Positions 1 through 64,000 of a stretch of DNA of 64,000 nt are shown one piece after another. Origin of the DNA: Patescibacteria group bacterium (lineage in GTDB: Bacteria > Patescibacteriota > Gracilibacteria > Absconditabacterales > Absconditicoccaceae); the NCBI GenBank assembly GCA_022705745.1, contig JAKJDW010000003.1:1-64000 (forward strand), given 5' to 3'. A program made the position numbers and the translations under genes. Within the stretch, counting starts at the first letter, position 1. Every line of letters starts with the position of its first letter. The notes under the pieces are model-generated. The model did not search any database. It saw nothing but the letters and a program-made list of their open reading frames with translations, and was not told the DNA's origin.

Positions 1-77
1 GAGCACATTGATCCTTAGAATGACAATCTCCTTTTAATTTTACAAAAAATTTGTTACCGAATTAAGTAACTTGTACA

Positions 78-172
78 GGAGGGTGTTCTCCCCCGCAGTA
101 CTGCGGGGGTAGGTGGGGGTTTTATCTCCAACAACCCCCAACTACACTAGAACAGCTTCCCCCGAGGGAAGG
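78..172. repeat. Composite palindromic element, family A
   Basis: The core is the perfect palindrome CCCCGCAGTACTGCGGGG at about 92-109. It is flanked by a GGTGGGGG/ACCCCCA pair and closed by a TTCCCCCGAGGGAA hairpin at about 157-170. The same ordered modules recur near 25.45, 46.0, 57.2 and 59.0 kb, in both orientations. The layout resembles a non-autonomous mobile element or an extragenic palindromic repeat. Which of these it is cannot be told from sequence alone. Confidence 0.8.
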
Positions 173-383
173 ATTTCCTTCAACTCCCACTATCTGTCAT
201 TTTTTGTATTCGCCTTTTAATTCTACTTGAATGTAGTTTCAAGTCCATCATCTCCAGACTCAATACTAGAACAGCTTCCCCCGAGGGAAGGATTTCTTTC
301 AACTCCCACTATCTGTCATTTTTTGTATTCGCCTTTTAATTCTACTTGAATGTAGTTTCAAGTCCATCATCTCCAGACTCAAT
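146..383. repeat. 119-bp tandem duplication overlapping the 3' end of mtaB
   Basis: Two adjacent 119-bp copies lie at 146-264 and 265-383, and the only difference I see is one base near 178/297. Because 119 is not a multiple of three, the mtaB-like gene reads the two copies in different frames. The first copy read encodes the TRAM-like C-terminus, and the second adds an unrelated tail before a TAG at 190-192. The near-identity suggests a recent event. Confidence 0.9.
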
Positions 384-1521
384 TTTTCTTTTCTTCTATT
401 AGTACTTGATGTTTTGTCCCAGTATTTTTTTTGATAAAATCATCTCTGATTTTATCTGAAATTTCTTTTAGCTTTTTTTCTCTTTTTTTCTTGATTTCTT
501 GTGGTACTTGATCCTTTAATGCATTTGCTGGAATAGTTTCTCATTTATCATGAGCAGAAAAAGGGAAGGCATGTACCTTGTTTATCTTATGTCTGATAAT
601 ATCATCTATTGTTTCTTGGAAATCTTGTTCGGTTTCTCATGGGAATCATACGATAATATCTGCTCAAATAGAAATTTGTTCTTTATCCGGCCTATCTAGA
701 TTTTTTAGTTTGTTAATTACATCATCCAATAAATCTTTATTGTAGTTTCTGTTCATTAGTTTCAATACTTTGTCTGAAAAACTTTGGATAGAAATATGAA
801 AATGAGGAAGAAATCTTTGATCTTTTATTATTTCAAAAAATTGTTCATTCAAAAATTCTGGTCCTAGACTGGAAATTCTGATTCTTTCTATTTTTGTTTC
901 GTCTAATATTTTTTGCAACAATTCTGCAAATTTGTTTTCTTGTGGCATTCTTGTATTTGTACATCATCGTGAAGCTAGATTGACCCCTGTTATTACAATT
1001 TCTTTTCATCATGTTTCCACAAAATCATTAATTTCTGCAATAATTTCTTTGGCATCAATGTTTTGTGATTTCCCTCTTTTGTGGATTGTTAAACAAAAAG
1101 AACAGTAATTATCACATCCATTTTGTATTACTATAAATTTTTTGGTGTAAATATTTATATTTTCTTTAAATTTATTATTTCCAATTTTTTTTGTATCTTC
1201 TTTTTCTGGCTCTTCTTGCAATAGAACAATTTTTTCTTTGAATTCTGATAATTCAGGATATGTTTTATAAAATTTTTCATCAGTCATTTTTTTTCAATTA
1301 TCAAAAACGGCACATCATGTGAGGTATATTTTGTTATAATTGTTTATTTGATTAATAGTTTCTTTGATAAACTTACTTTTTGTTCTATCTGTAACAACAC
1401 AAGTGGCTATGATCAAGCTATCATTGCAGTTTTCCCATAAAAATGGAGTTTTTGAGAAATAATTTAATCGTTTGTTGAGGTAGTATTTATTTACCTTACA
1501 TCAAAATATTTTGTAATCCAC
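190..1521 (-). CDS. mtaB: MtaB-like tRNA methylthiotransferase (radical SAM)
   Basis: Radical SAM methylthiotransferase predicted to add a methylthio group to N6-threonylcarbamoyl-A37 of tRNAs. GTG start at 1521; a TAA lies two codons upstream. About 443 aa, normal for the family. The N-terminal UPF0004 motif FGCKVN (residues 6-11) is the MtaB version rather than MiaB or RimO. The radical-SAM cluster CDNYCSFC has Cys at about 136, 140 and 143. GVNLASRG and VGFPGET follow, and the C-terminus holds a TRAM-like stretch with NYIQVEL. Several glycines, including those in GGKEIVITG and FPGE, are TGA. The last 60 or so codons run through a 119-bp tandem duplication, so the C-terminal tail is probably recent and not functional. 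Confidence 0.88.
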
Positions 1522-1908
1522 TATTTAAACTTATTGAATTAAAGCAGGGCTTTTTATAGCCTTATTGTGGATTATTTCAATATAAAAAATCAAAAATAAC
1601 TGAAACAATTGGTTTGGATTGGTGCTTTAAGTCGGTGATATGTTTAATCTTTTTGTTTTTGAGTTAATATTGTGAGGAATTATCATAATTATTATTTTTT
1701 TAATTACGGACTATACTTGTTATTATTTGTCAGGTGTCTGTTAATGTTTTTATTTATTGCTTTTTTGATTCATTGCTTGAAAATTAATGAAACTTTGATT
1801 TTGGAGATAAGGTCGTAGATGACATAAAATTAAGTTTTTTTGTTTTTCAATTGAAACTAAGATTAAAAAAGATAAATAGAGATTGTTGTTTATATAATGG
1901 TATTTGTT
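1522..1908. other. Intergenic, divergent promoter region
   Basis: I see no gene or RNA in this AT-rich stretch between two divergent genes. A TATAAT hexamer at 1893-1898 lies only 10 nt before the ATG at 1909. It would serve as a -10 box giving an almost leaderless transcript. Confidence 0.5.
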
Positions 1909-2685
1909 ATGTCAAAATTAGAAAAAAATATAGATATTTTGAGAAAATATATGGGGTTATGACTAGGATCTGATCAAAAGATTTCTTTTTTTATACTTAC
2001 TTGATCTCAAAGGATGTGAAAATCTCAAGTAGTTCAAGATTTAGCAAAAGAGTTTTTGTGAGATTATTTCATAAATGATTTTTTGTATATAAAAGATTTT
2101 TCTTTTGAGCTTCAAAAAGAACATACGATCAAGGTAGAGATGAAAAATGATGAAACAGCAAAAACCTTATATAGTGATTATAATTATCAAGATCTGGGAA
2201 CTAGAGAAATCAACTCTCGGTTACAACAATCTCCATCAGGAAAAGCAAAAATTTTGCTTATAGAAAATATAGAAAGAATGACTATTGGAGCTATAAATGC
2301 TTTTTTGAAAACTTGTGAGGAGCCTTTGGCAAATAGAATTATTATAGCTACTACATCCAACAAATCTCAAATATTGGATACTATAATTTCTAGAGCTATT
2401 ACGATTCCTTTTGGGCAAAATGACTATATAGTTGATCAAAATATACTTGCCGATTTGGAAAGTTTGGTAAAAGTTTTGGACAGTGATGAAAATATTCATA
2501 AAAAACATCTTGCTTTGGTTGATTTATCCAAAAAATGATATACTACTCAGGTACTTGATTATTTGGTTTCTCACTATTTATCTCAAAATAATTTTCAAAA
2601 AGTAGAAAAGCGACTGGATGTAAAAAAAATGTATAAAAGCAATGTTTCGCTTGATAGTTTATTGTTTTATGGGCTTTTGTATTAA
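1909..2685 (+). CDS. DNA polymerase III delta-prime-like clamp-loader subunit
   Basis: AAA+ clamp-loader-like protein of 258 aa, probably the delta-prime (HolB) role. A P-loop variant, TGSQRMGKSQ, is at residues 31-40. The central part has the DnaX/HolB signature: LLIENIERMTIGAINAFLKT (Walker B region), then CEEP, and an SRAI sensor-1-like site after ATTSN. It is shorter than typical delta-prime (about 330 aa), mainly because of a reduced C-terminal collar domain. Seven or more in-frame TGA codons fall at glycines, two of them within the P-loop region. The start is preceded by TATAAT rather than a Shine-Dalgarno sequence. A truncated tau/gamma homologue is a less likely alternative because no zinc-binding Cys cluster is seen. 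Confidence 0.78.
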
Positions 2686-2695
2686 GTTTATAAAC

Positions 2696-2868
2696 GCCCC
2701 CCTTTTTTAAGGGGGGAAGTAGGGGGGATTTTGTGATAAATGAAGGTTTTTTATTTAATCCCCCTTAATATCCTTATTTACGGAGTTCTCCGTAAATGAG
2801 TGAGTTAAGGGAGTTAAAATCTATTTATGAGTCTAAAATCCCCCTTAATCCCCCTTAAAAAAGGGGGA
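2696..2868. repeat. CCCCCTTA/TAAGGGGG hairpin element, family B
   Basis: Mosaic of GGGGG and CCCCC tracts arranged as hairpins (CCCCCTTTTTTAAGGGGGG at 2697-2715, and a second pair near 2840-2866), with a CGGAGTTCTCCG palindrome between. Part of the element, including TTTTGTGATAAATGA, recurs at about 43.25 kb, and shorter versions lie at 11.25, 25.4, 55.9 and 59.0 kb. It sits between convergent holB-like and metG and may also serve as their terminator. Confidence 0.8.
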
Positions 2869-2903
2869 TTGCTACCAACTTGTAACTTTATAAACTTATA
2901 GAT

Positions 2904-4439
2904 TTACTCTTCAATTCTTGGGTAAATAATTTCTGATTGAATGTTAACATTGAAATCTGTCGTATTAAATGCTTTTTCTCGTACTTCAAAAGAGCCGTTG
3001 GTATCTGTTGTTAATCAATTTAGGATATCTGTTCAAAGGATATTTTTGATTTTTTCAAAAGATTCTACTAATATAGGTGCTGATAAGACTGTTAAATTTT
3101 TTACTATATATAATAAAAACTCCAAACACTCAACAGCTTCTGCTTTTGCACTGTCGTCTTTATATTTAGTCCAAGGTTCTTCTTTTGTAATGTATTCATT
3201 TGCTTTTTGAACTAAGTGGTATCGTTTTTCTAAATATCATTTAGTATCATGATTTTTCAAAAAATCATTGATTGTATTCATATTAAAATCTTTAAACCAA
3301 TTTTCGTTTTTTCATAATTTACCATTTGTTATTCAAAACTTTTCACTCAATTTAGTAACTCTATTTACTAAATTTCACCGAGAGCCAATTAGCATACTAT
3401 TGTAAACATTATTTAGTCTACTCATAGAAAAATCTCAATCTCAATCGCTAGGTACATCATACAGTAAATTGAACACAAGAGGATCTCTTCCATATTTTTC
3501 TATCGCTTCCATTGGGTCGATGGTGTTTCCCGTAGATTTTCACATTTTATTGCTGTTTAGTGTCAGAAATCCATGAGCTAATAACTCTTTTGGTACATCT
3601 ATGTCTGCAGACAATAGCATAGCAGGCCAAAAAGCAGCATGAAATCTTTGGATATCTTTTCAAACTATATGTAGATCTGCTGGTCGTGTATTTTTCCAGT
3701 TTTCATTTAAACCATATCATTGACCTGTAAGATAATTCGATAAAGCATCACACCAAACATATATTACATGATTTTCATCATCTGGGACTGTAATTCCCCA
3801 AGGGGAGCTAGATTTTGGCCTAGAGAAGCTAACATCTCTACTGTTTTCCAAAAAAGTTAACATTTCGTTTTTTCTTATTTCTGGGAAAATTTTATATTTC
3901 TCGTTTTTTATTAAATCAATTACTTGATCTTTGTATTTTGATAGTTTGAAAAAATAGTTTTCTTCTTCTACTTTTTCTATTTTTTGATTTGGATGATCGA
4001 TACATTTCCCGTTTACTAAGTCTTTTTCAGTTTTGAAAGATTCACAACCAGCACAATAAAGGCCATTGTAAGATTGTTTGTAAATATCTCATTTATCAGC
4101 CATTTTTTTTCGTATTTTTTGTACTCCGGGATAGTGTCTGTCTTTATCTGATGTTCTTAAAAAAGTATTGTATGAAACTTTTAGTTTTTTGTACATATCT
4201 TGGAATGCAGATACATTTTCATCTAAAAACTCTAAAATATCTTTTCATTCTTTTTGAGCAGTTCTTCGGTTTTTGATTCCGTGTTCATCTGTTCCTGTTT
4301 GAAATTCCACTTCTTTTCAGCTCATTCTATGCATCCTGGCTAAAGTATCAGCAATAATTATTTCTAAAGCATGTCCCATATGTGGTTTTCAATTTGGATA
4401 AGCAATTGCAGTAGTAATGTAGAATTTTTTTTGTGACAT
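2904..4439 (-). CDS. metG: Methionyl-tRNA synthetase
   Basis: Class I aminoacyl-tRNA synthetase charging tRNA-Met; 511 aa, a compact form without the C-terminal tRNA-binding extension. The HIGH box is HMGH (residues 20-23). A single zinc knuckle begins at LYCAGCES. VYVWCDALSNY and GKDIQRFHA are typical of MetG. The KMSKS loop reads KMGKS (298-302), with its Gly encoded by TGA at 3540-3542, followed by TGNTIDP. The start is the ATG giving the expected N-terminus YITTAIAYPNGKPHMGH. The gene stands alone on the minus strand, convergent with the clamp-loader gene. The identity is secure. Confidence 0.95.
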
Positions 4440-4699
4440 AAATATTTTAAATATAAATTAAAATGTATTGTTTTTTTATGAAAAAATTGTTTTTTTTCAA
4501 GTTGATGTGCTAAAAATTTTACTTTGAAGCTTAGAACTTGAAATATGATAGGGGAAATTTTAAATAAATTGCTTGCATAATGTAATTATATTTGTAGAAA
4601 ATAGAAGCTAAAGATTTTTTAATTGATTTTTTTATATTTTTTAGTAGTATCAGCGAAAATTATCGTCTTGGTAATGATTTTATCCTTTATCTTATTATT

Positions 4700-5962
4700 A
4701 TGAAAAAAATTGCTATTTTCTGTGTTTTGATTGTTGTTTTGTTTATTATTTCGTGATGTGATTTATTTGGAAGTGATCCTTGTAAATGAGATCCAGATAG
4801 TAAGCACTGTTATCAGGCAGAGGCTGTAAATGCATGAGATCCGTCCATCTGTGCAAAGATAGATGGGAAAGAATTTAAACAATATGGTTCTAATCCGCCC
4901 AAAGATAAATGTTATATGATGGTAGCGGCAGAGTTGTGAAATTATGATATTTGTAATAAAATAAAATGATGAATGATGTCTTATACAAAGGAGGATTGTA
5001 TAATGGAAGTTATCAATAAAAACGATGATCCTGGGTGATGTGATCATATTAAAGATAAAGGATCAAAGCAAACTTGTATGGAAAATTTCCAATCTGCAAA
5101 TGCATTATATATGAAAGATCAGCAGATAGATGATATAACACAAAGATTAAAAGATAATCCGGATGATGCTGAGTTGCAAGCAGAATTGGAAAAGGTGCTT
5201 GAGTCAAAAAAGAAATTATTCCCTTATTTATCATCTGAAGAGCAATCAGAATATGTTAAAAGCTATAGAGAGAATTTGATGGATGATATATCTGATGATG
5301 ATGTAAAATTGGCTATAGCAAAAGAATATAATGCTTATAAAAAGGACAATCCTGATGTGGATGTTATTTCACTTTTGGATAAAATGAAAAAAATAACAGA
5401 TAAACAACAGCTTATAAAACGCATTGATGAGGATGCTAATTATTTGGTAGATGCTGTAAAATGACAAATGATGGATATAGCAGAGCAGTGAAAAGATATG
5501 GCTGTTGATTTTGTAAAGGATAAAGCAGTAGATTGGTTGAAAACTAATGGGTGAGATAATTTAAAATGGGGGATTGAGAGATTGGAATGGATGAAAGATA
5601 AATATGATACTGCTTCTGAGGAATATGAGGCAATTAACAAAAAATATCAACAACTAAAGGAAACTTATGACAAAATAGTTGCTGTATACGATAAAATGGA
5701 TAGTTTTGATACTTTAGTAGCTCAATGAAAAATAACAGCAGATAAAGCAAAAGTATTGAAGTGAGCTGTATTGTTGCATAATGGTTTAACAGCTGTTACT
5801 GAATATGTGCCTGTGTTTGGAAGTACGGTTTCTAAGGTAACTGATGCTACTTTTGAAACAGTTATTGAAGTAGCAGAAGAAAGAGCAGCAAGAACAACAG
5901 CATTAGATAAGTGTATAGATGATCCTTTAAACTGTGATTTGGATAATATTACGGCTTATTAA
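4700..5962 (+). CDS. Lipoprotein with N-terminal Cys-rich region and long helical coiled-coil
   Basis: I do not recognise the family. The 420-aa product begins with a signal peptide whose lipobox (IISGC, Cys at about 20) has a TGA-encoded Gly just before the Cys. Residues 25-130 contain spaced Cys residues (CKGDPDSKHC, ICAKI, CYMM, CNK, CIMEV, CDHI, CMEN), suggesting a disulfide-linked repeat domain outside the cell. The rest is charged and helical (DDITQRLKDNPDDAELQ, KYQQLKETYDK), ending with a short Cys pair (CIDDPLNC). In TGA-as-stop translation it would break into several pieces. Probably surface-anchored and monocistronic. Confidence 0.8.
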
Positions 5963-6063
5963 AAAATATTTTGGTTAAAAAATTTATGGCTTGTTTTTTT
6001 AAAGATTATTGTATGTTTTTTTGGTTTGAAAATTTGTTTTTGTGAAATTTTTGGTAGTGGGCG

Positions 6064-6091
6064 GGAAGTCCATGGTTTTGTAGACTTTTTT
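6064..6091 (+). terminator. Possible intrinsic terminator after the lipoprotein gene
   Basis: AAGTC is followed, after a 12-nt loop, by GACTTTTTT. The stem is short but followed by a T-run, about 100 nt past the lipoprotein stop. Confidence 0.4.
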
Positions 6092-6150
6092 GAAAATTAT
6101 TTTTTCATTGTATTTTTGTATAATTCTTTTCTTTCATCAGCTTATTTTCA

Positions 6151-7470
6151 TGGTAGGCGAGAAGCCCCGCAGTTTTGCGGGGCTCGACCATGTTCTTAAA
6201 TTTAAATTTTATTTATTATGATTTTAGTATTGTTTTCATGGTAGGCGAGGAGCCCCGCAGTCTTGCGGGGCTCGACCATGTTCTTAAATTTAAATTTTAT
6301 TTATTATGATTTTAGTATTGTTTTCATGGTAGGCGAGGAGCCCCGCAGTCTTGCGGGGCTCGACCATGTCCTTAAATTTAAATTTTATTTATTATGATTT
6401 TAGTATTGTTTTCATGGTAGGCGAGGAGCCCCGCAGTCTTGCGGGGCTCGACCATGTTCTTAAATTTAAATTTTATTTATTATGATTTTAGTACTATTTT
6501 CATGGTAGGCGAGAAGCCCCGCAGTTTTGCGGGGCTCGACCATGTCCTTAAATTTATAATTTATTTATTATGATTTTAGTACTATTTTCATGGTAGGCGA
6601 GAAGCCCCGCAGTCTTGCGGGGCTCGACCATGTCCTTAAATTTATAATTTATTTATTATGATTTTAGTACTATTTTCATGGTAGGCGAGAAGCCCCGTAG
6701 TCTTGCGGGGCTCGACCATGTCCTTAAATTTTTAATTTATTTATTATGATTTTAGTATTGTTTTCATGGTAGGCGAGGAGCCCCGCAGTTTTGCGGGGCT
6801 CGACCATGTCCTTAAATTTATAATTTATTTATTATGATTTTAGTATTATTTTCATGGTAGGCGAGGAGCCCCGCAGTCTTGCGGGGCTCGACCATGTCCT
6901 TAAATTTTTAATTTATTTATTATGATTTTAGTATTGTTTTCATGGTAGGCGAGGAGCCCCGCAGTTTTGCGGGGCTCGACCATGTCCTTAAATTTATAAT
7001 TTATTTATTATGATTTTAGTATTATTTTCATGGTAGGCGAGGAGCCCCGCAGTCTTGCGGGGCTCGACCATGTCCTTAAATTTTTAATTTATTTATTATG
7101 ATTTTAGTATTGTTTTCATGGTAGGCGAGAAGCCCCGCAGTCTTGCGGGGCTCGACCATGTCCTTAAATTTATAATTTATTTATTATGATTTTAGTACTA
7201 TTTTCATGGTAGGCGAGAAGCCCCGTAGTCTTGCGGGGCTCGACCATGTTCTTAAATTTAAAATTTATTTATTATGATTTTAGTATTGTTTTCATGGTAG
7301 GCGAGAAGCCCCGCAGTCTTGCGGGGCTCGACCATGTCCTTAAATTTATAATTTATTTATTATGATTTTAGTATTATTTTCATGGTAGGCGAGGAGCCCC
7401 GCAGTCTTGCGGGGCTCGACCATGTCCTTAAATTTAAAATTTATTTATTATGATTTTAGTATTATTTTCA
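6151..7470 (-). repeat. Fifteen 88-bp tandem units mimicking the 3' half of tRNA-Lys
   Basis: Units start at 6151, 6239, 6327 and so on to 7383, exactly 88 bp apart, and the next position in register (7471) is the CCA end of the real tRNA-Lys gene. On the minus strand each unit reads TTAAGGACATGGTCGAG, then the hairpin CCCCGCAAGACTGCGGGG, then CTCCTCGCCTACCA, then an AT-rich spacer of about 39 bp. The first and third blocks match the tRNA from the anticodon 3' flank to the encoded CCA, with minor changes. The T arm is replaced by a longer GC hairpin. The array lies 3' of the tRNA on the same strand, so readthrough from the tRNA promoter would produce a chain of tRNA-half mimics. Units differ by few substitutions and no length changes. 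Confidence 0.92.
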
Positions 7471-7548
7471 TGGTAGGCGAGGAGGGACTCGAACCCTCGA
7501 CCTTGTCCTTAAGAGGGACCTGCTCTAACCAAACTGAGCTACTCACCC
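7471..7548 (-). tRNA. tRNA-Lys (anticodon CUU), CCA encoded
   Basis: The cloverleaf is complete. The acceptor stem GGGTGAG pairs with CTCGCCT, the D stem is GCTC/GAGC, and the anticodon loop CTCTTAA gives CTT at positions 34-36. The T arm is GAGGG TTCGAGT CCCTC, with discriminator A followed by a genomic CCA. The anticodon stem has one non-pair (G27-A43). The gene forms the upstream end of the 88-bp repeat array. Confidence 0.92.
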
Positions 7549-7689
7549 ATTTTCTATGGAAAAGAATATATAGAATTTGCTCTAAAAATCAACCAATATT
7601 CCAAAAAGGCAAAATTATTTGACAAATTTAGAAAAATAATTATAATTGTTGTGTCGAAAATTTAATTTTATATCTTAATAAAAACAAAA

Positions 7690-8034
7690 ATGGCTGAATT
7701 AATAGGTAGTGGGATCAATCTTTCTTCAATTAATACTTGGAAAGACTTTGAAAAACAAGAAGTTTCTAAAGTTCTATCTAAAGGAGTAAAAAAAACTAGT
7801 AAGGGAACAACTCTTGCATTGCTTGGTTTGATGAGTTTATGAGTTTGATTTTCGTCTTGTTGTGGATCAAAAACTGTTGAGCAGGAAATTAATGATCTGG
7901 TTGCGGATAAGCAAGAACAAGTTGATAAATTAACTAGAGAAGAACTTAAATTACAAAAAAAACTGGATAAGGTTAAGGCAGATAAGAAGTTTGCTGAGGA
8001 GGAACTTAAAGATGCAAAGAGTAGACAAAAATAG
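7690..8034 (+). CDS. Small lipoprotein-like coiled-coil protein
   Basis: Unrecognised 114-aa protein. A hydrophobic stretch at residues 40-55 ends in SSCCGSK, which resembles a lipobox, but it is preceded by a 40-residue charged leader that is unusual for a signal peptide. Residues 60-114 are rich in Glu and Lys with heptad-like spacing (QVDKLTREELKLQKKLDKVK), so a coiled coil is likely. Two TGA codons in the hydrophobic stretch encode Gly. It lies between tRNA-Lys and the CCA-adding enzyme gene. The function is unknown. Confidence 0.65.
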
Positions 8035-8079
8035 AAAAATATAGTTTTATTTCTTGATAAAAAATAACGATTCTCTATT

Positions 8080-9858
8080 ATGAGTTTGTTATTTTTAAAA
8101 AATTTTAAAAAAAATGCTATGTTAAATTTTGATTGATTTGAGAAACTAGATATACATCAGAGATATCTTCAGAACAAATCTAAAACTGAAAATCTTTTTT
8201 TAGTTGGAGGGACGATTAGGGATTTGATTTTGGGAATTGAGAAAAATCCTAAGGATATTGATTTTACGATGGCTGGCTTTCCGATGGATATATATGATAA
8301 AATTGATAAAAGAAAAGTTTCTCATTTTATTACAGAAAAGTTTGGAACTATTACATTGATTCCAAAAAATCAGGAAGTAAAATATGAATTGACCCCATTT
8401 CGTTTGGAAAATCAATATTCTGACAATCGTCATCCAGAAAAGATTCAACGACAAGATGATTTGATTTTAGATTCTAATAGGAGGGATTTTACTGTCAATT
8501 CTCTATATTATTTTTCGACAAATATAAAGAATAAAATTTTATTATCTTCAAAGTTGGGGAAAAAAAATATATCAAATATTATCAATTTTCAAGACAGTTT
8601 GGAAAAACATTGATTTTTATTTTATCAAGATCAAAATCTTTTAATTGTTCAAAATCATAATTATATTCAAAATTTATTTCCAAAATGAAAATTTAGTTTG
8701 GATTTTGCTGTTTATTTGTTGGATACTCTCAAGGAAATTTTTGTTAAAAAACAAAAATCTGAGGAAAATATTATTCGTATTTTAATAGATCCACATGGAG
8801 CTATCCAGGACTTAATAAACAGGAAAATTAAATGCGTTGGAGAAGCAGACAATAGATTTAGGGAAGATGCTTTGAGAACTATCCGTGCTTTGAGATTTGT
8901 TTCTGTGTTAAACCAAAAATTAAGGAATAAAAAGTGAAGTTGAAAAATGCTACTTTTTGATATAGAAACTAATACTTGGAATTCTTTAAAAAAACATGTA
9001 CATTTGGTGCATAATGTTGCAAAAGAAAGAATAAAAGATGAAATAAAAAAGGTCTTTTCTGTTTGAGATCCTTTCGTTTTTATTTCGCTTTTGGATGAAA
9101 TAAAATTGCTAGAACATCTTTTCCCATGATTATATAAAACAAAACATGTGGAACAGCCCGTGAGATACCATCCTTTTGATATTTATGTTCATACTATGTT
9201 GAGTTTGTATGAATTGCAAAAAATAAATTCTGATTATCTGGTTCGTTTGGCTATGTTGTATCATGATGTTGGTAAGGTTGGACAATATGAAGCTTATCAA
9301 ACAGGTTTGGATCGTGATGAAATTAGAAAAATATTGTCTTGACCATTAAATCATCGTAGTTCTTGACCAGAAATAGCAAAGGAAGATTTTTCTAAATTAT
9401 GATTTTCAAAAAATGAAATAAATGATATTATGCGATATATTGCCAACCATCATGTTCCATGAGAAATTTTGGATGCAAAAAATTATAATAGGGTCAAAAA
9501 AATTAGAAAACTTTATAGTGAAGCATGATTTCAAAAAGTAGACAATTTGTTGGATATTACGATAGCTGATAGAATTGGACAGTATAATCCCATGCAAAAT
9601 AATAGTGATATTACAGATATAGAATATTTGAGAAAAATATTGAAGAAACTACAAAAAAATGAATGACAATTTACGGCAAGGGATTTGAAAATAGATTGAG
9701 AAATTATTATGGATTTTTTTCAAATCCAACCATGACAAAAGGTTTGAGAGTTATTGAGGTATGCTTTGGATTGGGTAATAGGTGATGTAAAAAACAGAAA
9801 CAATAAGGATGAAATTTTGAAGTACTTGAAGTGAGTTTATAAAGTTAAAGGCTTATAA
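8080..9858 (+). CDS. cca: tRNA nucleotidyltransferase (CCA-adding enzyme) with HD domain
   Basis: Adds or repairs the 3' CCA of tRNAs. The 592-aa protein has the class II nucleotidyltransferase head: GGTIRD near residue 48, the metal-binding DID of PKDIDF, and RRDFTVNSLYY. The neck motif RFREDALRTIRALRF follows, and a C-terminal HD domain carries YHPFDIYVHT, HDVGK and NHRSSG. The length exceeds typical bacterial Cca (about 410-450) because of an insert between the catalytic head and the neck. Many TGA-encoded glycines would fragment it under the standard code. Its gene lies just beyond the tRNA-Lys gene and its array of CCA-ending tRNA mimics, which may or may not matter. A poly(A) polymerase activity cannot be excluded from sequence. 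Confidence 0.9.
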
Positions 9859-9861
9859 AAA

Positions 9862-9930
9862 CCTACCACCCGGGTGCTGTTTTTGACCCCGGGAGTTATC
9901 CCGGGTCAATTTTTTCACCCGGGTGGTAGG
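9862..9930. repeat. Nested CCCGGGTG palindrome between convergent genes
   Basis: CCTACCACCCGGGTG at 9862-9876 is mirrored by CACCCGGGTGGTAGG at 9916-9930, with a second palindrome (GACCCCGGGAG...CCCGGGTC) nested inside. Related CCCGGGTG or GGTGGTAGG modules lie at 25.55, 34.24 and 43.37 kb. The position suits a bidirectional terminator. Confidence 0.8.
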
Positions 9931-9950
9931 GGAAAAGGAGTTGATTTACT

Positions 9951-11078
9951 CTAAAGGGATTTTAGAGTTTTTTTTGTGGATTTTATTTTGTACAAAGCCA
10001 ATGCTCCTATTGCAAAGAATACCGCAATAATATCAATACTATTGATAATGGTAAAAAAGAATGAAACTACGATGACTGTCAAAAGTATTTTCCACCAAGT
10101 AGTATTCTCGATACCACCCCGGAAGTTATCTATAAACCAAGATGAGAAGATAGCACTGCTAACAATAACTCACATTATCAATAGAGCGATGTATAAAAGA
10201 GCCAAAATTCATGCGAGTGGAATACCTAAAAAGGTTATAATAAGTGTAAGAATTGCAAATGGAGGCACAACATAGCATAGAAATCCAGTAAATAAACTTT
10301 GCCGTGGTTTCTTTTTTAAAGTATCAGAAACTTCTTTAAGAATCCTTTTAAATACAAATACTAAAATAAGTGCAAATAAAGATATGTATGCCCATTTGTA
10401 AAATACGATTCATTTTATAAATCCCCAAAGAAACTTTTTGGAATCAGTTTTTACGGATGATTTATAAATAACCTCTCCCTTTGATATTCCTTCTAGTTGT
10501 TCATTAGTCTGTGGGGCCTTATAATTTAAAGAACCGTTTATTTTTGCGTTATCTCCAAGTTTTATCTCATCAAAAGTGAGTTTTGCATCTCCTTTAATTT
10601 GTCAATTCATTGAGAGTCATGCAGAGCCAATGTATGCGTTACCGTTAACGATACCATCCATATTTACAGCTGCTCAGTAAACAATAAAATCTCATCAAAT
10701 TTTCACCCCAGGAGCAACAGTAACAGAAGCTCCAAACGCAATAAAGTCTCATCAAATATCTTGATTTATAAAAATACTTTGTCATGCTATTCTAACATCA
10801 TCTGCAACTTTACCATTAATATGGATATTTGATCCAAATCACATAAAATCTTTGCTAATATTGGAATGTATTGAAATAGATTCACCAAAAGCGATTAAAT
10901 CACCACCAATAGGATTGGAAACTATCAAATTACTTGTGGTTACATACATGTTTGAGTGTACGGGTTCCATTATATTAACTATTTGCTCTGATCAGGAAAA
11001 AATGGAACTAGCTTGAACAGGGATGGCTAAAAAAGCCAATAGTCCTAAAAGACTGAGAAGAATTTTGCTTTTTTTCAT
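9951..11078 (-). CDS. Bactofilin-like beta-helix protein with signal peptide and membrane segments
   Basis: 375 aa. A signal peptide (LLGLLAFLAIPVQA) precedes a right-handed beta-helix-type domain of short GGD/NGD turns (GGDFIAFGASVTVAPGVKIG, GGDFIVYGAAVNMDG, NGNAYIG) at about residues 50-190. This is typical of polymer-forming (bactofilin-like) proteins. The C-terminal half has about four hydrophobic helices and a basic tail ending in STKKTLKSL. Such fusions occur in CPR and Gram-positive genomes as envelope proteins of unclear role. It is convergent with cca. I am confident of the architecture but not of the function. Confidence 0.78.
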
Positions 11079-11167
11079 GTTGAATAGAAAAATATAAAAA
11101 ATTTTACCGTATAATAAGAAAAAAAAAGTTTTTTTCAATAGTAGGGTAGGGCAATAAGTTAGAAAGC

Positions 11168-11307
11168 CTGCCCCGCCACGTAGCCCCGCCACGTAGTACT
11201 ACGTGGCAGGCGTGGCGTGGTTTGTAAAGTTTAGAAAGACCTAAGGGGGGATTAAAGCCCACTTATTATTCTAAAATCCCCCTTAGTCCCCCTTACTAAG
11301 GGGGATA
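11168..11307. repeat. ACGTAGTACTACGT palindrome plus family B hairpin
   Basis: CCCCGCCACGTAGTACTACGTGGCAGGCG-type palindrome at about 11180-11212, then a CTAAGGGGGG...CCCCCTTA hairpin pair at 11241-11307. This lies in the 380-nt gap between divergent genes, in which I see no gene. Confidence 0.75.
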
Positions 11308-11459
11308 ACCATTAACTTTCAACTATGTTATATATCTTTTTTGTTATTTTGGTTGTTAATTTGATGTTTAAACTCAAAATCTTTTCCTATTTTATGTGAA
11401 AATCATTATAATTTTGTATAAGGATAATGTTTATCTTTTATAAGTTTTATTTTTGTAAT

Positions 11460-13985
11460 ATGTATATGCCAACTGTCTTAGCACGAATTATAGGAATAAT
11501 ATTATTTGTATTGATATGAGTAAGTTGATATGTCTTATTATTTTTGCAATTAGAAAAAAGGCATAGATTTAAGCAAACTAAACATATTAGATTTTTACAA
11601 GTTAGAATTCAGAAAAAAACGGCAGCAAAAAGTGTTGATATAGAAGCTACAGACCATATTCAACAAATGAAAAACAATATCGAAATAATGAATCAAGTTT
11701 ACAAAAATTTTTATTCTGTTTATAGGCATTTACGCTCTTTATTTGAGACAGATTTTTCAAAAAGTTTTTTTGGAGATCTTAAATATAGATTGTTTGGAGG
11801 AGATTATATTAGTATGGAATTGTTTGTAGAGAAAGAACAAATAAAATATATTGTTTGAGTGCCTGATGGTCAGTTATCTACCGTAAGAAAAATGATAGCA
11901 GCTTTTTATCCGGAATCGTTTATAGAAGATATAGAACAACCTAAATTGCTGGAAGCTGGTAAATATATGGCTGGTGGTGAGTTTAATTTTGTTGAAAATA
12001 GTGTATATCCTATAAAAACTTATGAGGCTTTTGAAGCTGATCCGATGGAGAGTATTCTTTCTTCATATAGTAATGTTTGAAAAGATGAAAAAATGGTTTT
12101 ACAAATATTAGTAGAACCACTTCCATCCAAGCGATTGAAAAAAATGAGAAAAAAAGCTGATAAAATCAAAACATGAAAGGATTTTGGTTTTTTCAAAAAG
12201 ATATTTTTGAAGTTACGAAAATGATTTTCAAATGATGATACAAAACATGAAAAAAATCAAGAAGAAAAAAGCAAGCATAATTTTTCTCAACAACAACTTT
12301 GAGATTTTGACAAAAAAACTGATGATGAGATATTTAGGACTAAGATCAGAACTTTTGCTACTTCTACAGAAAAAAACAGACCAGCTAAAATGATTGATGA
12401 AATGGAAAGATTGTTTAATCAATATAATTATATTGGTTTAAATAGATTGAAATTTTGGAAAATAAAAAATTTGAGATCTTTTGCCAAAGATTTTGTGTTG
12501 AGAAATTTTTATACAAATTCATCGTTTTATTATCAATTAAAATCCTTTTTTAGACCAAATATATTAAACATAAAAGAACTTTCTTCTATCGTTCACTTTC
12601 CTCATGCGAGATTTAATCTTAATCCTCGTATTGCTTGGCAAAAAGCAAAAATTGTACCTGCACCAGAAAATATGCCATCTGATGGAATGCATTTGTGACG
12701 AAATGAATATGGGGGAGTAAAAAGAGATGTGATACTTTCAGATAAAGACAGATTTAGGCATGTTTATATAGTATGACAGACAGGTACAGGTAAATCTACT
12801 ATGATTTTGACTCAAGCAAAAGAAGATATGTTGAGATGAAATTGATTTTGTGTGATTGATCCGCACGGAGATTTGGTAGATACTTTGATGAAACATTTCC
12901 CGAAAGAAAGAATCGATGATTTGATATATTTTGATTTATCTAATACTGAATATCCAATAGCATTCAATCCTTTGGATTGAGCTCATACAGATGATGAAAG
13001 AGATGTTGTGACAAATGATATGGTAGAAATGTTCGTTGATATGTATTGACCTGAAATATTTGGTCCTCGTATTCAAGACTATTTCCGTCATGCTTGTTTT
13101 TTACTTATGGAACAACCTGATGGGGGTACTTTGGTTGATATAATGAGGTTGTTTACGGATGATGCTTATGCAGAATCAAAAATTAGAAATTTAACAAATC
13201 CTGTAATTGCATCTTGGTGGAATAAAACTTACAAAAAAATGTGAGATAGAGAAAAGGCAGAAATTATTCCATTTTTTCAGGCAAAATTTTGACCTTTTAC
13301 AACTTGAACATATATCAGAAATGTTGTTTGACAGCCGAAATCTGCATTTAATTTTTTTGATGCTATGCAAGAGTGAAAGGTGATAATGTGTAAATTGGCA
13401 AAAGGTTTAACTTGAGAAGTTAATAGTCAACTTATTGGTAGAATGGTAGCTATGCAGATTAAGCTTTCTGCTTTAAAAAGAGCGGCTCTACCAGAAGAAG
13501 AAAGAAAACCATATTTTCTATATGTGGATGAATTCCAAAATTATGTTTCACAGTCTTTTGAAAGTATTTTATCAGAAGCCAGAAAATATAGATTATGATT
13601 GACTGTAGCACATCAATATATAGATCAATTGAAAAAAGAGTGATTGTGATGATCATTAGATCTTTCAAAAACAATATTTGGAAACATTTGAACAATTTTT
13701 GCATTGAAGGTCTGAGCTCCAGATGCAGAATTTTTGGAAAATGAGTTTAGCCCAGAGTTTACAAAAATGGATTTACAAAGTTCGGAAATGTTTAAATGAA
13801 TTATGAAAATGAGTATAAATTGATCACAATCTAGGCCTTTTTCGTTAACAACTAGAACAATTTATGGAGATCCTCCATTGAATACTCCAGAAAAAATAGA
13901 AATTATGAAACAAATTTCTTCTTTGAAACGATGAACAAAAAGAGAATTGGTAGATAAGGAAATCTACTTTAGAGTGGGAGTGTAG
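11460..13985 (+). CDS. VirD4/TraG-type coupling ATPase of a type IV secretion or conjugation family
   Basis: 841-aa membrane-anchored motor ATPase. One N-terminal transmembrane helix (residues 7-30) is followed by a charged cytoplasmic region of about 400 residues. The ATPase core then has Walker A GQTGTGKST (near residue 440), IDPHGDLVDTL, and Walker B LYVDEFQNY. Both Walker A flanking glycines use TGA. SEARKYRLGLTVAHQYIDQL is typical of the VirD4/TraM-recognition superfamily. No other secretion gene is adjacent, so the partner machine is elsewhere or the protein has a solitary role, as is common in CPR genomes. It is followed by a 7-bp satellite. Confidence 0.85.
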
Positions 13986-13993
13986 AGAGGTGT

Positions 13994-14228
13994 TAGTCCT
14001 TAGTCGCTAGTCGATAGTCGTTAGTCATTAGTCGATAGTCAATAGTCGTTAGTCATTAGTCGATAGTCGTTAGTCAATAGTCGATAGTCAATAGTCATTA
14101 GTCGATAGTCAATAGTCAATAGTCGATAGTCGTTAGTCAATAGTCGATAGTCGTTAGTCAATAGTCGATAGTCAATAGTCATTAGTCGATAGTCGTTAGT
14201 CGCTAGTCGATAGTCAGTAGTCGATAGT
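13994..14228. repeat. TAGTCNN heptanucleotide satellite, 33 units
   Basis: Starting 8 nt after the ATPase stop, TAGTC recurs every 7 bp without a length change from 13994 to 14224, then a partial TAGT. The two variable bases are limited to CT, GC, GA, GT, AT, AA and AG. The order is irregular, with GA the most frequent. No TGA is created. The frames contain TAG or TAA often, so it is not coding. Confidence 0.95.
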
Positions 14229-14261
14229 TTTTTCCTACTTGTGGCTTAAATTTCTGTAAAA

Positions 14262-14296
14262 TATAGCCCCACAATTCTGCGGGGCGTGGCGGGGTT
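14262..14296. repeat. GCCCCACAATTCTGCGGGGC palindrome
   Basis: Imperfect hairpin of the GCCCCGCAG...CTGCGGGGC family, between the satellite and the 3' end of the MFS gene. The rest of 14229-14426 shows nothing recognisable. Confidence 0.65.
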
Positions 14297-14426
14297 AAAA
14301 AGTTATAAAGTTAGAAATTTGTAAGGGTGCTTATTGTATTCTTTTTGAATAATGGGAGTAATCACCTTTTTTACAAATATAAATTGTTGAAAAACAAGTA
14401 ACGATAATTTTTTACAGTGAGAAATT

Positions 14427-15625
14427 TTACTTTTCTTGCATTAGTAATATCTTTTTTGCTAGGAATATATTAACTAATAGTATAAATATTCCACTTCCGA
14501 TTAGTGCATATTTTACGGGGAACAAAGATAGAAATTGTTTTCCAAGTGTTGTATAAAGAGCAAATATTGAAAATACTATTGATCTTGTGGTAGCAATTGC
14601 TACTCATTTTGTTTGTTCAACTAAAACTTGATTTCGAGCTGGCATCCATAATCCTTCAAAAAAATTAAATACAATAAACACTATAGCAAAAGCTATTCGC
14701 GATTGGAGGACAACCCCTGCAATTATGAGTAAAATGGCTTGGGATATTGTGGCAAGTATCCATGTAAAATTATAGCTCTTTTTCTCTCCTATTTTATAAG
14801 CAAATTTATTAGTAAGCATGACTGCGACTCCAGCTAGTGCAGTTATAATACCTCCAAACCGTTCTTGCATGCCATTTTCAACTAAAACGGGTAAAATAAT
14901 TATAAAGAAAAAAGCTACATGACTTGATAAAGAGCGATATATTAACGATGTTCTTATATTTTTGTCAAGAAATACTTTTTTTATGCTGTTTTTGCAACAT
15001 TTAGATTTTTTGAAAACATCTCTTTGAATGAATTGAATTTTTCTTGTATAAAGTTGTGTTCTTTTAATTGAAGTGTTAAAATTACTAAAACAATTGCAAA
15101 GATAACGTCTAATCCTGCAAGGATTGTATATCCATTATTTCCGAAATATTTTAATAATCCGGAAGCTATTAGTGGAGTAATGATCCCTGTGAGAGCCTCT
15201 AATGACATGAAATGACCAATCTTTTTCCCAAACTCTTTTTCTTTTCCTATTGATCTTAAATTTTCTTCTAAAAATGCTTGTCCTGTACCACTCCAAAAAC
15301 TCCAATACAAACCACTAAAAATAGCTGCTACAATGAAGCCCGTAAAAGATGGGAAAAGAAAAATTACTAATGCGGATAAAAAGTTGCAAATCACTGAAAT
15401 GACTAATGATTTTTTTCTTCCCATAGTGTCAGCAAATACAGATGTTGGTAATTCAAATAGCCGAACTGCAATTGTTGATACATTGGAGATAAGAATAATT
15501 TCTACAATAGAAAGTCCAGTATATTGGTAGAGTAGTGTTATTATTGGTACAAGAAAAACCATTCCAGATAAAAAATTAATTCGAGCTTGGAGTTTGATAT
15601 TTCTTTCTGCTATTTTTTTATTCAT
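14427..15625 (-). pseudogene. MFS transporter with a single frameshift
   Basis: Major facilitator superfamily permease in two frames. The first 214 codons (ATG at 15625) cover six transmembrane segments with the MFS loop motif DTMGRKKS, ending at a true TAA (14981-14983). A frame offset by -1 continues directly with NSIKKVFLDKNIRTSLIYRS, more hydrophobic helices and a C-terminus LLMQEK before TAA at 14427-14429. Joined, the protein would be about 400 aa, normal for MFS. The break lies near an A5 run in GCAAAAACAGC, so one lost base, real or from sequencing, would explain it. Programmed -1 shifting is possible, but no classic slippery heptamer is in phase. The substrate is unknown. Confidence 0.8.
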
Positions 15626-15693
15626 TACGATAGCGTTTTATTAAAAAGTCGATGATGATTATTTGAAACTAAATTACTACTGAATATTCAAGC

Positions 15694-16548
15694 TTATTCG
15701 TTTATAACTACTCAATCAAGATTACAGATATAAGCTTTAGGAAATAATGTTTTTATTTTATTTAATGTTTTTTGATCTTTTTCATATATTCTTCAAACCA
15801 ATATTCATTCTATAAGTTCATTTGGTATTCAAAATATAATAGCACTTTCTCTATTTGTAAAAAATAAATCCTTATTTTTTCTATTTTTGCAAAAATCTTC
15901 ATATATATTTGGATGAACAAATTCTTGTAAATCTTTTTCAGGAATATCATTAGATAATATATCTCATTGCTTTATCAATCTTGCATAGCTATTACTTCCA
16001 TTCATAATTATTCAAATTTGCACAAAATCTTGAGCTAAACTTGGTAAAAATCTAGCTTCCTTAGTTTGTTCCATATTCCAAATATTTGCTCACTCAGCTT
16101 TTAATGTTGTTAATAAATCGTTCATTTCATTAAACGGAATTATTTTATCTTTTTGTTTTCATGGTTTACCATTTTTTCACCAAAAAAAGCATCTAATAGT
16201 TCATCAACTGTATCGGTTAATATAGTCTTTCAATAAAAAATCTTTTTGGAGATTCCACACTCAAACTGTGTATGGATACTTTCATTCACGTCCTCACTCA
16301 AACTGTCAGCTAATCAATCAAAATTTTGCGATATGTTTTAATCATGTAATACTTTTCCATGTTCAGTGTAATAAAGTTCACTTTTTTAGTTTAACTAAAT
16401 CTCAACATTTATATTTATGTTTTCTATTTTTATGCTTTTCCTTAATTTCATAAAAATTATAAATCTGTTTGATCAAGAGTTGCTTAGATTTTTTACTGGA
16501 AACTTGTTGATTAACTAGCTGTATATAATTTTCCAGGGATTTAATCAT
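15694..16548 (-). CDS. Orphan protein with an LLHGT...GL motif
   Basis: 284 aa, rich in TGA-encoded glycines (about 20), with ATG at 16548 and TAA at 15694-15696. Residues about 60-85 read LLHGTWKSITGLKHIAKFGL. The H-G-T followed by a GL about 15 residues later resembles the NAD-binding start of ADP-ribosyltransferase (PARP-like) folds, but I see no clear downstream Tyr/Glu motif, so this is only a lead. The C-terminal half has NIWNMEQTKEARFLPS and ESAIIFGIPNELIEGILVGR. It is immediately upstream (66 nt) of the disrupted MFS gene on the same strand. Function unknown. Confidence 0.7.
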
Positions 16549-16696
16549 GGATGTTAATGGATTATAAATATCTCAATAATTGAAATTAAAGAAAAGGATA
16601 TTAAAAATTAAATCGTAATCAAGCAAAATCCAAAAATTTATTGATATTGTTTTGTCTATTTATATAAAAATATTGCTTTACAATATTCAATAAATC

Positions 16697-17407
16697 ATGA
16701 AAAAAATCTGATTTTTTATTTTGAGCATATTCTGTCTTTTTGGAATTTCTTTCGCGACTACAATTGATCCGATGAACTTACCAAAGTTCCAATACTTTAT
16801 CAACGATTATTCTCAAGTTCTCACTCAAGAGCAAACTCAAGAGCTTAATCAGTATGCAGAAAATATTGAATCTAATTTGGGATATCAGGTAGTAAGTGTT
16901 CTTTTCCCACATAGACAAGGGAATGAACTTTTTGATATTGCTTTAAAAGCTTTTAATGAAAATGGAATTGGCGATAAACAAAGGAATGATGGACTTTTGC
17001 TTGCTATTGCTACAGAAGAAAAGAAAATTAGAATTATGGTATGATATGGATTAGAGGGAAAGATACCTGATCTGTTGGCAAGTCAAATTATTGAAGAAAA
17101 GATTAGACCAGAAGTTAACCAATGAAATATTTACCAAGGAATAAAGAATTTTTATGAAGTTATAGATGGAAAACAGAGTCCTCCAGAAATTAGTCAAGAA
17201 GAATGATCTGATCGGAAATATATTATGATCATGTGGAGCATAATTTTCACTTTGATTTTCTTGTATATACTTTTTAATTGAGGGCTTGGTTTTTGAGGAG
17301 GAGGTTCTGGTGGAAGGTGATTCTCTGGTGGAGGATGAAGTTCGGGCGGAGGATGATGATTCTCTGGCGGAGGATGAAGTTCAGGAGGATGATGAGCTGG
17401 AGATTAG
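16697..17407 (+). CDS. TPM-domain membrane protein with poly-Gly tail
   Basis: 236 aa of the YgcG/TPM family. A signal peptide (residues 1-20) precedes the TPM domain, with FINDYSQVLTQEQTQELNQY near the start and GLLLAIATEEKKIRIMVGYG in the middle. One transmembrane helix lies near residue 185. The tail is about 45 residues of Gly, Ser and Phe, in which TGA and GGN codons alternate for Gly, a direct demonstration of the recoding. It is followed by lemA 63 nt downstream. This TPM-LemA pairing is common in bacteria and is linked to the envelope or membrane stress, though the biochemistry is unclear. Confidence 0.88.
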
Positions 17408-17470
17408 CTTGCACTTTTTTTAAAAAAGATTATAAAAAATCTGACTTTTATTTTTTTATTTTATTTCATT

Positions 17471-18046
17471 ATGAAAAAAAGAACATCTTGGATAATATGA
17501 ATTATTATCTTGTTTATCATTTTTGTTGTGGGGCAATATAATACACTGGTAAAACTTGATGAAGTAGTAAAAACTCAACGAGGACAAGTAGAATCTGTAT
17601 ACCAGAGGAGAGCTGATTTAATTCCTAATATTGTTGCCACAGTGAAAGGTGAAGCAGATTTTGAACAAAAAACTTTAACACAAGTTATTGAGGCAAGAGC
17701 TAATGCTATTCAACTTAAAGTCGATGTAAATAATGCTGAAGAATTCGTAAAATTTCAAGAGGCTCAAGGAGAGCTTTCTCAAGCTTTAGGAAGATTGATG
17801 GTACTAACTGAAAATTACCCAAGTTTAAGGGCAAATCAAGCTTTTAGTGATTTGAGAGTTCAGCTTGAAGGAAGTGAAAATAGAATTTCTGTAGAAAGAA
17901 TGAATTACAATGAAACTGTAAAAAACTACAATACAAAATTAAGAACTTTCCCTACTAATATTATTGCTGGATTGTTTGGTTTTGAAAAAGCAAATCTTTT
18001 TGAGGCAACAGAAGGAAGTGAAGTAGCTCCTGTAGTAGAATTTTAA
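17471..18046 (+). CDS. lemA: LemA family protein
   Basis: 191 aa. An N-terminal transmembrane helix (residues 7-21) precedes the LemA helical domain: YNTLVKLDEVVKTQRGQVES, YQRRADLIPNIVATVKG and the C-terminal RMNYNETVKNYNTK. The ATG at 17471 gives the canonical short cytoplasmic leader. A later Met at 17510 would remove the membrane anchor. Most likely co-transcribed with the TPM protein. The exact role is unknown. Confidence 0.92.
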
Positions 18047-18121
18047 TTTTTTCAATATTATTTATTTCAATTTACTTTGTTTTGGGCTGTTAATAGTTGC
18101 TTTATACGGAAACTTTGTAGA

Positions 18122-18925
18122 TTATTTTTTGTATAAAGAATAAAAATTTTTTTTAATTTGTTTTTTGAGGTTTTCAGTATCAATATTTAATTCTTTTGCA
18201 ATAAAATCATAAATATATTGAATATTTTGGGGATAATTGGTTTGTCAGCGAAGTTCTTGTGGCGACAAATAAGGGGCATCAGTTTCTATTAGAATGTTTT
18301 CTAAATTACAAATCTTTAAACTATCTCTGATGTTTTGCGCTTTGGGATAAGTAACATTTCCACAAAATCAAATCCAGTAATTTTCTAAATTATAATTTTT
18401 CAACTTTTCAATTTCTTCATTTCCATATCATCGGCAATGAAAACATATTTTTAATTTTTTATAGTTTTGTAAAATTTCCATAGTAGAATCAAAATCATTT
18501 CTAGAATGTATAATTATTGGAGCTTGGATTTTTTCTGCTAAATCACATTGTTTTTTGAAAAGTTCTTTTTGTAATTCTAAATTTATATCTCACTCATAGT
18601 GAGTGTCTATTCCAGCTTCTCATATTGCTACAATATGATCTTTGTTTTTCAAATATAATTTTTCTAATTCATTTAATTTTTGTTCAATATTATTTTCATT
18701 TATATTCCCGACAACTACTTCATACGGATGTAGTCAAACTGTACATTTTATAAAGCTATCTCATGAATATTCTTTGCTTATTGTTATCCCGTTTTTATTG
18801 TATTCTTCATCAGCTCAAATATTTACCAAACCTTGTCATCATGTTTTTTCAAAATCCAAAACATGCTTTTTTCGATTTTCAAAAAGGGTGGGGGAGTTTA
18901 GATGAGTATGAGAATCAATGAACAT
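18122..18925 (-). CDS. tatD: TatD family metal-dependent DNase
   Basis: 267 aa with the TIM-barrel metallohydrolase motifs of TatD. DSHTHLNS is at the N-terminus (metal-binding H-x-H), with VGLHPYE, IGEAGID, IIIHSRND, FHCRGYGNEE and LIETDAPYLSP following in order. It probably hydrolyses DNA 3'-5' or D-aminoacyl substrates. It ends convergently with lemA (75 nt apart). Confidence 0.93.
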
Positions 18926-18966
18926 ATAGAAAACTAAGTTCGTAAATTTGTGGAATAGCTTGGAGA

Positions 18967-19449
18967 TTATTTTAATTTAAAAGTTAGAGTATCTCAGATT
19001 TTGATTCATTTTTTTTCTGCTATTCAAGCATTAATTTCCAAAACATATTTAGCATTTCCCTGTGGCACATAATTTGGACATAAAGTAGCGTCGCAAGGAT
19101 TGGCTGTTTGGATGTCTACTATTTTACCTTGAGAGTCTATTCGTATAATATCAAGTGAAATCAGTGTGTCTTTCATCCAGAAAGAATAGTTTTTTTCTTC
19201 TTCAAAAACAAAAATCATTCATCTGTTTTTTTTAAGATTTTCACGATCCATTAATCATTTTTGTCTTTCTTTGTCCGTTTTTGCTACTTCTACAATAAAG
19301 CATTTGTTGTAAAAGCCTCATTTAGCATAACAAACTTTGTTTACTCAAATAATAAATTTAAACATAAACCGTAAAATAATGTAGATAATCAAAAGAATTA
19401 TCAATACGATAAGACTTTTTTTGAGCTTTTTAGATTTGATTTTTTTCAT
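18967..19449 (-). CDS. DUF192 family protein with N-terminal membrane anchor
   Basis: 160 aa. A basic N-terminus and one transmembrane helix (about residues 12-33) are followed by the DUF192 fold. The family landmarks are RQKGLMDRENL, FVFEEEKNYSFWMKDTLISL and IVDIQTANPC, with VLEINAG near the C-terminus. The family is usually periplasmic or extracellular and its activity is not established. It lies 41 nt upstream of tatD on the same strand, so the two may be co-transcribed. The C-terminus uses TGA for Gly twice. Confidence 0.85.
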
Positions 19450-19515
19450 GATTTTAGTAGAAAATAAATATTAATTGTTATTTGTATATTTATTTAAATA
19501 AAAAAATCAACTAAT

Positions 19516-20124
19516 ATGAAATTTCTAAAAATCTTGTTGCGTATATTGATTCTTATAGTAATTATTTTTGTTCTATTTTTTGCTTGGAACTGGCTTCAAA
19601 GAGAAGCAGTTATAGTTACAAGTTCGACAAAATCAGTTGTTGCTAAACTACAGTCAGTAAATAAATTAGAATCAGCAGAAATGACTATTACCAAAATTAT
19701 GAGAGCGGAAAAAGAGATGATTGACATAATTCCTACTATGTCTTTTGATAATACAATACAAGATTTTTTATTTCAAGATAAAATGATATTTGAGGTAGAA
19801 TGAAAAGTAATAGCTTGAATTGATTTGAGTAAAGTACAAACATGAGATGTATTCACCAAAATAGACTGAAGTGTAAAAATAAATTTACCAGAAGCAGAAG
19901 TGTTACATGTGATATTGCATGAAAATAGCAAGCCTTTTGATAGGAAAATAGGAGTATTTACGAAATGAAATTTAGAAACAGAAACAAAAATTAGAAACAA
20001 GGCAAAAGAGGAGATGGAAGTAGAAGCTATAGAGTCTGGTATTTTGGAGCTAGCACAAAAGAATGCAAAAGAAAATTTAGAAAAAATATTTGAAGATTTG
20101 GATATTAGAGTAGATCTTGATTAA
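19516..20124 (+). CDS. DUF4230-like membrane-anchored protein
   Basis: 202 aa. An N-terminal hydrophobic helix (residues 6-24) is followed by a domain resembling DUF4230: SVNKLESAEMTITKIMRAEK, then alternating VEGKVIAGIDLSKV, GSVKINLPEAEVLHV and a helical end (LAQKNAKENLEKIFED). The ORF is interrupted by TGA at several glycines. No operon partner: it is divergent from the DUF192 gene and 202 nt precede the next gene. Confidence 0.7.
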
Positions 20125-20326
20125 ACCAATATCTAACTGTTGTTAATGAGTGTTTTTGTAGAATAGTTTATCTATTTTTTGAAGATTTTTTTTTGTTATG
20201 GAAAAAATATTTGCGTTTTCCCAAGTTGTAAAATTAAAATCAACAAATAAGATGTCAAAAATTTGCATTAAAATACATATTTATGTATAATTGGATATAG
20301 TTTTATAATTAACAATAAATGTTTTT

Positions 20327-21085
20327 ATGAAGAATCAAAAATTGAATAGAGAATGTGATAAAAATTCTAATTTAATAATGGAGTTTTTGGCCTTGTTCAA
20401 CAAAATTGATAAACATTTTGATAAGTTACTATGAATAGATAAATTTATACCTTTTAATGAAAAAATAAAAAGAATAATAAAAGGAGATTATCCTATTTCT
20501 TGGTTTGTGAAACTAAATCAATATCAAATAAAGCATTTTGGAGAGATTAGGAATGAACTTACACATGGAATAAAGTTGGATGGATATTCTTATTTGTATC
20601 CTAGTGATTATGCTATTTCCCAGCTGAAAAAATATGTAGATGTGATAAAAGCTCCTTTTAGATGTACAGATCTTTTTAAAAAACCAGTATTTACATGTAA
20701 AATTCACGACAAACTAACAAAAGTTTTAAAGGTTATGCATAAAAATAATCATTCTCATGTGCCTGTCTATGATGAAAATAAAAATTATGTCTGACTTTTG
20801 GCTGAGAGTGAAATATTGGCTTGGTTGATAGAAGGGGAATCTGCAAAGGATATTACTACAGCAAAAGTTGGAGATGTGTCCTTGATTTCTGATTTAGAAT
20901 ATATAGTTTTTGTGGATAAAAAATGTAATGTGTATGAGATAGATAAACTTTTTGCTCTTAAAAAACAAAAAAAGAAAAAACTTGGTGTGATTTTGATTAC
21001 AGAAAGTGGAGATAAAAATGAAAAAATTTTGGGAATTATTACAGCTGGTGATACCGCTTTAATAGATGCTTATGTGGTCCGCTAA
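20327..21085 (+). CDS. CBS-domain protein
   Basis: 252 aa. Residues 1-100 form a helical N-terminal region (FGEIRNELTHGIKLDGYSYL). From about 110 there is a CBS pair: FTCKIHDKLTKVLKVMHKNN, HSHVPVYDENKNYVGLLAES, and near the end KILGIITAGDTALIDAYV. CBS pairs bind adenosyl ligands such as AMP, ATP or SAM. The N-terminal RNELTHG resembles HEPN-type or abortive-infection helical domains, but this is weak. It is upstream of rsmG by 48 nt and perhaps co-transcribed. Confidence 0.75.
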
Positions 21086-21133
21086 TTACAGCACTTGAGT
21101 GTGTGAATTTTTAATTTGTTAACTCTTTATTAT

Positions 21134-21700
21134 ATGTGGAAAGATTTGGTAAGAGTATTTATAGAAAAAAATAGTCAGCTTAATTTGTCTGCAATTAGAG
21201 ATGCGAAATGAATTAAAATCAAACACATCAATGATAGCATTGAATTGAATAAAATTTTGAAAATAGAAGAATGAAAAAGTGTTTGTGATATCTGAACTGG
21301 AGGAGGATTTCCACTTTTACCATTAGCTATTAGCAGTCCTAGTGTTAAATTTGTTTGAATAGATGCTAGAAGAAAAAAAGTTGATGCAGTTAATGATATG
21401 ATTCATAAATTATGATTGAAAAATGCGGTTTGTAAGCGATCTAGAATAGAAGATTTTGATGAGAAATTTGATTTTATCACAGCGAGGGCGGTTGCACATG
21501 TTGATAAACTAATCCCACGATCTTATAAATTACTCAAAAAAGGATGATTTTTTGTATTGTACAAACAATATGATGATGAAGAATTTTCTGATTTGAAGAA
21601 CTTATGTAAAAAGTATAAACTGAAAATAATAAAAAAACATAAGTATTGTTTGTTTGAATGAGATATAGAAAGAGTGATTTATTTACTCAAAAAAATATAA
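21134..21700 (+). CDS. rsmG: 16S rRNA m7G527 methyltransferase RsmG
   Basis: 188 aa, slightly short for GidB/RsmG. The SAM-binding motif I is VCDIGTGGGFPLLPLAI, with GIDARRKKVDAV and FITARAVAHVDKL following. The N-terminus has QLNLSAIRDA, an RsmG hallmark (normally NLT). The first glycine in DIGTGGG is TGT GAT ATC TGA, so UGA recoding is required for the SAM site. Confidence 0.92.
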
Positions 21701-21783
21701 AATTAAATTTATTCTATTTTTAACTTGTTTTTTGAAACCATACAACTAAACATTAAACTAGTTATCTTTTAATATAAAAGACT

Positions 21784-24171
21784 ATGAAATACAACAACAT
21801 TCGTGAAGAAGAACTTAAAAATAAGGTGGGATCAGACTTTTTTGCAGATTTTGACACCACGGAGATTATTGGAAATATTGATTTTTCTGTTCATCCAAAA
21901 CAAAAAGACCTCTTTTGACATAAAACCCCACTTCTCCGAGCTGAAGCCAAGACAGGGAAATATGATGTTCCTACTATGTTTGTTCAACTTATTTTAACAA
22001 TCGGTAAGGCCAGAACTTTTGATAAAACATTACCTCCGCTATTTTTGTGAGCATTTGATTTTGAAAAAATTGCTTTTTTGGAGTATAATCAGATTTCTGA
22101 TATTTTTTACCAAAATGATTTTAATCGAAATGTGACTCCGTCCAATCATGAGACTAGGGAATTTGGTATTGTAAAGCAAAGGGTTGCCAATATTTTGAAG
22201 AAGAATACCTTAATCTTTGACTATGAAAAAGATAATGAAAGCTTAAAAAGCTTTATAAAAAGTGAATTCAAAGAACAAGGAATTTGATCCCAAATTAAAA
22301 TCAACAATAACAATTTCTTCCCTATTTATTTGAAACGATTAGAATTTGTAAAGCCTCATATCAATGCTGATCGAGAACTTTATAAAAGAAATGGGATCTT
22401 GGATGCAGACTTTTTTTTGGCTGATTTGTTTGTTGATGATAAAAACACTCAAATAATAATAGATGACGAGAGTGTTAAATTAGATTTATTTGTTATATTT
22501 AGAAATTGAGGCTATCAAATCTCCAAAGAAAACCTAAACAGCATGTTTGATGCCATTATTGAGATAAAAAATGTTAAACAATATGAGTTTTTTTGGAAAA
22601 ATTACAAAAGACCTCCTGCAAAACTGTATCATAAATATATTATCCAAAGGAGAGATTTGCTTGTTCCTCAAGACATTAGGGAGAGGAAATGAGCCTACTT
22701 TACGCCTCGTATCCGAGTAGAAAAAAGTCAGGAATATATGGCAGACTATTTTGGCGAGAGCTACCAAGATGAATATTATATCCGAGATTGTGCTGCAGGG
22801 ACTGGGAATCTCCTTGCAGGTTTGATGAATAAGTACAATATCTATGCTTCTACCTTAGATATGGCAGATGTACAAGTAATGAAAGAGATGGCAGATCTCA
22901 AAACCGCAAATCTCCTCAAGGAACATATTTTCCAGTTTGATTTTTTGAATGATAGTTTTGACAAACTTCCTCAATCGCTCCAAACTATTATCAAGGATCC
23001 TGAAAAAAGAAAAAAGCTGATTATCTATATCAATCCTCCTTATGCGGAAGCAACAAATGCTAAAACAGTTACTTGAACAGGAGAAAATAAAAGCGGAACA
23101 GCAAAGGGGACAATGATTCATGAAAAATATTCATCAGAGCTTGGAAATGCTAGAAATGAGCTTTTTGCCCAATTTTTAATGAGGATTTATAAAGAAATTC
23201 CTAATTGTAAAATTGCAAATTTTTCAAAGTTGAAAAATTTGCAAGGTTCCAACTTTAGTCAATTTAGGAAGTGTTTCCTTGCAAAACTAGAAAAAATTTT
23301 TATGGTTCCTGGAAATACTTTTGATAATGTAACAGGGCAATTTCCTATTGGCTTTTTTATTTGGAACTGTGAAGAAAAAGAGCAATTCTCACATATTGAA
23401 GCTGATGTTTATGATAAAACATGAGAGTTTCTAGGCTTAAAAAACATTTATGCAGATGAAGAAACTCCAAGAATAAATAAACGAATAAAATCTTTTAATG
23501 ATACAATAAATCCTGTGATTGGTTTAATTGTAAGTGCAGCTCCTGATTTTCAACATAATAGTCAATTAGCTATTCTCTCAAAACAACAAAAAAGATATTG
23601 TTTTAATATCACTGCAAATACCTTAATAAAAATATCTATTTATTTTGCTGGTCGTCATTGTATTGAAGCAAGTCGGTTAAACGATAGAGACCAATTTCTG
23701 CGACCAAATGATGGACGAAAAACAGATACAGAATTTCATTCAGATTGTTTGGTCTTCACACTTTTTCACGAACAGAATGCTATTACTTCTCGTGAAAATA
23801 ATAGTGTAAATTACCGAATTCCTTTTACTGAAGCGGAAGTTGATGCAAAAGAAAGGTTTGCCTCAGATTTTATGTCTTCTTACTTAAAACAGTTTACTCT
23901 TTCTCCTGATGCAAAAAAAGTGTATGAAGCCTGACTTGAACTCTGGAAATATTACCATCAGCAAGAATTTGAGCAAGGGGAATATCTAGCAAATGCGAGT
24001 TTTTATGAGATCAAGGAGCATTTCCAGTGAAGAAATGATAAAGGCAGGATGAATAGCAAAAGTTTAGATGAGACCTATAATCAACTTATTGGGGAACTCA
24101 GAGATGAACTCAAGAATCTTGCGAGTAAAATCTCAGAAAAGGTATATGAATACGAGTTTTTGAGAAAATAA
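21784..24171 (+). CDS. Single-chain type II restriction-modification enzyme (nuclease plus N6-adenine methyltransferase)
   Basis: 795 aa. The middle contains the methyltransferase motif I CAAGTGNLLAGL and catalytic motif IV INPPYAEA (NPPY), typical of N6-adenine methyltransferases of gamma-like order. The N-terminal 110 residues have IDFSVHP followed by LLRAEAKTGKYD, matching the D...ExK core of a PD-(D/E)XK nuclease. The C-terminal 250 residues probably recognise the target. This order (nuclease, methyltransferase, specificity) is that of type IIG/IIL enzymes. No separate restriction gene is adjacent. It contains TGA glycines like its neighbours, so if acquired it has since adapted or came from a relative with the same code. 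The stop lies 5 nt from the convergent glycosyltransferase stop. Confidence 0.8.
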
Positions 24172-24176
24172 GGATT

Positions 24177-25292
24177 TTACAGGCCAGTTAATTTTCTTGC
24201 TTTATCTTGGATTTTTTGTCTGTCTCGGCTTTTCTCTATAAATTGGGAAAAGCTTTTTATCAAAGTTTCATGATTTTTGTTTGGTACTAATATTCCGCTA
24301 TCTGAGTCAACAAGTTCTACCGATGCTCAATCATTGTAGGCAAATACTGGGACTCCAGCTAGTAATGCTTCTACTGTACAAATACCAAAACTTTCTTTTG
24401 TGATGTTTATCAATCATTTCGCGTTTTGTATTATTTTGCTTTTTTCTACTGGATCTTGAATTCGTCATATAAAAACTATATTTTCTTTTGCAATAGACTT
24501 TAAATATTCTTCATCTGGTCCACTTCCCATGACTATTAGTGGTTCTTGAATTTCGTTAAATAAATCAATTATTTTGTCTAATTCTTTTACAAATTTTACT
24601 AATCTACCGACATAAATATAATAATTATTTGGATTTGTATTTATTGTTATGTTTGAAAAGCTGTCGTCTATCTTTGGATATTTTATTTTAGAATTGAGTT
24701 TGTATATTTCTTTTGCTAAGTTTGCTGTGTATTTGCTATTTACAAAAACCTCGTCGTATTTAATAAATTTTTTATCCCGATTTCTAAGTCTTGGTGTGAT
24801 TGCTTTGAATATTTTGATTTTATATCATGTAATTTTTTGAGTATATTCTTGATAATGGCTCCAAATATACTGCATAGGGGAATGCAAATAAAGCATGGTT
24901 TGTGGGTTAAACTTTCAATTATAATCAATTTTGCAAAAGTTTAGGTTTTTTGCTATTGCAAAAGATGAAATTACTACCTTTTGTGGATTGTATTTTTTGA
25001 TTTTTCTACTTAAAACTTTCATCAAAGGAATATAGAAAAACATTAGATTGCGATAATCTAGTATCGAAGCTAAGATTCACCTTTTTTTTGAAAATTTCAA
25101 AAATAATTTATTTATTCGTTTTGGTAGGGCTGTTATGACTTTTATATTTCATTTTCTGGTTTCCAATACTTTTCTATCTGAAAATAATGTGAAAATTTTA
25201 GTTTCAGCAAAATTTTCAGATTCTATTAGATCTTTGAAAACATTCAAAACACCTCATGGCATAATTCGACAATTTACGAAAGCTATTCTCAT
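24177..25292 (-). CDS. Family 4 (GT-B) glycosyltransferase
   Basis: 371 aa. The GT4 landmarks are present: a Rossmann-type N-terminus (IAFVNCRIMPWGV), MLYLHSPMQYIW, NNYYIYVGRLVKFVK and GSGPDEEYL. Near the C-terminus is the nucleotide-sugar site, ESFGICTVEALLAGVPVFAY followed by NDGASVELV. It probably transfers a hexose in capsule or lipid glycan synthesis. The ATG at 25292 gives a full-length N-terminus. No sugar-biosynthesis genes adjoin it. Confidence 0.88.
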
Positions 25293-25329
25293 AGTAAGTG
25301 TGGTAGTTTGTAAAGGTTACCAATTAGGA

Positions 25330-25592
25330 TCCCTTCCTTTTGGCCCCGATAGATTGGGGTTCGGGAGGTTGTAGTCCCCGATTCATTGGGTTAGGTGAGG
25401 TAAGGTCCCCCTTAATAAGGGGGATTAAGGGGGATTTAACTCCCAACTACCCCGCAGTACTGCGGGGGCTCAACTTCCCCGTTGGGGAAGGATTTTTTTT
25501 TGGGAAGTTCTTCCCTTAAAAAAGGGGACAAGCATTCATAAAGTTCATATCCTACCACCTGCCCGCAGTACTGCGGGGCGGGTGGTAGGAAT
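25330..25592. repeat. Mosaic of palindromic modules (families A, B and C)
   Basis: Within 260 nt upstream of a divergent gene pair: CCCCCTTAATAAGGGGG followed by TTAAGGGGGATT (25407-25437), CCCCGCAGTACTGCGGGGG (about 25450-25468), TTCCCCGTTGGGGAA (25473-25487), and CCTACCACC...GGGTGGTAGG enclosing another CCCGCAGTACTGCGGG (25552-25590). No gene is seen in 25293-25713. Confidence 0.85.
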
Positions 25593-25713
25593 GTCACTTT
25601 CAACTTTATAAACTTGTCACTTGTAACTAACTTATCATTTTTCTATTGAAAAATTTATCAAAAACAATACAAAGTGCTTGTAGACATTTTTTTATTTTAA
25701 ATAAAAATTTATT

Positions 25714-26190
25714 ATGGAAGAGAAGGAGATCAAAATCGAACAAGATGAGTATGCAGTACATACACCTCAATCTACAAAAATTATTACAAAAAATGATAAA
25801 AAACAAATTAAAAAAAATTTGATAAAATTTGTTGTTTGAGTAATTTTATTATTGTTGTCTTGGTCTTATATTCAAAAACATCCAGCAGAAAAAGTTAGTG
25901 TTTTTTCTGGGTTTGAAGTTTTAGTTCAAAAAATTGAAATATTTATTCAGAGTACTTTTGGTCACAATGGAGAATTGTTGGAAAGAAAATATGGTATGGA
26001 GAAGTATTATAAAGAACTTATAAAAATGGCTGAGAACAACAAGTGTATTGATGTTTCTACCCTACAAGAGATAGAGGATACTTATAAAAATTTAAAAAAA
26101 GAAAATCTTGATTGATTGGAATATTTCCTGCCTGAATATACCAAAAAGGCTTATGAGTATGATAATATTGTGAAGGACGATGATTGTTAA
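25714..26190 (+). CDS. Small single-pass membrane protein
   Basis: Unrecognised 158-aa protein. It has a 38-residue basic cytoplasmic leader, one transmembrane helix (about residues 38-53, with one TGA-encoded Gly) and a soluble domain of about 100 residues containing FGHNGELLERKYGMEKYYKE and two Cys (residue about 111 and the penultimate codon pair DDDC). ATG at 25714 follows an A-rich leader. It is convergent with the site-2 protease gene. Function unknown. Confidence 0.65.
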
Positions 26191-26252
26191 AAAAATTTGT
26201 TAAGTTCAAAAAAAAAGTTCAAAAGTTTTTTGATTCTTTATTTTTTGATGAC

Positions 26253-27458
26253 TTATCCCATTAATGGAATATTTATTCATCGGAAAACTGACAAATCTTT
26301 GAATATGATATAAACTCATAATGTCATTAATAATACGAAAAAAACGGTGTTGACATATCATTCTATGATGAAATATTTTTCTGGTTTTATTTTTCCTAAC
26401 TTTTGTATTAAAACTCCGATTATTCTTCCTCAATCTAATGCAGGAATTGGCAAGATATTAAAGATAGCTAGGGCTAGAGAGATTAATCCCGCAAATGCGA
26501 GATAGGAAATCGGTCATCAAGCTTCTAGTAAATTACCTCCAAATTTTATGACTCATACTGGTCAAGTTAATCCTCCTAGAGATCATTTGATTTTTGATTT
26601 GTTAAATGAAATTAAATTTTTTCATAATTTTCATAATGCTGAAAAAGTTAGTTTTACTTGTGCTCAAATTTCTTTTAATCCCATTCAAATTGCTTGGGGT
26701 ATTGGATATTTTATATCATTTATGTATAAGGCTCCAGATGTAATAAAAGCTATTCCCAATATGCAACTATCTTCTTCGCACTCGCCATGTACAACTGTTT
26801 TTTGTTGTTCTCTTTCGTACAAAATATCTATTTTGTTTCAAATATTTTCTTTTAGTACTAATCCTACATTCCAAGCATTTACATCTGTATTGTTTATTTT
26901 TGTGATAATGTCCCCTGTTTGAAGTCATAGAGATTCTGCGATCGATCATTCTGCTATCATATCTATTACCAGGGGTACTTCAGTTTTGTCTCAGCTAATA
27001 AGTCAGGCTTTTTCTAAGTATGAGTAGGTTGGCATCAATAAACTCTGAGATTCCAACTTTATAGCGTTTTCTGATAATACAGAAAGAGGTTTTGTTCATA
27101 CTGTAAATACGGTGGTAAAGATTATCCGTGCTACTAGTAAGTTCATTAAAACCCCTCCTGCTAAAATCAATAATTTGTTCCAAAATTTAGCGAATATAAA
27201 TCAATCTTTTGCAAAAAAATCTTTACTATTTTGTACTTCATCTCATTTTAATTTGCAAAATCATCATAGGGGAATCAAGTTTAAGGTATATTCTGTTCAT
27301 TTTTTATCTGTTCCAAGTTTGTATATTTTTGGAGGGATTCATATTCCAAATTCCACAACCTTCACTCCAGATCTTCTAGCTGTAATAAAATGTCAGAGTT
27401 CATGTAAAATTACTAAAACCATAAACATAAGTATTCATAATAAAATTGATCGAATCAT
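26253..27458 (-). CDS. rseP: RseP-type site-2 (intramembrane) zinc metalloprotease
   Basis: 401 aa M50 family protease that cuts transmembrane anchors. The first helix carries HELGH (residues 19-23), whose Gly is TGA, and LDGGR near residue 340 supplies the third zinc ligand, also using TGA. A PDZ-like region lies between (GDIITKINNTDVNAWNVG). Four hydrophobic segments are present and the order matches RseP/RasP. Targets here are unknown; no anti-sigma gene is adjacent. Confidence 0.92.
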
Positions 27459-27767
27459 GTTTTTCTTGTTGTAAAATAGTAAATAATAATTTTTAGAGGA
27501 TACTAAATTGTTGATAAAAAACAAGATGAAAGTCAAGTTTTTTGGAAAAAAGTTTAAAAATAAAAGACAATGCTAACTAAGAAGGGGTAATTAAAGTTTA
27601 TCTAATTCTTTGTCAGGGATTCTACTTGGTATTTTTTCCAAAGGAGAAAAAGTATGTGATAAAAATTCTTATAAGTTTTTCATTTTTTGAGATATTTTTC
27701 TATTTCTTTTAATGGAACCTTTTACAACAAAATTAAATAAACCCTAGATATTCTAATAAAGTTTCTT
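27459..27767. other. Intergenic, nothing recognised
   Basis: About 300 nt of AT-rich sequence between two minus-strand genes. Frames are broken by TAA/TAG even with TGA read as Gly, and there is no clear hairpin. Confidence 0.4.
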
Positions 27768-28460
27768 TTAATTTGTGTGTTCTGTGTCTTTTGAGTTAAA
27801 AAGTAATTTAAGATAGGTGTTGATAATAGGAGCTTTATATCCATTTTTGTATATTAATCTTAACATTTTTCTAAACCCTATTTTTTCATAAAGAAGCGAA
27901 TTAATTTTCTTGTTTTTTAAAAGATATTCGAAATACTTTTCGTTATTTATTAATAATGGATCGAAAAAAAGAATAGCATCGGCAAGATCTAAATCTTGTA
28001 AAGATTCTTCAGTTAAAATCTTTTTCAGTTCAAAAGGAGGCTTATTATCAAATCTAAGACAAATAGCTACTTTTTTGATAAGAGGAAGAGAATGGAAAAG
28101 TTTTTCAAATCATTCTTCATCTTTTATTTCAATATCAACAATATATTTTCCATTGTTTTCTTTTTTTAAAAGATGGTTTATTAATTCCTTATCTGAAATA
28201 TGAGTTATATAATATTCTATTTTCTTTGTGAGTTCATTCTTGAGTTCGGGTAGTGTTCTGTTATCTTTAAGTAAAAGTGCATAAATTTCTTCCTCAGACC
28301 TGTTTGTAAGGGCATGGAGATGTTTGAAGTTTCACCTAACGAACTCATTAAAAATTCCCCGTTCTTTTGGTGTTAAAGGTTTGTCTCATTTTTGAGCTCA
28401 CTTTTTAATAGGGGTTTCATCTATAAAAGAGAATTTAAGTTGATTTCCTTTTCAAGTCAT
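27768..28460 (-). CDS. Hypothetical helical protein
   Basis: 230 aa, not recognised. It starts MTGKGNQLKF, with several TGA glycines in the first 40 residues, followed by PLTPKERGIFNEFVRGNFKH and helical, Leu/Lys-rich sequence (AICLRFDNKPPFELKKIL, LLINNEKYFEYLLKNKK). No transmembrane segment or catalytic motif is visible. It is a single gene flanked by intergenic repeats. Confidence 0.6.
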
Positions 28461-28564
28461 TTTCTTTTTTTTAGCTAATAAAAAATATATAACATATATT
28501 GTATATATATATTTGAAGTAAAAAGTCAAACTAAGTTAACAAGTTCATCAAATTCGTAAAGCTT

Positions 28565-28627
28565 GCCCCGCCCCGCCCCGCCCCGCAGTATTGCGGGGCG
28601 GGGCGGGGCTGCGGGGCGGGGCGTGGT
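28565..28627. repeat. GC-rich palindrome (CCCCGCAGTATTGCGGGG core)
   Basis: Stacked CCCCG tracts on one side and GGGGC tracts on the other form a stem of about 25 bp in a genome otherwise below 35% GC, between divergent genes upstream of cysS. Confidence 0.85.
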
Positions 28628-28766
28628 TCATAAAGTTCATCAAGTATTAATAACTTTATAAACTTTTAACTTGTAACTTTATAACTTGCAACTTATTTTG
28701 TGATAAACAATTTGAAATTTTGTCAGGAAACTGTATTGTGTTTATGTTTATATAATATTTTTTCTT

Positions 28767-30191
28767 ATGAAATTAAAAATCTACAACACTATGTCTCGTC
28801 AAAAAGAGGAATTTGTACCACTTATGGAAGATTCAAATTACAATTGACCAAAAAAAGATTTTGTTTGAATGTATTCGTGTTGACCTACTGTTTATCGAGA
28901 TCCAAGTATATGAAATTATAGAGCAACATTTACTGCAGATCTGATTAGAAATACTCTAAAACTTTTTTGATATAAAGTGGTTTCTGTGATGAATATTACT
29001 GATGTTGGACATTTGACTTCAGATGCTGATGATGGAGAGGATAAACTTGAAAAGTGAGCAAAAAGAGAATGAATATCTGTTTGGGAGGTGGCAAAAAAAT
29101 ATGAAAACATATTTATGAAAGGTATGAAAGCTCTTAATATTGATACATTTGATGTGATGCCTAAGGCGACAGATCATATTGCCGAACAAATTTCTCTTAT
29201 TCAAAAATTAGAAGAAAAAGCTTATACTTATGAAGTCCCTGGTGATTGAATTTATATGGATACTAGCAAGGTTGAAAATTATTGAGAGCTTATGTGACCA
29301 AACTATAAAAAGAGATTGGAAGATCTAAATGCTTGAATAAGAGTAGATATGTGAGGAAAAAAAAATCCTACTGATTTTGCATTATGGAAATTTAATGTTA
29401 CTGGTCAAAAAAGAGATATGGAGCGGGATTCTCCACGATGAATATGATTTCCAGGTTGGCATATAGAATGTAGTGCTATGTCTAGTAAATACCTTGGTGA
29501 ACAATTTGATATTCATCATTGATGAGCAGATCATATCACGGTTCATCATTCAAATGAAATAGCACAATCTGAATGCGGATTTGGTGTCCATCCTTGGGTA
29601 AAGTATTGGGTACACAACGAATTCCTTCAAGTAGATTGAGGTAAAATGAGTAAATCATTATGAAATGTATATACTTTGGAAGATGTACAAAAAAGATGAT
29701 ATTCTCCGTTGGATTTGAAATATTTTTATTTTATGGCTCAATATTCTAACTTTCAAAACTTTACTTGGGAACAATTGGATGTTGCAAAAAATACGAGACA
29801 AGCTCTAATCAGAAAACTACAATGAAGAGAAGAATTAAAAGATAGAAAAGAATTTGAAAATGATCCATTTTTCAAAGAAGCTATGGAAGCTGTTTCTGAT
29901 AATATTAATACACCAAAATTATTGGCAATAATCCAATCGTCGTTAAATAATGTTAATGAAAATACATATGCAATTATTACTTTTTTTGAAAATAATTTTT
30001 TAAAATTATGATTATTTGAGGAACAAGAAAAAGTAGAAATTCCATCAGAAGTTCAAGAATTAGCACAAAAAAGACGAGAAGCAAAAAAGAATAAAGATTG
30101 GAATACGGCAGATTCTTTGAGGGATCAGCTCACTTCTCTTTGATGGAAAATATTGGATCGTCCAGATGGATTTGATTTAGAAAAAATTTAA
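28767..30191 (+). CDS. cysS: Cysteinyl-tRNA synthetase
   Basis: 474 aa class I synthetase charging tRNA-Cys. The N-terminus has [16 protein letters not shown] (zinc Cys at 38), then [12 protein letters not shown] and [12 protein letters not shown] as zinc-site motifs, and KMSKSLGN near residue 290. The first His of the HIGH box is replaced: residues 47-50 read SIGN where CHIGH or HIGN is expected. TATAAT at 28751-28756 lies 10 nt before the ATG, implying a nearly leaderless transcript. It is followed 25 nt later by the CapA-like gene. Confidence 0.95.
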
Positions 30192-30216
30192 TTAAAATAT
30201 AATTATATTTTCTTTT

Positions 30217-31416
30217 ATGAGTAACAACAAAACAACAAAAAAGCTTTTGATTAAAAAAATAATGTTAATATTTGCTATGATTTTTTTATTTTCATCTATT
30301 TTTGTCTTAGTTGTTTTTTCTGAAAATAGGAAATTAGTTAATTACACCAGTAATTTCAAAAATGCCTTAAATTTAAAATTTACTGTACTAAATCCGTTTC
30401 CAGAAAAGGAAAGAATAAAATCTGTATATTTAATAGCTGGATGAGATATTATGCTTTCCAGAAATATTTGACGCTTAGGTAAGTTAGAAGGATATGATCG
30501 TATTTTTTGATCATGAAATTACAATCCTATAAACGAGTTTAATTGATGTAATGATGAAAATTGTATTTTATTTTTCAATTTAGAATCCTTATTCTATACT
30601 CCAGACAACGATATTAGAGAAGCATGATTTATGTTTAGAGCAAATCCTAACAATGTTCAAACATTATCTCAATTGAAATGAAACAAAGATTTGGTTTTAT
30701 CTTTGGCAAATAATCACACTATCAATGGATGATTTAAATGAATAAAAATGACCAAAAAAATTTTGGATGATTATTGAATTCATTACATTTGAGCATGATT
30801 TGATTTAAAGGAAAGTAGAGAAATAAAAACAATCAAAAAAAATGATATAAAAGTCTGTTTTCAAGCTTATTCTTATGACTGACAGTACATTAAAGTTTGA
30901 GAATGAAAAATTTCATGGAATAAAATAAATGAAAAAGATATTATAGAAGATATTCATTATATGAAGTTTCTAGACTGTGATGTAAAAATCATTATGTTGC
31001 ACTGGTGAGCAGAATATTATACTAAACCAAATGCTTCTCAAAGAAATCTGGCTAAAAATTTGGTTCAAGCATGAGCTGATTTGATTTTTTGATGACATTC
31101 TCATGTCCCTTGAATTTTTACAAAAATAGATGATAAGTTTGTTTTTTACTCATTGGGAAATTTTATTTTTGATCAGAGGTGGGGTATAAGTAGTAACATA
31201 AAAAATGCTAACTATATTTATGATTATGGTATAAAAAGGTACACCATACCGACTTATATTTCATTGCTCTGAGGTATTGAAATTACAAAAAGTTCTGGTG
31301 GCGTGGATATTAAATTGGACAAAATAGTTATGAGTGAAGTTGAAAATTGAATTCACAGTCCATTAAATGAAGAAACTTATCAATGAATCTATGATAATAT
31401 AAATGAAATAGAATAA
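30217..31416 (+). CDS. CapA-like (poly-gamma-glutamate synthesis type) metallophosphatase-fold protein
   Basis: 399 aa. An N-terminal membrane anchor (residues 14-34) precedes the CapA domain, which has GGDIMLSRNIG, FFNLES, LSLANNHTIN, IIMLHWGAEYY, FGGHSHVPG and FYSLGNFIFDQRW. These are the conserved D, N, H and H positions of this calcineurin-like family. The family is linked to capsule or glutamate-polymer export and to envelope enzymes of unclear activity. TATAAT at 30198-30203 suggests its own promoter with a short leader despite close spacing to cysS. Confidence 0.87.
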
Positions 31417-31437
31417 CAAACAAAAATTGTAAAACAT

Positions 31438-31474
31438 AAAAAAAGAGGACTCCTACCTTGCCCTCTCTTTTTTT
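31438..31474. terminator. Bidirectional terminator between convergent genes
   Basis: A-run plus AGAGG, 12-nt loop, CCTCT plus T-run, placed between the stops at 31416 and 31488. Confidence 0.55.
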
Positions 31475-31487
31475 GTGTACATAATTT

Positions 31488-33422
31488 TTAATTATTTTCG
31501 GTCACTTCCTCCACATTAGTTTTGAAAGTATTTGGGTTTGGTCATGTTCTAAATGGATATTCATCTGGTACATAAAATCATTTTATTTGGCTTAAACATT
31601 TTGTTACATTAGTTTGTCGGTTGATAGGACTAGATGCATAAATCATTCATTCATTATTTCAATACCTACTTAACTGTTTTACTGTATGATAATGTCATAA
31701 ATGTTGGTTATTTAATGTATCAGCAATGGCTTTGGCTCATTCAAGAGCAGATCACATGGAAACTCTATCTCATCTATCATTATTTCAAACATTCCCTATA
31801 TTGTTGGCTGTTGTTAGATATCTTCCAAGTGTACTTTCGGCAAAAGCTACACATATTACCATATCTCTATCAATATTTGTTCACTTTACAGCATCTTCCC
31901 AAAATGCTAATTCTCTATAAATTCCTACTCAATAATCTTTAATAAATTGGTCGGCTCTGTCTGCTAATGTTTTTCCTGTCATAAAAGTTACCCCTGATAT
32001 ATCAATTTCTCTTGTGTATTTATCGTTAAGGTATTTAATACTATATTCATTTGGAATAATTTCTTTATTTTCTATTACACTTAAATCTAGGAAGTGGAAA
32101 GGATCCAAGGCTACTCAATCCTTGAAAATGAAAAATGTTAGATTTGGCTCTTTTGATATAAATCATGCTCATTTTGTTCAAGGCTCTCACCCTGAGTATC
32201 CAATTAGTTGTCATCTGCGTACAATATCTCATTTTTTTACTAGTGATGTATTCATAAACATATACACTGAAATATATCACTTAGGATGAACTATTAACAT
32301 CCAATTTATTCCAATTCATGGATTGTCTGTAACATGATATATTATTCCATCATTGGAAGAATAAACTGGAGTTTGTTGCTCGGATTTAATTTGAATTCCT
32401 CGATTGGGGATACCAAATTCTTTCTCAAAATTCTTGTCTCCAAAATGTACTAAAATTTTCTTTATTGGATATATGGGCCAAGCCATTACTTGTGGATTTT
32501 CTTTTTCTTTGGTATTATTAAATAATTCTTCTAATTCTTTTATTTTTTCATCCATATCAAATGTGAGTCAGTGATGTTTCTTTTGAACAATATTACTTAT
32601 CATTGTCAGCATTGCATCGTGAATATCTTTTCTATTATTAAATACCATATTAAACTTTTGTTGAGCCAACTGGTCGTTTTTATATAATTTCATAAATTCA
32701 ATTAGATAATTCTTTTTTTGGTGTAGTGTATTTAGTACTACTTGGTATTCAGTAGCATCTTTATTGGCTTTTAGCTTTAATTCATTTAAAGTTTTAATTA
32801 GTTTAATTTGTTCTTCTTCATTTACACTAAGCTCTTCCATTAAATTGTTAAATTGAATTAAAATTGATTTTACCAAGTGTTCGTTCGATAGTGTTAAAGG
32901 AATATTATTATTCATGGCAAACAACTTAAACTCATCTATTTTATCGCCATCAAAAATTTGATTATTCATTTTGTACAAAAAATTGGCGAATTGAGAAATA
33001 ATTTCTTTACTACTTTCCATTCAAGCCCTAGTATCTTTTAATTCTTGTGTTTTTATCAAAATTTTCTTTTTGTATCAAGATATTTTTTGTAGCATGCCTC
33101 AAACATAATCTGTTGTATAATTTATGTCTTGTATTACAGAGACTATCTCAGCTCTAATTTCTCTATATTTATCAGTTAAATTCTCACTAAATCAAAGCTC
33201 TTTTCAATCTAATTCATATAATTGTTTTGTAATATCAGCAATGCTCGCCTCCAATTCTTTTATTGTTTTAGTGGCCTCACTAACATCAAAAGAATCTAAA
33301 TTTTCTTGAGATTGATAATATTGTCCATGAGTGATAGACCACATTCAAAATATAGAAAATATTACAAATATTATCGCTTTATAAATCATTTTAGCATTTA
33401 ATTTTTCAGTAATTTTTGTCAT
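31488..33422 (-). CDS. Envelope protein: coiled coil, degenerate M23-like domain and lysozyme-like domain
   Basis: 644 aa, read through many TGA codons. One N-terminal transmembrane helix is followed by a long coiled coil (about residues 40-280). A domain of M23 fold-type follows (YSSNDGIIYHV, GINWMLIVHPKGYISVY, VKKGDIVRRGQLIGYSG), but the HLHFE catalytic segment reads LTFFIFK, so the zinc site is lost. The C-terminal 150 residues resemble lysozyme or glucosaminidase-type hydrolases, with VAFAESTLGRYL (Glu as candidate catalyst) and NNIGNVGNNDRGDR. The layout recalls EnvC or CwlO-type cell-wall proteins in which a regulator and a hydrolase are fused. Downstream of the HIT gene on the same strand. 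Confidence 0.78.
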
Positions 33423-33495
33423 TTTTGAAGTTTTATATTTTAAATACATCTAATGATACTTGCATTCAATTATATTCTAAAATTTATAAATAATC

Positions 33496-33524
33496 AAAAA
33501 ACACACGAATATATCGTGTATTTT
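33496..33524 (-). terminator. Intrinsic terminator of the HIT gene
   Basis: On the minus strand ACACGATATATTCGTGT is followed directly by a T-run. It separates the HIT gene from the envelope protein gene. Confidence 0.65.
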
Positions 33525-33585
33525 AGTTGACAAATTTGTTAAAATAGTTCTACTACATATACTATTTGAATAATTTTTTTAGTTT

Positions 33586-34029
33586 TTACAAAAATTCTTC
33601 TCTTATTCTTTCAGTATTTTCAATATATTCTTGATCGTTAAAAAATTTACGGTTGTCTGGATCTTTTACACCTTCTAGTCAAATAGAGCAATCTGGTATT
33701 ATGTGAAAATGTAAGTGATTTATAGTTTTACCAATATTTCACTCCACTAATCAATCTCTCAGGAGAAGATTAACATCTTTATGTTTAGTATGTAATTTTG
33801 TTGCCCACTTTTCTAACAATTTCCACATTTCATTTTTTTCTATTCAAGTTAATTCTTTTAACAAATAAACTTGTCTTTTGGGTATTATTAATAAATGGTC
33901 TTCAGCATATGGAGCACGAGCTGCTATTATAATAAAATTTTTAGACTCATCTACAATTTCTTCTGGTTTTATATGAATAAATGGATTATAATCTCTTCAA
34001 AATTTTCTTAATGCTTCAATGTATTTCAT
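33586..34029 (-). CDS. HIT family nucleotide hydrolase
   Basis: 147 aa. The histidine-triad motif HLHFHII follows NIGKTIN near residue 105, preceded by AYAEDHLLIIPKRQ-like HIT core sequence (RAPYAEDHLLIIPKR). It hydrolyses nucleoside phosphoramidates or related compounds, and the closest class is probably GalT/HINT-like. The start is the ATG at 34029. Confidence 0.9.
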
Positions 34030-34180
34030 TGTTTTGTTTATTATATAAAATTTATAGTTTGAAAGTAAGCTGGGTGATGTATAAGCAAAATTATCTTTGT
34101 TTTTTATCTAAACAAATAAATTATAATCAAAACACATTGTTTTGTCAAAAGATATGATGTCAATTTTACTTCGTTCGCAA

Positions 34181-34262
34181 TAAAATGATAAAATGTTGAA
34201 ATGATAAAATGATAAAATGATTTTCTTCCTACCACTGACTCGAGTAGCACCCGGGTGATAGG
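34181..34262. repeat. AATGATAAA short tandem repeat plus CCCGGGTG module
   Basis: Tandem ATGATAAA-type units with GTTGA interruptions at about 34181-34220 match the longer array at 57.0-57.2 kb. They are followed by CCTACCA...CACCCGGGTGATAGG (family C). Confidence 0.75.
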
Positions 34263-34288
34263 AAGAAAACTTTATGTAGAAAGAAAAA

Positions 34289-36781
34289 CTACTTATAGTA
34301 GTCATAAACATCTATAATTTCATCCCAAATATCCATTTCTTGAATTTGTTGACTATGTGTGACAGTATATAATTTCAACTCCCTCTGCTTCACAAAATCG
34401 TTGAGCATGTCAGCAACTTTTCATACAGTATCTACATCTAAATTATTTATAGTTTCATCCAAAAATAGGATTGGGGATTTTGTATAACTAGATATTGCTA
34501 GCATTCGTACTAGTTTTAAGATAACTCTTTGTCAACCACTCAGTGCTTTGATATCTCTTTCTCATTTGTCATCATATACTTTTACATCCATTTCCAAACT
34601 GTCTCACTTTTGTAGCAGTTTTATATCTATGGCATAATCGACGACTTGGGCTAAAAACGAGTTTATGATTTCTGTTAACATTGGCAAATATCATTCCAAA
34701 ACATAAAGCATAAGTTCTTTTGAAAAAATTTGGTATAGATTTTTTACTAGTTTTTCATCTTCTTGAAGTCACTTGATTTCTAGTTGATTGCTTTTGAAAT
34801 CATTTATCAAAATTTCTAAATCACGGATGTTGTTTTCTATATTTTTATTCAAATTTTCCAATTCTTGAATTTTTTGTATATCAAAAGATTCTAGTTTTTG
34901 CTTTTGTTCTTGTTCCAATTTATTCAAGTTTTTTAGCTCTAATTCTAGTTTTTTGCTCTCTTGTTTGTTGTTTTCTATTTTTTGTTCTAGTTTAATTTTT
35001 TCTTCTTTTATATTTTCCAATCATTTTTGTGATTCTTCCAATTGTAGTATTCCCTTATCTAACTTGCTAATTTCTGTTTGGATATTTTTTCGTTGATTGT
35101 AGGTTTCTTGAATTTTTTTGAACTCAATTTTTGTAAAAAATATCTTCAAATTGTTTATTGATTCTTCTGTTTTTTTAATTTCATTTTCTAAATTTTCTAT
35201 TGAATTTTGTTCTAATTCTTGATCTGGGTTTATCTTATTGTTATTTTGGATTCTTTCTTGAATTTCAGCTATTTTACTTTCTAATTCTTGTTTTTCTTTT
35301 TCAAAACTTTCTTTTTGTTTTTCTAATTCTTGAAATGTTTGTTTGTTTATTTCTTTAATAAAAGGACAAAAATCATTTATTTGTGAACATTTGTATTGAG
35401 ACTCTTCGTTGATCGATTTGTTCAAATTGTTGATTCTATCAACAATATTATTTAAATTATTTTTTAGAGTTTCTTGAGTTTCATTTAGATTTTTTATTTC
35501 AATTTCTTTTTTCTCATTTTCAGATTTAATTTTTAGTTTTTTATTTTGAACCATTAATTCTGTATTCTTTTTTTGATTGGCTAAATCCTGTCATTTAGTA
35601 GTCAATTCAATCACTAGATTGTTCCAATCTTCTATATCATTTGGTTTTTTTGAAATGAATTCGTGAATCTCATTTGGGATATCATGTTGTAAATTAACTC
35701 AATCCAATATTTTATCAGTCTCTTTTAATAAATTTATTTTTTCTTTTTTCTTATTGTCTATAATTTCTGGATTTATATTTTCTATTTGTTTATCAAAATT
35801 TTCTATTTGTTTTTGGAAATCTATTAAATCATTGTGTAGAATTTTGATGTTTTCTTGTTTATTTTTTGTTTGTTCTTGTGTGTGTTGAAGTTTTACAAAA
35901 AATTCTTGGTAAGAGCTTTTTTGTTTTCAGATATGGCTGTTTAGCTCTGTATTTAAGTTTTTATCAAAAGATTGAACACTAAATCAATCTATATTTATGT
36001 TATCTGCTATTAACTCTCGTTCTTGGATTAGTTCTTGGTTATTTGAAAGGGCAGTCTTCAGATTTTTATCAGTTTCTGGAATGTCTATTTTTTTGAAATT
36101 TTGGATAAGGTTTTGTAATATATTTTTGATTTTTAAATCATAATTACTTGTGTCAGATTTTACTTTTAATGTGGTTTGAATATCTCTCCTTTTGTTTGCG
36201 ATTTGGTCCTTGATTTCATCTATTCAAATTAGATTGAAAATATTTTTCATTACAGTCAGTCTTTCAGCAGCTTGGAGTTCAAAAATATTTTCACTATCTT
36301 GTAATAAAAACATAGTACTCAAAAAAGCCTCTCTAGGTGGCAAAATAGTAGATAAATTTCATTCTAAATCTCTTTCATTTTTGAAAGTAATTTCTTCCAA
36401 GTTTACTCAATCGGTTTTTTTCAAAATTTCGTGTATATCTTGATCAGATTCTTTTGAAACTCCTCATATTAGGTTGTGCACCAAAAACAGTTGAGAAGTG
36501 CATGAATCTTTTACCGGTCATTTTGTAAGATTTCTGACTATCAAATATTTTTGTCCATTTATTTCAAACAACAATTTAATGAATCAGTTTTTGCTGTCTA
36601 CATTCAAAACATTTCTACCAGTATTTTTGTAAAGAGCATAAACTGGTCCATCAAAAAACAGAAAACTTTTCCCACTACCAATAGGAGCTTTGATCAAAAA
36701 TTTTCCTTTATCAAAAAAAATATTTATAATTTTATCTTTGAAAGGTCAGATATTTTGATATGATATTGCCAATAAATCCAC
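34289..36781 (-). CDS. SMC/Rad50-like (SbcC-type) ATPase
   Basis: 830 aa. N-terminal ABC half-site: AISYQNIGPF, then Walker A APIGSGKSFLFF (about residue 35). A very long coiled coil (residues 180-700) is broken near the middle by YKCSQINDFCPFIKE, a Cys pair that could form the hinge or zinc hook, although the spacing is longer than the CxxC of Rad50. The C-terminal half-site has signature ALSGGQRVILKLVRML and Walker B PILFLDETINNLD. GTG start at 36781 is chosen because it directly precedes the conserved N-terminus; TTG at 36775 is an alternative. No sbcD-type nuclease is adjacent. Last gene of the gpmI-to-SMC run. Confidence 0.85.
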
Positions 36782-36803
36782 TTGTTATTACAAAAAAATA
36801 AAT

Positions 36804-37550
36804 TTAACTTATACTTAATTTAATATGTTTTTTTATATCTTGAAATATTTCTTTATCAGCTATAGTAAATAACAACATCTCTAATTCATATGGTTCAGCA
36901 TTTGGTCAAAATACTTGATTTACGGTAGACTTAATAAAGTCACAGTATTTAAAATAAGCTTCTTGTTCAGGGATATATACATTTTCATTGTTTATGTAAT
37001 TTTTTATATGCTTTAAATTAATGATAGTTTTTATATCAAAATCTGAAATAATCTTATTACGACCATTAGGGATTGGATAATACTTATAAGTTAATGATTC
37101 TCTATTTTCGTATTTTAGTATTAGTCGATTTAACGTATAGATTACTCTTGAATCATAAATTACAAAGTCTTTTGGTCTTAAAAAAGATGCTATTTTTGAT
37201 AGAGATGAGATAGTATTAAATGAATCTTTTGATAATTTATTTTTTCAAAGCTGTATCTTAAACTTCCTTATTTTATCAATATTATATTGATTCATTTTGA
37301 ATGATTTTATTCATCACCATTCATTAATTATCCAAAAATCAATTTTTTCTGTGTTAATTATATTTTTATATTTTTTTTCAATAATATTCTTTAGCATAAC
37401 ATTGCTTTCATAAATATTTTTAGCCTTAGACAAGTTTTTTATTTCTATTTCACTAAAAATATTTTGGTCTATAGGAAATTCGTATTGAAAGCGTATATTT
37501 AAGTCAACTTTTTCTTTATATAGTTTAAGTATTTTTAAAACATTTCTCAT
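36804..37550 (-). CDS. Hypothetical protein upstream of the SMC-like gene
   Basis: 248 aa, not recognised. It begins MRNVLKILKLYKEK; the middle has IASFLRPKDFVIYDSRVIYT, a segment with the look of a DNA-glycosylase-like helical core (P-x5-YDSR-V), but this is only a resemblance. It is followed by YYPIPNGRNKI and a helical end. It is 22 nt upstream of the SMC-like gene, so a joint role in DNA repair or defence is plausible. Confidence 0.65.
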
Positions 37551-37579
37551 GTTATGCTATTTCTATATTATAAATTCAT

Positions 37580-38827
<1,248 letters not shown>

Positions 38828-38885
38828 TTTGAATATTTATTTAATAATTTAAAATTTACTTTTGGATAATCATTCTATTGATTGT

Positions 38886-39641
38886 TTACCGTTTGTCTAT
38901 GTTAAATTCTAAATTTGGAAAAAACTCTATATTATTGCCTACTCATATAGATCCCAATAAAGAAATTTTGATATTATTCATTTTGTTTTTCATAAGATTT
39001 ATGGGTTCGATTCAAGTACAATGTCCTGGCCGTATAAAATCAATATCATTTTTTTTGAAATATTTTATAATACTTTCAACTTCTTTTTTACTTGATTCCA
39101 TTAAATGTAGCCCTCCCATAATTCACATTATTTTTTTGTTTCCAGTTATTTTTATAGCTTTATTTACTATATTTATTATACCAGGATGAGAACATCATAC
39201 AATTATTATAATTCATTTTTTTCAAAAATTTAATATTGCAGATTGTTCTTTTATGTCTCATCAGCTCAAAGATCAGGTTAAATAAAATCATTTTTCAATT
39301 TCCAAATAATCTTCAACCTTTATTATGTTTTTATTTTTAATAGACTTAAAGTCCGTTGGTGTATATATTTTTGGTATATTATATTTTTTAATAAACTTAC
39401 TCAAAGAGTTACAGTGATCATAATGATCGTGGGATACTATTATAGCATCTAGTTTTTTTGGATTTAGTCTTAATTCTTTTAGATTATGCTCTAATCATTC
39501 AAATATTTGTGCACAATCAAATAGATAATTTTTTCAAAAATATTTTATTCGAAAAGAAACTCAATGTTGTGCTAAAAGATTGTTTGTTAAACAAGTATTT
39601 TCAGCTACAACAATTAGTGATGAACTTTGATTTGTTGGCAT
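38886..39641 (-). CDS. Metallo-beta-lactamase-fold hydrolase
   Basis: 251 aa. Zinc motif SHDHYDHCNSL near residue 70, then VGCSHPGIINIV (later His ligand) and IRPGHCTGIEPINL. The composition fits the MBL subfamily that includes 7,8-dihydropterin-6-methyl-4-(beta-D-ribofuranosyl)-aminobenzene-5'-phosphate synthase-like proteins, but the substrate cannot be assigned. Sits between idi and eno with 47-58 nt gaps. Confidence 0.85.
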
Positions 39642-39688
39642 TGTTTATGATATAATTTAAAGATTTCCTTAATTGATTAGCTTAAAAT

Positions 39689-40189
39689 CTACTCCCATCT
39701 TTCCATTATTAGCTTAAATCGTGGAGTATACTTTTCAGGCTCAGATTTTATATCTTTTTTCAAATTCTCAATATTAATCCATTTGTAATTCATTATTTCT
39801 TCTGGATTTGGCTTTACAGGTCAATCGTAGTATCAAATAAAAATTTTGTCTAATTCGTGTTCTATCAATCAATTATCAAATGAAGCTTTGTAAGGCATAT
39901 CAAATTTATGTTCTATATCACAGTCAAATCAAAATTCTTCTTTAAGTCTTCTATGAGCAGCTTCTTCATAATTTTCTCAAGGTCTTGGATGACTACAAAC
40001 AGTATTTGCCCATAATCATCAGCAATGATATTTGTTTTTTTCTCTTTGTTGAAGTAATAATTCTCATTTTTTATTGAACACTAAAACTGAAAAAGCTCTG
40101 TGTAAAAGTCACAATTCATGTGCTTTTAGTTTTTCTTCTTTTCAGATAATATTGTCATTTTGATCTATCAAAGTCACATATTCTTGCAT
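39689..40189 (-). CDS. idi: Isopentenyl-diphosphate delta-isomerase, type 1 (Nudix)
   Basis: 166 aa. Interconverts IPP and DMAPP for isoprenoids. HRAFSVLVFN, LWANTVCSHPRPGE (catalytic Cys) and EEAAHRRLKEEFGF (Nudix-like Glu site) are the type 1 Idi hallmarks. Length and order match bacterial Idi. A generic Nudix hydrolase is much less likely because the NTVCSHP site is intact. It lies between the MBL-fold gene and gpmI. Confidence 0.92.
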
Positions 40190-40215
40190 TAGTTTTTGAG
40201 TTAAGATGGATAAAT

Positions 40216-41715
40216 TTATTTTATTAAACTTTTACCTGTCATTTCGCTTGGTTTTTCAATTCACAATAATTCTAAAACAGTCGGTGCGATATCTACCAAA
40301 CCACCACTAGATTCCAATTTATATTTTTTATCACTTACAAGTATAAATGGAACTGGATTTGTGGTATGAGAAGTTTTTCGTTCTTCATTTTGGTCTTCTA
40401 CATTACCATGATCCGCAAAAACCAATATTTCGTATCAGTTTTTTAATCAACATTCAACTAATTTTCAAACACAATCGTCTACAGTTTTTACAGCTTTGTG
40501 AATAGCATCAATTACTCCAGTATGTCAAATCATATCTCAGTTTACTAGATTTGTTATTATCAAATTATAATTGTCGTTTTCTATTTTTTCGCATATCGCA
40601 TCAGTAATTTCATAAGCTGACATTTCCGGTTTCAAGTCATAAGTTTGAACTTTTGGAGAAGGGATTAAAATTCTGTCTTCATTCCTAAATGGTGCTTCTA
40701 CTTGTCAGTTAAAAAAGAATGTCACATGAGCATATTTTTCAGTTTCTGAAATTCTTAATTGTCTCAATCAAGCATTACTTACCACTTCTCCAAGTCAGTT
40801 TTTGATTTCTAGCTCAGGGAAGGCTACTACTGCATTCATACTATCGTAAAATTGAGTCATTCACACATAGTAAACATTCAAAGGACTTCTATTCCAACCC
40901 TCAAAAACTGGCTCAACGATGGCTTTTGTTAATTGTCTTGTTCTATCTGTTCTAAAATTCCAAAATATTATTGAATCATGCTCTTTGATTCATTCGTATC
41001 CTTTGAGTACTATAGGTTTTATAAATTCATCTGTTTCTCAGTTATTATGAGATTCTTTTACTCATTCAATCATATTATCAAATACTTTATTAGTTTTTGC
41101 ATTACAAATGGCGTCGTAAGCGATTTGAGTTCTGTCCCATCTTTTGTCTCTATCCATAGCATAAAATCTTCACATGATTGTGCATATTTTACCAAATCAT
41201 AATGTTTTTAGTTTTTTTTCTAAACTTCATAAATATTCCAAACTTTTTGTCACAGGAGCATCTCTTCAATCAGTAAATACATGGATATTTACATTATGAA
41301 AATTTTCTTTATCACACAAATCCAAAAGAGCAAATAAGTGATCTATGTGAGCATGTACTCATTCTCATTGCAAAATTCACATCAAATGTAGAGTAGAGGA
41401 GTGTTTTTTACAGTTTTCAATTGCTCATTTTAGAGCATCTATTTCAAAAAATGATCAATCTTTGATACTGTGATTTATTCTTTCTAATGATTGAAACATT
41501 ATTCTACCACTACCGATTGTCATGTGTCAGACTTCAGAATTTCATTGGTATCAAGCTGGAAGTCAAACATCTTCTCCGCTTGTGTTGAGTAAAATATTTG
41601 GATAATTTTTCATCAAATTATCTGTGAATGGTGTGTCTACTTGTGCGATTGCATTATTTTCTGTTTCTTTGCGATATCATCGTCAATCGCGAATTATTAA
41701 CATGACTTTTTTCAT
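40216..41715 (-). CDS. gpmI: Phosphoglycerate mutase, cofactor-independent
   Basis: 499 aa. Converts 3-PG to 2-PG using two metal ions. N-terminal IIRDGRGYR (metal Asp), [12 protein letters not shown] (catalytic Ser), [34 protein letters not shown] and FADHGNVED are all present. It feeds enolase encoded in the same run and would take 3-PG made by RuBisCO. First gene of the minus-strand run. The region upstream (41716-41998) shows no gene. Confidence 0.96.
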
Positions 41716-41998
41716 AGTTTTATTTTTTAGGATAAAATTTTATTACTTTATTGTTTTGGAAATCGTATATTTCGTTGTGAATAAAGTAAGTTTTTTTGCT
41801 CTGTAAACTCTATGAATATATTTGTAAAATTCAAATAAAAAATTTTTTTACTTTTCACTTTTCTAATATTCAGATCATAAATTAATGTTTTTGTCAATCA
41901 CTTTTTTTTCTAAATCCCCTTATTTTTTGTATTTTTTATAACTTAGTCTTATAATTGAAAAGACAGAATTTTTATTTTATATTATTGTGAATCCTGAT

Positions 41999-42856
41999 AT
42001 GTACACAACATTAGAATATTTAGAACATCATATTAAAGTTCAAAACTCAAAGAAAAGTCCAAGAAATTTTTTTAGAGAAATAAAATTACTTGTTGTTATT
42101 TTTGTGATGTCTTTTGTTTGAATGCTTTTGTTTACCAATGCTCAATTGTTTTTTTGAATTAAAGATGATGCAGAAGTTGTTGATTGGAATCAAAAAACTA
42201 TAACTACAGACAATAGTGTTTCTTTGATGATTGAATGAGAAAAAGAGGCAAAAGAATCTCTTGAAAAAAAACAAAAAGAACTTGATTTGCTAGTTTCTCA
42301 GTATGAAAATAATTTTAATATAATAGAAAAATCTCCTAGTTTAACTACAGAACAAGATTTAAAACAAAATATGAAGTCTTATGATTTTGATTTTAATTTA
42401 CTTCCTCCGATGGACAGGTTGATTGTGTCAAAGATCAATTTAGATGTACCTTTGGTTGATAGTAAATACAAAAATGAGGTAGATTTTACTCAATGAAATT
42501 TCAATGAAGAATTAGAAAATGGGGTAGTGAAGTATCCTACAACTCCACAACCTTGAACAGAATGAAATACTTTGATTTTTGGGCATACTTCTCAAGAATG
42601 GCGACAAAAAAATCCATATTGAACGGTTTTTTCAAAACTATCGAACTTGGATCAGTGAGATATTATACAAATAATACGATGATGAAATCTTTATGAATAT
42701 AAAATTATAGAAAAAATAATCGTAGTTCCATCAAAAGTAGATTCTCAATTTCAAAAGTATCAATGAATATGATGAGACTATGTTACTTTAATGGGTTGTT
42801 ATCCTTTAGGTAGAACAGACAAAAGGATGATGATCACAGCAAAAAGAGTAGAATAG
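41999..42856 (+). CDS. Sortase
   Basis: 285 aa transpeptidase. An N-terminal basic region precedes one transmembrane helix (about residues 28-45), a coiled linker and the sortase barrel. The catalytic His is in IFGHTS (residue 196) and the Cys in TLMGCY (267). The Arg lies shortly after, in LGRTDKRMM. The TLxxC motif and the N-terminal anchor fit class D/E-like sortases. No LPxTG protein was found in this window. Confidence 0.88.
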
Positions 42857-42949
42857 GAAGTTTATAAAATTTGACTGTATGGGTTATACTATTCCCGTTG
42901 TCCATCCTCGCTGTTCATTTGGATCATGGTAATAGCTTTTTTTGAATGC

Positions 42950-43384
42950 CTCCGGCCCCGCAGTATTGCGGGGCTAATATTTCAGGAGTGAAATCCGCGG
43001 ACGAGCTCTTTTTTATTTTTTAAAATGAATTTTAAAAAATGTAGGGTATCTTACTTCTAACTTCGTAATTCGTCGACTTCCCACAATAAAAAGATTAGGG
43101 TAGGAAAATCTCAACAAAATGTAGGCGCGCCCCGTAGTACTACGGGGTCGCGCCTGCAGAAAGTGAAAAAATTTATTTAATACTTCATCATGAATGAAAA
43201 GTAGTAGGTTCATACAGTTCATCAAGTTTTAGCCCCCTTTAATAAGGGGGGTAGGGGGGATTTTGTGATAAATGAGGCTTTCTGTTTGATCCCCTTAATT
43301 ATGGAGTTCTCCGTAACGAGCAAGGGGGATAACCACTTTTAACTTTATAAACTTAGCTTCGCGGGCAGCACCCGGGTGGTAGGA
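42950..43384. repeat. Mosaic of palindromic modules (families A-D)
   Basis: From left to right: GGCCCCGCAGTATTGCGGGGC (about 42953-42973), GCGCGCCCCGTAGTACTACGG (43125 on), a family B hairpin set with GGGGGGATTTTGTGATAAATG shared with 2.7 kb (43230-43335), and an ACCCGGGTGGTAGG module (43369-43382). It fills the 530-nt gap between convergent sortase and ackA; no gene is seen there. Confidence 0.8.
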
Positions 43385-43389
43385 TGGAA

Positions 43390-44589
43390 TTATAAACTTG
43401 TCACTAATCTATAAGTATCTTTTGCGATCATAAGTTCTTCGTTTGTAGGAACTACAATAACTTTAACTTTTGAGTTATCTGTTGAAATTATTCTTTCTTC
43501 TCCTCTGAAATTATTTTTGTTTTCATCTAATTTTATTCCTAAATATCCTAGATTATCTACAATTAGTTTCCTTTGTACTGCTGAGTTTTCTAAAGTTCCA
43601 GCAGTGAACACTATTACATCTACTCCATTCATATAAGCAGCATAAGCACCGATATACTTCAAAATACCCTTGTTATACATATGAATTACTGTAGATTCAG
43701 GCTCTCTTCATGCTAAATATCCTTCCTCTATATCTCTCATATCAGCACTCACTCCTGAAGCTCCTAAAACTCCAGATTTTTTATTAAGCATTTCATCTAT
43801 CTCATCTATACTCATATTCATATTTCTTATCAAAAAAGGTATGATTGCAGGATCAATATCTCCACAACGAGTTCCCATAATAACTCATTCAAGTGGAGTA
43901 AGTCCCATAGAGGTATCTACCACCTTACCATCTTTGATAGCAGTAACTGATCATCCATTTCCAATATGACAGGTGATTATTTTTTTTGTATTATAGTCTC
44001 GGCCGAGAATTTCGCAAGCTCTATGACTTACATAATTATGAGAAGTCCCATGAAATCCATATCTTCTAATTCCATGTTTTTCATACAATTCACGAGGTAG
44101 AGCGTACAAATAATTTGTAGCTTCCATAGTTTGATGGAAAGCAGTATCAAAAACAGCAACATTTGGTACATTAGGTAACAATCTTTCCACTGATTCTATT
44201 CACATAATATTTGCTGGATTGTGTAAGGGAGCTAGAGAAACTAATTTTTTCACTTCTGCTTTTACCTCTTCGTTTATAATTATAGATTCTGAAAATTTTT
44301 CTCATCCGTGTACAACTCTATGTCATACAGCAGAAATTTCATCTAACGATTTTATCACTCATACTTCCGTGTCTACTAATAGATCCAAAACCATTTTTAA
44401 TGCTTCGTCATGATTTCTGATTTCGATTTCAATTTCTTTTTTTTGATCGTTTGAACTTTTGTGCTTTATGGCACTTCCACTTATTCAAATTCTATCTACT
44501 AATCATTTTGCTAAGACATTGTTGTTGTCCATATCAAAAATCTGGTATTTTAACGATGAAGAACCAGAATTTATTACTAAAATTTTCAT
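43390..44589 (-). CDS. ackA: Acetate kinase
   Basis: 399 aa. Converts acetyl phosphate and ADP to acetate and [17 protein letters not shown] at the N-terminus, [43 protein letters not shown] and [11 protein letters not shown] match the ASKHA acetate kinase signatures. It lies directly downstream of pduL, which supplies acetyl phosphate. Confidence 0.97.
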
Positions 44590-44666
44590 TATTTATTATT
44601 TCAAAATAAAAATTTACCAATAATTGGTAGTATTCATGATAGTAGAAATCCAAAGCTTAAAATCAA

Positions 44667-45233
44667 CTATTTTATAATTTTACATTCGTCTAAATTTTTT
44701 ACTCCAGCTGCATTAGCTTCTTCCATATCTATATGAAAATCCAAAGCTCATTTTGAATCTGCTCTAATTATTACATTTTCAAAAATTAATCATCTTTCTC
44801 ATTCTGTTTTAACGCTTACGATTTGACCGTTTTCGAGTCAAAATTCTTTAGCTTCTTCTAAATTCATATGGATATGTCTTTGGGCTACAATCGCTCATTT
44901 TTTTGTTGTAATACTTCCATTTGGTCATATAATTTCCAATCATGGTGTGTTTTCCAAATCTCCAGAAAGTCTAACTGGGGCGTTTATTCCCAATTTATAA
45001 TTATCTCAGAGTAGTATTTCTATTTGAGTATCCTTTCTGTATGGTCATAAAATTCTAACTTTTGATATTTCTCATTTAGGTCATTTCAAGACCACACATT
45101 CTTCAGTGGCAAATTGTCATGGTTGTGATAAATCTTTGATTTTTGTTAATTCATATCATTCTCAAAACAACAAATCAGCATCTTTTCTTGAAAGATGGAC
45201 ATGTCTATTTGAAATTCAAACTGTTATTTTCAT
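44667..45233 (-). CDS. pduL: PduL-type phosphotransacetylase
   Basis: 188 aa. Converts acetyl-CoA and phosphate to acetyl phosphate. Two zinc-binding His clusters, SNRHVHLSRKDAD (N-terminal) and QRHIHMNLEEAKEFGL (middle), define the PduL family, together with LRP-like GPYRKDTQIEIL. No N-terminal encapsulation peptide is present, so it is a cytosolic housekeeping Pta rather than a microcompartment enzyme. Between pflA and ackA. Confidence 0.93.
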
Positions 45234-45256
45234 TTTTTTGTTAAAAAAATATAAAA

Positions 45257-45982
45257 CTATCTAACATAGACTTCTTTGAAGTGTTTTTTGAACAAATTTT
45301 CAGCTTTTTGTACTGCTTCTTCTGTTGGAGCTGCTACTCAGTGTAATTCATATTTTCGTCATAACTCTTTCCATTTATGCTCTCCAAAAGTATGATAAGG
45401 GAGAATTTCTAGTCTTTCTATACATTTGTACTTCCCATATTTTTCTCATAGCATATTTATATATTCTTCTTGATCAGAATATCAAGGCACTAAAACATAT
45501 CTAATCCATGTTCTTTTGTTGTTCTTTTCCAAATAATCCAAAAAATTGAAAACATTTTTATTTTCTTGTCATGTAATTTTTTTGTGCCAATCGTTGTCTA
45601 TATGCTTAATGTCCAGTAAAATCATGTCGGTATATTCCAACAATTCCTCCACATCTTTATTCCAAAGACATCAGTTTGTATCCAGACAAGTATGTATGTT
45701 TTCTTTTTTTAATTTTTTGAATAGGTCAATTAGGTTTTTTGCTTGTACTAGTGGTTCTCCACCTGAAATCGTACAACCACCTCTAGTTCAAAAATAAGGA
45801 ACTGTTTGTTTTATCATCTCTACTATTTTGTCTATTTCCATTTCTTTTCATCAATTTATTGGAATAGTGTCAGGATTGTGGCAATATATACATTTGAAAA
45901 AACATCATTGTAGAAATAAAACAAATCTAATTCAAGGTCATTCTTGAGTTCAAAAACTTTCTATAGAGTGTACTTTAAGCAT
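45257..45982 (-). CDS. pflA: Pyruvate formate-lyase activating enzyme
   Basis: 241 aa radical SAM enzyme that installs the glycyl radical on [21 protein letters not shown] is followed by the cluster CFFKCIYC (Cys 27, 31, 34), then SGGEPL and [15 protein letters not shown]. It is 24 nt upstream of pduL and downstream of pflB, separated from the latter by a repeat-rich 250-nt gap. Confidence 0.95.
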
Positions 45983-46015
45983 GGATTAGGTTAATAAAGT
46001 TTATAAATTTAAGAT

Positions 46016-46180
46016 AGAGTTCCTCCCCTTGGGGAGGCTGTTCTCCCCCGCAGTACTGCGGGGATAGGTGGGGGTTTTATTTCCAACTACCCCCAACTAC
46101 GCTAGAACAACTTCCCCGTTGGGGAAGGATTCTGTGTTTGTACTGATAGAACAACTTCCCCCAAGGGAAGAACTTTTCGA
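46016..46180. repeat. Family A palindromic element between pflB and pflA
   Basis: TTCCTCCCCTTGGGGAGG, then CCCCGCAGTACTGCGGGG, a GGTGGGGG/ACCCCCA pair and TTCCCCGTTGGGGAA, the same module order as at 78-172. Lies inside the presumed pflB-pflA transcript. Confidence 0.85.
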
Positions 46181-46231
46181 TTTATATCTTCATCATTTTG
46201 TCGCAAACGAAGTTACGAATAAAGTTTGTTA

Positions 46232-48418
46232 TTACATACTTTCGTGGAAGGTTCTGGATATTACTTCTAGCTGGTGTGCTTTTGATAATCTAGTAAAGTT
46301 TACAGCATAACCAGAAACTCTGATTGTTAACTGTGGATATAATTCTGGGTGTTCATAAGCATCTATAAGTTTTTCTTTATTCAAAACATTTACATTGATG
46401 TGATGAGCTTTTTTTGTGAAATATCAATTTAGCATATCTACTAAATTTTCTATTTGTTCTTTTTCATCTACACCTAATGATTTTGGTATAATAGTAAATG
46501 TGTTTGAGATTCAGTCTTGAGAGCATTCATATTTGAATTTACTCACAGAATTTAATGATGCAATAGCTCAGCTAGTATCACGACCATGCATTGGGTTTGC
46601 TCCTGGAGCAAATGCTTCTCAAGCTTTTCTTCAATCTGGAGTTGCTCATGTATTTTTTCCGTACATTACATTCGATGTAATTGTTAGTAATGAAAGAGTA
46701 GGATTTGCATCTTTGTATGCTTTATGTTTTTTGAGTTGTTCGTTGAAATATTCAACTACTTCTTGTGCTATTGAATCTACTTTATCATTATCATTTCCAA
46801 ATTTTGGGAAATCTCATTCTATTTTGTAATCTGTAGCTACTCATTGTTCATTTCTGATTGGAGTTATTTTTGCATATTTTATAGCGGAAAGCGAATCTGC
46901 TATAATAGATATTCCTGCAATCCCATAAGCAATATCTACTCCATAATCAGCATCTATAAATGCCATTTGGGCTCTTTCGTAATAATATTTGTCATGCATA
47001 TAGTGTATGATGTACATAGACTTTGCATAAACTCTAGCGATTTCGTCCATTGCTATTTTGAAGTTTTCCCAAACTTCTTCGTATTTTAGTTCTCAGTTGC
47101 TAAGCTTTTTGAGGTCCAAAACTTTTTCTCATCATTCTTCTTCTTTTCATTCATTGATGGCTAAAAGTAATCCTTTTACCAAATTTGCCCTAGCACCAAA
47201 ATGTTGAATTCTTTTTCATAGTTCTTGATATGATACACAGCAAGCAATACCATAATCATCAGAACCACGAGTACAAACCATCAAATCGTCGTTTTCATAT
47301 TGTATAGAAGAGGTATCTATTGATACTTTTGCACAGAATTTTTTGAAATTTTCTGGTAAATCTTTTGACCAAAGTACTGTTAGATTTGGCTCTGGAGATG
47401 CTCATAAATTATACAATGTCTGCAAGAATCTGAACGAAGTTTTGGTAACTTTTGTTCTTCAGTCTATAAATTGTCATCATATAGATTCTGTTACCCAAGT
47501 AGGATCTCCACCAAAAATTTCGTCATAAGATGCTGGTCTAAGATGTCTAACCATTCTAAGTTTCATTACAAATTGGTCTATAAGTTCTTGTGCTTCATTT
47601 TCTGTGATTTTTCATTCTTTCAAATCTTTCTCTATATAGATATCCAAGAAACTTGATACATTTCCAAGTGACATAGCGGCCCCATCTTGTTCTTTGATAG
47701 CTGCTAGATATGCAAAATATAGCCATTGTACCGCTTCCTTTGCGTTTGCTGCTGGTTTTGATATATCAAAACCGTAGCTATCAGCCATTATTTTTATATC
47801 TTTCAAAGCTTGGATTTGTTGTGATATTTCTTCTCTAAGTCTTACTTTTTCGTCAGTCATATCTCATGTAATGTTGGATTTTTCCCATTCTTTATTTTCT
47901 AACAAAGCATCAATACCATACAGAGCTAATCTTCTATAATCTCAAATAATTCTTCATCTTGCGTAGTTATCAGGCAATCAGGTGATAATATGTTTGCTTC
48001 TAAATTGCCTTATTTCTTCATCATAAGCACTAAATACTGCATCGTTGTGGTTTTTTGCATAATGAAAAATATCTTTTACTCTGTCGGACATTTCCAATCA
48101 TCTTTCTTTGATCGCTCTTTCTACGATTCTGATACCCCCAAATGGTTTCATCGCCCTTTTCAAAATTTCGTCTGTTTGAAGTCAAACTATCACTTCGTTT
48201 TTTTGGTCTATGTATCATGGTTTATGGCTAGTGATAGTTGATATAGTTTCGGTGTCTATACTTTTACATCAATTATTGTCTCTTTCTTTTTTTAACGCGA
48301 TTTTACATTTTTTTCGTAATTCTTGGGTTTTTTTTGTTGGTCATACTAAAAAAGAGGCATCTCCATGATATGGAGTAATATTTTCTTGGATAAATCATTT
48401 TACATCTAGTTGTTTCAT
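46232..48418 (-). CDS. pflB: Pyruvate formate-lyase
   Basis: 728 aa glycyl-radical enzyme splitting pyruvate and CoA into formate and acetyl-CoA. The adjacent active-site cysteines are Cys393-Cys394 in [14 protein letters not shown]. The radical Gly is 703 in RVSGYAVNF near the C-terminus (codon GGT). N-terminal TITSHKPGYID and [18 protein letters not shown] near residue 600 are also diagnostic. Several other glycines use TGA. Supplies acetyl-CoA to PduL/AckA. Confidence 0.97.
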
Positions 48419-48768
48419 TCCTTAAAGGTGTTGTTGATAAAAATAATATTTTATGGATATTGTAGGAAAACAAATTTTACTACCATCGTTTTGATACTCA
48501 ATATCCTGGTCAAATTATTACGACGGTTTGTGGAAAACTGCAATATAATTGTTAAATTTTTTATATCCACAATTATATTATAATTGTTTTTTTTAAAAAA
48601 GCAAAAAATAGGGGAGGAAATTTATTAAGTTTTTCAACTTCTTATCTTTTCTTGTTGAAAATGGAATGAATTTAGTTATTTTTATTTTATTTGTATTTAT
48701 TTTAAGTTAAAAAATTATTTAGTTTTTTGTATTTGTAATTTTTGTATTTTATTATTTAAAACAATATC
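48419..48768. other. Intergenic between divergent pflB and epimerase genes
   Basis: 350 nt, AT-rich. A partial palindrome near 48538-48587 (CAATATAATTGT...ACAATTATATTATAATTG) could be an operator or overlapping promoters. No gene is visible. Confidence 0.4.
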
Positions 48769-49719
48769 ATGGCAAAAATCTTAGTAACCTGATCTACATG
48801 ACAAATTTGATCAGAATTGGTATTAGAGTTGAGAAAAATTTATTGATGAGACAATGTTGTGGCTTTAGGAAATAGAACAAAACCTTCTGATGAGTTGTTG
48901 AATTCATGACCATTTGAAACAGCAGATATCAAGGACATACAAAAAATAAGAGATATAATTGAAAAGTATGAAATAGATACAATTTATCATTTAGTAAGTT
49001 TGCTTTCAGCTACAGGAGAGCAAAATCCAAATTTAGCATGGGATGTAAATATGTGAGGACTAAAAGATATGTTGGATTTGGCTGTAGAATACAAAATAAA
49101 AAGATTTTTCTGGCCAAGTTCCATTGCAGCATTCTGACCAAATACTCCTAGGATAAACACTCCTCAATATACTCCAATGGATCCTACTACAATGTATGGA
49201 GTTACCAAGGTAGCAGGGGAGTTGTTGTGTCAGTATTATCATCAAAAGTATGGATTGGATACTAGAAGTTTGAGATATCCATGAATTGTTAGTCGAAAAA
49301 CTCTTCCATGAGGATGAACAACTGATTATGCTGTAGCGATTTATTATGATGCTATACAAAAAGGTGAATATGAGTTTTTTGTAAACGAACAAACAGTATT
49401 ACCGATGATGTATATGCCTGATGCTATCAAAGCAACAATAGATATCATGCAAGCAGATCCAGAAAAAATAAAAATTCATACTAGTTACAATCTAACAGCT
49501 TTCTCTTTTTCTGCTAAAGATTTGGAAGAAAATGTTCGTAAATATATTCCAGAATTAAAATGTACTTATGCTCCAGATTTTAGACAAAAGATTGCAGATT
49601 CTCGACCAGCTTCTCTAGATGATTCGGCTGCACAAAAAGATCGGGGCTGGAAAGCTGATTATGACTTGGATGCTATGTCTCAAGATATGATAGAAAATCT
49701 TAGAAAAAGACTTTCTTAA
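48769..49719 (+). CDS. NAD-dependent epimerase / L-threonine 3-dehydrogenase-like SDR
   Basis: 316 aa extended SDR. NAD-binding VTGSTGQIGSEL (residues 6-17, two of the glycines TGA), [22 protein letters not shown] and the catalytic YGVTK (Tyr143, Lys147). VCCWR-type features are absent. [20 protein letters not shown] and [20 protein letters not shown] are characteristic of the UDP-GalE-like L-threonine dehydrogenase group. It would oxidise threonine to 2-amino-3-ketobutyrate. A sugar epimerase role is possible but less likely. Confidence 0.85.
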
Positions 49720-49790
49720 AAAATTCTTGCAAAACTAGATTGTTTTACTATATATTCAAGCGTTTAATTTTATTTATTAACTTAATTCTT

Positions 49791-50075
49791 ATGAAAAGAT
49801 TATTGTTTGTATTGCCTATGTTGGCTTTAGTTACTGTTTTATTTGCTGGATGTACAAAAAACCAAGACACTAACTATATCACTTGTACAGAAGAACAAAA
49901 AACTGCGGAAGTTTGTACTCAAGAGTACGATCCAGTTTGTGGAAATGATGGTTTGACTTATGGGAATGCTTGTTCAGCTTGTGCAAGTCAAAATGTTGAA
50001 TCTTATAAACTAGGAGAATGTGTAGCTGTTTGTGATGAAGGTGCTGAAGTTTGCGACACTCCTGAATTAGAGTAA
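49791..50075 (+). CDS. Kazal-domain lipoprotein
   Basis: 94 aa. Signal peptide with lipobox LFAGC, followed by a Kazal-type inhibitor domain: VCTQEYDPVCGNDGLTYGNA and CSACASQNVESYKLGEC, the classic C-x-Y-x-P-V-C-G-x-D-G-x-T-Y-x-N-x-C pattern. A C-terminal acidic tail has two more Cys. Kazal domains inhibit serine proteases; in an episymbiotic bacterium it could protect against host proteases, which is inference. Confidence 0.88.
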   Translation: MKRLLFVLPMLALVTVLFAGCTKNQDTNYITCTEEQKTAEVCTQEYDPVCGNDGLTYGNACSACASQNVESYKLGECVAVCDEGAEVCDTPELE

Positions 50076-50113
50076 CCTTTGATATTACCGAGTTAAAACT
50101 ACAAAGTTAAAAT

Positions 50114-50147
50114 AAAAATCTCTAGGCATTTGATTAGAGATTTTTTT
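50114..50147 (+). terminator. Intrinsic terminator after the Kazal lipoprotein
   Basis: AAAAATCTCTA and TAGAGATTTTTTT form a 9-11-bp stem ending in a T-run, about 40 nt after the stop. Confidence 0.85.
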
Positions 50148-50256
50148 GTTATTTTCGTTTTTGATTGATATGTAATTTAATATGTGTATTATTACATTGA
50201 CTGGTAGCCTCCCCGAGTTTCTAAAAATATATCTTTTAGACCATTTTGGCATTGTT

Positions 50257-51039
50257 ATGAATAAAATAATTAGAGAATTAAAAGATTTATACTTGTGAGG
50301 TAACAAAATAAAATCTTATTCTGCGGAAACTATTAATGTTTTGGCGCATAAAGATAGGGTTGGATTCTTTGTCCTTAATCAGAAAAATGATAATAAATAT
50401 ATTTTATATATTTACTGAAATATTAAAAAAAACGATATAATATCCATTAAACAACTTTTTTCGAAAAAAATGTGATATATCTCAGTTACAGTTGTGGACA
50501 TTAGCGGTAAATATGTAAGGATAAAATCTAATAAAAAGTTGGATATAGATGATTTTTTGATGTATATACCTAATTTTTATATAAAAAATTGATGGTTGTT
50601 TTGACCTTATTTGGACAATCTTTTATCGATCTTGATATTAAATAAAATAAATTGTAAATTTAATTTATGGCAATCTATCGATGAAGAAGCTAAACTAATT
50701 TATTCTAGTTTCCCGAAAAAGTGAACAACAATAGTGCTTGATGTTTTACGGCAAGAATATTTAAAAGAAAAAATAAATTTAAATAAAATATATTGTATCA
50801 GATCTACATCTTTTACTAGTAAATTATCTACGATAGTTTGAAAAGACATTGAGGATATTGATTTAAATTTAAAATTTAAATTGGAAGTAGATTGTTTTGA
50901 TTGTAAGGCAAAATATTTTTTATTATGTCCAATTGTTAATTGACATTCTGCTATTGCTTCTGTTAAATTATCTACATTGGATAAGTTTGAAAAAACATTA
51001 AATTTATTGTTTAATAAAATAAAATGAAAAAAAATTTAA
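50257..51039 (+). CDS. Hypothetical protein paired with a guanylate-kinase-like gene
   Basis: 260 aa, not recognised. N-terminal MNKIIRELKDLYLGGNKIKS; mostly beta/alpha sequence with YIYGNIKKNDIISI, GWLFGPYLDNLLSI and a C-terminal CFDCKAKYFLLCPIVNG. No transmembrane segment. The last 16 nt overlap the start of the next gene, which implies translational coupling and joint function. Confidence 0.7.
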
Positions 51040-51683
51040 TTGTATGAGCAAATTCTAAAATATTGAAAAATATAGAAGTAGCTTATAAAAAATATCTGGA
51101 TTGAAAATTGGATTTTCAGAAAATAGTAGGGAAAATAAAGTTTTCTAATTTAATCGTAATTTCTGGAATAAATTGTGTATGAAAAAGTACTTTTATAGAA
51201 AAAAATAAATTGCCATTTTTGATGACATATAAAACAGGAAATAATATTAAAATTCAAGAGAAACAAATTATAATTGATGAGGAAAGGTTTTATAAAAAAA
51301 TGATCAATTGAGAATTTTTTCATGTTTATGCAGTAAATTGAAATTATTACTGATATTCAATTGAGGATTATTGTATTCTTTGTAAAGAATATGGAAGTGT
51401 TTTCATAGAAGTTTCAATTGAAAGTATATATTTATGATTAAGATATATTCCTAAAAAAATATTTATTTTGGATTATTCTGAAGAGCAAATAAATAAAGAT
51501 ATAGTAAAAAGAATACCAGAAAAAAAGTGTTCCAAAGAAAGGATAAAATTATTGAAAAAAATAATAGAAAAAGAAAAGAGATTTTTAGAAAAAATAAACG
51601 AAGGAAGTGATTTTATTTATTTAAAAACACCGTTAGAAAGTAAAAAACAAATAAGTTTTATTGATTCAAATAAAAGTGAATAA
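51024..51683 (+). CDS. Divergent guanylate-kinase-like P-loop protein
   Basis: 219 aa. P-loop ISGINCVGKSTF at about residues 47-58 (the Gly before Lys is TGA), then FYKKMINGEFFHVYAVNGNYYGYS, which parallels the guanylate kinase GMP-binding stretch (G-x-F-x-E...HGNxYGT), and FIEVSIESI in place of the usual VLDIDVQG. The basic C-terminus is long and lacks the standard lid. The acidic GMP ligand Glu is His/Tyr here, so substrate may differ. Overlaps the upstream gene by 16 nt. Confidence 0.72.
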
Positions 51684-51736
51684 TCTTCAAAAACAATTAT
51701 TTATAAACATTACTAACATAATTATTTAATCTACAA

Positions 51737-52000
51737 TTACCAAATCATTGGTCAAGCTCGGTGTGGAGTATGCCAAAGTTCTCCATCTGCCTCTATGTTG
51801 TCTGTACATGGCTTCCAAATAATTCTCGGATTATCTGTATCTTCTCATCATATGCACATACAACAAGGGTTTGGCCTCTTTTTACTCCTAAAATCACATT
51901 TACATTGTACAGGGACAATACCATTGTACTTTTCTTTAATAGTTCAGCGGAGCTTTCAACATTTCTTACACTTGGTAAGATTTTTTTTTAGAATAATCAT
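51737..52000 (-). CDS. Small Cys-rich protein under a SAM riboswitch
   Basis: 87 aa, not recognised. Cysteines in CKKCGK, CKCDF and CCMC clusters, separated by basic residues (FRSKKRPNP), suggest one or two zinc ribbons. The C-terminus has IIWKPCTDNIEADGELWHTP. ATG at 52000 starts 20 nt beyond the riboswitch terminator; TAA at 51737-51739. Gly residues at TGA occur near the Cys clusters. Regulation by SAM suggests a part in methionine, SAM or methylation metabolism. Confidence 0.75.
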
Positions 52001-52019
52001 AATATTTAGAATAGAAAAT

Positions 52020-52051
52020 AAAAAACTTTTCTATCCTAAGACGAAAAGTTT
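52020..52051 (-). terminator. SAM riboswitch expression-platform terminator
   Basis: On the minus strand AAACTTTTC, an 11-nt loop and GAAAAGTTTTTTA form an intrinsic hairpin. The loop sequence CTTAGG can instead pair with CCTAAG in the 3' part of the riboswitch, giving an antiterminator. Confidence 0.8.
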
Positions 52052-52060
52052 GTGGGTTTT

Positions 52061-52157
52061 ACATCTTTCCTCTTAGGGCTGGATTTAGCACCTTGCAATA
52101 ATGCAGGTTGCTGAGATGGTTGTAACGAGCCAGTGCTCTTCCATCTTCTCTTGATGT
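52061..52157 (-). promoter_or_regulatory. SAM-I (S-box) riboswitch
   Basis: Minus-strand sequence matches the S-box consensus in order: ATCAAGAGAAG, then GCACTGGCTCG, CAGCAACCTGC, GCAAGGTGCTAAATCCAGC and CTAAGAGG, with P1 formed by ACATC and GATGT. Binding of SAM should stabilise P1 and allow the downstream terminator to form, turning off the small Cys-rich gene. Confidence 0.9.
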
Positions 52158-52226
52158 ATTTTCAAGATATTGATTTTTTTCTAAAAATCAACAAAATTTT
52201 CAATTATGTTTTTTTATTATTTTTTT

Positions 52227-52660
52227 TGGAGATGGCGAGAATCGAACTCGCGTCTAAAAGACATAAATAATAGCGTCTACCACAATAGTTTGTTTATTAA
52301 GCCGTGAATTTTATGTCTTTACAATTGGCAAATTCAAAAGCCAACAAACAGGCAATGGATTTTTTATTGTACAGACATTTGTTTACCTACTTGTGTCTCC
52401 GTCTACCTAGTAGGTGTCTGGTAGAACCGGTTGATACGATCGTATGCCGATGTTATAACCGGCATTGTTCTTACATCCATCTTGCGATGGTGATTGAACA
52501 AAAAACTAGGCGTAGTTTAATACGAAAGCGTTAGCTCTTGCTAACAAATTTTTTGAGTTTGCATTTTTAGATGCTAAGCGATTATTTTAGACTCGGTACG
52601 CTCATCGAGTAGTGGCAACTATTAGATATGAGAATCTTTTATCGAAACCTGTACATCCCC
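52227..52660 (-). ncRNA. ssrA: tmRNA (SsrA)
   Basis: The 5' end GGGGATGTACAGG pairs with the 3' end CATCTCC plus discriminator A. The T arm reads GCGAGTTCGATTCTCGC, standard for tmRNA. A tag ORF at 52506-52562 reads ANSKNLLARANAFVLNYA then TAG. Stem sequences of later pseudoknots (GCCGGTTATAACATCGGC) are visible. CCA is not encoded. It rescues stalled ribosomes and tags products for proteolysis. Confidence 0.92.
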
Positions 52661-52740
52661 ATACACTTTGATTATAGCTATTTTCCTTTATTTTTCAATT
52701 GTTTTTTTTAAGTTTTTTACTTAAATCACTAACTTCATTA

Positions 52741-53100
52741 GAGAGGGGTTGGTGGATTCGAGAAATGGCGGGAAGCAATTTCCTTTGATAAGGGGGACAG
52801 AAAGTATTGTCCTCCTTCTTTAGAAGGAGGGGGACCGCGAAGCGGGGGAGGATGTAAATAAATCCCTCTACCCCCGCTATTCAGCGGGGGAGATCAGCTC
52901 CCTTTGAAAAAGGGAGACAGTTTTGTTGTTTTTCTTACTTGTGATCCAAATACCCACAAATTGTAGCTCCGCAATTCTGCGGGGCTGCAAGAGGTGAGTT
53001 GAAATGACTGGCTGTTCATAAATTTCCCTTTTACCTATCCATGCCCCTGACCACCCGCCCCGTAGTCCTACGGGGTCGCGCCTGCAAGTCGAAATGACTG
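52741..53100. repeat. Mosaic of GC palindromes and a short direct repeat
   Basis: CCCCCTTCTAAAGAAGGAGGGG-like and CCCCCGCT...AGCGGGGG hairpins (about 52810-52890), GCTCCGCAATTCTGCGGGGC (about 52966-52985), and GCCCCGTAGTCCTACGGGGTC (53058 on, as at 43.13 kb). GAAATGACTGGCT occurs twice (about 53001 and 53092). Fills the 565-nt gap between tmRNA and the ATPase gene. Confidence 0.75.
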
Positions 53101-53226
53101 GCTATTTATAATTGATTAGTTTGTCAAGTTAAATTATTTGTTTGTTTATAAATTTTTTGCTATTTTTTGTTTTGGGAATATAATTGTTTTCGTAAGACTT
53201 TTTTAGAAGTTTCAAAAACAAAAAAT

Positions 53227-55950
<2,724 letters not shown>

Positions 55951-56093
55951 AATCTACTTGTGGCTAAATCCCCCCTCCCCCCCTTAAGAAAGGGGGGCTG
56001 TATGGACTTTTTACTCAAAAACACCTCTGAAATTTGCAAAAAAAATAAAATCATATATAATTGAATGTACTTTATATATTACAAAAACAAAAA

Positions 56094-57014
56094 ATGATTA
56101 AATTTGATAGGGTTGTATCTCAGGTAGCGGATGATATTCGTACCATTACGATACAATGAGCTACCAATATCGCTAGAGAGGCTTGTAAAGTAATGGAAAA
56201 ACAGTTGCGCTTAAAACCTTTTTCTAGTAAAAAAGAATTAAAAGATTTTTTTGATAAATCTTCTCGTCGTTTAATTGAAGCTAGAGAAACAGAACCAATG
56301 CTTCGTAATGGGATGAAATATGCAAGGTATAGATTAGCGCATTGAGCTGACGCTATTCAGCTGGCAGATGCTTTTGCTGAATATATTACTTGGATAAATG
56401 AAGAAGAAACGATTAGAGCTAAAATATGAGTAGATTTGATTGATGATTGAGATAATATTGTGACTCATTGTCATTCAGGTTCTGTTACAAAAATACTAAA
56501 AACAGCACGAAATGAATGAAAAAAAATTCATGTTTACAATACAGAAACTAGACCATTATATCAATGAAGAAAGACTTCTACGAAATTAGTTGAAGCTGGT
56601 GTTCCAAATACAATGGTAACAGATAGTTTAGCACCATTTTTTGTGGATAATATTTATGAAAAAGATATTGAAATAAACAAGGTCTTTTTGTGAGCAGATT
56701 CTATCCAGTCTAATGGAGACACTATAAATAAAGTTTGAAGTTTTGCTATTGCTTTATCGGCTTGGCATTCAGGTATCCCATTATATGTTGTTTGAAGTTT
56801 ATTGAAACTTGATATTTTGGGTGAAATTTGAATTGAGACTAGAGATGGTAAAGAACTTCGATCGGATGCTCCAGAAGGTTTGAAGATTTTGAACTATGCT
56901 TTTGATATGATTCCTGCTAAATGTATTACAGGGATTATTACTGAGTTTTGAATAATTAGACCAGAAAATTTACTTAAAGAAGTGAAAAAAAGATATCCTT
57001 GGATGTTGGAGTAA
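56094..57014 (+). CDS. Ribose-1,5-bisphosphate isomerase
   Basis: 306 aa of the eIF2B-related isomerase family (archaeal e2b2). Converts R15P to ribulose-1,5-bisphosphate. The active-site Cys126 lies in HCHSGSVTK and Asp202 in [10 protein letters not shown], at the positions known from the archaeal enzyme. TDSLAPFF and [19 protein letters not shown] agree. TGA encodes several Gly. Methylthioribose-1-P isomerase is less likely, given the RuBisCO and AMP phosphorylase neighbours. First gene of the AMP-RuBisCO cluster. Confidence 0.92.
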
Positions 57015-57032
57015 GTTCGCTCCGCTCACGAT

Positions 57033-57200
57033 AAAATGATAAAATGTTGAAATGATAAAATGATAAAATGATAAAATGTTGAAACTTGTCCCGCTTAGCG
57101 GGATGAATGATAAAATGTTGAAATGATAAAATGATAAAATGATAAAATGTTGAAACTTGTCCCGCTTAGCGGGATGAATGATAAAATGTTGAAATGATAA
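57033..57200. repeat. Tandem ATGATAAA units with 71-bp higher-order repeat
   Basis: Runs of ATGATAAA separated by GTTGAA. A 71-bp higher-order unit ending ACTTGTCCCGCTTAGCGGGA occurs twice (CTTGTCCC at 57085 and 57156). The CCCGCTTAGCGGG forms a hairpin. Related short version at 34.2 kb. Confidence 0.85.
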
Positions 57201-57210
57201 ATTAAATTAA

Positions 57211-57332
57211 AAAGTTCTTCCCTTGGGGGAAGTTGTTCTAATGTAGTTGGGGGTGGTTGGAAGTAAAACCCCCACCTATCCCCGCAGTACTGCGGGGGAG
57301 AACAACCTCCCCAAGGGGAGGAACTTTCCCCA
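57211..57332. repeat. Family A palindromic element (reverse orientation)
   Basis: TTCTTCCCTTGGGGGAAG, GTAGTTGGGGGTGG, ACCCCCACC, CCCCGCAGTACTGCGGGG and CCTCCCCAAGGGGAGG in the reverse order to the copy at 46.0 kb. The frame of the next gene stays open through it, but start homology supports 57415. Confidence 0.85.
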
Positions 57333-57414
57333 CAAAATTCTTCCTTTCACCCCGAAAATCGGAGTTTGGAAAGTTGAAGGGGGCTATGAACTTTACAAAC
57401 TTATTATTATAAGA

Positions 57415-58971
57415 ATGAAAAATAAAACCTTTTCTTTGAAAGCACAACTAATAAATGTTACAACTGGAAATGATTTTCAGATTTGGTTAAATGAATCGCA
57501 GGCTTTTAAGTTTGGTATTACAGCAGTAGATAATGTAATTTTATCTTATGAAAAAGATGGCAAACATAAGAGATTATCTGTAAATGTTGATTTGACTAAT
57601 GATTTTTTGGAGTCTTGAGAGGTTTGAATCACCCAAGATATTTTTGAAAAACATGATATAAAAACTTGAGACATAGTTTCTATTTCTACAATTACTAAAA
57701 ATCCACTATCATTGCAAGCTATAAGGAAAAAACTTTTTGGAAAAAAACTAAATAAAAATGAAATTAAAGCATTAATGAGAGATATGACAGATGGGAAAAT
57801 TAGTGATTTACTTGTGGCTTATTATGCGGCTTGTAGTTTTGCTTATTCTAGTGACAAAGAGGAACTTTATTGGACAGCAAAGTATTCTGCTGAAATGTGA
57901 GATATGATTAAATTTAAGTATGATACTGCTGTAAAATATTCTATTGGTTGAGTACCTGGGAATGAAACAACTATGATTATTGTGCCTATTTTGGGTTCCC
58001 TTGGTATGTCTAGTCCAAAAACTTTTTCTAGAGCTATAACTTCTCCTGCTGCAACTTGAGAGTGTGTAGAAGTGCTGATGGATACCGAATTTTCGGTCAG
58101 TGAAATGAAAAAATTGGTTACTAAAAATTTATCTTGTTTGGCTAATGGAGAATTTTTGAAATTTGCTCCAGCAAATGATAAGATAATAAAAGTTTCATAC
58201 CCATTGTATATGGAAGCATATTCCAAGGTAGCAATTAGTATTATGGCAAAAATTTATGCCTGATGAACGAAGTTTTGTTTAATAGATTTGCCTGTTGGTA
58301 AAAATTGAAAAATAAAAGATCAAAAAACTGCAGATAGAATTGCTGGTCATTTCAAATATATTTGAGAAAAACTTGGGATGAAAGTTTATGTGGAAATATC
58401 TGATGCGAATCATCCTGTGGGTAAGGGGATATGAGCAGTTTTGCAAACAAGAGAAGTTCTCAGAATCCTTCAAAATAAAAAATGTATTTCAAAAGATATC
58501 AAAGAGAAATCAATTAAGTTATCCGCTGATTTGATTCGTCTTGTTTGATTGGCTAAATGAAAAAAAGCTATTGAATTGGCTACAAAACAATTGGAATCTG
58601 GAGCTGCTTGGGAATATATGAAAAAATTAATTACAGCACAAAATCGTATTCGCAATAGGAAACCTGATTATAAAAAAGTTTCTTATCTGGGAATAGTAGA
58701 TTCAGAAGATTTGCCTTTGGCAAAATTTTCAGAAAAAATAATAGCAAAAAAAGCTTGAAAAATAAAATCACTCAATGTTCAGTTAATAAAAGATATAGCT
58801 AGATTGTTTTGAGCACCGTTTGATAAACAAGCTTGAATTTATTTTTATAAACAACATTGAAATTTGGTGAAAAAGTGAGATGTTTTGTGTGAATTGTATT
58901 CAAACAATCAAGAGGATCTTCAAAGATGATTGGAAGCTATAAAAAAAGAGAAACTTTTCTTTTATTGCTAG
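57415..58971 (+). CDS. Divergent AMP phosphorylase-like paralogue (copy 1)
   Basis: 518 aa nucleoside phosphorylase of the thymidine phosphorylase/AMPpase family with the N-terminal AMPpase extension. It retains YSIGGVPGNETT (175-186) and [12 protein letters not shown] (205-216). However, the segment aligned to CLVWGGGLDLAPADD of copy 2 reads [15 protein letters not shown] (241-255), and the GPTAK loop reads GKNGK. Key sugar- or phosphate-binding positions therefore differ, so substrate or activity may have changed. The start at 57415 is chosen by homology; the frame is open upstream to 57247 through a repeat. Upstream of RuBisCO. Confidence 0.85.
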
Positions 58972-59120
58972 GCGGGCATCCCTCTTATTAAGGGGGATTG
59001 AGGGGGATTTGTAAATTCAATAGTTGGGGGTAATTGGAGTTTGTTAGGGCTATTTAACCCCTACCTACCCCCGCAGTACTGCGGGGGAGAACACCCTCCC
59101 CCTAGGGAGGAATTTTGTTT
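58972..59120. repeat. Family B plus family A elements upstream of RuBisCO
   Basis: CCCTCTTATTAAGGGGGATT then TGAGGGGGATT (58980-59010), followed by ACCCCTACCTACCCCCGCAG with the CCCCGCAGTACTGCGGGG palindrome (about 59069-59086) and CCCTCCCCCTAGGGAGG. The remaining 59121-59323 region shows no gene. Confidence 0.8.
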
Positions 59121-59323
59121 GAGTGAGAACCCTATGGAAATTGTTCTGGTTTGTTCAGTAGCTTGCCACGACAGAAGATAATAAAGGAGATTTTTTGACT
59201 ATGTTCGAAATGATAGGTTTTGCGATGATGGTTTGTGAAAAATAACTGTTCTTTATTAATGTTGATTGTTTATGTCTCACTCGGGTGATAATAATTAATG
59301 ATATTATATATTAAAAACAAAAA

Positions 59324-59347
59324 ATGTATATCAAAATCGTATTTTAA
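59324..59347 (+). CDS. Possible 7-codon leader peptide of RuBisCO
   Basis: Reads MYIKIVF then TAA, preceded by TATTATAT and an A-rich leader as at other start codons here. Its last codons lie in the 5' arm of the terminator hairpin at 59333-59362, as expected for attenuation. The evidence is context only. Confidence 0.35.
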   Translation: MYIKIVF

Positions 59348-59362
59348 CTACGGTTTTTTTGA
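59333..59362 (+). terminator. Terminator-like hairpin in the RuBisCO leader
   Basis: AAAATCGTA, loop TTTTAAC, TACGGTTTTTTT gives a stem of about nine pairs (one G-T) with a T-run. It overlaps the small ORF. Confidence 0.6.
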
Positions 59363-59381
59363 TTTTTTTTATGTTTTTGAG

Positions 59382-59387
59382 TATAAT
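59382..59387 (+). promoter_or_regulatory. Candidate -10 box (TATAAT) for RuBisCO
   Basis: TATAAT lies past the leader hairpin and about 115 nt before the RuBisCO ATG. No clear -35 is visible. It would bypass the hairpin. Confidence 0.4.
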
Positions 59388-59503
59388 TATATTACTAAAC
59401 AAGAAATTTGAAAATTTTGTTTTCTTGTGATAGAATGTGAGTAGTGATAAGAATTACTTCTTAGCATGAAAATTAGTTTTTAATTTATTTATATATAAAC
59501 AAA

Positions 59504-60928
59504 ATGACTATTAAAGAAATGTTTAAGACTTTAAATCCGCATCAACAAGCTTATGTGAATTTAGAGTTACCGGATCCAAAGAATGGGGAATATATGCTGG
59601 CATGTTTCCATATGCTCCCTGGTAAAAATTTGAATATGTTGCAAGTAGCATGTGAAGTAGCTGCAGAATCAAGTACATGAACAAATTTTGCTGTGATGAC
59701 AGAAACACCGTATTCAAGAAGTATGAATGCTCTTGTTTATCAAGTTGATCTAAAAAAAGAATTAGTTTGGATTGCTTATCCTTGGAGATTGTTTGACAGA
59801 AAGTGAAATGTTCAAAATATTCTTACTTATGTTGCAGGTAATGTTTTTGGTATGAAGGAAATAAAAGCGCTAAAACTTCTGGATGTACGGTTTCCACCTG
59901 CAATGATGGAGCAATACGATGGACCTAGTTATACTTTACAAGATATGAGAGATTATTTATGAGTTTATGATAGACCGATTCTTGGTACTATTGTAAAGCC
60001 TAAAATGTGATTGACATCTGCCGAGTATGCAGAAGTATGTTATGATTTTTGGGTATGATGATGAGATTTTGTAAAAAATGATGAACCACAAGCTGATCAA
60101 GATTTTTCCCCTTATGATAAAATGGTTAGAAATGTGAAGGAAGCTATGGATAAAGCTGTAAAAGAAACAGGAAAGAAAAAGGTACACTCATTTAATGTTT
60201 CTGCTGCGGATTTTGATACAATGATCGAAAGATGTGAAATGATTGTAAATTCTGGTATGGAGCCAGGTTCTTATGCATTTTTGATTGATGGAACTACAGC
60301 AGGGTGGACAGCAGTTCAAACTCTTAGAAGAAGATATCCAAATGTATTTATTCATTTCCATAGAGCTGGGCATGGTGCTTTTACTAGGCCAGAAAATCCT
60401 ATTGGTTTTTCCGTATTAGTTTTGTCTAAATTTGCTAGATTGGCTGGAGCATCTGGGATTCATACTGGTACTGCATGAGTTGGTAAAATGGCATGAACTC
60501 CTGGAGAAGATATAACAGCTGCAGAAAATATCTATTTTTATTTGGCGGATGGACATATTTTTGACCAAAATTGGGGACTTATACCGGAACATGATGAAGA
60601 TTTGATAGAAAAAATACAAATGGATAATCAATTTGTACTAACAAATGAAGATGATAGTTGGAGAATTGTAAAAAAATGTTGTCCAATTATATCTGGATGA
60701 CTTAATCCAACATTATTAAAACCATTTATTGATCTTATGTGAAATATTGATTTTATTACCACTATGGGAGCTGGTTGTAATGCTCATCCAAAAGGAACCA
60801 AGGTTGGTGCGAAAGCTTTGGTGCAAGCTTGTGAGGCTTTCCAAAAGTGAATAGATATTCATGATTATGCTAAAGATCATGAAGAATTAGCAGAAGCAAT
60901 AGAATTCTTTGAAAAAAAGAAAAAATAG
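59504..60928 (+). CDS. RuBisCO large subunit, form II/III
   Basis: 474 aa. Carboxylates RuBP to two 3-phosphoglycerates. GTIVKPKMGL (catalytic Lys165), GGGDFVKNDEPQADQDFSPY (carbamylated Lys191, metal ligands Asp193 and Glu194), FHRAGHGAFTR (His287), HTGTAGVGKMAG (loop 6 Lys328) and SGGLNP are intact, so it should be active. The order and insert pattern match form II/III of CPR bacteria and methanogens rather than plant-type form I. No small subunit is seen. It is in the AMP pathway with the isomerase and phosphorylases around it, and is not accompanied by phosphoribulokinase. Confidence 0.97.
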
Positions 60929-61023
60929 AAAAATAGGTGGGGTAGTGGTGTTTGATAATTATTTATCATTTCTTACATCCTACTTTCCACTCTCTCTTTT
61001 AAAATATAAATTATTATAAAAAA

Positions 61024-61491
61024 ATGAACAATAAAACAAAAATTAATCTTGATGAAATAACTTATGAAGAATATTTAAACGATGATATTTATAACATTGA
61101 TCCTGGTTGAGATATCTCTGATGGATGAGAGTATGTAGATTTCTTAATAGAAAATTTAACAAAGGAGCCAATTCCTAGAGAGGTTCCTGAAGAATATATT
61201 GATCAGATTGTAAAAGATGAGGATTATATGGAATTTCGGGCTTATTTGGAAAGGATAGCGGATGATACCGAATTGATAAAAAAAGTAATGGAATATGTAG
61301 AATTTAACTATCCTGAATTTTTTGAAGATAGTCAAGTAGCTAACAATGAAAAAATTCCTAAACAAAATATAAGGGCAGATAAACCTTTGAATAAAAAAAT
61401 TCCTTCTGATTTATGATCTGAGGAATGAAAATTAACCCATAGACAGTTAACTCAAACGGGTACAGAAATACAAGATGTGCTTACTTGGTAG
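61024..61491 (+). CDS. Acidic hypothetical protein in the AMP-RuBisCO cluster
   Basis: 155 aa, not recognised. It is highly acidic (EEYLNDDIYNIDPGGDISDG) with helical segments (AYLERIADDTELIKKVMEYV) and a C-terminus LTHRQLTQTGTEIQDVLTW. Placed 95 nt after RuBisCO and 27 nt before AMP phosphorylase copy 2, so probably co-transcribed. No catalytic motif is visible; a regulatory or assembly partner is a guess. Confidence 0.65.
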
Positions 61492-61518
61492 TTTTATTTA
61501 ACTTAATAGAAAAAAAAC

Positions 61519-63039
61519 ATGGCTAATAAAAAAAACACATTGGATGTAAAGGTAAAAAAAATAAACATTCATGACGGTGAAAAATTAATTGTTGTTTTAA
61601 ATGAAATAGATGCTGTAGAATACGGATTGAATGCTTTTGATAAAGTAAAAATAATTTTTGGAAAAGAAATTATTGTGGCGAATTTGGATATTACTAAAAA
61701 ACTAGTAAAACCTTGAGAAATCTGAGTTTTTGAAGATACTTTTGCTAAGGCAAATTTTAATGAGTGAGATATTGTGAGAGTGGAGTATACAAAAAGGTCA
61801 AATAAAACAGTTGAAGCCATTAGAAAGAAAATGCAATGAAAGTCTATTAGTGAAAATGAAATCAATTCTATTATTAAAGATATTTCTCAAAATAAATTAG
61901 TTGATTCCTTGATGACTTACTATGTTGCTAGTAGCTTTTTTTATCCTACTAGTGATAAAGAAACATACTTAACCGCAAAAGCTATGGCTGAGAATTGAGT
62001 TATGTTTAAATATCCAAAATGAACCATAGTTGCTGATAAACATTGTATTGGAGGTGTACCGTGAAATGAAACCACAATGATCTTAATTCCACTAATTGCA
62101 TCTTTATGAATTAAAATACCGAAAAATTTTTCAAAAGCTATTACTTCTCCTGCTGCGACAGGTGAGTGTGTAAATGTTTTGATGGATATTGAATTTAATG
62201 AACAAGAAATAAAAAAATTAGTTAAAGAATTGAATTGTTGTTTGGTATGGTGATGAGGTTTAGATTTAGCACCAGCTGATGATAAGCTAATTCAAATACA
62301 ACATCCTTTGAGTATGCAAAATATTTCAAAAGTTGTAAGTTCTATAATGGCAAAAAAATATGCAATGTGAATTACTCATTTGCTTATAGATGTGCCTATG
62401 TGACCAACAGCAAAGGTTAAAAACATGAAAGAAGCTAAAGAGTGGGAGGAAAAATTCAATACACTTTGAAAACTACTTGGAATAAAGATGTGTGTTGCAA
62501 TTACAGAAGCTAAAGAGCCAATTTGAGCATGAATTTGAGCAGTATTGCAAGTAAGAGAGGTTCTTAGAGTTTTGCAACAACATCCAAAAAGACCTATGGA
62601 CTTAGAAAAGAAAACACTACATCTTGCTACAAAAATGATTGAAATGGTTGGTTTAGCGAAATGAAAAGAGGCAGAAAAATTAGCTTATTGACAGCTTATA
62701 TCATGAGCTGCGTGGAAATATATGCAAAAAATTATTAAAGCACAAAATGGTAAAAATCCAAATATACAATCGGAAGACTTAGAATTATGAAAATATTCTT
62801 TGGACATCAAATCAAAGAAAGATGCTGTGGTAAAAAGTATTGATATGCATCAGCTAAATATGGTTTGTAGAGCTTTGGGTTCTCCTTTAATGGATGAGGC
62901 ATGAATATATTTACATAAAAAAACTAATGCAAAAGTGAAAAAATGAGAGGTTTTGTGTACCTTTTATTCTATGGATGAAACAAAACTTAAGGTAGCTAAA
63001 AATATGATGAATAGAAGAAATTTTTATATATTTAAATAA
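61519..63039 (+). CDS. deoA: AMP phosphorylase (copy 2, canonical motifs)
   Basis: 506 aa. Phosphorolyses NMPs to the base and ribose-1,5-bisphosphate. HCIGGVPGNETT (175-186), [12 protein letters not shown] (205-216), CLVWGGGLDLAPADD (241-255) and LLIDVPMGPTAKVKN are as in the archaeal AMP phosphorylase. The C-terminal domain carries ISGAAWKYMQKIIKAQNG. The protein aligns with copy 1 without gaps over the first 260 residues, so the two arose by duplication. The symbol reflects the family; AMP preference is inferred from the N-terminal extension and neighbours. Six nt before pyruvate kinase. Confidence 0.9.
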
Positions 63040-63045
63040 ATTAAA

Positions 63046-64000
63046 ATGGCTTGAATAATAGCCACTATATGACCTGCAACAGACACAAAAGAAAAACTTA
63101 TAGCTCTACACAAAAATTGAGTTAGAATTTTGAGATTAAATTGTTCCCATGCTACTTATGAATGGATGGAAAAACTCTTTTCTACTGCTAGAAAGGTCGA
63201 AAAAGAACTTAGCAATACTTTTGCTTTTTTTCTTGATATTAAAGGTCCCGGGATTAGGACTGGAGATTTAGAAAAACCTGTTACTTATGAAAAAGATGAA
63301 AAATTTAAAATAGTAGTGGATCAAAAATTGGTAGATAATCCTAAAACTATGTTTGTAGATTATCCATACTTACTAAAAGATATTTATGTGGGAGCTATTA
63401 TTAGAGTAGATTCTGGAGTATTTAGTATTAAAGTTGTTGAAAAAAATAAAGATCATATTGTTGGTCAAGCTATGAATAAATTTACTGTTATTTCCAAAAG
63501 GCATATAAATTTACCTTGATTGAAAATTAAACTTCCTGGTATTACAGAGAAAGATAAAGAAGATATTTTATTTGGTATAAAGCATAATATCTCGTATGTT
63601 TCTTTAAGTTTTGCTAGAAGTGCCAAGGATCTGGCTGAACTTAGAGAATTTTTATATAAAAACCAATCTGCTCATGTAAAGATTATAGCGAAAATTGAAA
63701 GCCAAGAGTGATTAGACAATTTATCTGAAATTATTAGAGCTGCTGATGCTGTGATGGTCGCTAGGTGAGATTTATGAGCAGAAGTCCCTATTGAAACAAT
63801 CCCTTCTCATCAATTAAACATTGTGGGGAAAGTAAAAAGAAAATGAAAAAAAGTTATTGTTGCTACTCAAATGCTAGAAACTATGATGGATAATTGTATT
63901 CCTACTAGAGCAGAAGTTACAGATGTTTTTTATGCGGTTCTGCAATGAGCTGATTATTTGATGTTATCCGGAGAAACTTCAGCTGGTAAATATCCGATAG
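63046..64000 (+). CDS. pyk: Pyruvate kinase (cut by window end)
   Basis: At least 318 aa. Transfers phosphate from PEP to [43 protein letters not shown] (canonical TKGPEIRTG), [39 protein letters not shown] and [13 protein letters not shown] match. The Glu of KGPE is Gly here. The gene directly follows AMP phosphorylase copy 2 by 6 nt, tying RuBisCO-derived 3-PG to ATP formation. The C-terminal domain is outside the window. Confidence 0.95.

What the first reader, a model, noticed from the sequence alone, without database searches (positions are those of the whole stretch)
6151..7548. Fifteen-unit array of tRNA-Lys 3'-half mimics attached to the tRNA gene
Each 88-bp unit repeats the tRNA-Lys(CUU) sequence from the anticodon 3' flank to the encoded CCA, but the T arm is replaced by a longer GC hairpin. 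Spacing is exactly 88 bp in all 15 units, and the tRNA itself is the sixteenth register position. On the minus strand the array lies downstream of the tRNA, so it may be co-transcribed and processed into short CCA-ending hairpin RNAs. These could compete for tRNA-end enzymes (RNase Z/P, CCA-adding enzyme, LysRS, ribosome) or be selfish. The CCA-adding enzyme gene is only about 530 nt away. I know of no described system like this.
Basis: partly seen in the sequence, partly recalled or inferred. Interest (0 to 1): 0.9.

Follow-up and report, generated by a model that had tools for sequence, protein, structure and literature searches.

The report
tRNA-end repeats invaded by palindromes
Next to a lysine tRNA gene this small bacterium carries fifteen copies of the tRNA's tail end with one arm replaced by a short GC-rich palindrome; similar partial copies flank about a third of its tRNA genes, occur in most related genomes examined, and resemble a known E. 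coli repeat, so the array is most likely a genomic by-product rather than a new machine.

Summary
In detail: 15 units of exactly 88 bp (window 6151-7470), in register with tRNA-Lys(CTT) at 7471-7548 on the minus strand. Each unit copies the tRNA 3' half up to CCA plus the 3' flank, with the inner T arm replaced by a GC palindrome. The reading as a unique CCA-ending mimic system is not supported. The palindrome belongs to a family dispersed through this genome. Eleven of 37 tRNA genes here have in-register partial copies: upstream copies keep the 5' part, downstream copies the 3' part, and most contain a palindrome, often where the anticodon, T or D arm was. The same occurs in six of seven other genomes of the family and in one of another family. 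E. coli has the same layout at tyrT, lysT and argQZYV (Rfam RtT at the first two). The predicted fold pairs the units' CCA end, the 5' acceptor strand is absent, and pairing beyond the palindromes is no better than shuffled. Best explanation: a satellite born by partial tandem duplication of a tRNA gene, palindrome invasion and repeat expansion, probably co-transcribed. The recurrence of arm-for-palindrome swaps, not the single array, is the interesting part.

The parts
6151..7470 (-). array of fifteen 88-bp units, head to tail, in register with the tRNA gene; tRNA 3' half (anticodon-loop 3' side to CCA) with palindrome in the T arm, plus about 40 bp of AT-rich 3' flank
7471..7548 (-). intact tRNA-Lys(CTT) with encoded CCA, the sixteenth register position and likely source of the units
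7383..7470 (-). unit nearest the tRNA, taken as type unit; palindrome at 7394-7417
6163..6184 (.). palindrome of the most distal unit (AGCCCCGCAGTTTTGCGGGGCT)
7565..7592 (-). weak sigma-70-like promoter (TTGATT-16-TATATT, 9 of 12) just upstream of the tRNA; fewer such sites in the region than in shuffles, so weak evidence
42955..42974 (.). dispersed intergenic copy of the same palindrome family (GCCCCGCAGTATTGCGGGGC)
57280..57321 (.). dispersed composite repeat holding CCCCGCAGTACTGCGGGG next to a CCTCCCC/GGGGAGG hairpin; related copies at about 46022-46127 and 59068-59110

Best explanation
The array is a tRNA-seeded satellite. Steps: (1) a tandem duplication with one breakpoint inside tRNA-Lys(CTT) copied its 3' half plus 3' flank, leaving the gene intact [inferred from register and anatomy; the 5'/3' rule over many tRNAs supports it]; (2) in the partial copy the inner T arm was replaced by a member of a GC-palindrome family dispersed in this genome [family membership shown; the event inferred]; (3) the 88-bp unit was amplified to 15 by unequal recombination or replication slippage, partly in two-unit steps [inferred from the variant pattern]. 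It is probably transcribed by read-through from the tRNA promoter and forms stable hairpins [inferred], but no dedicated function is needed. It is one of many such events: partial, palindrome-bearing copies flank about a third of the tRNA genes of this genome and occur in most relatives examined [shown].
For: Exact register and tRNA-derived ends. Eleven of 37 tRNA genes in this genome have in-flank partial copies, against 11 of 1174 tRNA-flank pairs in the non-cognate control. Rule over nine genomes: upstream blocks hold the 5' part 43 of 49 times, downstream blocks the 3' part 31 of 36, as expected for tandem duplication with one end inside the gene. Palindromes in 15/19 copies here versus 13% of random flank segments (p 1e-9), and in 29/39 versus 5% in the other family genomes (p 1e-25). 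26 of this genome's 54 TCCCG-N3-9-CGGGA sites lie in 44 kb of tRNA neighbourhood, 4% of the genome. The array's own palindrome family is dispersed: 41+30 matches in this genome (13 in the array), 0 in reversed-pattern controls, 1 in the congeneric genome. No similar unit in the relatives searched, so the array is probably recent. Units two apart are more alike than in shuffled order (p 0.013, one of seven lags tested).
Against: Palindromes sit very precisely where tRNA arms were, and in several unrelated tRNAs, which plain drift does not explain; some constraint, or an active mobile palindrome with a target preference, could be at work. No transcript data. No known mobilising enzyme found: no Y1 transposase in this genome. 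Part of the 54-site enrichment comes from tandem copies, which are not independent events.
Confidence: 0.7

Rival explanations
1. RtT-like functional RNA: read-through transcripts of the tRNA are cut into hairpin RNAs, or the array acts as the tRNA's termination, trailer-protection or processing region.
For: Same layout as E. coli RtT; no terminator-like site on the minus strand through the array; a unit folds far better than shuffled (z -4.3). In a 254-nt read-through RNA the tRNA 5' acceptor strand is predicted to pair with a distal unit's CTCGCCT rather than its own 3' strand, so an effect on tRNA maturation is conceivable.
Against: The stability comes from the palindrome: flank pairing outside palindromes is no better than shuffled over 22 copies (combined p 0.39). 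Array absent at the tRNA-Lys of the congeneric genome and not found in other relatives searched. Many partial copies lie upstream of tRNAs, where a trailer function cannot apply.
Confidence: 0.14
2. An active selfish palindrome (MITE- or REP-like) with a target preference for hairpin-forming tRNA arms inserts into surplus tRNA copies and helps them multiply. This overlaps with step 2 of the best explanation but makes the palindrome the driver.
For: The same palindrome types recur at the same arm positions of different tRNAs in one genome (Met and Ile; Val and Ala). In G062 all three exact copies of TCCGCCAGAGGCGGATAAA lie beside tRNAs. The array's family is expanded in this species.
Against: No Y1/REP transposase in this genome; usually replacement rather than clean insertion with a target duplication; gene conversion between tRNA-like copies could also spread palindromes.
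Confidence: 0.25
3. CCA-ending tRNA-Lys decoys that compete for RNase Z/P, CCA-adding enzyme, LysRS or the ribosome.
For: CCTACCA occurs in all 15 units.
Against: No 5' acceptor strand and no T loop; no complete anticodon arm; CCA base-paired in the predicted folds; the CCA-enzyme neighbourhood is shared with other genera, also without such an array.
Confidence: 0.03
4. Remnant attachment sites of integrative elements in the tRNA gene.
For: tRNA 3'-end duplications are typical attachment scars, e.g. those described in Haloquadratum (PMC3119063).
Against: Copies follow each other every 88 bp with no element in between; other tRNAs have 5'-part copies upstream.
Confidence: 0.03

Closest known systems
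RtT RNA / tyrT 178-bp repeats of E. coli (Rfam RF00391, gene rttR), with related copies at lysT, lysV and argQZYV
   Same: In-register tandem or single copies of the tRNA 3' end, up to CCA, downstream of the tRNA; T arm interrupted by a hairpin element; the same element in copies of different tRNAs.
   Different: No RtT match in the window; unit 88 instead of 178 bp; 15 copies instead of three; one simple GC palindrome instead of a multi-hairpin element; the E. coli copies found here are nearly all 3' parts, whereas the genomes of this family have both 5' and 3' copies.
REP/BIME and REPIN palindromic repeats
   Same: Short GC-rich palindromes, dispersed, extragenic, species-specific expansion.
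   Different: No Y1 transposase in this genome; found inside partial tRNA copies in place of arms; GTAG/CGTC tag not tested systematically.
Mitochondrial double-hairpin elements and Rickettsia palindromic elements (general knowledge; papers located, not read in detail)
   Same: Short GC-rich hairpins or palindromes that multiply in AT-rich genomes and enter genes.
   Different: Not tied to tandem tRNA-derived units.

Membership tests
RtT RNA (RF00391) | match to the covariance model | tested here: not met
   No RtT hit in the window at gathering threshold nor up to E 5 in 6100-7560; E. coli tyrT, lysT and lysV loci do match
RtT RNA (RF00391) | in-register copies of the tRNA 3' end downstream of the tRNA, with hairpin material in the T arm | tested here: met
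RtT RNA (RF00391) | stable RNA released from the tRNA transcript | not testable with these tools
   needs RNA data
REP-type palindromic repeats | many dispersed extragenic copies of a GC palindrome | tested here: met
REP-type palindromic repeats | REP-associated Y1 transposase in the genome | tested here: not met
   PF01797: 0 matches; found in 5 of 14 control genomes
REP-type palindromic repeats | GTAG or CGTC tag at one end of the palindrome | not tested
   not examined systematically
Integrative-element attachment site | mobile element or remnant between intact and partial tRNA | tested here: not met
   units are contiguous with an 88-bp period; no ORF of 70 aa or more lies within the array except one at its edge that overlaps the tRNA
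Functional tRNA or tRNA mimic | both acceptor strands and T loop | tested here: not met
   GGGTGAG 0, TTCGA 0 in the array; ARAGORN finds only the one intact tRNA in the region

The most novel reading that the evidence does not exclude
Partial tRNA copies with arms swapped for palindromes are a widespread, so far unnamed class of tRNA-anchored element, from CPR bacteria to E. coli RtT, maintained or spread by a dedicated process that recognises tRNA arms; some arrays, this one included, yield stable hairpin RNAs.
Probability: 0.17. Interest if true: 0.75.

Novelty: new variant of a known kind. Interest (0 to 1): 0.45.

Why it matters
The single array is best read as a satellite, but it exposes a pattern: tRNA genes repeatedly shed partial copies under a fixed orientation rule, and most of these copies carry palindromes, often exactly where a tRNA arm was. 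This links CPR genomes with the poorly understood RtT repeats of E. coli and makes a testable question of how short palindromes move or arise at tRNA genes.

Tried and rejected
Array units in 59 genomes by DNA search: only two short weak matches outside the genome itself. Exact unit core in genome contigs: none (records of this genome may be hidden there). Rfam at relaxed threshold: only chance-level hits. Extended pairing around the palindromes: my first impression of covarying extensions in the Ala and Val copies did not survive a shuffle test over 22 copies. Y1 transposase: absent. tRNA search of the E. coli genome by handle: not held, replaced by ten regions plus tyrT. Integrase attachment sites and tRNA decoys were considered and set aside for the reasons given. 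Literature: no paper found that describes such repeats in Absconditabacteria (open-access full text only).

Full report
WHAT IS THERE. The window lies in a 1.06-Mb draft genome (G000, 66 contigs) that reads well under code 25 (TGA = Gly) and has a tRNA with anticodon UCA, as in Absconditabacteria (SR1) and Gracilibacteria. At 6151-7470 are fifteen 88-bp units in exact register with tRNA-Lys(CTT), 7471-7548 minus. On the minus strand a unit reads: AT-rich spacer of about 40 nt (in the place of the tRNA's 3' flank), then TTAAGGACATGGTC, GAG-CCCCGCAAGACTGCGGGG-CTC, CTCGCCTACCA. The tRNA has TTAAGGACAAGGTC, GAG-GGTTCGAGTCC-CTC, CTCGCCTACCA. So the inner T arm is swapped for a palindrome while the outer T-stem pairs remain. 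Nine of 88 columns vary. Units two apart are more alike than in shuffled order (p 0.013, one of seven lags tried), which suggests growth partly in two-unit steps.

THE PALINDROME IS NOT SPECIAL TO THE ARRAY. The 64-kb window holds 43 GC-rich perfect hairpins against 0-2 in Markov shuffles; 15 of them are the array's. CCCCGCAGTNNTGCGGGG has 41 forward and 30 reverse matches in this genome (self-complementary sites count twice; 13 are in the array), none for the reversed control pattern, 1 in the congeneric genome and 0-12 in other relatives. Several window copies belong to a larger dispersed composite repeat.

IT IS ONE OF MANY. I took the tRNA genes of nine genomes (this one, seven more of its family, one of another family of the class) and looked for 13-mers of each tRNA within 700 bp outside predicted tRNAs. 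Genes with partial copies: own 11/37; G001 2/38; G027 4/37; G006 0/37; G010 2/38; G014 8/39; G062 10/37; G016 5/40; out-of-family G051 10/34 (34 of its 47 tRNAs sampled). Non-cognate control pairs: 0-1.9%. Upstream blocks keep the 5' part 43 of 49 times and downstream blocks the 3' part 31 of 36 times. That is what tandem duplication with one breakpoint inside the gene produces, always leaving one intact tRNA. Tandem groups elsewhere: Val 3.7 x 106 bp, Lys-TTT 3 x 80 bp, Ile 2.2 x 86 bp in this genome; Met 3 x 83 bp in G016 and 2 x 79 bp in G062.

ARM-FOR-PALINDROME SWAPS. Copies contain palindromes far more often than random flank segments: 15/19 versus 13% here, 29/39 versus 5% in the seven other family genomes; 5/12 versus 9% in G051. 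In Met, Ile, Arg, Lys-TTT and Tyr copies here, and Lys copies of G014, G035 and G062, the anticodon arm is replaced by a short GC palindrome such as TCCCG(C)N4-8(G)CGGGA. In Ala and Val copies the junction is GGCTAG| in the D arm; in three G027 copies (Ala, Gly, Asp) it is GGCTA| or GGTTA|. A single downstream copy at tRNA-Val(GAC) of G014 has CCCCGCAGGACTGCGGGG in its T arm, the same design as the window's unit. 26 of 54 TCCCG-N-CGGGA sites of this genome lie in 4% of its sequence, the tRNA neighbourhoods.

FUNCTION. Co-transcription is plausible: a weak promoter-like site precedes the tRNA and no terminator-like site is found on the minus strand up to the array's end. Mimicry is not: the units lack the 5' acceptor strand and T loop, and the predicted folds pair the CCA. 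Pairing of flanks beyond the palindromes is no better than shuffled (22 copies, combined p 0.39), so I see no sign of a selected RNA structure. The array is absent at the tRNA-Lys of the congeneric genome and not found in the relatives searched. At tRNA-Lys(CTT) of other genera different arrays or copies exist: the process recurs, the product does not last.

KNOWN KIN. In E. coli K-12 the tyrT locus has three downstream 178-bp units, each with the last 19 nt of tRNA-Tyr, annotated in part as rttR. I find the same design after lysT, lysW, lysY, lysZ and in the argV-argQ cluster: GGATAACGTTGC..GCAACGGCCCGAAGGGCGAG..ATCC in place of the T loop, followed by the tRNA's own 3' end; 13 of 50 sampled tRNAs have such copies, many of them sharing copies within clusters of identical tRNAs. 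The element is present in 5215 of 5426 E. coli genomes, median 6 places. Rfam RtT matches at tyrT, in the lysT cluster and after lysV. From memory, not checked here: an RNA released from the tyrT transcript was reported by Bosl and Kersten (1991), and rho-dependent termination within these repeats was reported earlier. The window's array is not an RtT member by model but is built like one.

VERDICT. Observation right, claim of uniqueness wrong, decoy mechanism unlikely. What deserves attention is the recurrent, oriented shedding of partial tRNA copies and the precise arm-for-palindrome swaps.

Noticed in passing
own genome G000, loci L002, L148, L151, L155, L158, L159, L160: Palindrome-bearing partial tRNA copies at Val, Ala, Arg, Tyr, Met, Ile, Lys-TTT, His and Leu genes.
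   Followed up: yes
window 1-383, 25400-25580, 46020-46130, 57280-57330, 59060-59115: Composite dispersed repeat of roughly 100 bp with CCCCGCAGTACTGCGGGG and a CCTCCCC..GGGGAGG hairpin, mostly intergenic, MITE- or BIME-like; no Y1 transposase in the genome.
   Followed up: partly
window 14001-14228: Array of a 7-bp unit TAGTCGA (32.6 copies), with a 21-bp higher-order period.
   Followed up: no
window 57030-57201: Nested repeats of AATGATAAAATG with two TCCCGCTTAGCGGGA palindromes, 71-bp period.
   Followed up: no
window 52058-52160 minus: SAM riboswitch just above the gathering score (44.9 vs 44.4 bits), some 65 nt downstream of the tmRNA gene (52227-52660, same strand).
   Followed up: no
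E. coli K-12 loci L248, L251: RtT-like hairpin element in 3'-end copies after lysT, lysW, lysY, lysZ and in the argVYZQ cluster, not annotated in the record at those places; the arg copies do not reach the Rfam RtT threshold.
   Followed up: partly
L240 (G051), upstream of tRNA-Pro(GGG): The sequence behind the partial copy holds an inverted piece of the tRNA's own anticodon arm, suggesting template switching.
   Followed up: no
G062, L243, L245, L246: The 19-nt palindromic element TCCGCCAGAGGCGGATAAA has three exact copies in the genome, all beside tRNA genes (Asp, Leu, Met).
   Followed up: partly

Follow-up and report, generated by a model that had tools for sequence, protein, structure and literature searches.

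Our analysis of a 64,000-nt stretch of DNA (hereafter the window) revealed a SAM-I riboswitch directly upstream of an orphan gene for an 87-aa, Cys-rich protein, and a small family of probable relatives whose genes are likewise preceded by SAM-I aptamers. We consider it likely that the leader is an OFF switch acting by attenuation and that the protein is a divergent member of an accessory zinc-ribbon family, induced at low SAM, rather than a biosynthetic enzyme for methionine or SAM. Both the controlled gene and its recurrence behind SAM-I appear undescribed in the literature searched, and the association looks like a recurring link and not a one-off. Riboswitch-controlled genes in Gracilibacteria were not found described in the searchable literature, where only passing mentions occur. 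The observation concerns an undescribed small protein family in very small genomes, with a changed genetic code in the lineage of the window, and links this family to a defined signal, low SAM.

The SAM-I Aptamer and Its Expression Platform

Judging from its sequence and structure, the window riboswitch is an ordinary member of the known class SAM-I, and SAM binding is predicted. A consensus S-box had been proposed by the sequence-only reading, and the Infernal search with the Rfam SAM model agreed with it. RF00162 was matched over the full model (1-108) with 44.9 bits and an E-value of 5.2e-7 over the whole window, a marginal score, as it exceeds the gathering score of 44.4 bits by just 0.5 bit. 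All parts of the core were found intact in the cmscan alignment (P1-P4, the AAGAG junction and the GCAACC...GGUGC element), with P1 formed by 52158-52153 and 52065-52060. In addition, CUGG in the P2 loop (52133-52130) can pair with CCAG in J3/4 (52082-52079), giving the pseudoknot. For the 161-nt leader the folding energy is -42.6 kcal/mol, compared with -26.8 +/- 3.5 kcal/mol for shuffled sequences, none of which (0 of 200) was as good. The features of the locus are collected in Table 1.

Table 1. Features of the riboswitch locus (window positions)
Feature	Position	Strand	Evidence or remark
tmRNA gene, directly upstream of the riboswitch	52224..52660	-	cmscan RF00023, 83.8 bits
SAM-I (S-box) riboswitch aptamer	52058..52160	-	cmscan RF00162; fold z -4.5; pseudoknot from sequence
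Antiterminator hairpin, excludes P1	52035..52077	-	fold; in whole-leader MFE
AU-rich intrinsic-terminator-like hairpin, runs into T tract	52018..52051	-	fold, -7.6 kcal/mol
87-aa Cys-rich putative zinc-ribbon protein	51737..52000	-	code 25, 5 TGA=Gly codons

Two alternative hairpins were found in the expression platform. The antiterminator takes up the 3' strand of P1 together with the terminator's 5' arm, pairs CCTAAG (52077-52072) with CTTAGG (52040-52035) and reaches -13.2 kcal/mol alone. It is present in the whole-leader MFE structure and absent when P1 is enforced, so the two are mutually exclusive; with P1 enforced the leader folds at -40.7 instead of -42.6 kcal/mol, a cost of 1.9 kcal/mol before the ligand is counted. 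The earlier suggestion that terminator and antiterminator share the CTTAGG/CCTAAG pairing thus holds in the folds (52077-52035 versus 52051-52018). A G+C-based terminator scan does not list the terminator hairpin, the stem of which is AU-rich.

Premature termination by a SAM-I OFF switch is the best-supported mechanism, for which we infer SAM binding and the direction of control. With SAM bound, P1 would form, the antiterminator would be blocked and transcription would end at the terminator before the gene; at low SAM, the antiterminator would form and the 87-aa protein would be made. When P1 is forced, a 13-bp hairpin is also seen at 52008-52040 (minus strand), which overlaps the terminator, ends about 8 nt from the start codon and might additionally mask the translation start.

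The 87-aa ORF and Its Genetic Code

The ORF begins shortly past the terminator, in a layout like that of the metK copy L002, and depends on the reading of TGA as Gly, a point on which the sequence-only reading was silent. The genome uses table 25 (Gracilibacteria type, TGA=Gly), which gives a long-ORF coverage of 0.81, compared with 0.05 for table 11. A standard-code reading of the ORF is broken by the five TGA codons and was rejected, code 25 being suited to the whole window. Two of these five codons, G15 and G19, fall at Gly columns that are conserved in the relatives described below. By the standards of the genome the ORF scores poorly in codon usage, ranking in the lowest 2.6% of gene segments, a level reached by 6% of off-frame segments. 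Such usage is compatible with a gene that is short, Cys-rich or acquired, and alone it is no proof of coding.

The protein had been described as an orphan placed alone behind a SAM-I platform, and the searches concur. No match was found in Pfam, NCBIfam, PHROGs or PDB, nor in phages, plasmids, viral contigs, genome contigs or 85,000 species genomes, and according to the family libraries the product belongs to no known family of Met/Cys/SAM metabolism or transport.

A Putative Zinc-Ribbon Family Recurring Behind SAM-I Aptamers

Comparison of the window protein with 353 genomes of the class returned weak matches only, most of which were dismissed as noise. One of them, a protein of genome G350, aligned over the N-terminal half carrying CxxC and CxC. 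Strong relatives of the full G350 protein were found in G292 and G294, and G311 and G263 were added when a profile was built from the three proteins. The five clear members belong to other families of the class and share the pattern CxxC, CxC, CxxC, followed by Gly and His. When 85,000 species genomes were scanned with the pattern, five members came up, including Gracilibacteria and Peregrinibacteria, which proved to be the same five proteins. In 207 class genomes the improved profile added nothing to the family, and the family profile had no match in viral contigs; a viral match of the G350 protein was rejected as a chance frame. Pfam matches of the G350 relative were all below threshold. The G292 copy has no in-frame ATG and may be decaying.

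By sequence alone, the window protein is only weakly similar to the five. Eleven columns are invariant across the six sequences, window protein included (L8, C11, K13, C14, G19, C33, C35, C46, C49, G73 and H80), the third Cys pair of the window protein being C46..C49. Against the first profile it scored above every one of 4000 shuffles, in half of which the Cys positions were kept in place. In a set of 10,424 ORFs it obtained an E-value of 0.003 with the five-member profile, and an E-value of 0.11, ranking 9th, with a four-member profile lacking the member found through it.

The upstream regions, which had no part in the search that found the family, served as a test. A SAM-I aptamer was found directly 5' of all five relatives, as it is of the window gene. 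Scores were 57.2 bits in G350, 56.3 in G294 and 51.6 in G263, while the aptamers of G311 (28.4 bits) and G292 (22.4 bits) are degenerate with a recognisable core. None of eight decoy loci, which scored weakly with the same profile, carried a SAM-I aptamer. Taking the sequence and the shared control together, we regard the window protein as probably homologous to the five.

The earlier guess of a zinc ribbon gains strength from these probable relatives, in which the three Cys pairs and the upstream aptamer recur together. The window protein resembles zinc-ribbon small proteins as a general fold class in having CxxC...CxC...CxxC pairs within about 90-110 aa. It differs from them in matching no Pfam, NCBIfam, PHROGs or PDB family and in the additional conserved Gly and His, with a DG..WH(V/T)P-like stretch in most family members. 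By analogy with zinc ribbons in general, the ordinary expectation would be a metal-binding adaptor or a nucleic-acid-binding protein. The 87-aa protein would bind zinc and serve as an accessory zinc-ribbon protein made only under low SAM.

The leaders raise a different possibility, namely that a functional riboswitch precedes an 87-aa ORF with no relation to the five, a lineage-specific orphan or a recently acquired Cys-rich gene that came to lie behind a local, duplicated SAM-I leader. In G294, G350 and G263 the leaders share 64-80% mutual identity, as if they had travelled with the gene. The nearest counterparts of the window leader are leaders of code-25 lineages, its own metK leader included (0.68), and not those of the five relatives, and a local origin would also agree with the atypical codon use and with the weakness of the matches in the 353 class genomes. 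However, the Cys, Gly and His columns and their order are common to the window protein and the five, and the genes of the weakly similar G350 protein and of each of its relatives proved to lie behind SAM-I aptamers, to which the search was blind, whereas the decoy loci did not. We therefore consider an unrelated ORF rather unlikely. If the homology holds, the leader was replaced or recoded locally with SAM-I control kept, or the control was regained.

SAM-I Switches Across the Class and Restriction-Modification Genes

Among the 353 class genomes, 121 of 146 SAM-I places (the weak one of G292 included) precede metK. The other SAM-I switch of the window genome is one of this kind, which makes the orphan a further target, distinct from metK. 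Compared with SAM-I (RF00162) at metK, the window switch has the same aptamer fold, core, pseudoknot and antiterminator/terminator platform, but its gene encodes an orphan small protein and not a known methionine, cysteine or SAM function. Within the 25 non-metK switches, the six zinc-ribbon genes form the largest identified group. One further switch precedes ahcY (G058), one lies upstream of metK behind another ORF (G034) and the G302 switch stands at the end of a contig. Most of the remaining ones precede small orphans, and blastp revealed no mutual relation among the orphan proteins behind the other non-metK switches. The ahcY (adenosylhomocysteinase) switch is L067 (G058:C55:25954-26059). 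At L145 (G316:C2:293406-294439), two near-identical SAM-I leaders are separated by about 930 bp; a 141-aa orphan ORF follows the second at least, and a KAP-like NTPase and a PIN-domain-like gene adjoin.

The surroundings of the non-metK switches were also compared with respect to restriction-modification (R-M) genes, counted as N6_Mtase, N6_N4_Mtase and DNA_methylase matches in 80 genomes. An R-M methyltransferase was found within 5 kb of 6/25 non-metK and 2/64 metK switches (p 0.0055), about 2% being expected. After correction of two classifications the counts were 6/23 versus 2/65 (p 0.0035), and with the zinc-ribbon R-M loci left out 4/21 versus 2/65 (p 0.03). The test is post hoc, the idea having come from part of the same data, and the enrichment is a lead, not proof. 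The systems are of type I in G292 and G311 (both zinc-ribbon loci), type III in G010 and G055, type IIG-like in G053 and Dcm-Vsr in G086; in the metK control flanks a single HsdM-like match was seen. Furthermore, the zinc-ribbon locus of G294 adjoins a Panacea antitoxin. Two of the orphan loci may be described individually. In the one-contig code-25 genome G010, the second SAM-I switch (L222, G010:C1:100000-119900) stands before a 136-aa orphan and after type III Mod/Res-like genes. At L221 (G086:C37:26000-45900), Vsr-like, Dcm-like and putative restriction genes are followed on the same strand by a SAM-I switch and a 139-aa orphan.

These surroundings could suggest that the locus belongs to a response to SAM depletion tied to R-M or phage defence, in which low SAM would induce a small effector, or else a factor that protects the cell from self-restriction. 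The enrichment, which includes the zinc-ribbon loci of G292 and G311, and the antitoxin beside the G294 copy are consistent with such a role. It has also been proposed in a review that metabolite depletion by the T3 SAMase is a conceivable invasion signal for defence systems yet to be identified, cofactor depletion being a possible trigger (PMC12707154). The present case resembles that proposal in that low SAM would be the signal and some relatives of the window locus lie beside R-M genes; it differs in that the sensor would be an RNA switch and that no R-M gene neighbours the window copy, while the T3 SAMase sensing itself is a review proposal only. Against a defence role, the test was devised after some of the loci had been seen and loses strength without the two zinc-ribbon loci, and such islands collect accessory genes of any kind. 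Moreover, no R-M methyltransferase was found within 5 kb of the window copy or anywhere on its contig (C33), where the neighbours are metabolic. For the window gene, we thus hold a defence function to be improbable.

More broadly, one may speculate that SAM-I switches of Gracilibacteria have been recruited as alarms, turning on small accessory proteins, the zinc-ribbon family among them, when SAM is drained; we regard this, too, as improbable. SAM would be drained by starvation or by a phage enzyme that destroys SAM and evades restriction, and the induced proteins would attack the invader or shield the cell from its own restriction enzymes. Searches of the literature for SAM riboswitches with R-M and phage, or for riboswitch, anti-phage defense and S-adenosylmethionine, found no papers. 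The locus also opens to test the idea that RNA switches for the cofactor of R-M systems can act as alarms beside these systems.

Genomic Neighbourhood of the Window Copy

Returning to the reading that we prefer, an accessory zinc-ribbon protein under a SAM-I OFF switch, the gene lies among metabolic genes (pyruvate formate lyase, an epimerase, a P-type ATPase and nucleotide-salvage-like genes). The tmRNA gene is a frequent integration site. In the same-genus genome G001, the tmRNA adjoins the same P-type ATPase gene and other genes occupy the riboswitch side; no ORF of the 87-aa type was found in G001. A decayed locus, with an untranslated ORF and a leader left behind by a methionine-related gene since lost, would agree with this absence, the marginal bit score and the poor codon score, but it is very unlikely given the intact aptamer, pseudoknot and both alternative hairpins and a 97-codon open frame with the conserved Cys/Gly pattern and a start-codon spacing as at metK.

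At 50182-51683 (plus strand), orphan ORFs of 285 and 219 aa overlap each other; they have no Pfam match and are convergent with the riboswitch gene, and the second carries a P-loop-like GINCVGKST motif. Finally, an IF-2B-like gene (possible ribose-1,5-bisphosphate isomerase) was found beside an AMP/pyrimidine phosphorylase-like gene at 56061-58971 (plus strand), a pairing that resembles the archaeal-type AMP pathway.
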